Below are positions 1 through 35,721 of a DNA stretch of 35,721 nt, in pieces. Position 1 is the stretch's first letter. Each line of letters begins with the position of its first letter. This stretch comes from a virus: positions 1 through 35,721 of the IMG/VR virus record IMGVR_UViG_3300033388_006769; one strand, given 5' to 3'. A program made the position numbers and the translations under genes. The notes below the pieces were generated by a model. It worked only from the letters and a program-made list of their open reading frames with translations. It did no database searches and had not been told where the DNA came from.

Positions 1-114
1 GACTCGAGAGATATTCCTTTGTCAGCTGTCTCTCGGCCATTAGAATTAAGAGAATTACCAGAAAAATATATTATTCCTTATAAGTTGCCGGTATTGGACC
101 AAAATGGTTATCCT
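1..114. repeat. Terminal redundancy, left copy (circular closure)
   Basis: Bases 1-114 are identical to 35608-35721. The peptidase reading frame runs unbroken through the junction when the ends are joined, so the unit is a 35,607-bp circle or circularly permuted genome. The overlap most likely comes from assembly of a circular or permuted molecule; a true short direct terminal repeat is the alternative. Confidence 0.97.
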
Positions 115-915
115 GCTTGTGTCGGCTTTAGTGCCGCTTTAATAAAGGCAGAAAAGGAAAGGCGAGAACAAAAACCGATTGATTTTGATGGTTTGTGGAT
201 TTACGAACAATGTAAAAAGATTGATGGTTATAATGGCCCCGGCACTTATTTGAGAATAGCTTTCAAAATATTAAAAAATCAAGGAGCTAAACCCCTAAAT
301 TCAGATGAGAAAGAGGCCCCAAAGTATAGAATTGGAGGATATGCCAGAGTAGATAATCTTACTTTTGAGGGTTTAAAGTCGGCGATTTACCAACACGGAG
401 TAATCCAGGCAGGTTTTAGAGGTTCAAATAAGGGTTGGAAAACCGCTTATATTAGACCTCCCAAACCGGGAGAAAGAATTTGGTCGCACGCCGTTGCTTT
501 AATTGGATTTAATAAAGATTATATTATCTTCCAAAATAGTTGGGGCGAAGATTGGGGAGATAAAGGAATTGGTTACATTCCCAAAAATTATTTGCCTTTT
601 GAGGCTTGGGCAGTTTTAGTAGATTTACCAGATGACTTTCAAGTAAAACCAAAACCCTGTTATCAATTCAAAAAAGATTTGGTTTATGGAATGAGAAATA
701 AAGACGTGAAAGCCTTACAAGATTGCCTTAAAAGTATTGATATTTTTCCCCAGATAATTGATTCTACGGGTTATTATGGAAAAATTACAAGTTTAGCAGT
801 TTATCACTTTCAAAAGAAATATAAAGTTGCTCCAGAAGCCGAAATTGAAGCCTTACAAGGAAGACGAGTTGGGCCTAAAACGAGAGCTAAATTAAACGAA
901 TTATTTAATGCTTAA
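1..915 (+). CDS. Papain-like cysteine peptidase with peptidoglycan-binding domain, 3' part
   Basis: This is the main part of a 325-residue protein whose ATG lies at 35545, across the junction. The N-terminus is short, basic and proline-rich. Then comes a C1A papain-type fold with catalytic Cys in the motif YPACVGF (residue 61 of the joined protein), His in SHAVALIGF (about 184) and Asn in FQNSWGEDWGDKG (about 200). Residues about 240-325 form a peptidoglycan-binding-1-type domain (VYGMRNKDVKALQDCL, YYGKITSLAVYHFQKKY). Family knowledge suggests a cell-wall-bound protease or endopeptidase. Two membrane proteins follow at once, so a lysis role is the best inference; a virion entry enzyme is the alternative. 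A TTG at 19 could be read as a start but would drop sequence continuous with the upstream frame. Confidence 0.85.
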   Translation, partial: DSRDIPLSAVSRPLELRELPEKYIIPYKLPVLDQNGYPACVGFSAALIKAEKERREQKPIDFDGLWIYEQCKKIDGYNGPGTYLRIAFKILKNQGAKPLNSDEKEAPKYRIGGYARVDNLTFEGLKSAIYQHGVIQAGFRGSNKGWKTAYIRPPKPGERIWSHAVALIGFNKDYIIFQNSWGEDWGDKGIGYIPKNYLPFEAWAVLVDLPDDFQVKPKPCYQFKKDLVYGMRNKDVKALQDCLKSIDIFPQIIDSTGYYGKITSLAVYHFQKKYKVAPEAEIEALQGRRVGPKTRAKLNELFNA

Positions 916-1051
916 AACCTGTATAAAATGTGGACGGCTTTTTAAAGGAAGAAAGAAAGGACCAAATCTTTGTCCGGATTGTCTTTTAATTGAGTATTTA
1001 GCTTGGAAAAAGAAACAAAAAAGGTCGGCTAAAAATAATAAAAAATTATGA
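908..1051 (+). CDS. Small zinc-ribbon protein (47 aa)
   Basis: A 47-residue basic protein with two CxxC knuckles (CIKCG and CPDC), a classic four-cysteine zinc ribbon, followed by a Lys/Arg-rich tail. The ATG overlaps the end of the peptidase gene by 8 bases and its TGA overlaps the next ATG (ATGA), so it is probably translationally coupled on both sides. The C-terminal codons contain one copy of the recurrent octamer AAAGGTCG (1020-1027). Probably a nucleic-acid or protein binding accessory protein; no specific function can be assigned. Confidence 0.75.
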   Translation: MLKTCIKCGRLFKGRKKGPNLCPDCLLIEYLAWKKKQKRSAKNNKKL

Positions 1052-1230
1052 AGTATTCTTTCTTAAAATCATTACTGAAAGCAGTAAAATACCCCTTGCT
1101 TATAATGTTAGGATTGCTAATTGCTGGTTTTATCAGCGAATATCCTGATTATGCTAATATGTCCGTTGGAGCGTTGCTGATTTTGATTTACGATTTCTTG
1201 AAGCACAAATTAAATGTTCAACTGCCTTAA
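1048..1230 (+). CDS. Two-TM small membrane protein, holin candidate
   Basis: A 60-residue protein with a short basic N-terminus, a hydrophobic helix at about 15-31, a short charged turn (SEYPDYAN) and a second hydrophobic helix at about 39-51, ending in a basic tail. Size, topology and position after a peptidoglycan-targeting enzyme fit a class II holin that would let the peptidase reach the wall. It has no SD site and starts by ATGA overlap with the zinc-ribbon gene. Function is inferred from topology and neighbourhood only. Confidence 0.65.
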   Translation: MKYSFLKSLLKAVKYPLLIMLGLLIAGFISEYPDYANMSVGALLILIYDFLKHKLNVQLP

Positions 1231-1321
1231 AAGAGTTAATTGGTTTTTAATTCTAATAATTGCTGGCACGATTGCTTGGTGGCTTTTGATATTTTTTGCT
1301 CTTAAGAAGGCTTTCTCTTGA
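1214..1321 (+). CDS. Single-TM microprotein (35 aa), possible holin partner
   Basis: A 35-residue frame starting at an ATG inside the 3' end of the holin candidate (17-base overlap). It has a basic N-terminus (CLKRVNW), a long hydrophobic helix at about 10-29 (FLILIIAGTIAWWLLIFFAL) and a KKAFS tail. The stop codon lies inside the -35 box of the first promoter. The membrane helix, with charges on both ends, and the tight overlap support a real gene; it could be an antiholin or spanin-like partner. Very short, so confidence is limited. Confidence 0.5.
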   Translation: MFNCLKRVNWFLILIIAGTIAWWLLIFFALKKAFS

Positions 1322-1345
1322 CAAATTTGTTTGGCTGAGTATAAA
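1318..1345 (+). promoter_or_regulatory. Sigma-70-type promoter P1
   Basis: TTGACA at 1318-1323, a 16-bp spacer and TATAAA at 1340-1345. The spacer shares TTGTTTGG followed by GAG just before the -10 with promoter P2 at 1740. The predicted start near 1349-1353 coincides with the left arm of a strong hairpin. It would drive the HTH gene at 1394. Confidence 0.8.
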
Positions 1346-1348
1346 ATT

Positions 1349-1393
1349 ACTCCCATTAAAAGGTCGGTCTTAAGTTAACCTTTTAGTGGGAGT
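1349..1393 (+). promoter_or_regulatory. 5'-terminal hairpin sequestering the start of the 1394 gene
   Basis: ACTCCCATTAAAAGGT (1349-1364) pairs with ACCTTTTAGTGGGAGT (1378-1393): 16 bp with one G-U pair and a 13-nt loop. The right arm ends directly at the ATG and contains the only SD-like bases (GGGAG). The left arm begins where P1 transcripts should start. An RNA that begins with its own RBS-blocking arm suggests post-transcriptional control or RNA stabilisation. The loop side contains AAAGGTCG. Confidence 0.7.
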
Positions 1394-1720
1394 ATGTTTT
1401 TTCCACTTATTAGAATAAAAGTAGAAAGGAGACCTAAACCAATTACTCAAAGATTGGAAGATATTGAAAGAAAAATAGATATGCTTTTGGAGAGGCGTTA
1501 CCCTAAAGCTAAAAACGACAGAACAATTGACTTAGAGATTTTCGACAGAAAATACAAAGATAAGGGAGGGATTGAGAAATTAAAAGTTTTTGTTCTTAAT
1601 GGACTCTCTTTAGATATGATGGCAGCTCACTTTGGGGTTTCAAGAGAATGGATAAGATTGGCAAAAAATACTCTCTTAAAGAAACTTGCTGAAGAAAAAC
1701 TCAAAGAACAACAAAATTGA
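1394..1720 (+). CDS. Sigma-region-4-like HTH regulator
   Basis: A 108-residue basic protein. The N-terminal half has a predicted helical or coiled segment (RLEDIERKIDMLLER). Residues about 60-100 carry a helix-turn-helix, LDMMAAHFGVSREWIRLAKN, which closely follows the pattern of sigma-70 region 4.2 (LEEVGxxFxVxRERIRQIExxALRKL). No region 2 is present, so it is not a complete sigma factor; it may bind the -35 region or the host RNA polymerase as a phage regulator. It is the first gene after P1, starts next to a strong hairpin, and ends just before promoter P2. An ordinary HTH repressor is the alternative. Confidence 0.65.
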   Translation: MFFPLIRIKVERRPKPITQRLEDIERKIDMLLERRYPKAKNDRTIDLEIFDRKYKDKGGIEKLKVFVLNGLSLDMMAAHFGVSREWIRLAKNTLLKKLAEEKLKEQQN

Positions 1721-1768
1721 GTTTTCCACAACTGGGGGGTTGACAAGGTTGTTTGGTGGGAGTATAAT
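1720..1768 (+). promoter_or_regulatory. Consensus promoter P2 with upstream AGTTWTCCACAACT box
   Basis: TTGACA (1740-1745), exactly 17 bp, TATAAT (1763-1768): a perfect sigma-70 consensus. Six bases upstream of the -35 is AGTTTTCCACAACT (1720-1733), containing TTTTCCACA, one mismatch from a DnaA box. The same box lies next to the leftward promoters near 12.1 and 33.06 kb. It drives the 51-residue HTH gene and perhaps, through a terminator, the early operon. Confidence 0.9.
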
Positions 1769-1775
1769 GGAATAT

Positions 1776-1905
1776 AGAGAAGATTCGTTGTAAATGATTT
1801 AAACCGAGTGTAAGGGATAAATACTACGATAAACTTATAAAATTATACACCAAAAAATCAAGAGTTGACAAGGTTGAAAGATAGAGTTGAAAGCGAATCT
1901 TCTCT
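1776..1905 (+). promoter_or_regulatory. Structured leader of the P2 transcript
   Basis: AGAGAAGATTCG (1776-1787), at the predicted P2 transcription start, is the perfect reverse complement of CGAATCTTCTCT (1894-1905), which is followed directly by the SD GGAGG and the ATG at 1915. A 12-bp closing stem would enclose a roughly 106-nt leader. The leader also contains a second copy of TTGACAAGGTTG (1865-1876) without a good -10. This is a candidate cis-regulatory RNA; no known riboswitch class was recognised. Confidence 0.6.
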
Positions 1906-1914
1906 GGAGGAAAG

Positions 1915-2070
1915 ATGTCCAAACCAAAGACAAGGAGAAATAAGCGAATTAAAGAACTTAAAAAGAAAGGGTTGAGCTATTATGCTCTTGGTAAGATGTA
2001 TGGAATTAGTCCGAAGACTGTTTGGGGAATTGTAAAAGGTTATCCTAAAAAGAAGAAAACCTCAAAGTGA
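1915..2070 (+). CDS. Small HTH DNA-binding protein (51 aa)
   Basis: A 51-residue, very basic protein. Residues about 19-42 (LSYYALGKMYGISPKTVWG) form a helix-turn-helix of the homeodomain-like or resolvase-C-terminal type, flanked by Lys/Arg-rich arms. It is the only early gene with a strong SD (GGAGG, 4 bases before the ATG). It is the sole gene between promoter P2 and a terminator that overlaps its 3' end, which suggests an autoregulated phage repressor or Cro-like switch protein. Confidence 0.7.
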   Translation: MSKPKTRRNKRIKELKKKGLSYYALGKMYGISPKTVWGIVKGYPKKKKTSK

Positions 2071-2088
2071 TTTGCTTTGAGGTTTTTT
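2059..2088 (+). terminator. Rho-independent terminator after the small HTH gene
   Basis: ACCTCAAAG (2059-2067) and CTTTGAGGT (2075-2083) form a 9-bp stem with a 7-nt loop, followed by a run of six T (2083-2088). The left arm contains the last codons and the stop of the HTH gene is in the loop. Early genes downstream need read-through or antitermination, since no other strong promoter is seen before 2119. Confidence 0.85.
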
Positions 2089-2118
2089 ATAAAGGTCGAA
2101 ACAAAACTATAAATAATT

Positions 2119-2349
2119 ATGACAAAAAGAAACAAGATTAAGATTATTCAGTTAATTAGTGATTTGGAGCAGGTTATTAGATACGCAATGCACGGGCTTT
2201 TAAGCAAAAGAGAATACCAAATTAAAAGAGAAGAAATTGTAAATAAATTGACTACTTTTGTTAGAGCAGATGAAAGAAAATATATTTCAACTCTGTTAAG
2301 AGATAGTGAAAAGCGTCTTTTAAATGAGTATCAACACTTTTATGCCTGA
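2119..2349 (+). CDS. Hypothetical helical protein
   Basis: A 76-residue, mostly helical and charged protein of unknown function. The leader contains AAAGGTCG (2091-2098) about 20 bases before the ATG and has no SD. Its 3' end overlaps the next gene. First gene of the long rightward early run. Confidence 0.6.
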   Translation: MTKRNKIKIIQLISDLEQVIRYAMHGLLSKREYQIKREEIVNKLTTFVRADERKYISTLLRDSEKRLLNEYQHFYA

Positions 2350-2680
2350 AAAAGATTTATATCTTTCCCCGAAGTTCGCTGATTTTTTAGCTGATAGGGG
2401 GATGCTAAAAGCCCTTGTTAATGCTTACCGTCAATTCAGGGAAAAAGAGAATTATCCTTTTGAAATCGAAAATAAAAGAATAATGAAACAGAGCGTTTTT
2501 AAGGGTTTGTGTGAATTTTACGCTTCTCAGGGGTTTGACAAAGAGATTTCAATTAAAGACATTATTAGAGAAACGGAAGAAGTGGTAGAAAAACTTTTTG
2601 AGGAAAAACCAAGTGTGGCTCAAGAAATTACCCAAGAAATGTTAGTTAACTACAAAAATGCCAAAAAAACTGCCAAATAA
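2324..2680 (+). CDS. Hypothetical protein
   Basis: A protein of up to 118 residues, mostly helical, no recognised domain. Two starts are possible: ATG 2324 (26-base overlap) or ATG 2342 (MPEKDLYL, 8-base overlap, 112 residues); the second fits the overlap style of neighbouring genes better. Its 3' end overlaps the next gene by 23 bases. Confidence 0.6.
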   Translation: MSINTFMPEKDLYLSPKFADFLADRGMLKALVNAYRQFREKENYPFEIENKRIMKQSVFKGLCEFYASQGFDKEISIKDIIRETEEVVEKLFEEKPSVAQEITQEMLVNYKNAKKTAK

Positions 2681-2963
2681 AGACGCTGAAGGAAATTGGA
2701 GATGTCCAGAGTGCGGAGCTTACCTTGTTAAAAGAAAAGGGAAATTTGGAGAATTTTGGGCTTGCTCAATGTTTAGAGATACTGGTTGCACCTATACCTG
2801 GGACGGAAAATTTCCCGAGATGAAAAAAGTTATTACTTTCGAGCCGATTGTCAATGAATTAAGAAGCGTCTGGGAGGGCTTGGAAGTTATTGAAAACCAA
2901 ATTAAAGGTCTAAAAAGACAAGTTCAAAACCTTGGTGAGCGGTTGAAAAATGGGAAAACTTAA
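2658..2963 (+). CDS. Topoisomerase-type zinc-finger protein
   Basis: 101 residues. Residues 14-48 form a four-cysteine zinc finger (CPECG at 16-20, then C36 in FWACSMF and C44 in TGCTYTW) that matches the C-terminal zinc fingers of bacterial topoisomerase I: CPxCG, a basic hairpin with GKFGEFWAC, then a last Cys. The C-terminal 35 residues form a coiled coil (LEVIENQIKGLKRQVQNL). Probably a single-strand DNA or RNA binding accessory protein. It overlaps both neighbours. Confidence 0.65.
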   Translation: MPKKLPNKDAEGNWRCPECGAYLVKRKGKFGEFWACSMFRDTGCTYTWDGKFPEMKKVITFEPIVNELRSVWEGLEVIENQIKGLKRQVQNLGERLKNGKT

Positions 2964-3540
2964 ATTGTATTTAGCATTTTTTAACTACGACCTGCTAAAG
3001 ATTCTTAAAAACGAATTTCCAGAAGTGAAGGAAATGATACGCTTAGAGAAAGAGAAAAACGAAGCTTTGTATGAGCATCCTCTGTTTAAAGGAAACTGGG
3101 GATGGGTAATGATAGATATAGATTCGGACATAAGTCAAGACCTCCTTAGATACCATAAAACAGGAAAGCTCTCAAAAAGATTAAAAACTTATATTATAGA
3201 GGAAATTGAGAATTCATTAAGCAGTGAGGAAGAAAAAGGGTTTACTCCACAGGAAAAAGCAAAAGAGGGAATTGTATATGTTTTGAAAAGTAAGAATGTA
3301 TATAAAATTGGTAGCACTAAAGATTTTAATCTCCGAATAAAAAGATATATTACCGAAAATCCATTTGGGGTAAACATAGTTCTCCAGGGGAGAGTAAAAA
3401 ATTATCGAGAGATTGAGAAAAAACTACAACAGAAATTTGGAAATAAAAGAGTTCAGGGAGAGTGGTTTAAGTTAAGCAAGGAAGATATTAAATATATCAA
3501 AAATTATTTAAAAAATGAAATGGTTCCAACATCAATCTGA
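2950..3540 (+). CDS. GIY-YIG-superfamily (T5orf172/MUG113-like) protein
   Basis: 196 residues. The N-terminal 100 residues are unassigned. Residues about 106-190 fit the T5orf172/MUG113 branch of GIY-YIG nucleases: GIVYVLKSKNVYKIGSTKD with Arg in NLRIKRY, then EIEKKLQQKF and GEWFKLSKEDI at the end, with Glu 171 in the expected acidic position. Members occur in phages as putative endonucleases; none of this shows whether it is a mobile or a host-DNA-attacking nuclease. It overlaps the next gene by 26 bases. Confidence 0.7.
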   Translation: MGKLKLYLAFFNYDLLKILKNEFPEVKEMIRLEKEKNEALYEHPLFKGNWGWVMIDIDSDISQDLLRYHKTGKLSKRLKTYIIEEIENSLSSEEEKGFTPQEKAKEGIVYVLKSKNVYKIGSTKDFNLRIKRYITENPFGVNIVLQGRVKNYREIEKKLQQKFGNKRVQGEWFKLSKEDIKYIKNYLKNEMVPTSI

Positions 3541-3994
3541 TGCATATACAGACCTTGCTTTACAAGAAATTATAACCGAATTTGGTATAGAGGGGTATGG
3601 ATTGTTTTGGATCTGTTGCGAATTAGTGGCCCAACAAGGTAAAAATTACACGATTCAAGCTAAAAAAGGATGGAAAAAAGCTCTTCAGCTTATTAGCCGT
3701 CTACCCGAAAAAAAAATTGACAAAATTCTTCAAAAATTTGCCGAACTTGACCTTATTAGTAAAAAAGCTTATAAACACGGGCATTTAGCGATACCTAAAA
3801 TGCGGAGATACTCCGATGATTATACAAAGAAAATCCAGAGAAGGTCCGGACATACTCCGGACAATGTCCATCAAGATAAGAATAGAATAGATAAGATAAG
3901 AATAGATAAAAATAAATTAGAAAAAATAGGGGATTTAAAATATTTTGAAGAGAAAACAAAAGAGTTTCTTAAAAGAAATGCTAAAAATAAGTAA
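3515..3994 (+). CDS. DnaD-like / Lin1244-type phage replication protein
   Basis: 159 residues. The N-terminal 100 residues (KWFQHQSDAYTDLALQEII, EGYGLFWICCELVAQQG) match the Lin1244/Lin1753 or DUF4373 N-terminal winged-helix module of phage DnaD-like replication initiators. A low-complexity Asp-Lys-Ile-Arg linker follows (about 122-132), encoded by direct DNA repeats, and then a short helical tail. It is shorter than full DnaD proteins, so the usual helicase-loader-interacting domain may be partly missing or supplied by the next gene. Best candidate for the phage initiator. Confidence 0.6.
   Translation: MKWFQHQSDAYTDLALQEIITEFGIEGYGLFWICCELVAQQGKNYTIQAKKGWKKALQLISRLPEKKIDKILQKFAELDLISKKAYKHGHLAIPKMRRYSDDYTKKIQRRSGHTPDNVHQDKNRIDKIRIDKNKLEKIGDLKYFEEKTKEFLKRNAKNK
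3845..3906 (+). repeat. Direct repeats inside the replication gene
   Basis: TCCGGACA occurs at 3845-3852 and again at 3856-3863. AGATAAGAATAGA occurs at 3874-3886 and 3894-3906, exactly two helical turns (20 bp) apart. Repeats within an initiator gene recall lambda-type origins, where the initiator binds iterons in its own coding sequence. Low-complexity codons could also explain the second pair. Confidence 0.55.
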
Positions 3995-4298
3995 AAAAAT
4001 TAGAGGAATTTCTTACGAGGAAATATACTCTGATGGAATTCTAATGTGGTTTATAAGAATACGCAATCCCTTCTTTAAAGATGGCCGCTGGTGGTTCAGT
4101 TTAAACGATAAATTGTTTGAGGTCGCCAGAATGCGGGGAGTTAAAAAATTTATTGTTCAAGTCGGGCAAAAAGAGGTAACCTTACCAGTTCTAACGCCGT
4201 TAGAATTAGAAACTAAAGAAATAAAGGGTGAGGTTGAGAAAATACCAAGCAAGTTTGAGGGCTTGCCACCCTGGAAAAGATATTTATTTCCTATTTAA
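3945..4298 (+). CDS. Hypothetical protein after the replication gene
   Basis: Up to 117 residues; ATG 3978 (MLKISKK) is an alternative start with only 17 bases of overlap. A compact beta-rich section (MWFIRIRNPFFKDGRWWFSL) is followed by a proline-containing tail. It overlaps the DnaD-like gene, so the two may work together. No family recognised. Confidence 0.55.
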   Translation: MKRKQKSFLKEMLKISKKIRGISYEEIYSDGILMWFIRIRNPFFKDGRWWFSLNDKLFEVARMRGVKKFIVQVGQKEVTLPVLTPLELETKEIKGEVEKIPSKFEGLPPWKRYLFPI

Positions 4299-4329
4299 AG
4301 GTCGCTATCCCTTAATCAAATAAAAAACT

Positions 4330-4434
4330 ATGGAAGACGAAACCAAAACTCTTGAAGAAGAAACCTCTGAGGAAGAAGAAGCCGAAGAGGAAGAAACTGA
4401 AGAAGCCACCTCAGATGAGGAAGCTGGCGAATAA
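4330..4434 (+). CDS. Highly acidic micropeptide (34 aa)
   Basis: An ATG-started 34-residue frame with 18 Glu, 2 Asp and a single Lys. It sits alone between the 3945 gene and the DNA methyltransferase, with its own leader carrying AAAGGTCG (4297-4304). No SD. The composition is that of DNA-mimic or chaperone-tail peptides, so an anti-restriction or nucleic-acid-mimic role is conceivable but purely inferred. Confidence 0.5.
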   Translation: MEDETKTLEEETSEEEEAEEEETEEATSDEEAGE

Positions 4435-4477
4435 CATTAAGTGGTGGTAGTGGGTGGGAAACTAAATAAATAAAAAG

Positions 4478-5152
4478 ATGGAGAAAGAAAAGAAACTAAA
4501 ATATCCAGATGATTTTATTAACAAAGTAATATGTGGCGATTGTTTAGAGGTAATGAAGTATATTCCAGATAAGAGTGTAGATTTGGTTTTAACCGACCCG
4601 CCTTATGGAATTGCTTATCAACAAAAGAATAAACCAGTAATGATTGGTGATTATGGAAATGTGTTAGGATTAGTTCTTCCCGAGTTTTATAGAGTATTAA
4701 AAGACGAAGGAGCGGTCTATATCTTTACTTCTTTTAAAATGTTATCTGATTGGCTTTATAAATTTCAAAGTTTTTTTAAAATGCATAATCTCTTAATTTG
4801 GGACAAGAAGAAAAATAGTGGTTTACAAATGGGTTCGAATTATGGATTTAGATATGAAATGATATTTTATGGGAGTAAAGGATTACACAAACTTAATGGA
4901 TATGCTGATGATATTATCCAAATAGATAAAGTAAAAAGAAGAACTCATCCCACCGAGAAGCCTATTGAATTATTAGAAAGAATCATCAAATTAAGCAGTA
5001 AAGAAAATGAAGTAGTTCTTGACCCCTTTCTTGGTTCAGGGACATCAGCAGTGGCTTGCAAAAAACTAAAAAGAAATTTTATCGGTATAGAGATAAATCC
5101 AGAGTATTGCAAAATTGCTGAAGAAAGATTAAAACAAAAACCATTATTATAA
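4478..5152 (+). CDS. DNA methyltransferase (N6-adenine/N4-cytosine, beta order)
   Basis: 224 residues. Motif IV DPPYGI at 40-45 comes first and the SAM-binding motif I DPFLGSGTS at 182-190 comes late, with THPTEKP before it, as in the N6_N4 (beta-class) methyltransferase family. The target-recognition stretch between is short, and no restriction gene lies nearby, so it is a solitary phage methylase, probably protecting its DNA from host restriction or marking replication or packaging sites. The leader is G-rich (4443-4458). Confidence 0.9.
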   Translation: MEKEKKLKYPDDFINKVICGDCLEVMKYIPDKSVDLVLTDPPYGIAYQQKNKPVMIGDYGNVLGLVLPEFYRVLKDEGAVYIFTSFKMLSDWLYKFQSFFKMHNLLIWDKKKNSGLQMGSNYGFRYEMIFYGSKGLHKLNGYADDIIQIDKVKRRTHPTEKPIELLERIIKLSSKENEVVLDPFLGSGTSAVACKKLKRNFIGIEINPEYCKIAEERLKQKPLL

Positions 5153-5173
5153 AAACCCAACCAAAAGCCAAAT

Positions 5174-5476
5174 ATGAAGAAACAAGAGAAAATCAAAATT
5201 TGGGGATTATTAACCAAAGATGCCTATTTGAATTTAGAAAAATGTCCGCCTCATTTAGCCGAAATTACTCTTTCTTTAGAAGAATTTGAAAAAATTATTG
5301 AAGAAAGATTGAATGGATTAGGTATTAAATTTACAAAATGTAAAAAGTGCGGCAAAAAAATTCTTTTTTTACCTACTAAATCGGGCAAACAAATGCCAGT
5401 TACTCTTGGGTTTATTAGTCATTTTGCTGATTGTCCAAGTGCTAATGAGTTTAGAAAATCAAAAAAAACTAAATAA
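5174..5476 (+). CDS. Hypothetical zinc-finger protein
   Basis: 100 residues. The C-terminal half has CKKCGKK, then a basic stretch with PTKSGKQMPVT, then a HFADCP motif, giving Cys, Cys, His and Cys as a plausible zinc site. This pattern (finger followed by a Lys-Met-Pro-Val strand and H-x3-CP) is seen in many phage early proteins of unknown role. No SD; A-rich leader. Confidence 0.6.
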   Translation: MKKQEKIKIWGLLTKDAYLNLEKCPPHLAEITLSLEEFEKIIEERLNGLGIKFTKCKKCGKKILFLPTKSGKQMPVTLGFISHFADCPSANEFRKSKKTK

Positions 5477-5480
5477 ACCT

Positions 5481-5717
5481 ATGAAGAAGAAAGAGATAAC
5501 CCAAAAACAAGCATTAGAACTTATTAAGTTTTGGGCAGAAGAATGGGATGTTCAGCGAGGAATAAAAAATGATGATAAAAAGAATAAGATTGATTATTTA
5601 GCCGAGCTTTATGTAATGGCTTGTTGTGGATTAAAAGAGTTTAGAGAATATTTCTCAGACCAATGTTCCAAATTAAAGAAAATTTATCAGGAGTTAAAAA
5701 AAAGAAAAGAGATTTAA
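5481..5717 (+). CDS. Hypothetical helical protein
   Basis: 78 residues from ATG 5481. An upstream in-frame start exists at 5406, but it lies inside the previous gene, and 5481 follows the leader AAACTAAATAAACCT that also precedes the next gene. The sequence is helical and charged (KQALELIKFWAEEW). Unknown function. Confidence 0.6.
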   Translation: MKKKEITQKQALELIKFWAEEWDVQRGIKNDDKKNKIDYLAELYVMACCGLKEFREYFSDQCSKLKKIYQELKKRKEI

Positions 5718-5731
5718 ACTAAATAAACCTT

Positions 5732-6154
5732 ATGAAGAAAGAAAAGAAAACAATTAAAGAGGAGATAGAAAAGGAGTTTGACGCAAAATTTATTGAAAAA
5801 CACTGGTTAAATATAAGGCCTTCGTGGAAGTTTGTTCCAGAAGATAAATTGGGTGAAGTTAATCCAGCCAATGTTAAAAAGTTTATGTTTGAAAAAATAT
5901 CTTATATTCTTCAACGCTTTATAGAGGAGACGAAGATTCCTTTAAAAACAAGACCAAGAGAAGAAATAAATCCCGTAACCGAAACAACAAAAAGCGGAGT
6001 GAGAGGAGAGTATTTATATGCCGAAATGAGCGGTTATAACCAAGCCCTAAAAGAAATTAACCAAAAACAAGTAAAATGGTTAAAAGAAAACTTATCTTCC
6101 AAAGAACCCTTATGGGATTGGGACAAAGATAAAACTACTGACAACAATGGCTAA
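5732..6154 (+). CDS. Hypothetical protein
   Basis: 140 residues, charged, with an aromatic-rich region (HWLNIRPSWKFVPED) and helices; no family recognised. The leader repeats the AAACTAAATAAACCT sequence of the preceding gene. Its 3' end overlaps the next gene by 8 bases. Confidence 0.6.
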   Translation: MKKEKKTIKEEIEKEFDAKFIEKHWLNIRPSWKFVPEDKLGEVNPANVKKFMFEKISYILQRFIEETKIPLKTRPREEINPVTETTKSGVRGEYLYAEMSGYNQALKEINQKQVKWLKENLSSKEPLWDWDKDKTTDNNG

Positions 6155-12320: not shown

Positions 12321-12650
12321 ATGGCAACCTATAAACAAAAGAAATACATACAAAGATTAGTGGAAAATGGTGGAAATAAATACAAGTCAGCCAAAGAAGC
12401 TGGCTATTCTGACGCTGTTGCAAAAGACGCCAAAGCCAAAATAGAAAAAAGTAAAGGATTTCAAGAATTAGCTAAAAAATATCTCTTACCAGACCACGAG
12501 GCCTTCCAAGAACTAAACAAAAACATAAAACAAGACAAAGATAAGGGAGCTAAAAACAAAGCCCTCCAAATCTGGAAATCTTGGAAATATCCCGAAGAAA
12601 ACCAAGAAATGGAAGCTGGCGACATAAAAATATTAATCTCTAAAGATTAA
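12321..12650 (+). CDS. Terminase small subunit
   Basis: 109 residues. The N-terminus (KKYIQRLVENGGNKYKSAKE, AGYSDAVAKDAKAKIEKSKG) is the HTH region typical of the Terminase_2 family of small subunits, where a repeating AxxAGYS motif contacts the packaging site. The middle is helical, and the C-terminus (EAGDIKILISKD) probably contacts TerL. First gene of the packaging/virion module; the start is fixed by the palindrome three bases upstream. TerL follows only after 750 bases. Confidence 0.8.
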   Translation: MATYKQKKYIQRLVENGGNKYKSAKEAGYSDAVAKDAKAKIEKSKGFQELAKKYLLPDHEAFQELNKNIKQDKDKGAKNKALQIWKSWKYPEENQEMEAGDIKILISKD

Positions 12651-13166
12651 GAAAAGTTTGCCAGCTCTTTTAATTTAAAAGAAAACAAAAGAAATAAAAA
12701 GAAAAAGAGGTAAAAGAGAAAGACAAAAAGACGAGATTGAGAAAAGGTTAGTCATTCCCGCACACGCACACAGAAAAAACTCAGAAAGCCCCGTATTTCA
12801 AATAACATACATTAAGCGAAGTATAACCAGAAAAAACCAAAAGTTAGCTTTAAACTTATCTTTTAAAAGCCACGAGAAGGCCCAAAATTGCCTCTAAGAG
12901 CCACGAAAACCTTGAATCAATACTATTTCCTATCAAAGAGAGAGAAAACGCCTCAGAGAGCGAATTTTGAGAAAATAAAAAAAATTAAAAATAGAGAAAG
13001 AAAGCCGAAAGAGGGGGAGGGGGAGGCAAAGTTGCGATTTTTTGCGAAATTCGATGTATAACCCCTCCACACATTCTTAAAAAATGACTTTCATTATTAC
13101 ATATTCTTAAAATTTAACTTAATTGTCACATATTCTTAGAAAATTAACTTAATACTACATGTTTAT
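12651..13166. other. Non-coding interval between TerS and the RG-rich gene
   Basis: 516 bases with no supported gene: stops in all rightward frames and only chance-length frames on the other strand. It is purine-rich on the plus strand up to about 13020, with AGCCACGA twice (12868 and 12899 region) and two G5 runs near 13013-13025, then the 29-bp tandem repeats. Candidate packaging (pac) or regulatory region. Confidence 0.6.
13071..13160 (+). repeat. Three tandem about 29-bp repeats (iteron-like)
   Basis: Units at 13071-13098, 13099-13127 and 13128-13156 share ACATATTCTTA, a short A/T block and (T)AACTTAAT; the first is the most diverged, and a partial fourth (ACAT) begins at 13157. Very A/T-rich and evenly phased. 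Between TerS and TerL, so a TerS-binding pac site is one possibility; replication iterons or promoter operators are others. Confidence 0.7.
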
Positions 13167-13319
13167 ATGCCAAGATACGGTTTAAAAAGAGGTTTAGGTC
13201 GAGGAAGAGGAGTTAGAGGCGGCGGCAGAAGGAATAGAAATAGGGGTCCCTGTAGGAGAGGAGGTCCTGGTTATGGTAGAGGCGGCGGTAGAGGTAAGGG
13301 TAGGTATCGAGTTGGATAA
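13167..13319 (+). CDS. Arg/Gly-rich (RGG-like) microprotein
   Basis: 50 residues, about three quarters Arg and Gly, e.g. KRGLGRGRGVRGGGRRNRN and GYGRGGGRGKGRY. It starts at the ATG directly after the tandem repeats; no SD. RGG-box peptides bind RNA or condense DNA, so roles in packaging or nucleic-acid condensation are possible. The sequence bias is strongly non-random for this A/T-rich genome, which supports it being real. Confidence 0.65.
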   Translation: MPRYGLKRGLGRGRGVRGGGRRNRNRGPCRRGGPGYGRGGGRGKGRYRVG

Positions 13320-13387
13320 TTATGGAATTATGTTTAGAAGTATTAAAAAATCGAGTATCAATTATGTAAAAAATGTTATTTAGCTCA

Positions 13388-13403
13388 GTCTAATGCGTTA
13401 GAC
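13388..13403. repeat. GTCTAA-type palindrome, site 3 (before TerL)
   Basis: GTCTAATGCGTTAGAC, perfect arms, ending one base before the TerL ATG. Confidence 0.85.
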
Positions 13404-13404
13404 A

Positions 13405-14883
13405 ATGAAAGAACTAATAAAAAAATGGCAGGAAATCGGAGATTTGTGGCTGAAAGGAAAACTGGAAGGGATTGATTTTGGAACAGGTTTAAAGAAGTTT
13501 TTGCCCCCTCAAAAGAAATTTATTAACGCCAAAAATTATCATTGCCTGTATTACGGGGGCTTCGGGTCGGGAAAAACCTTGGCGCTCCTTATAAAAATGA
13601 TTTTGTTTTGTCTCTGTTTTCCTGGAAATCGGGTTTTGTTAGGCAGACAATATTTGGCAGACATTGAGAAAATCCTTCTTCCTGACTTATTTGAACTTTT
13701 ACCTAAGAAATACTACACCTACCGGGTAAAAGATGGTTTGATTCGCTTCTTTAATGGCTCAGAAATCATTTTATTCGGTCTTGACGCTTTACAATCGGGT
13801 TCTTTGGCTGAAATTAAGAAAGCTCAGCAGAAATTGAAGGGTTTGAATCTTGGTGCTTATTTCATCGACCAATTAGAGGAGGTTGAGTATGAGGTTTTTG
13901 ACATTTTAAACACTCGTCTTAGAAGGTCTGATGTTCCTTTCGTTCAGGGAAATATGACGTGCAATCCAGCCAATTTCTGGGCTTACCACTATTTTATCGA
14001 AAACCAGATTTTAACCGACCAGGGCTGGATTCCTTCCCAAAAAAAGAAAGATGTTTGTTTGGTTCAAGGTTCTTTACTTGATAACAAAGAAAATCTTAGA
14101 GAGGACTACATTGAAAGACAAATGGAAGGACATTCTGATGACTGGATTAAAAGATTTGTTTTTGGTGAGTGGACAAAAGATATTTTGGTTCCTGAAACCG
14201 TTATTGACAAATCATATATCCGGAAATGGGAAGCTTTGGCTCGTCCACCATTAAAAGTTGAGGAAGGTTGCAAGATTTGGGAAGATTATATTCCCGGCAG
14301 AAAATATCAGATTGGCATTGACCCCTCAGAGGGAAGTATTGACCCTTCCTCAATAAGCGTTGCCTGCGACAATGGAAAAAAAGTAGCTGGCTTTTGTGGA
14401 TTCGTAACTATTAACGATTTAGCGGAAAAAACCAAATTTCTCTATGAAAAATACCGACACCCCTTAATACTTCCCGAGATAAACGGACCTGGTTATGCCT
14501 TGGTTGAACAAATCAAAAACCTTCGCATTTATCTCAGACCAGTTTTTGACCACCAAACAAAGACCGAAACCAAAAAACTTGGCTGGAAAACCGATGCTGG
14601 AACTAAACCCGTTTTAATAGCTGATTTTAAAAAGAAAATTCAAGATGTGAAAATTTACGATTCCCAAACCATTGAAGAATTTAAAACTTTTGTCTGGTCA
14701 GATGAAGCAAGAATGCAAGGAGCGGGAGCAGAAAGAGGATTTCACGATGACAATGTCATTTCTACCTTACTTAGCTTTTACAATCTAAAAATTAACAAAG
14801 ACGAAACCGGACTTCTTCAAAAAGCAATTAGAAAAAGGGGAGAAGAACTGAGAAAAGGTCGCTACTTTTATTCTCCAGTTTAA
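13405..14883 (+). CDS. Terminase large subunit
   Basis: 492 residues. Walker A GGFGSGKT at 51-58; Walker B AYFIDQLEEV at about 151-160 with Asp 155 and catalytic Glu following; a coupling-motif-like TCNP at 185-188. The C-terminal RNase-H-type nuclease starts with IGIDPSEGSIDPS (Asp 306) and ends with GFHDDNVISTLLSF. Length and motif order are those of phage TerL, the ATP-driven DNA packaging motor and headful or site-specific nuclease. The ATG sits one base after a perfect palindrome and there is no SD. The CDS carries AAAGGTCG near its end (14854-14861). Confidence 0.95.
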   Translation: MKELIKKWQEIGDLWLKGKLEGIDFGTGLKKFLPPQKKFINAKNYHCLYYGGFGSGKTLALLIKMILFCLCFPGNRVLLGRQYLADIEKILLPDLFELLPKKYYTYRVKDGLIRFFNGSEIILFGLDALQSGSLAEIKKAQQKLKGLNLGAYFIDQLEEVEYEVFDILNTRLRRSDVPFVQGNMTCNPANFWAYHYFIENQILTDQGWIPSQKKKDVCLVQGSLLDNKENLREDYIERQMEGHSDDWIKRFVFGEWTKDILVPETVIDKSYIRKWEALARPPLKVEEGCKIWEDYIPGRKYQIGIDPSEGSIDPSSISVACDNGKKVAGFCGFVTINDLAEKTKFLYEKYRHPLILPEINGPGYALVEQIKNLRIYLRPVFDHQTKTETKKLGWKTDAGTKPVLIADFKKKIQDVKIYDSQTIEEFKTFVWSDEARMQGAGAERGFHDDNVISTLLSFYNLKINKDETGLLQKAIRKRGEELRKGRYFYSPV

Positions 14884-14885
14884 TT

Positions 14886-15095
14886 ATGGCTTGGAAACCT
14901 AAAGTAAAAATTGAAAAAGGCAGATTTACTGCCTGGTGCAAAAGACACGGTTTTAGTGGCCCGACTATTTCCTGTATTCGGAAAGCCTTGTCGGTAGCCA
15001 AAAAAACCAAAGACAAATCCCTAAGAGGTATGGCCCTTTTTGCTCTAAGGGCTAAAAAGGGTTGGAGGAAAAAAGGCTTAACTAAAAAGATTTAA
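14886..15095 (+). CDS. Small basic protein between TerL and portal
   Basis: 69 residues, very basic with Trp and Cys (FTAWCKRHGFSGPTISCIRK), ending in KKGWRKKGLTKKI. Spaced two bases after TerL, overlapping the next gene by one base (TAATG). Such small basic proteins are frequent near phage terminase and portal genes; function unknown. Confidence 0.6.
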   Translation: MAWKPKVKIEKGRFTAWCKRHGFSGPTISCIRKALSVAKKTKDKSLRGMALFALRAKKGWRKKGLTKKI

Positions 15096-15259
15096 TGCCC
15101 GCTAAAAATAAACGCCAGAAAATAGCAGCTTGTTTAGCCTTAGCTGCTAAAGAGGGCAAAATCCCTGTTCGAAAGCTAAAAGGGTCAGCTTTGAGTATGT
15201 ATAAATCAATGACCAAAGAGCAGCTCCGAGATTATTGTAAATTACCCATAAGAAAATGA
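15095..15259 (+). CDS. Small DUF3008-like phage protein
   Basis: 54 residues beginning MPAKNKRQKIAACLALAAKE, with a later SMTKEQLRDYC motif. The MPAKxKxQ start, internal GS/A-rich part and a terminal S(M)TKxQLRDY fit small phage proteins of the DUF3008 type, often encoded near the portal. TAATG overlap before and ATGA overlap with the portal after it support translation. Confidence 0.6.
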   Translation: MPAKNKRQKIAACLALAAKEGKIPVRKLKGSALSMYKSMTKEQLRDYCKLPIRK

Positions 15260-17010
15260 GTGCCACAATTACAAAACATATCTCAAGCTGTTTAAAGCAT
15301 TATTACGGGACTTCGTTGAGATGCAATCCTCCCTTTGCTCAAACTCAACCAGAAATAATTGAGTTAATTGACCTTTATCGGGTGGATAGATACAGAGACC
15401 ACGATTATGACGAGCTCGGCTTTTTGAAACCTTTTTACAATATTACCGAAACCCCAGTTCAGGTTGCTGCCAACTGGATGGATTTAGATGTTCGAGACAT
15501 TAGATTTGTGGCAGAACAAGGACAGAGCTATTATCCCGTCTGGTTAATGGAGAAAGATGCCAGATTATGGATGAAAGACAACGAAAACTGCTACGCTGAT
15601 GGTCGCTTTATGAGTTTCGGAGCTTTCCTTAATAGTTTGATTCCTTCTTGGGTAAGGTATGGGCACGTGGTTCTTAAAAAAGCTAATGAGAAGATTTATT
15701 TAATGCCTATTTCCAACTTAATTGTTGAACCGGGAGCAGAGAGTTTGACTAATGCTCGTTATATCATTGAAAAACACGATTATTCTCCTTTTGAATTAAG
15801 GAGAATGCCTTGGGAAAACATTGAAGAAGCGATTGAAAACTGCCAGAAAGAAGGTCATATCTTGGTTTATGAGATTTTTGGTGAAATTCCGGGCACAAAT
15901 AAAAACTATCATATTGTTGCTGTTCCGCCCCACAAAAACACTTTCGATTTAGAAAAAGGAGTTGTTCTTCATTCTGACACTTTAGATGATTTACCCTACA
16001 AAGAACTTCCTTTTGAGAAAATTCCCGGCAGATGGCTGGGTAGAGGAAGAGTTGAACAATTATTTCACGCTCAAATTTATCAGAATAGAATTGCTGAATA
16101 CAAATCGAGGGGTGCTCACTGGACTTCAAAACATATTTACCAGAGCAGAGACGACAATATCGACAGGAATTTAATGACAGAAGTTAAAGATGGGGAAATT
16201 CTAACTCCTTTCTCAGAAATTACCCCGATTGCTGTTGAGGAAAGAAATCTCCACTTTTACGCTCAAGAGGAAGCAAGATATGACTTTTTGGTCGATAAAT
16301 TGAGCTTTGCTTGGGATGTTACCCGAGGACAAAGACCGCCAGCTGGTTTGACTTTAGGACAGTCGATTATTCAATCGCAAACCGCTGGCTCTTATTACAA
16401 AAGAAAACAAGAGGATTTGGGACTTTTCTTGAAAGATGTTCTCTACGATTGGATTCTGCCAATGTTCCACAAAGATAGAAGTGTTGCTCACCGCCTATCT
16501 CTAAGCGAATTTGATGAAACAGAACTTGAAAGATTGAGAAACGTGATTGTGATTAACCGAACCAATCAGGAAGTAGTTAATTTTATTGCCAGAAACAGAA
16601 GAGTTCCCAATCAAGAAGAGTATGAAGTCTTGAAAGCTATTGTCAAAGAACAGGTTAAGAAAGAGAAAGATATTCAAATTCCAAAAGGTTTTTATAAGAA
16701 CTTGAGATACAAAATAAACATTGTTATTACCGGTGAGCAGATTGATTTGGCTTCAAAAGTAACAACCTTACAGACGGTATTGGTGATGATTTCTCAAAAT
16801 CCGACTATTCTTCAAGATAAAAACACCAGACAGGTATTCTTTGAACTTTTGGATAGTTTGGGAATTTCCCCTGTTAGATTTCAAGTGGAAGAACCTTCGG
16901 AACTTGAAGAAGCGATAGAGTTGCCAGCCAGGGCTCAAAGAGGAGGTTCAGTTCCAAGAATTCCACCAATTACAACACCAACTCCTCAAAGGGGGGTTGC
17001 TAGATTATGA
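15256..17010 (+). CDS. Portal protein
   Basis: 584 residues. Position after TerL and before scaffold and coat, the length, and the pattern of an alpha-beta core with a long C-terminal helical part (FLVDKLSFAWDVTRGQRPPA, GLTLGQSIIQSQTAG, EDLGLFLKDVLYDWILP) are those of phage portal proteins, the dodecameric ring that anchors terminase and tail. The C-terminus is Pro/Thr-rich. It overlaps both flanking genes by four bases. Confidence 0.85.
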   Translation: MSATITKHISSCLKHYYGTSLRCNPPFAQTQPEIIELIDLYRVDRYRDHDYDELGFLKPFYNITETPVQVAANWMDLDVRDIRFVAEQGQSYYPVWLMEKDARLWMKDNENCYADGRFMSFGAFLNSLIPSWVRYGHVVLKKANEKIYLMPISNLIVEPGAESLTNARYIIEKHDYSPFELRRMPWENIEEAIENCQKEGHILVYEIFGEIPGTNKNYHIVAVPPHKNTFDLEKGVVLHSDTLDDLPYKELPFEKIPGRWLGRGRVEQLFHAQIYQNRIAEYKSRGAHWTSKHIYQSRDDNIDRNLMTEVKDGEILTPFSEITPIAVEERNLHFYAQEEARYDFLVDKLSFAWDVTRGQRPPAGLTLGQSIIQSQTAGSYYKRKQEDLGLFLKDVLYDWILPMFHKDRSVAHRLSLSEFDETELERLRNVIVINRTNQEVVNFIARNRRVPNQEEYEVLKAIVKEQVKKEKDIQIPKGFYKNLRYKINIVITGEQIDLASKVTTLQTVLVMISQNPTILQDKNTRQVFFELLDSLGISPVRFQVEEPSELEEAIELPARAQRGGSVPRIPPITTPTPQRGVARL

Positions 17011-17246
17011 AATTAACCGAAAACGAAAAAGAGTTTCTCAAAAAAAACAGAAATACTTTAAGCTCTCTTTTTGAGAAGCGTCTAGCGGAGTTGGAAAAAC
17101 TGATTAGTTCGCTTGACACCAATTTGTCCAGTGAAGAATTTAAAATTCAATACATAGCTTATCAGACCTTCATTTCCGAACTTAAAAATTGGTTGAGGAC
17201 AATAAAAGTTTTATCCAAAGAAAACAAACCCGATAGCGGGGTTTAA
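17007..17246 (+). CDS. Small helical protein after portal
   Basis: 79 residues, helical with heptads (LSSLFEKRLAELEKLISSL). ATGA overlap with the portal. Possibly a portal- or scaffold-associated protein; no family recognised. Its last codons are in the left arm of a small hairpin. Confidence 0.6.
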   Translation: MKLTENEKEFLKKNRNTLSSLFEKRLAELEKLISSLDTNLSSEEFKIQYIAYQTFISELKNWLRTIKVLSKENKPDSGV

Positions 17247-17297
17247 AGGTTGGGAGCTAAGCATCTCCGAAAACTGCTTTACAAGCCAAACGGCTTG
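17226..17297 (+). promoter_or_regulatory. Two small hairpins in the portal-scaffold interval
   Basis: AAACCC/GGGTTT (17226-17231 with 17239-17244) spans the stop of the 17007 gene, and CAAGCC-AAAC-GGCTTG (17282-17297) lies 14 bases before the scaffold ATG. No T-run follows either, so they are more likely mRNA-processing or translation-tuning structures than terminators. Confidence 0.45.
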
Positions 17298-17311
17298 GAA
17301 AAACAAAATTT

Positions 17312-17893
17312 ATGCCAGAAGAATTTAAAGAAGAAGAATTCGAAGAAGAAGAGGAGTTCGAGGAAGACACCTCGGAAAAAACTGAAGGAGAGGAGGGAGA
17401 CACCTCCGAAAAAGACGAGGTTCAGCCGCAAAAAAAAGAACCTGACTGGAAGAAAAAGGCAGATGCTATGTATGCCAAGTATAAAGCTGAAAGAGAGAAA
17501 AGAAAGGAGCTGGAAGCAATATTGGCTGAATATAAAAAACAGGGGAAAGAAGTCCCCGAAAAAAAGCCAACAGAAACCAGAGATGATTGGAAAGAAAAAG
17601 TTGAGTTTCTCTTGGAACACAAAGATTATACCGAGGACGAGTTTGACCACATAGCAACTGTCGCTAAAAGATACGACATCTCTTTAGAGGAAGCGGCTGA
17701 GCTCGAAAAAGAGTATATCCAGTATCTCAGAGAAAAGGTCGCTAAAGAAAAAAGCGTTCCTGAACCCTCTTCTCCTCAAGCAACCTCTCGAGGAAAACCT
17801 CTTCACGAGCTTCCAAGAGAGGAAATAAAAAAGAACTGGTCAGATGTTGTAAACAAGGTTCTTGAGAAGAGAAAGAAGGGTTCGGGAGTGTAA
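17312..17893 (+). CDS. Scaffolding protein
   Basis: 193 residues. A highly acidic N-terminus (Glu/Asp runs at 2-50), a central coiled coil (MYAKYKAEREKRKELEAILA) and a basic C-terminus (NKVLEKRKKGSGV) are the usual layout of phage scaffolds, which guide coat assembly and leave the head. Location between portal and coat supports this. A long frame on the other reading phase of the same DNA is a shadow. Confidence 0.8.
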   Translation: MPEEFKEEEFEEEEEFEEDTSEKTEGEEGDTSEKDEVQPQKKEPDWKKKADAMYAKYKAEREKRKELEAILAEYKKQGKEVPEKKPTETRDDWKEKVEFLLEHKDYTEDEFDHIATVAKRYDISLEEAAELEKEYIQYLREKVAKEKSVPEPSSPQATSRGKPLHELPREEIKKNWSDVVNKVLEKRKKGSGV

Positions 17894-17898
17894 AGTAG

Positions 17899-18825
17899 AT
17901 GACTCTGACAAACACCTTCAGTGCCACTGACCTCCAGTATATAATTCAAGAGGTTTACTCTCCGAAAGTAGAAAGAGAGTGGAGAGCGGGCTTGGTTGCT
18001 GGAGATTTCTTCACTGACTTTTCTGGAATGATGACTGGTGGTGGAGATACTTTGAACATCACTGATATCTTCACTAACCAATTTTCTGCCAATGATAAAT
18101 CGAATGCTACTCAGGTAACCTTACAAAGCCCAGCGACAGCTCAGATTCAGTTGTCAGTGAACACTTGGAAGGAGGTGAGCTACTTAATTGAGGATAAAGA
18201 GTTACAACAGATTCTCAGAGGTTCTGACATCTTGGATGCTTACGAAGACCAAGCCAAGTATGTGATTAGAAAAGCTCTTGATACCTCTTTGATGGGCTTG
18301 TATTCTGGTTTGTCTCAAACAGTTAATGACACCGCTTCAGATGTTTCAGATGCTGATGTCAGAAACGCTATTGAGACTGTTGTTGACTCTGATGTTCCTT
18401 TCAATGAACTTGCCTTCTTCTTCCACCCAACCGTTATCTGGCATGACCTGATGGGAATCGGCAAATACACTAATGTGTATCAGGCTGGTTCTGTTCAAGG
18501 TTATGCTGGACCGGTAGTTACTGGGTTCTTGGGTGGTGGTTCAAAAGCTAAAGCTTTAAGAGGAGTTCTTTACGGAATTCCTGTCTATGAAACTACCCAA
18601 GTTCAGGAAGATGGAGCAAGTTCAGCTTACTTCAACTTGTTAGCTCACCCCAAGACCTTTTGTTATGCGATTCAAACTCCCGGTGGAAATGTGAGAAGTC
18701 AAGCTCACTATTGGCCTGAATCTCTTGGAACTCTTTGGACGACTGATATCATTTACGGAGTTGCTGAATTGAGAGATGATGCTGGTGTTGTAATTAAATC
18801 AAGACAGACTGGTATTGTCTCCTAA
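17899..18825 (+). CDS. Major capsid protein
   Basis: 308 residues. N-terminus TFSATDLQYIIQEVYSPKVE, then FTDFSGMMTGGGDTLNI, an E-loop-like region, and the C-terminal KTFCYAIQTPGGNVRSQAHY and RDDAGVVIKS. Layout and size resemble N4-gp56/P22-type coat proteins of the HK97 fold. It follows scaffold directly. Codon use is less A-rich than in the accessory genes, as expected for a highly expressed gene. A strong RNA structure follows its stop. Confidence 0.85.
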   Translation: MTLTNTFSATDLQYIIQEVYSPKVEREWRAGLVAGDFFTDFSGMMTGGGDTLNITDIFTNQFSANDKSNATQVTLQSPATAQIQLSVNTWKEVSYLIEDKELQQILRGSDILDAYEDQAKYVIRKALDTSLMGLYSGLSQTVNDTASDVSDADVRNAIETVVDSDVPFNELAFFFHPTVIWHDLMGIGKYTNVYQAGSVQGYAGPVVTGFLGGGSKAKALRGVLYGIPVYETTQVQEDGASSAYFNLLAHPKTFCYAIQTPGGNVRSQAHYWPESLGTLWTTDIIYGVAELRDDAGVVIKSRQTGIVS

Positions 18826-18844
18826 TAGTTAATTAGCCCTTGCG

Positions 18845-18901
18845 CTGACTCTCTCGGCTCTATTGGGCTTCCCGTAGAGCCGAGCAGGGAAGCCGAGTCA
18901 G
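18845..18901 (+). promoter_or_regulatory. Strong hairpin or pseudoknot after the coat gene
   Basis: CTGACTC (18845-18851) pairs with GAGTCAG (18895-18901), enclosing CTCGGCTCTA/TAGAGCCGAG (18853-18862 with 18875-18884). The inner loop's GGCTTCCC (18866-18873) is complementary to GGGAAGCC (18887-18894), so an H-type pseudoknot is possible. No T-run, and the next ATG is only 4 bases after, so it may set the coat to downstream expression ratio or be an incomplete terminator. Confidence 0.7.
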
Positions 18902-18905
18902 TATT

Positions 18906-19343
18906 ATGAATTTCAATTCACCAGTCCAACCAAGAAAAAAAAGTTATTACTACATCAACAATCACGGAAAATTGGTTGTCCTGAATGAAGACATAGCTCT
19001 TGAACAGCACAATCTTCATAAAGAATATCTTGGTTCTTCCGATGACTTAATCAGAACAGGATTCAATATAGAGAAACTCATTATCGAGCACTTCAGAAAG
19101 TATGTGAAAAATCCAGAAATGCCACCTGACAGAAGGAGAGTTACCAATTACGAGAATAAAAAAGTCGCTCAACCACAAAAAATAGACGAGAAAGAAATTC
19201 TTAATTTTATTCTCCAAAACAAAGACAAAATTAAATCCCTCTTAGAAGAAAATGGTTTACATAATCAAGGGCAAAAACCAAAAATTCAAGGAAATGGAGG
19301 AGAAACTGATTCGCCACAGAATGGGCAAACTCCCCAAAAGTGA
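18906..19343 (+). CDS. Hypothetical virion-region protein
   Basis: 145 residues. The N-terminus has KSYYYINNHGKLVVLNED, a motif shared with the C-terminal part of the glycosyltransferase at 19511. The middle is helical and the C-terminus is low-complexity, Gly/Gln/Pro-rich. Immediately after coat, so a head-decoration or minor head protein is plausible. Its start is right after the strong RNA structure. Confidence 0.55.
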   Translation: MNFNSPVQPRKKSYYYINNHGKLVVLNEDIALEQHNLHKEYLGSSDDLIRTGFNIEKLIIEHFRKYVKNPEMPPDRRRVTNYENKKVAQPQKIDEKEILNFILQNKDKIKSLLEENGLHNQGQKPKIQGNGGETDSPQNGQTPQK

Positions 19344-19572
19344 GTATTCACCGAAAGGAAAACTTTATGGCAGGAGTTTACTTGGAAAAGATAGTCCCGC
19401 CAGAGTGGAGAGGTTGGCAGAGAAAAAAGAAAAACTTTACAAAGAAAAAGAAAAAGAGATTAGAAAAACTTGGGAAGAAAATCTGCCTCGTTTAATTGAA
19501 AAAATTAAAAATGAAGCAAGAAAACAAAAAGATAGTGGGAATGATGATAGTGGGAACGGGAGAGGCAGATAG
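19321..19572 (+). CDS. Basic coiled-coil protein
   Basis: 83 residues from ATG 19321 (MGKLPKSEYSPK). Earlier in-frame ATGs at 19252 and 19294 would overlap the previous gene by up to 92 bases. The middle is a charged helix (RLAEKKEKLYKEKEKEIRK) and the C-terminus is Gly/Asn/Asp-rich. Overlaps the next gene's start. Unknown function. Confidence 0.5.
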   Translation: MGKLPKSEYSPKGKLYGRSLLGKDSPARVERLAEKKEKLYKEKEKEIRKTWEENLPRLIEKIKNEARKQKDSGNDDSGNGRGR

Positions 19573-20503
19573 ATACCTAGAGAAAGCTCTTTCCAAATTA
19601 AGCACTTTAGCAGATGAAATAGTTACTGCCTGTAATGCTAAAGACCAAAAAACGAGAGATTTTTTGGTAAATAACACAATCTCTTACGATTTTTCAGATT
19701 ACGAGTGGGGAAAAGAGCAGTGGAAAATAAAAGAGTTGTTCTTTAGAAAGTGTGTTTTGCCAAGAAACCCTTCTTGGGTTTTAACTCAAGACAGTGATGA
19801 GGTTTTTGGAGACGCTTTTACCAAAGAGAAAGCTTTGGAACTTCAAGAGAGAGGAGAAATTGCTTATACCTTCTATTGTGTTCAACTCTGGGATAGAGAA
19901 GACCAAATGAGAGTTGATGGTGGCTGGGGGAACTTTAGAAATGTGAGATATTTCAAAGTTATCAAAGAAGCAAATTTTTCTTGGCAGAGAACTCCCCTAC
20001 ATTGCGGTTTAGCTCCGATTTACGCTTACAGATGGGCAGCAGATTCAGAATTCCTTTTTAAACATTACGGCTATTTTAAAAAAGAAGACAGAATAAAAAA
20101 GGTTGAAAGATATAAAAAATATGACCCAAAACAAATATATCAAAACCCCAATTGGTATCAGAGCATTTTAAGTGAACCAACTTTAAAAGAGTTTAACGAA
20201 AAAGAATTCCAGAAAAAACTAAAATACAAACCCAAAGGTCCTTTACTCTCAAAAATTATCAAAAAGAAAATTATGGCAAAAACATATTTTGTAAAAAACA
20301 GACACGGCAGAATATATCCAGTGCCAGAACATCTACTACAAGAGACATTGAGACGACCGGGAATGGAGCTAGTAAAAGAAGAAGATTACCTGAAACAGGA
20401 AAAGAGAGTTCCTTTGGTGAAACCAAATCCTTTACAATGTCCGATTTGCGGATTTGTAGCCAAAAGTAAATTGGGGTTGAACAGTCATATGAGAAAACAT
20501 TAA
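19511..20503 (+). CDS. Glycosyltransferase, GT2-like, with C-terminal domain and C2H2 finger
   Basis: 330 residues from ATG 19511. The N-terminus (KIVGMMIVGTGEADRYLEKA, LADEIVTACNAKD) and the DSD acidic triad at about 94-96 fit GT-A family 2 enzymes that transfer sugars from nucleotide sugars. From about residue 255 a different module begins (MAKTYFVKNRHGRIYPVPEH) and the end is a C2H2-type finger (CPICGFVAKSKLGLNSHMRK). The module could once have been a separate gene (internal ATG at 20274), now fused in frame. Confidence 0.7.
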   Translation: MKQENKKIVGMMIVGTGEADRYLEKALSKLSTLADEIVTACNAKDQKTRDFLVNNTISYDFSDYEWGKEQWKIKELFFRKCVLPRNPSWVLTQDSDEVFGDAFTKEKALELQERGEIAYTFYCVQLWDREDQMRVDGGWGNFRNVRYFKVIKEANFSWQRTPLHCGLAPIYAYRWAADSEFLFKHYGYFKKEDRIKKVERYKKYDPKQIYQNPNWYQSILSEPTLKEFNEKEFQKKLKYKPKGPLLSKIIKKKIMAKTYFVKNRHGRIYPVPEHLLQETLRRPGMELVKEEDYLKQEKRVPLVKPNPLQCPICGFVAKSKLGLNSHMRKH

Positions 20504-22269
20504 TGAAGTTTCTGTATGTAGCCAATTTTAGTCATTCTTGGGAAACTCCAGTTTACATAGCTGATAGTTTGGAAGAATTGGGACACGAAATAAAAAGAAT
20601 TCCCGAAAAGGCAACACCAAAGAAAATAATAAAAAATATTCAACACCACAAACCAGATGTTCTGCTCTTTACCAAAGGAAATATACTGGGAAACCTTCAG
20701 AAAGTTCTGGATTTCTGTAAGGAGAACGATATTCTGACGGTTTGCTGGCTATTTGACCTTTATTTCGGATTAGCTCACAGAGAACCAGAGGTATACGCTC
20801 ATCCTAGATTTAAAGCAGATGTTGTTCTAACCACAGATGGCGGACACCAAGAAAAATTTGAGGCATTGGGAATAAATCATATCTGCTTAAGACAGGGAAT
20901 TTACCAGAAAGAAGCTTATATTTCCAAAAACAAAAGAAGGGTAGAGGAGATTGTCTTTATAGGTTCTTGTTTGGGTTGCTCACCGCATCGTCCCCGTCTT
21001 ATTGAGTTTTTACAGAGAACCTATAAAGAAAATTTCGGCTGGTATGGAAAAGACAAAGATAATCAGGTGAGAGGAAAAGATTTAAATAACCTTCTGGCTT
21101 CAACAAAGATTGTGGTTGGAGACAGTGTTCTTTCACCAAATTATTGGTCAAACAGAGTTTATGAGATTTTAGGAAGAGGAGGATTTCTCTTACACCCAAA
21201 AGTGCCGGGACTTGAAAAAGAATTCACTTACTGGAAGCATTTTGTTCCTTATGACGCTTGGAATTTCAGACAGTTGGAACAGATTATCGATTACTATCTA
21301 ACTCACGACAAAGAGAGAGAAAAAATAAAGAAAGAAGGACATAAATTTTGTAAACAAAACTACACTTATTTAAAAAGGTGTCAAAAATTAATCGAAATTA
21401 TCAATGAACAAAGAGCAATTAAAAAAAGTATTGGAGCAAGAAGAGCTATTGCTTTTACAAATGGAAATGAGGGAAATGTTCCTTCAAAGGAAAATGATAC
21501 AGGACAAAATGAAAAGATTAGAACTTTCAATAGCCGATCTTCAAGCGAAAAAGAGAGCCCAGAAAGAGTATGTAGATTTTCTGCGAGAGAAAATGAAGGA
21601 GTAACAGCAATTCTTCTCCCTTACACAAGAAAAGAACAATATTCAGATTGGTTAAAGAACATTAAAAGTCAAAAAGGAGTGAATTTGACTATCTGGACTT
21701 GGGACAGCACCCTTACTTTGCCAGAGAAAGAAGGAGTTCTAACCTTCAGAGACCCTTACAATTTCGGAGTTTATTGGAGATGGGAGCTGGCAAAGTATGT
21801 TTCGACAAAGTATGTTCTCTTACTTGATGATGATGTCTTTTTCAAAGATGAATATGTTTTAAGAGATACGATTGAAGCTAAAAAGAAATACCCAGAAGAC
21901 ACTGTTGTTGGCTGGAAGGGAGTGATTTTAAAAGGAAAGTATAGTGAAAGCGTTCACATTCGTTCAGAGAAAGTAAAAAAAGACACCAAAGTAGATTTTG
22001 TAAAGGTCAACTACCTCCTTTTTGAAAGAGATGCTTTGAGAAAAACAAAGATTTTGCCCTTTGAAATCTTGGAAATAGACGAGAAAGCAGATGGAGAATT
22101 CTGGTATCTGCCCCAGATGGGAGAACATTATGTGATTAAGTGCCTGTCTAACAGGTTAGACAATTCCCGAACCTTGGGAAAAGGAAAAGAAACGAGGAAA
22201 GACCATTTTAAAAAACAGAACAAACTTGTTGAATTCTCTTTAAAATGCCACCGACTTCAAAAGAAATAA
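20503..22269 (+). CDS. Double glycosyltransferase (CgeB-like GT-B plus GT-A)
   Basis: 588 residues. Residues 1 to about 300 resemble CgeB/GT1-type glycosyltransferases (FLYVANFSHSWETPVYIADS, STKIVVGDSVLSPNYWSNRV and YEILGRGGFLLHPKVPG near the sugar-nucleotide site). Residues about 370-588 form a GT-A domain with LLLDDDVFF (about 440-447) as metal-binding acid motif. Between them is a polar, structure-poor linker of about 65 residues whose DNA also encodes a coiled-coil frame. Probably adds sugars to virion proteins or to cell-surface glycans. It overlaps neighbours on both sides. Confidence 0.7.
   Translation: MKFLYVANFSHSWETPVYIADSLEELGHEIKRIPEKATPKKIIKNIQHHKPDVLLFTKGNILGNLQKVLDFCKENDILTVCWLFDLYFGLAHREPEVYAHPRFKADVVLTTDGGHQEKFEALGINHICLRQGIYQKEAYISKNKRRVEEIVFIGSCLGCSPHRPRLIEFLQRTYKENFGWYGKDKDNQVRGKDLNNLLASTKIVVGDSVLSPNYWSNRVYEILGRGGFLLHPKVPGLEKEFTYWKHFVPYDAWNFRQLEQIIDYYLTHDKEREKIKKEGHKFCKQNYTYLKRCQKLIEIINEQRAIKKSIGARRAIAFTNGNEGNVPSKENDTGQNEKIRTFNSRSSSEKESPERVCRFSARENEGVTAILLPYTRKEQYSDWLKNIKSQKGVNLTIWTWDSTLTLPEKEGVLTFRDPYNFGVYWRWELAKYVSTKYVLLLDDDVFFKDEYVLRDTIEAKKKYPEDTVVGWKGVILKGKYSESVHIRSEKVKKDTKVDFVKVNYLLFERDALRKTKILPFEILEIDEKADGEFWYLPQMGEHYVIKCLSNRLDNSRTLGKGKETRKDHFKKQNKLVEFSLKCHRLQKK
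21404..21604 (+). CDS. Overprinted coiled-coil frame within the double glycosyltransferase
   Basis: A complete ATG-to-TAA frame of 66 residues in another phase, with strong heptad character (MNKEQLKKVLEQEELLLLQM, LSIADLQAKKRAQKEYVDFL). It coincides exactly with the low-complexity linker of the 588-residue frame. Its last codons ATG AAG GAG TAA contain an SD-like AAGGAG. Either a real nested gene or a former gene between two glycosyltransferase genes that have since become fused. No SD before its ATG. Confidence 0.4.
   Translation: MNKEQLKKVLEQEELLLLQMEMREMFLQRKMIQDKMKRLELSIADLQAKKRAQKEYVDFLREKMKE
22146..22161. repeat. GTCTAA-type palindrome, site 4 (inside glycosyltransferase gene)
   Basis: GTCTAACAGGTTAGAC, a perfect palindrome with 7-bp arms, encoding LSNRLD within the 20503 gene, about 100 bases before the methyltransferase start. 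Confidence 0.85.
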
Positions 22270-22805
22270 AAAGTGTTTATTCAGAAGATTATTGGAAAGC
22301 CAAAGAGGTTAATTACAAAAACCTTATTAAGAGATTAAAAATTCCATTTGAGCTGGCAGAAGTGAAAGAAGGAGAAAATATCTTGGATTTAGGAGGAGGA
22401 CTTGGAGAAATTTCTTATCAGTGCCTGAAAAAGGGAGCAAAAGTAGTTTATGTTGATTATTCAGATTACGCTGTCAAGCAGGCAAAGAAAATAAAAGGTT
22501 TGGAAGTTCACGATTGTTCAATTCTCGATTTTATCAAAAAAGAAAAGAGAGTTTTTGATAAAACATTTCTTGTAGATGTTTTTGAGCACCTTTCAAAAGA
22601 AGAAAATGAAGAATTATTCAGCTGGCTGAAAGACCACACTAAAAAACTGATAATCCAGACCCCAATTCACAAAAATTACCTGAAAGAAACGGGACACATA
22701 TTCGTTCTTCCTTTAAAAGAATTGAGACAATTCTTGAGAAAATACGGTTTCCGACCTCAAAAGGAGGTGGTTACAGAAAAGCTAACAGCAGTATTGAAAA
22801 AATGA
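22245..22805 (+). CDS. SAM-dependent methyltransferase
   Basis: 186 residues. Class I fold: motif I ILDLGGGLGEIS at 46-57, acidic residue after strand 2 (VVYVDYSDYA), and post-I DVFEHLSKEE as in Methyltransf_11/23 families. Located in the carbohydrate cassette, so it probably methylates a sugar or carbohydrate precursor. It overlaps the glycosyltransferase gene by 25 bases. Confidence 0.8.
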   Translation: MPPTSKEIKSVYSEDYWKAKEVNYKNLIKRLKIPFELAEVKEGENILDLGGGLGEISYQCLKKGAKVVYVDYSDYAVKQAKKIKGLEVHDCSILDFIKKEKRVFDKTFLVDVFEHLSKEENEELFSWLKDHTKKLIIQTPIHKNYLKETGHIFVLPLKELRQFLRKYGFRPQKEVVTEKLTAVLKK

Positions 22806-22821
22806 ATAAAGCCAAAAACTT

Positions 22822-23517
22822 ATGAAAACACTAATTATTGGCAGAGGAGAAATAGGAACCGCCTTATACAATCTTCTTTCTCCTCACTACAAAACATATA
22901 TCAGAGATATTTCTCCAATTGGAGAACTTTCGGGAGTTGAAGTATTGCATATCTGCTTTCCTTATTCAAAAGATTTCATTGACCAGGTAAGAGAATACCA
23001 AGAAGAATACGAACCCGAATACACCATTATTCACTCAACCGTTCCTTTAGGAACTTCAAGACAGTGCGACGCTTACTATTCACCAGTAAGAGGATTACAC
23101 CCCAATTTAGAAAACAGTTTAAAAACCTTCATAAAATTTTTAGCTCCACCAAGTATTCGTTTAAAAGATTATTTTGAAAACGCTGGCATTCCCATAATGC
23201 TTTTAGACAAACAAGAGGAAGGGGAAGCTTTAAAGCTTTGGTCTCTTGTTCAATATGGCTGGAATATAGTTCTTGAAAAAGAAATTTACAAATGGTGCCA
23301 AGAAAAAGGATTAGATTTCAATATTGTCTATACCCAAGCTAACAAGACTTACAACGAAGGATACGAGAAACTTGGTAGAAAGGATGTTTTAAGGCCTGTT
23401 TTAAGACATCAGCCGGGAAAAATAGGGGGACACTGTATAATTCCAAACACAAAGTTAGTAGATTCAAAAGTCGCAAAAATAATCCTTAAATTCAACAAAA
23501 AATATGGTCTTCAATGA
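22822..23517 (+). CDS. UDP-sugar-dehydrogenase-like NAD-binding protein
   Basis: 231 residues. An N-terminal Rossmann motif GRGEIGTALYNLL, then HSTVPLGTSRQ, and GKIGGHCIIPNTKL at the end, which matches the GGHCIPxxP signature region of UDP-glucose/GDP-mannose dehydrogenases. It is about half the usual length: the C-terminal UDP-binding domain is absent, so it may be an NAD-dependent variant or a reduced enzyme. Its role is probably making or altering a nucleotide sugar for the adjacent glycosyltransferases. Overlaps the adaptor gene by 14 bases. Confidence 0.65.
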   Translation: MKTLIIGRGEIGTALYNLLSPHYKTYIRDISPIGELSGVEVLHICFPYSKDFIDQVREYQEEYEPEYTIIHSTVPLGTSRQCDAYYSPVRGLHPNLENSLKTFIKFLAPPSIRLKDYFENAGIPIMLLDKQEEGEALKLWSLVQYGWNIVLEKEIYKWCQEKGLDFNIVYTQANKTYNEGYEKLGRKDVLRPVLRHQPGKIGGHCIIPNTKLVDSKVAKIILKFNKKYGLQ

Positions 23518-24229
23518 CACGACAAACAGGCAGGGGATAATTCAAGAGATTGAAGGTCTTTTGGCTATGGCAGATGGAGAGATTTCAGGAGATACTGCTA
23601 CCTTAAAGAATTTCACAAGACGGGTAAATCGCAGATACTCAGAAATTGACCATATCATCTTTACAGCTCACGGCACTTGGGAGTATGACGACTCAAACAA
23701 AACCACCTTACCGATTGCTACTACTGATTTGGTTGACAATCAACAAGATTACGAGTTGCCTGATGAAGCATTACAGATTGACAGGGTTGAGGTTAAAGAC
23801 ATTAATGGCGAATGGCACAAACTTAAACCTATCGACAAGATGGAAGTGAGGGAAGCTTTAGATGAGTATTTCAGCACTGCTGGCATTCCCAAATACTATG
23901 ATTTGGTTGGCAGGTCTCTAATCTTATACCCCAAACCAGACACTTCTCAGACAGGAACTACTGGAGCTTTAAAAGCTTACTTTACTAGAGCTTCAACAAG
24001 TTTTGTTTATGACGATACGATAAAAGAGCCGGGATTTGCCAAACCCTTTCATTATCTTTTGGCAGTTGGAGCAGCTCTTGACTACGCTATAAGTTATGAA
24101 GAGTGGAACAAGGCAAATCAACTGAGGGCTGAATGGAATAGGGGAGTTGAAGCCTTAAAGAAATTCTATGGTTTGAGACACAGAGAAAAAAGAGCTCGAC
24201 TTATTCCTTATGAACAATCCAGTATCTAA
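23504..24229 (+). CDS. Head-tail adaptor / tail accessory protein
   Basis: 241 residues. Helical N-terminus (IIQEIEGLLAMADGEISGDT, NFTRRVNRRYSEIDHII), a central beta part (YELPDEALQIDRVEVKD) and a C-terminal helical tail (LDYAISYEEWNKANQLRAEW). This pattern is common among short-tailed phage adaptors/gatekeepers of the P22 gp4 or T7 gp11 kind that sit below the portal. Position between coat and nozzle agrees. Family assignment is tentative. Confidence 0.65.
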   Translation: MVFNDTTNRQGIIQEIEGLLAMADGEISGDTATLKNFTRRVNRRYSEIDHIIFTAHGTWEYDDSNKTTLPIATTDLVDNQQDYELPDEALQIDRVEVKDINGEWHKLKPIDKMEVREALDEYFSTAGIPKYYDLVGRSLILYPKPDTSQTGTTGALKAYFTRASTSFVYDDTIKEPGFAKPFHYLLAVGAALDYAISYEEWNKANQLRAEWNRGVEALKKFYGLRHREKRARLIPYEQSSI

Positions 24230-24300
24230 TACTAAAACCATTAAAGTTAAGAATCGAATGAGTAATAGTAAATGAAGAAAAATAAAACTAAACAATAACT

Positions 24301-24516
24301 ATGGCTTCTTGGACAAACAAAACGAAACATAATACGAGTTGGGCAAATATATCAAAGTCGTTTAATTATTTTGGGTTTTTATTGAAAGAAGATGATGGAT
24401 ATTTACTGCTTGAAAGCGGAGGTAAAATATTGCTGGAGGATGCTGAACTTTCGCTAACCTCTTGGAAAACTCAAACTAAGCATACTACAAGTTGGACACA
24501 CTTAAATAAGTCATAA
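24301..24516 (+). CDS. Small virion-type protein with duplicated SW..TKH motif
   Basis: 71 residues. The N-terminal (SWTNKTKHNTSWANISKS) and C-terminal (SWKTQTKHTTSWTHLNKS) segments are near copies, flanking a short beta segment (YLLLESGGKILLEDA). The internal duplication suggests a small structural or adhesin-associated protein. No SD. Confidence 0.6.
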   Translation: MASWTNKTKHNTSWANISKSFNYFGFLLKEDDGYLLLESGGKILLEDAELSLTSWKTQTKHTTSWTHLNKS

Positions 24517-24520
24517 AAAT

Positions 24521-26143
24521 ATGGCAGTTAATAAAAAAATATCAGAATTAACAGAGATAACAACGCCAGATGACGCTGATGTTCAACCAGTGGTTGATAC
24601 ATCTGCTTCTGAAACCAAGAAAATAAGCTGGGCAAATATAAAAGCAACGCTTAAGTCGTATTTTGACAGCCTTTATGCTGCTATATCTCACACCCACAAT
24701 GCTTCCGATGTTAATGTTGATAAGATTGGGACGCCAACATACGACAATGTTCAAGATTTAATTAACACTACCCAATCGGCAGGAAAATTAACAGGTGGAG
24801 AAATAACTGATAATGGCGATGGGACCGTCTCTGTTTCTGCTGGGACTGGATTTATAAAGACAACTGATAGTGATGTTGCTGATACAAAGTTTTTTGATTG
24901 GAGTGCCGATAATTCAGTTTCATTAACTGACAATTCTCCCAATTACATCTATGTGGAATATAACTCTGGCAGTCCACAGATTGCCGTTGACACAAGTTTA
25001 CCCCCAAACAATAACACTAATGTATTGCTCGGAATTGTGTATAGGGACGGCACTGATTTATATATTACAACCGCTGGGCAGGTTGTTAGCAACTACGCTC
25101 AAAAAACGCTATGGAAAGATATTTATGTAAATGGAAAATTCCAAAGAGTTGATGGAATAATGATAAGCGAAACAGGAACAAGGAATATTCACATTACATC
25201 TGGGCTGTTTTATGCAGGATTAACACGGGTTAACTTCCCAGAATTTGATAGCTCTGGAACGGATACATTTACTTATTATTACAGGGACGGCTCTGGCGGA
25301 TGGACAAAAGTTACTGGACAAACCCAGATTGACAATCTCCACTATGATGATGGTTCTGGAACATTAGCAACATTATCAGACCAATCTGGCTGGAGGAAAT
25401 ATTATGGCGTTCATTGGGTTTATGTTGCTATTGATGGAAGTGTTTTTGTTGTTTATGGGCAAGATAATTATTTATTATCAGATGCTGAAAATGCACAGCC
25501 CCCATCATCTCTTCCAGGTGTGATAGAAAGCGTTGGAATGCTTATTGGAAAAATAGTAATTGAAAAAAATGCCTCCTCATTTGAAAGTATAGAAAGTGCT
25601 TTTGATATATATTTTGTTCCCCATACGGTAGCTAATCATAATGAATTAGCAGGACTTCAGGGAGGAACTACTGATGAATATTATCATTTAACCTCAGCAG
25701 AACATACCAAAGCAACTCAGTATGCTGACAGTTCTAATGATGGATTATTGTCTTCGTCTGACTGGATAAAGTTTGATAACGGACTTATCACTTCCATTAC
25801 TTTTGTAATTCGGGAAGACCCCTCAGTAATCAGCACTGGTGAAAAAGGACATCTTGTAATTCCTTTTGACTGCGAAATTCAAAGTGTTACTTTATTAGCC
25901 GACCAAATAGGTTCAATTCAGATTGATATTTGGAAAGATACTTATGCTAACTTCCCCCCTGATGATGCTGATAGTATTTGTGGGGGCAACGAGCCAGCAA
26001 TCTCATCGGCCCAAAAATACGAAGATTCTACTTTAACTGGCTGGACTACGACTATAAATGCTGGTGATATTTTAGCTTTCAATGTAGATAGTTGCACTGA
26101 TATTACTCGGGTAACTATCGCCCTTAAAGTAAGAAAAACCTAA
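24521..26143 (+). CDS. Tail fibre / appendage protein
   Basis: 540 residues. The N-terminus (KKISELTEITTPDDADVQPV) is the usual phage head-attachment region of tail fibres. SHTHNASDV, AGTGFIKTTDSDV and SNDGLLSSSDWIKFD repeats follow, and the C-terminus is beta-rich and jelly-roll-like (GHLVIPFDCEIQSVTLLAD, IQIDIWKDTYANFPP). Probably trimeric and host-binding. Gly/Asp/Ser/Thr-rich composition contrasts with the Lys-rich early proteins. Confidence 0.8.
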   Translation: MAVNKKISELTEITTPDDADVQPVVDTSASETKKISWANIKATLKSYFDSLYAAISHTHNASDVNVDKIGTPTYDNVQDLINTTQSAGKLTGGEITDNGDGTVSVSAGTGFIKTTDSDVADTKFFDWSADNSVSLTDNSPNYIYVEYNSGSPQIAVDTSLPPNNNTNVLLGIVYRDGTDLYITTAGQVVSNYAQKTLWKDIYVNGKFQRVDGIMISETGTRNIHITSGLFYAGLTRVNFPEFDSSGTDTFTYYYRDGSGGWTKVTGQTQIDNLHYDDGSGTLATLSDQSGWRKYYGVHWVYVAIDGSVFVVYGQDNYLLSDAENAQPPSSLPGVIESVGMLIGKIVIEKNASSFESIESAFDIYFVPHTVANHNELAGLQGGTTDEYYHLTSAEHTKATQYADSSNDGLLSSSDWIKFDNGLITSITFVIREDPSVISTGEKGHLVIPFDCEIQSVTLLADQIGSIQIDIWKDTYANFPPDDADSICGGNEPAISSAQKYEDSTLTGWTTTINAGDILAFNVDSCTDITRVTIALKVRKT

Positions 26144-26147
26144 TTGT

Positions 26148-26786
26148 ATGGCAAAGGAGGATTTTACAACCTATACCGAAGTAGACCCAAATTCTCGGAT
26201 TACAAAGACAGCAGATAGAGTAACTTGGACTGATTTAACCCGAAAGGAAGATGCTTATGTTTATAAAGACAAGGGGGTTGACCATTTTAACGGAGACTTT
26301 GAACATTTAATAACTATTTATCTTGATGCTGCCACAACTGGAGGAAGAACTGGAGCACTTTGGGGTTTAACAAATATAGTTGATGATGAAAAGGGAATTG
26401 CGGATGCAAATGAAGATGAGTTACTGGTATTCTTTTATTATGACGGTACTGACCATTGGATTTATTTAAGGGAATACCACGGAGGAGTGGCGACGACTGA
26501 TAGGTGTGTTTGTGCTTTGGATACACCCTACTATCTAAAAATCAAAAGAGATGAGTCTATTGGAACTTACGGGCGGCTTTACTGCTATATCTATTCTAAT
26601 CCTGAAAGAACAACTTTAGTAGATACCTTACAGGTAGATTTACACGCAAAAATAGATTTCCGCTACATTTTCTCAATTCAGACCTATAGAGATGAGGCCA
26701 GTGGAACTATCTCTGGTTATTCTGAGAATTTAGACTTACAGGAAGTGCCACCAGCTGTCCCTCGTTCTCACGGCTACATTTTCTAA
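26148..26786 (+). CDS. Beta-sandwich virion protein, likely receptor-binding
   Basis: 212 residues. Predicted strands and motifs such as GVDHFNGDFEHLITIYLDAA, FFYYDGTDHWIYLRE and YYLKIKRDE followed by GRLYCYIYSN are typical of concanavalin-like jelly-roll lectin domains. It lies between the fibre gene and the nozzle-like gene, so it is probably a second adhesin or a fibre component. No membrane segment or signal peptide. Confidence 0.65.
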   Translation: MAKEDFTTYTEVDPNSRITKTADRVTWTDLTRKEDAYVYKDKGVDHFNGDFEHLITIYLDAATTGGRTGALWGLTNIVDDEKGIADANEDELLVFFYYDGTDHWIYLREYHGGVATTDRCVCALDTPYYLKIKRDESIGTYGRLYCYIYSNPERTTLVDTLQVDLHAKIDFRYIFSIQTYRDEASGTISGYSENLDLQEVPPAVPRSHGYIF

Positions 26787-26792
26787 AAATAT

Positions 26793-28280
26793 ATGAAACA
26801 ACCCTTAATAGAAATAAATGATTTTAAGGGCGGAATGACCCTCAACGAAAAACTGGGAAGAGAAGACCAATTTCATATTGGTTACAATTTAGATTTTTCA
26901 AGTAAGCCAGGCAAGATTACCAATGGGAGAGGAACAGTGCGAATGAGAATTGGGGGCTCGGTAGATATGCCGACCCAGTTTCCTTGGATTGTCCAAACTT
27001 CTGACCACAACCTTTATTTTGGGGGTGAAGACACCAAGATTTACAAACAGAGTGCTATGGGAACCATTATTGAAGCCCACGATGATGCTAATACTGGTGG
27101 AATTAAGGGAATGATAGAGTATGGGGGTTATCTTATTTGGGCTGGTGATACTACCTTGGGAAGATTTGATTTATCTTCTACCTGGACTGATTCTTGGCAG
27201 ACTGGGCTAACAAATGCCAGGCAGCATCCTATGATAGTTTCGGGGGATAATGTATTGTATATCGCACACGGACATTATATAGCCTCTTGGGATGGGACTA
27301 CTTTCACCCCCCAAGCCCTTGATTTAGCCGAAAAATGGGAGATAAAGGCTCTAGCAAATTTTGGTTATAGGTATTTAGCAATCGGGGCAGAGTATGTAGA
27401 TAGCTCTAATCAACCTACAAAATACAGCAAAGTTTTTCTCTGGAATAGGACTTCGGGTTCTTGGAATGATGAAATTATTGTTCCCGAAAACAGCATCCAA
27501 GCAATGATATTCAGTGCTGGTTATTTATGGGTTTGGGCTGGTGAATCAAGTAACATCTATGTAATCCCCGAAAATTCAAGAATAGCCACAAAAATGTGGA
27601 CCTTTACCAAAGAAACAGAGCAAAACTTGGTGGTTTATCCGGGAGCAGTAACTCAAAGAAGGGGAACAATATACTTTGGGTTATCGGATGCTGCTGGGGC
27701 TACAGCTGACCAATATATTCACCCTAAAAACCCAACAGGAATTTATAGTTTCCCTGCCGACCCCACCAAATTCTCTTTAAACATTCCTTATAAGAATAGG
27801 GGATACAGAGAAAAATTTAAAGGGCTTCAGCAGGTATATTGGGGCTCCACCACTAATTGTCTCTATTTTTCAGAATATAGTTATACGGGTGTAAGTTGGG
27901 AAACTCGATTAAGGAGAGAGCTAACCAGCGGGAATAATGAAGCATTATATCAAAGTGCTGGTGTATATGAAAGTTTTAGATTTGAGGCCCCAGTTAATAA
28001 AAAGATGGTTACTGAAGTGTTTGGAATAGAGTGTGAACCACTACCTTCGGGAACCAGCGTGGAACTTGCCTATAAGAAAGATAATGATACCTCTTGGACT
28101 GATGTATGGATTGGTAGTGATTTTCAAACCGCTAATGCTACCGAGAAATTGGTTAAAAAAAAGGTAGTAGCCAACTCTCTGAAATTAAAACTAACTTTAA
28201 ATGGAAGCGTCTCTGCTGATTATCGCCCCTTTGTTAAACGGATATTTGTGACTGGACACTTAATAAACAAAAATGCCTAA
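26793..28280 (+). CDS. Tail nozzle-like protein (beta-propeller)
   Basis: 495 residues. Repeated blade-like segments such as TSDHNLYFGGEDTKIYKQS, MIEYGGYLIWAGDTTLGRFD, VSGDNVLYIAHGHYIASWDG and FSAGYLWVWAGESSNIYVIP suggest a beta-propeller like P22 gp10 or T7 gp12, which form the tail nozzle beneath the adaptor. Position and size support a short-tail nozzle. The last residues overlap the next gene. Confidence 0.7.
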   Translation: MKQPLIEINDFKGGMTLNEKLGREDQFHIGYNLDFSSKPGKITNGRGTVRMRIGGSVDMPTQFPWIVQTSDHNLYFGGEDTKIYKQSAMGTIIEAHDDANTGGIKGMIEYGGYLIWAGDTTLGRFDLSSTWTDSWQTGLTNARQHPMIVSGDNVLYIAHGHYIASWDGTTFTPQALDLAEKWEIKALANFGYRYLAIGAEYVDSSNQPTKYSKVFLWNRTSGSWNDEIIVPENSIQAMIFSAGYLWVWAGESSNIYVIPENSRIATKMWTFTKETEQNLVVYPGAVTQRRGTIYFGLSDAAGATADQYIHPKNPTGIYSFPADPTKFSLNIPYKNRGYREKFKGLQQVYWGSTTNCLYFSEYSYTGVSWETRLRRELTSGNNEALYQSAGVYESFRFEAPVNKKMVTEVFGIECEPLPSGTSVELAYKKDNDTSWTDVWIGSDFQTANATEKLVKKKVVANSLKLKLTLNGSVSADYRPFVKRIFVTGHLINKNA

Positions 28281-28557
28281 AGAAAAAAAAGAAGAGAAAA
28301 AAGAAGAAGAGCTGGAAGAACCATTAAGGGTTCAAGAACCAACCCCAATCGAGATTCCCAAACCGGGAAAAATCAAATCTTCTAACATTGAGGATGATTT
28401 AGGGTTGTTTGAGACCCTGACTACAACCTCCACTGATTTAAGTGCTCCCCCTAAATCAAGCTTAGAAAGAATAAAGGTTTATGTTTCGGGAACAACATAT
28501 CGTCTTTATGTCTGGGATAACGTAAATAAGACTTGGCGATATGTAAATTTAACTTAA
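28273..28557 (+). CDS. Small virion protein with beta C-terminus
   Basis: 94 residues. A charged Lys/Glu-rich N-terminus is followed by a proline-rich stretch and by a phage-type C-terminal strand pair (IKVYVSGTTYRLYVWDNVNK) seen in small virion proteins. Overlaps the nozzle gene by eight bases. Confidence 0.6.
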   Translation: MPKEKKEEKKEEELEEPLRVQEPTPIEIPKPGKIKSSNIEDDLGLFETLTTTSTDLSAPPKSSLERIKVYVSGTTYRLYVWDNVNKTWRYVNLT

Positions 28558-28564
28558 AAGGTCT

Positions 28565-28756
28565 ATGACAAAAGAAGAAAAACTAAAACAAATAGAGAGC
28601 CAACTTCAGACAATAAAAGAGGAGACTGCGAGAGCTCAGGAGGAGTTCAAGTTGGTGAAGAAACTCTTAGAATTAGTCCTACTGGAAAACAAGAAAAATT
28701 ATTTGTTTCTAGACAAGGGAAGGAATTTTGGGCTGAGATTTATGCTCCTGAAGTGA
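28565..28756 (+). CDS. Probable 5' part of the next virion gene (frame 2)
   Basis: 63 residues in frame 2. The first ~28 residues are coiled coil (KLKQIESQLQTIKEETARAQ), but the rest is a hydrophobic/basic run (LVKKLLELVLLENKKNYLFL) of unlikely composition. From about 28640 the frame-1 reading (see 28753 entry) looks much more protein-like. The most economical view is one gene whose ribosome changes frame near 28638, or an indel; alternatively a short independent gene. Confidence 0.45.
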   Translation: MTKEEKLKQIESQLQTIKEETARAQEEFKLVKKLLELVLLENKKNYLFLDKGRNFGLRFMLLK

Positions 28757-30003
28757 AAGAGACAACCCAACCCGTTATTAGAGAGAGACCGCCAGAAGAG
28801 GAGACTCCTGACGCTTTTCGGGCAATAGTTGGAGCTCAAGGAACGAGTAACTGGTTACAAACAGTTCAAGAGCAAATGAAACAGTTGAGCGAACAGAGAC
28901 AGCAGCTAATGGAACAACAACAGAAATGGTATGAGAAATTGGTTAAAAGAGAACCCAGACCAGTAGAGGAAATTTTACAAGAGCAGTTTGGTAAATGGGC
29001 AGTGCCTGAAACTTTCCAGCAATTACAACAGATTACTCAGTTAACTTTACCCCTTCAGCAACAGTTGGCTGACTTACAAACAAGAGAACAAGCAGAAATA
29101 GAAAGAATTGAAAAGCAAGCTATCCCTCAGCCAGTAATAGACAGACAAATACTTGAAACTCAAAATAGATACAACAAGTTGAGAGCACCGATTGCTGCCC
29201 AACTTCAAGCTTACGCTGCTCAAATGCAAGCTTTACAGGGGAACCTGACAACCGCTAGACAATTTGCCCAAATGGCTGTAAATGCTGCAACTTACGATGA
29301 GGAACAACAATACAATCGATTGAGAGATTTTATAGAAATGAACCAAACCTTCATTGACAGTCTAACTTCTGACCAGAGATATTTGCTGAATACTGCCCTT
29401 ACTTTAAGAGAGCAAGAGCTAGACAGAGCCAGAAGAGAGAAAGATTTTGTAATAAGTTTAATGACTGACCCTGATACCGCTCCCGCTTTCCAAGGAATTG
29501 ATATTAACACTTTAACTGCTGAAGATGCTGCTAAGATTGCTCAGGAGTATTTGGCAGAGAGACCAGCTGAAGTAGAAGAGGTAGAAATACCAACGATAAA
29601 AGTAAAAGAACCGGAAACAGGAGAAGAGAAAGCAATTGATATTTCTACTATTTCAGGGCTAGAAGAATTTAAGAAATCTGGAGGAACACGAGAAGATGCT
29701 AAAGCGTTTTTAGATGTTAATACAAACTACAGCCAGGATACCATTAACGATATGCTAGATAGAGTTTTTGGGCCAGAAAAACCAACTTCAGTAGCTGGAA
29801 TGAAACAATGGTTAAAGCAACAGTTGGTTGACCTCTCTAAAAGGAGTGGAGTTTTCAGAAAAGACGCCAAACAAGTAATTAAAGAAAATGGGTTTGACCC
29901 AGATGATGAGGAGTGGCAAACATTTTTGGATTTATTCCCTGTTGAAACTGTTTTTGGTCCAACGAAAAAGGCTTGGTATAAACCCTGGACTTGGTTTAAA
30001 TAA
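28753..30003 (+). CDS. Gln-rich internal virion protein
   Basis: 416 residues from GTG 28753, but frame 1 is open from 28558 and already protein-like from about 28640 (GGVQVGEETLRISPTGKQEK), with no ATG, GTG or TTG before 28753. The protein is Gln/Glu-rich and helical (EQMKQLSEQRQQLMEQQQKW), with long coiled regions, then a Pro/Glu linker and a basic Trp-rich end (KKAWYKPWTWFK). By position after the nozzle it may be an internal or ejection protein of a short-tailed phage. Confidence 0.65.
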   Translation: MKETTQPVIRERPPEEETPDAFRAIVGAQGTSNWLQTVQEQMKQLSEQRQQLMEQQQKWYEKLVKREPRPVEEILQEQFGKWAVPETFQQLQQITQLTLPLQQQLADLQTREQAEIERIEKQAIPQPVIDRQILETQNRYNKLRAPIAAQLQAYAAQMQALQGNLTTARQFAQMAVNAATYDEEQQYNRLRDFIEMNQTFIDSLTSDQRYLLNTALTLREQELDRARREKDFVISLMTDPDTAPAFQGIDINTLTAEDAAKIAQEYLAERPAEVEEVEIPTIKVKEPETGEEKAIDISTISGLEEFKKSGGTREDAKAFLDVNTNYSQDTINDMLDRVFGPEKPTSVAGMKQWLKQQLVDLSKRSGVFRKDAKQVIKENGFDPDDEEWQTFLDLFPVETVFGPTKKAWYKPWTWFK

Positions 30004-30005
30004 TT

Positions 30006-32723
30006 ATGTCTCTTTTAGAAGAGTTGAAACAAAGACCCTATAAAGAGGGAATTTCTCCTACTCCAGAAATTGGTGAGACTGGAGGAGATTTGCTTTCTCA
30101 ATTGAAACAAAAACCAATTGCTCCCGATGTTCAAGAACGCCAAAATAGTGTAGTGGAGTTTTTGAAGTCTGTTTTTTATGAACCGATTGAATTTGGAAAG
30201 GATATTGCGATGTCTATAAATCCTACAGCCAGAAGGGATTTCTTAGTAGCTCAAGAAAATAGAGTCAAAGCACTAAATGATATAGCAGATAAATATCGCA
30301 AAAAAGAGATTGGTTATGATACTGCCAAAAGGTTGCAAAAAATGATTACAGGGAGTGAGCCTGAATTACCAAAATATTTTAAAAAAACCACTACCCAAAT
30401 AATTGGAGATGTTTTAGGAACATTGCTTTGGATTTTACCAGCTGGAGAAATAACTAAACTAAAGAAGCTTTCTTTGATTAGTAGAGTAGCCAGAGGAGCT
30501 GGTTGGGGAGCTGCTGGTATGGGAACTTATGGGTTGGCTACAGGAGAAACTCCTAAAGAACTTGCCAAAAGTATTGCTACAGGAGCTGCTATAGGAGCAG
30601 GAGCTGAAGTTGCTGCCCCTATTGTTTTCAAACAACTAGGAAAAGCGTTTAAAGCAATAGGGAGAGGAATTAAAAAAGTAGGGGAGAAAGCAAGACCTCT
30701 TTATGAATGGATTTTACCGATTGAAATAAGATTAAGAAACTTAGGGCCTGCTGGAGATGAGATAGCTGATATGTTATTAGCCGCAGATAGAAATGCTGGA
30801 GCAAAAATTGGAACACGGCTGGAAGAATTAAAAAGAGCTGGCTTGTATGATCTTACAAAAGGAGAAAGATACACCCTTCACGATGTTTTAAAGGGCTATA
30901 TTTCCCCCAAAAAAGTGAATTCTAGAGTAAGGGCGGTTTATCAGGCTGCTGATAAGGTAAGAAGAGAAATCGCTCAGGAAGCTCAAGAGCTTGGAATAAA
31001 AGTGAGAGTATTGGGAAGAAAAGGTTATGATTGGAAGTCTATCGCTAAGGCTTTAGATGAAGGAAAAATAAATAAATTTCAATTTAAGGAAGATTTTGTA
31101 ATTACCCGTGGCAAGAAACCAAGAATAAAACTTGCTCCCTTTAAGCCGAGGGAGCATTATTATCCTCAAATAGTTCCCCCCCTTACTCAACTTGAAAGTG
31201 GTCCAGTAAGAAACGAGGTGATAGAAAATGCGGTAAGAATAGGAAGGGTTGTTAACAAAAAAGAGGCAGAAATGTTGTTAGATAGCTATATTGACTTTGT
31301 TAAGGCTGGAGGAAGAAGAGGAAGAGGGGAATACTGGATTAGACATCTTATTAGGACAGGGCAAGCAAAAACCCAAGAGGAAGCAAGAGGAATGACTTTA
31401 AGGTTTTTTAAACAACCAAGAAGCCCAAGATATGGAAGTTTGGAATATGCCAGAGAGTTAGATTTTCCTTTCTATGACCCCGACCCTGCTCGGGCTTTAA
31501 CAAATTATGTTATTGGAGCAAGTAAAAGATTATCCGAAGTTGCTCAATGGGGACAAAAAGGAAGAGAATTAGATAAATTGTTTGCTAAATTAGAAAGAAC
31601 CATCACAAAAACTCAAGATTATTTTGCTGCTAAAGCAGCAGTAAAAGAAGCACGAGATTTGGTTAACAAAGCGTTGGGAGTAACAAATACTCTTCCTAAA
31701 TATGCTAAAATTTCTGCCTTATTGAGAACTATTCAAATTCCCAAATTAGCTTTTGCTCAGATATTGAATATCGGACAAAGTGTTAATACTCTACTAGCCA
31801 CAGATTTACCTTCAGTGGCTAAAGGAATACAAAAAGCATTTACTCACGAAGGACAACTAGCTGCCCTGAGAACTGGGGCTACCCTAGAAAGTATTGTCAG
31901 AGAAATAGCTCGTTTAAGTGGAGAAGAAAGCAGATTTGCTACCTGGTTCTTAAAATATACTGGCTTTACCTGGACAGAGAAATTTAACAGAACCGTGGCT
32001 GCTTTGGCGGGAATGAAATACTCTCAAAGATTACTAAGTAAATTAGCTAAAAATCCAACCAATAAAAAAATCCTTGATGCACTCAAGGAATTGGGTATTG
32101 ATGGAATTCAAGCTCTCAAAAAGGGTATTTCAGAAGATGATTTGTTGCGGGCGGGACAGATAATGGCAGAAAAAACTCAATTTAGAGCAAGACCAATTGA
32201 TTTACCAGCTTTTGCCTCTTCTGCTTATGGGAAAGTGTTTTTCCAGTTTAAAAACTTTATTTACAACCAAACAAGATTTATTTACAACCAGACAGTTAAA
32301 GAATTACAAAAAGGACACTATGGAAGAGGAGTAAGAAATTTGATTTTGCTTTCAACTGTTTTTCCTTTAACGGGAGAGATTTTGGCCGATATTCGTTCTT
32401 TGGCTACCGGTAGCAAAAGACCAACAGGAGCTTTGGCAAGATATTTTGATAGTATGGCAGAAGTTGGAGCTTTTGGCTTGTTTGCTGATTTGATGACAAG
32501 TGCAAAATTAGACAGGTTGGCAGATTTCTTTTTAGGACCAACAGCAAGTTCGGCAGAGAGAATAATGGTGATTTTTACTAAGTTGGCTACTACAGGAAAA
32601 ATATCTAATAGCGATAAAAGATTTCTAATTAGTATTCCAGGAATTACCAGACCTTTAGCAAATTATCTGTTTCCTTCTAAATCTAAGGAGAGAAAAACTA
32701 TTCTTGAGATTTTGGGAGATTAA
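30006..32723 (+). CDS. Large internal/ejection virion protein (905 aa)
   Basis: The longest gene. The N-terminus is disordered/acidic. Residues about 130-220 contain Gly/Ala-rich membrane-active-looking segments (IIGDVLGTLLWILPAG, IATGAAIGAGAEVAAPIVF). The remainder is helical and basic with several amphipathic helices (FAQILNIGQSVNTLLATDLP, GKVFFQFKNFIYNQTRF). It has no recognised catalytic motif. It resembles the large C-terminal region of phage polyvalent or DNA-ejection proteins; a tape-measure role is an alternative. Its stop overlaps the stop of the convergent leftward gene. Confidence 0.6.
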   Translation: MSLLEELKQRPYKEGISPTPEIGETGGDLLSQLKQKPIAPDVQERQNSVVEFLKSVFYEPIEFGKDIAMSINPTARRDFLVAQENRVKALNDIADKYRKKEIGYDTAKRLQKMITGSEPELPKYFKKTTTQIIGDVLGTLLWILPAGEITKLKKLSLISRVARGAGWGAAGMGTYGLATGETPKELAKSIATGAAIGAGAEVAAPIVFKQLGKAFKAIGRGIKKVGEKARPLYEWILPIEIRLRNLGPAGDEIADMLLAADRNAGAKIGTRLEELKRAGLYDLTKGERYTLHDVLKGYISPKKVNSRVRAVYQAADKVRREIAQEAQELGIKVRVLGRKGYDWKSIAKALDEGKINKFQFKEDFVITRGKKPRIKLAPFKPREHYYPQIVPPLTQLESGPVRNEVIENAVRIGRVVNKKEAEMLLDSYIDFVKAGGRRGRGEYWIRHLIRTGQAKTQEEARGMTLRFFKQPRSPRYGSLEYARELDFPFYDPDPARALTNYVIGASKRLSEVAQWGQKGRELDKLFAKLERTITKTQDYFAAKAAVKEARDLVNKALGVTNTLPKYAKISALLRTIQIPKLAFAQILNIGQSVNTLLATDLPSVAKGIQKAFTHEGQLAALRTGATLESIVREIARLSGEESRFATWFLKYTGFTWTEKFNRTVAALAGMKYSQRLLSKLAKNPTNKKILDALKELGIDGIQALKKGISEDDLLRAGQIMAEKTQFRARPIDLPAFASSAYGKVFFQFKNFIYNQTRFIYNQTVKELQKGHYGRGVRNLILLSTVFPLTGEILADIRSLATGSKRPTGALARYFDSMAEVGAFGLFADLMTSAKLDRLADFFLGPTASSAERIMVIFTKLATTGKISNSDKRFLISIPGITRPLANYLFPSKSKERKTILEILGD

Positions 32724-32887
32724 CTATCAAAGTCAGGATTGTAGTTTTTAGGTAGCCTACCTCGTTCCTTTAATTCCATTTCTAAATCAATTCTTCCTTT
32801 ACTATAGCCATTGTCTTTTCCTATTTGATAAGCAAGCCAGGCGGTAAAACCTATTATAAATATGAAAACTATTGTGGGAATCCACAT
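32720..32887 (-). CDS. Single-TM small protein, leftward
   Basis: 55 residues, start complement of 32887. N-terminal hydrophobic helix (MWIPTIVFIFIIGFTAWLAY) then a charged helical tail (KGRIDLEMELKERGRLPKNY). It follows the 45-residue membrane gene with four bases between. Type I anchor with cytoplasmic tail, holin- or antiholin-like. Its stop is convergent with, and overlaps, the stop of the 905-residue gene. Confidence 0.6.
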   Translation of the reverse strand: MWIPTIVFIFIIGFTAWLAYQIGKDNGYSKGRIDLEMELKERGRLPKNYNPDFDS

Positions 32888-32891
32888 AAGA

Positions 32892-33029
32892 TTATTTCTT
32901 AGAATATATTCCCATTACTGCAAGACCTAATAAAAATCCTCCTACCGCAGCAAAAAAAGGTTGTGAAGCGATACTACCAACTAATATTAAACCTAACCCA
33001 CCCATACCTACAAGTTTATCTTTCCACAT
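32892..33029 (-). CDS. Two-TM microprotein, leftward
   Basis: 45 residues (start complement of 33029). Basic N-terminus (MWKDK), then two Gly-rich hydrophobic helices (GLGLILVGSIASQ, FFAAVGGFLLGLAVMGIY) ending KK: a hairpin membrane protein. The ATG lies about nine bases after the -10 of its promoter, so the mRNA may be nearly leaderless. Together with the 55-residue protein it forms a micro-operon, perhaps a holin pair. Confidence 0.6.
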   Translation of the reverse strand: MWKDKLVGMGGLGLILVGSIASQPFFAAVGGFLLGLAVMGIYSKK

Positions 33030-33037
33030 ATTCTCCC

Positions 33038-33084
33038 CTTATACACCTCCCAAGATAATTTGTCAAGCCCAGTTTTCCACAACC
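33038..33084 (-). promoter_or_regulatory. Leftward promoter with AGTTWTCCACAAC box
   Basis: Minus-strand TTGACA (complement 33061-33066), 17 bp, TATAAG (complement 33038-33043). Upstream, AGTTTTCCACAACC (plus 33071-33084) is the same box as at 1720 and 12101, and its plus-strand end touches the ATG of the rightward gene at 33086. Confidence 0.8.
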
Positions 33085-33085
33085 T

Positions 33086-33301
33086 ATGAAAGATAACAAT
33101 CACAACCGAAAACAGGACATAGCAATAGCTGAATTAAAGAAAGATGTCTGCTGGTTAAAGAAATCTCTTCAGAAAATAGAAGGACAGGTTTTTAATGAGT
33201 TGCCTCACCAGATTGATGATATTAAGGGAAAGCTAATGTATGGTTTTATTGTTGGGATAGCGAGTGTTTTGATTTTACAGATAATTTTGAAGTTCTTTTA
33301 A
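33086..33301 (+). CDS. XhlA-like coiled-coil/TM protein
   Basis: 71 residues. N-terminal charged coiled coil (IAIAELKKDVCWLKKSLQKI) followed by a C-terminal membrane helix (YGFIVGIASVLILQIILKFF). This is the usual layout of XhlA-type (haemolysin XhlA) lysis accessory proteins. Start ATG lies two bases after the promoter box of the opposite strand; no SD. Suggests a lysis function with the membrane genes around it. Confidence 0.65.
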   Translation: MKDNNHNRKQDIAIAELKKDVCWLKKSLQKIEGQVFNELPHQIDDIKGKLMYGFIVGIASVLILQIILKFF

Positions 33302-33362
33302 AAAGGGAGGCGCCTGTCCGCCGACCAGCCAATTATGTCTAACGGATTAGACGCCCCCTTTT
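33301..33362 (+). terminator. Large terminator-like hairpin enclosing palindrome site 5
   Basis: AAAAGGGAGGCG (33301-33312) pairs with CGCCCCCTTTT (33352-33362) with one bulged A; the distal arm ends in T4. The 39-nt loop contains GTCTAACGGATTAGAC. It follows the XhlA-like stop and precedes the SD-rich operon, so it is probably a terminator or attenuator. Confidence 0.55.
33337..33352. repeat. GTCTAA-type palindrome, site 5
   Basis: GTCTAACGGATTAGAC with perfect 6-bp arms, within the loop of the hairpin at 33301-33362. Its flank GACGCCCCC is the reverse complement of the flank of site 1 (GGGGGCGTC). Confidence 0.85.
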
Positions 33363-33397
33363 ATTATAGCACATTAAAAAAAGAAAGGAGGTTAAAA

Positions 33398-33589
33398 ATG
33401 AAAAAGTTTGGTAGGTGTTATGGGTGTAAGAGAATTGTCCCTATCGATGTTCTGAGACAGGTTGAATTCTACGATGGACATCTTCACTCGGGAAGTTTTC
33501 ACCACCAGACAATGTGTCTGACCTGTATAAAGAAAGCAGAGGAATTGGGAGAATCAATTAAAAGAGGTTTGAAAGGAGGCAAGAAATGA
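33398..33589 (+). CDS. Small zinc-binding protein
   Basis: 63 residues from ATG 33398, chosen because AAAGGAGG lies seven bases before it; an earlier ATG at 33335 lies inside the palindrome and would add residues with no SD. Cysteines CYGCKR and CLTCIK plus histidines (HLHSGSFHHQ) suggest a zinc site. First gene of the late operon with strong SDs. Confidence 0.65.
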   Translation: MKKFGRCYGCKRIVPIDVLRQVEFYDGHLHSGSFHHQTMCLTCIKKAEELGESIKRGLKGGKK

Positions 33590-33987
33590 GAGTTTATATT
33601 TCAGGTAGGTTTAGTAGTCCTGATTCAAAAGTGAGGGAAAAGAACGTCAGATTGGCTGATAAATACGCTCTGAAAATTTGGAAAATGGGATTTGATGTTT
33701 TCTGCCCGCATACTATGACTCAAAGCTGGGTTGGAAAGGCGAAATATTGGGAAATGATAATGTCTGATTTGAACTGGCTGGCTATTTGCGATGCGGTCTT
33801 TCTGATTCCCGGCTGGCAAAAATCAAGAGGAGCAAGAATTGAAGCTCGGGTGGCAAAAGATTTGGGAATTCCTGTATATACAAGCTTAAAACAATTAAAG
33901 GAGGTAAGAAAGTGTTTAAAAGAATCATTAAGATTCTCGGGAGAGGAATTGAGGGATATAAAAGAGAAGTTGAGCAGATATTATTAG
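33586..33987 (+). CDS. DUF4406 / nucleoside-deoxyribosyltransferase-like protein
   Basis: 133 residues. VYISGRFSSPD at the start, FDVFCPHTMTQ in the middle, and MIMSDLNWLAICDAVFLIPG then SRGARIEARVAKDLGIPVY match the DUF4406/nucleoside 2-deoxyribosyltransferase fold, seen in phages in nucleotide metabolism or as a nucleotide sensor. Overlaps the preceding stop; SD AAAGGAGG upstream. A further small frame starts within its 3' end. Confidence 0.7.
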   Translation: MRVYISGRFSSPDSKVREKNVRLADKYALKIWKMGFDVFCPHTMTQSWVGKAKYWEMIMSDLNWLAICDAVFLIPGWQKSRGARIEARVAKDLGIPVYTSLKQLKEVRKCLKESLRFSGEELRDIKEKLSRYY

Positions 33988-34091
33988 AGCAGGGAGATGG
34001 AACAGTAATTCCTCAAAACTATCAAAAGGGAGGTGAAAATGAAAATGGAAAACCTTTTAGGCCAAGACAAAATAAGAGGCAGGCCCATTAA
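33912..34091 (+). CDS. Possible overlapping 59-residue protein (GTG start)
   Basis: GTG start with a strong SD AAAGGAGG seven bases before, running 59 codons to TAA at 34089. It overlaps the DUF4406 gene by 76 bases and the phosphoesterase gene by 53 bases. Basic N-terminus (FKRIIKILGRGIEGYKREVE), Gln/Asn-rich C-terminus. The SD makes it plausible, but the overlap is large. Confidence 0.4.
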   Translation: MFKRIIKILGRGIEGYKREVEQILLEQGDGTVIPQNYQKGGENENGKPFRPRQNKRQAH

Positions 34092-34845
34092 ACTTAACAA
34101 AAAGAGGCTTCAATTAAAAAAGGGCAAAGACTACTCCGAGGTAGTTTTCTTTGGCGATTTACATTATGGAGCAAGGGAATGCGACCTGCCGAGAGCCAAA
34201 AGAATGCTTGAATATTGTTTGGTTAACAAGATTTACATCTTTCTGATGGGAGATTTGATTGAATCAGGTTTAAGAACTTCGGTTGGAGCTTCGGTTTATC
34301 GTCAGAAACTCAATCCCCAAAAGCAGATGGAAGGAGTGATTGACCTGTTAACACCTTTAGCTAAAAACAATTTGATTCTTGGAGCCTTAGAGGGAAATCA
34401 CGAGTTGAGAATTGAAAAGGAGACAGGGGTTTCTATTACCAAAATTATCTGTAAATTTCTGGAAATTCCTTATCTAAGAAGTGCTTGCTGGAATCTCTGG
34501 TATGTTGGTAATCAATCTTATACCATTTATGCTTTACACGGCTCGACTTCTTCTCGCTTTGTTTATACCAAACTGAAAGCTCTGGTTGATATTTCTCACA
34601 ACTTCAACGCTGACTTGATGGTTATGGGACACGTCCACGAGATAGCTGACGCCTCTTTAAAAGTTCAAGAGATTGACAAAGTAAGAAAACAGGTGGTTGA
34701 GAAAAAGAAATTCTTGCTTTTGACTGGTTCTTATTTGAAATACGAGGAATCCTACGCTCAAGAAAAGGGTTATCCAATCGGCAAGCTGGGCTCTCCCAAG
34801 GTAAAGTTTTTCGGGAATAAGAGAGATATACACATTTCTTATTAA
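34039..34845 (+). CDS. Metallophosphoesterase (calcineurin-like)
   Basis: 268 residues from ATG 34039, with the SD GGGAGG a few bases upstream; GTG 34033 and ATG 34045 are alternatives. Motifs in order: FFGDLHYG (D-x-H), LMGDLIES, GALEGNHELR, YALHGST and VMGHVHEIAD, the full set of the calcineurin-like family including the GNHE and GHxH signatures. Possible roles: nuclease of the SbcD/Mre11 type, or nucleotide or RNA phosphodiesterase. The substrate is unknown. Confidence 0.85.
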   Translation: MKMENLLGQDKIRGRPIKLNKKRLQLKKGKDYSEVVFFGDLHYGARECDLPRAKRMLEYCLVNKIYIFLMGDLIESGLRTSVGASVYRQKLNPQKQMEGVIDLLTPLAKNNLILGALEGNHELRIEKETGVSITKIICKFLEIPYLRSACWNLWYVGNQSYTIYALHGSTSSRFVYTKLKALVDISHNFNADLMVMGHVHEIADASLKVQEIDKVRKQVVEKKKFLLLTGSYLKYEESYAQEKGYPIGKLGSPKVKFFGNKRDIHISY

Positions 34846-34857
34846 GGGAGGGAAAAA

Positions 34858-35016
34858 ATGAAGCTTGATTTAATAAATATAAACTATGTTCTGGAGGAAA
34901 TTCGGCAGGAGCTTCGCCAGTTCCGAGATTGGCTTTCCAAAGAGATTGTTTATATCGAGCAGGTTGAAGCAAAGATAGAAAAACTATTGGAGGAGTTAAA
35001 TGGAAAAAGAAAATAA
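34858..35016 (+). CDS. Small coiled-coil protein
   Basis: 52 residues, SD GGGAGG upstream. Helical with heptads (VLEEIRQELRQFRDWLSKEI, VEAKIEKLLEELNGK). Overlaps the next gene by 17 bases. Unknown function; may be an oligomerisation partner of its neighbours. Confidence 0.65.
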   Translation: MKLDLININYVLEEIRQELRQFRDWLSKEIVYIEQVEAKIEKLLEELNGKRK

Positions 35017-35293
35017 CTATGATTGGATTCAGGATTTAAGGGTTGAAATTTTGAAAGAGTCGCTGGCTTCTCTGAAAAGAGTAGATGAAATGATTTCTCT
35101 CTTAATGAAGGTATTGGCTCAAGAGAATTTCAATACTAAAATCGTGGGAATCTTAACTCAAAACTATTGGAGATTGGGAGATAACTTAGCCGATTTCCAC
35201 GCTGTTTTCCAGAAGTGGAGAATCAAAATAGAAAAAGCTCTTGAGGCTCGAAGGAAAAAGATAGGTTTTCAGCCCAGGGAACCTCCTAAATGA
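35000..35293 (+). CDS. Hypothetical helical protein
   Basis: 97 residues. SD GGAGG, helical throughout (ILKESLASLKRVDEMISLLM, FHAVFQKWRIKIEKALEARR), ending in a basic, proline-rich tail. Last gene of the SD-containing run; followed by a strong hairpin. Unknown function. Confidence 0.6.
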   Translation: MEKENNYDWIQDLRVEILKESLASLKRVDEMISLLMKVLAQENFNTKIVGILTQNYWRLGDNLADFHAVFQKWRIKIEKALEARRKKIGFQPREPPK

Positions 35294-35298
35294 ATTAG

Positions 35299-35363
35299 GG
35301 GGTGGGGGAATACATAGAAGTATTCTTCCACCCCAAAACCCCTCTTAAAACGCAAAATTTGCG
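35299..35363 (+). promoter_or_regulatory. Hairpin and palindrome before the last gene
   Basis: GGGGTGGGGGAATAC (35299-35313) pairs with GTATTCTTCCACCCC (35320-35334): 15 bp with two G-U pairs and a 6-nt loop. A second perfect palindrome, CGCAAA-A-TTTGCG, lies at 35351-35363. No T-run follows the first, so it may be a leader structure or an incomplete terminator. Confidence 0.6.
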
Positions 35364-35383
35364 CTCTGAGACGATTTTAAACT

Positions 35384-35569
35384 ATGGATTACATCTTTGC
35401 CTTTTTCTTAATAGTTTATCAAATGACAATCTATCCAGTGATAGAACTTTTTAAATTACTTCGCTTTAGAAGAAAAATCAAAAGATTAAAGGTCAAATTT
35501 CCTTATAAGCCCCGCTCCAAACAAAATGGAGTTTGGAAAAAAGTATGTGCTTCTTTAGAAAAAAAGTAA
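35384..35569 (+). CDS. Small N-terminally anchored membrane protein
   Basis: 61 residues. N-terminal hydrophobic helix (YIFAFFLIVYQMTIYPVIEL) then a very basic tail (RFRRKIKRLKVKFPYKPRSK). It immediately precedes and overlaps the peptidase gene, so it belongs to the lysis-type cassette that wraps the origin; spanin- or holin-like. No SD. Confidence 0.6.
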   Translation: MDYIFAFFLIVYQMTIYPVIELFKLLRFRRKIKRLKVKFPYKPRSKQNGVWKKVCASLEKK

Positions 35570-35721
35570 AAATTCCCGAAATTCCGGGAGCAATTCCTTC
35601 TCCTCCCGACTCGAGAGATATTCCTTTGTCAGCTGTCTCTCGGCCATTAGAATTAAGAGAATTACCAGAAAAATATATTATTCCTTATAAGTTGCCGGTA
35701 TTGGACCAAAATGGTTATCCT
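35545..35721 (+). CDS. Papain-like cysteine peptidase, 5' part
   Basis: The true start of the peptidase gene at 1-915. ATG 35545 gives MCFFRKKVKIPEIPGAIPSP and then joins bases 1 onwards without a break; from 35608 this copy repeats the left-edge sequence. The overlap with the previous gene is 25 bases. The N-terminus is basic and proline-rich and lacks a clear signal peptide. No strong SD. Confidence 0.8.
   Translation, partial: MCFFRKKVKIPEIPGAIPSPPDSRDIPLSAVSRPLELRELPEKYIIPYKLPVLDQNGYP
35608..35721. repeat. Terminal redundancy, right copy
   Basis: Exact copy of 1-114 (see left copy). Coverage across the junction would distinguish a closed circle from a real terminal repeat. Confidence 0.97.

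Follow-up and report, generated by a model that had tools for sequence, protein, structure and literature searches.

Long overlaps between genes on the same strand are usually ascribed to a new gene arising within an old one, and the order of the two is seldom provable. Several described systems share features with the locus reported here. The spacer of the HBV polymerase overlaps the surface gene and represents an alternate-frame linker between enzyme domains (PMC8227390). The linker in our window (the whole DNA stretch analyzed, 35,721 bases) resembles it in that an interdomain linker is read in one frame over a gene in a second frame; however, in the HBV model the linker frame arose within the surface gene and thereby created the fusion (PMC8227390), whereas in the window the fusion is older and an existing gene moved in. 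The HBV proteins and the virus itself are unrelated to those of the window. Apple stem grooving virus (ASGV) likewise has a movement protein gene nested over a weakly conserved linker between the polymerase and coat domains, but it is an RNA plant virus cited for asymmetric evolution, and relocation is not described in the review (PMC8227390). Among phages, PhiX174 has a nested pair, gene E in gene D, in which one gene is likewise contained entirely within a second gene of the same strand but in a different frame; unlike in the window, this pair lies outside an interdomain linker, and the review describes no stand-alone homolog of the inner gene (PMC8227390). A search of the open-access literature with a few phrases found no described case of a gene relocated into a linker. 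Alternate-frame interdomain linkers are already known, and the unusual part of the present locus is the arrival by gene relocation.

The window is a contig of an uncultivated tailed phage with terminase, SU10-type adaptor, tail and virion genes, and a glycosylation block precedes the adaptor gene. The same arrangement is present in a separate contig, G001, whose sequence is identical in the nested region. The two contigs differ by indels of 5 bp and 12 bp (window positions 13378 and 26784), with zero base substitutions over 17.8 kb. Within the block, the glycosyltransferase gene upstream of the locus ends in a C2H2 zinc-finger-like motif, CPICGFVAKSKLGLNSHMRKH (window 20435-20500; Pfam zf-C2H2 E-value of 9e-4, below the cut-off), and a similar motif is found at the same end in three relatives (L003:4015-5004, L020:584-1561, and L035:4012-5004).

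Briefly, we propose that the linker of an existing GT-B/GT-A glycosyltransferase fusion gene received, in another frame, a small gene that existed beforehand, and that both frames are now read, an explanation we regard as quite probable. The features of the locus are collected in the table.

Table. Features of the nested locus and its surroundings in the window.
Feature	Position	Strand	Basis
Outer gene, GT-B/GT-A glycosyltransferase fusion, 588 aa, frame 1	20503..22269	+	Open ORF; fused orthologs in L003, L035 and L036; Pfam and PHROG matches
GT-B domain (Glyco_trans_1_2; phrog_28745), first 299 codons	20503..21399	+	Profile matches; homolog ends; DNA homology with L003 ends at 21399
Proposed unstructured AU-rich start site around the nested ATG, without Shine-Dalgarno	21374..21423	+	MFE of 0.0 kcal/mol
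Linker as read in frame 1 (residues 300-366), polar and open, overlapped by the nested gene	21400..21600	+	Stop-free, with stop-forming codons avoided; linkers of relatives shorter and without nested gene
Nested gene, frame 2, 66-aa helical hairpin	21404..21604	+	Homologs L003:7561-7767, L035:8613-8882 and L036:4876-5145; structure prediction
GT-A domain (GT2-like), starting V-T-A-I-L-L upstream of the ATT	21601..22266	+	T368 invariant; DNA homology with L003 resumes at 21597; Glycos_transf_2 match
16-bp gap between methyltransferase and dehydrogenase genes	22806..22821	+	L003 has a cytidylyltransferase domain and the stand-alone small gene there

Frame 1 forms a single ORF of 588 codons with zero stops, confirming the observation of the sequence-only reading that this frame stays open over the linker. 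The GT-B domain matches phrog_28745 with an E-value of 2.9e-34, above the cut-off, and Pfam Glyco_trans_1_2 with 67 bits against a cut-off of 25; within phrog_28745, a family of phage glycosyltransferases, it matches gp34 of the Streptomyces phage Dryad at 30% identity. Stand-alone GT-B homologs terminate within about 20 codons of 21399. The last 222 codons of the outer gene resemble Glycos_transf_2, for which the GT-A domain of the window scores 21.5 bits, below the cut-off of 23.3, and the orthologs of L035 and L036 score above it with 31.9 and 30.3 bits. The fusion of the two domains was seen only in the window and G001, L003, L035, and L036, and most other GT-B relatives were found not joined to this GT-A. 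Neither the search of annotated phages nor that across genome contigs returned a match or relative of the GT-A domain, and PDB searches with the glycosyltransferase profiles gave nothing useful. Dryad gp35, which adjoins the GT-B gene of that phage, was tried as a stand-alone GT-A and rejected. An AlphaFold2 model of the fusion from a two-sequence alignment reached a pLDDT of 34 and was unusable. A further ORF of 569 aa in this phage group (L076:4131-5840) has the GT-B as its C-terminal half, and its start falls at the place of a separate upstream glycosyltransferase gene in the relative L063 (region compared, L063:4111-5882), which suggests repeated glycosyltransferase fusion within the group.

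The frame-2 ORF, from ATG 21404 to TAA 21604, lies wholly within 20503-22269 on the same strand and exceeds every other out-of-frame ORF of the outer gene by a wide margin, the runner-up having 26 codons. The earlier description of frame 2 as a 66-residue coiled coil ending with ATG AAG GAG TAA holds for the length and the 3' end; in place of a single continuous coil, the AlphaFold2 prediction is a hairpin of two helices (residues 3-34 and 38-65) with a pLDDT of 93.9. The small protein of the window aligns with that of L003 at 39% identity and an E-value of 6.6e-9. The z-score of this pair is 12.9 against full shuffles and 11.9 against sequences shuffled within heptad positions only, the latter serving as a guard against generic coiled-coil similarity, and those with the small proteins of L035 and L036 are 7.5 and 7.3. 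The homology to these three relatives indicates that the inner frame encodes a real and conserved protein family. The distant relatives L015, L024, and L028 have small helical genes ahead of their first glycosyltransferase, and the links of these to the nested protein run only through L003 and L072 (z-scores of 5-9) and are not significant directly; the small genes at L020-L023, L025, and L034 resemble the nested gene by size and place only, and the match in L027 is weak. Counting the links through L003 and L072, the neighborhoods of the small gene vary, with at least five besides the linker. No match to the nested protein was found among annotated phages, the fold search with the hairpin returned no significant match, and scanning the nested family against PHROG did not assign it significantly to any family. 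One possible role for the small protein is that of an accessory to the capsid-adaptor-glycosylation block.

Comparison with the relatives revealed the order of events. The L003 ortholog (539 residues; 67% identity in GT-B and 87% in GT-A), the L035 ortholog (551 residues), and the L036 ortholog (561 residues) are clean in-frame fusions with short linkers and nothing nested, which indicates that the fusion predates the nesting. In all three fused relatives the small protein is encoded by a separate gene. In L003 this gene is flanked by the methyltransferase-cytidylyltransferase and dehydrogenase genes, in L035 it follows an epimerase-like gene, and in L036 it follows the dehydrogenase gene. The DNA alignment of the window with L003 ends at 21399 and restarts at 21597, with 197 window bases in place of 56, and these break points match the limits of the small gene. 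Collectively, these comparisons indicate that the fusion came first and that the small gene was later relocated into the linker in the lineage of the window, so that the lineage-specific event is the arrival of the small gene and not the fusion. A recent gene fusion, one of the three possibilities raised by the sequence-only reading, is not supported, given the presence of the same fusion in three relatives with clean short linkers. The birth of the inner gene within the outer one by de novo overprinting was rejected, since stand-alone homologs occur outside the overlap in L003, L035, and L036. Next to the stand-alone small gene of L003, L003:6596-7564 encodes a methyltransferase-cytidylyltransferase fusion and window 22245-22805 the methyltransferase half only; no cytidylyltransferase match was found elsewhere in the window.

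The nesting was seen in one population only, represented by the window and G001. A metagenomic contig with an arrangement confined to one population might be an assembly artefact in which unrelated pieces were joined; however, G001 is a separate contig with the identical arrangement and two short indels over 17.8 kb, and a chance join would rarely leave frame 1 open (0.4%), which makes this origin highly improbable.

The openness of the two frames was evaluated by holding one protein and varying the codons. In the -1 frame, the stand-alone homologs and the small helical genes at similar places contain 2-14 stops, and the nested copy contains 0. Frame 1 remained open in about 0.4% of the synonymous codon resamplings that held the frame-2 protein; for real gene stretches matched in length, the figure was 0.5%. 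The reciprocal resampling, holding the frame-1 protein, left frame 2 open in 31% of cases; because of this, the openness of frame 2 alone proves nothing, and its significance comes from the homology to a stand-alone gene. Where a T in the third position would create a frame-1 stop, 0 T were seen versus 3.6 expected (P=0.006), and at the other, harmless third positions, serving as an internal control, 8 were seen versus 7.9 expected. This avoidance of stops points to constraint on the outer frame across the overlap, and it may reflect either a filter at insertion or selection since. The codon scores of both frames are positive over most of the overlap, and that of frame 2 is negative elsewhere in the outer gene. 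Around 200 bases probably encode two proteins at once. The anatomy of the locus, the order of events, the frame-2 homology, and the absence and avoidance of frame-1 stops are read directly from the sequence. A fusion with a dual-coding linker, another of the options first proposed, is the one supported by the frame-2 homology and the frame-1 stop avoidance.

The nested copy may alternatively be recently inserted DNA of the small gene that now serves as frame-1 linker only, with frame 2 untranslated and open for want of time. The 31% chance of an open frame 2 would allow this, selection after the insertion is not visible in near relatives given that the window and G001 are identical here, and the nested start is no longer coupled to an upstream stop, a stop-start coupling that the L003 homolog has. 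In contrast, every close relative has the small gene in this gene block, and the window has no copy besides the nested one (the record is possibly incomplete beyond it), and the full-length frame and the start codon are retained in an unusually unstructured start region. Taken together, we consider this explanation unlikely, and we continue with a nested gene that is presumably translated.

The start sites of the phage bear on how the nested gene could be read. A 4-base Shine-Dalgarno match precedes 1 of 22 gene starts in the window versus 17% of the other ATGs, and the gene starts are A-rich and less structured than internal ATGs, which suggests that the phage avoids Shine-Dalgarno sites and uses A-rich unstructured starts. 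Depending on the length of the folded segment, between 0 and 2 of 206 internal ATGs are as unstructured as ATG 21404. This low structure fits internal initiation at the nested ATG but is no proof of it.

The same statistics weigh against the proposal of three separate proteins, namely GT-B, the small protein, and a GT-A started from ATT 21610. The sequence AAGGAG (21596-21601) does lie 8 bases before the in-frame ATT, a favorable spacing, and had been described as a Shine-Dalgarno site; nevertheless, the phage does not use such sites, the same ATT is present in L003 without AAGGAG, and the motif is merely the Lys-Glu end of the small protein. Moreover, the two domains are not separated by any stop in frame 1, a usual start codon is missing for the GT-A (no ATG, GTG, or TTG occurs in frame 1 from the end of the GT-B domain to 21679), and residues just before the ATT are conserved in the four fused orthologs, with T368 invariant and V/I-T-A/T-I-L-L in 4 of 4. 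A start at the ATT was rejected; judging from GT-A anatomy, it would remove the first strand of the fold. We regard three separate proteins as extremely improbable.

Slippage at the A7 run (21421-21427), by which ribosomes or transcripts would pass from frame 1 to frame 2 and yield a GT-B with a hairpin tail, was also considered. The run lies just past the nested ATG, and ribosomes shifting by +1 at this point would enter frame 2. However, a second A7 run in the same gene shows no such use, the homolog stands as a gene in its own right that starts from its own ATG, and the nested copy has retained its ATG, so that slippage seems very unlikely.

The favored relocation may be outlined as follows. 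A gene for a helical-hairpin protein of 66-90 residues would have moved into the linker of a prior GT-B/GT-A fusion and landed in a different frame, with the host frame remaining open, so that about 200 bases would be read twice. Ribosomes starting at 20503 would produce the entire two-domain glycosyltransferase, in which the frame-1 reading may act as a longer polar linker, and other ribosomes may initiate at ATG 21404, which lacks a Shine-Dalgarno site but lies in AU-rich, unstructured sequence, and produce the small protein up to the stop TAA 21604. With its many K/E codons, the hairpin yields in the -1 reading a linker that is polar and probably flexible, and genes of this kind may for that reason be predisposed to nesting.

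In conclusion, it is likely that a phage gene already established elsewhere entered the linker of an established enzyme gene in another frame and that both are expressed. Comparing relatives that have the overlap with those that lack it fixes the order here, first the enzyme fusion and then an old gene into its linker. Relocation into a linker would be another route to compact genomes, and an annotation that allows one ORF per stretch would miss a conserved phage gene and report its absence from the lineage.
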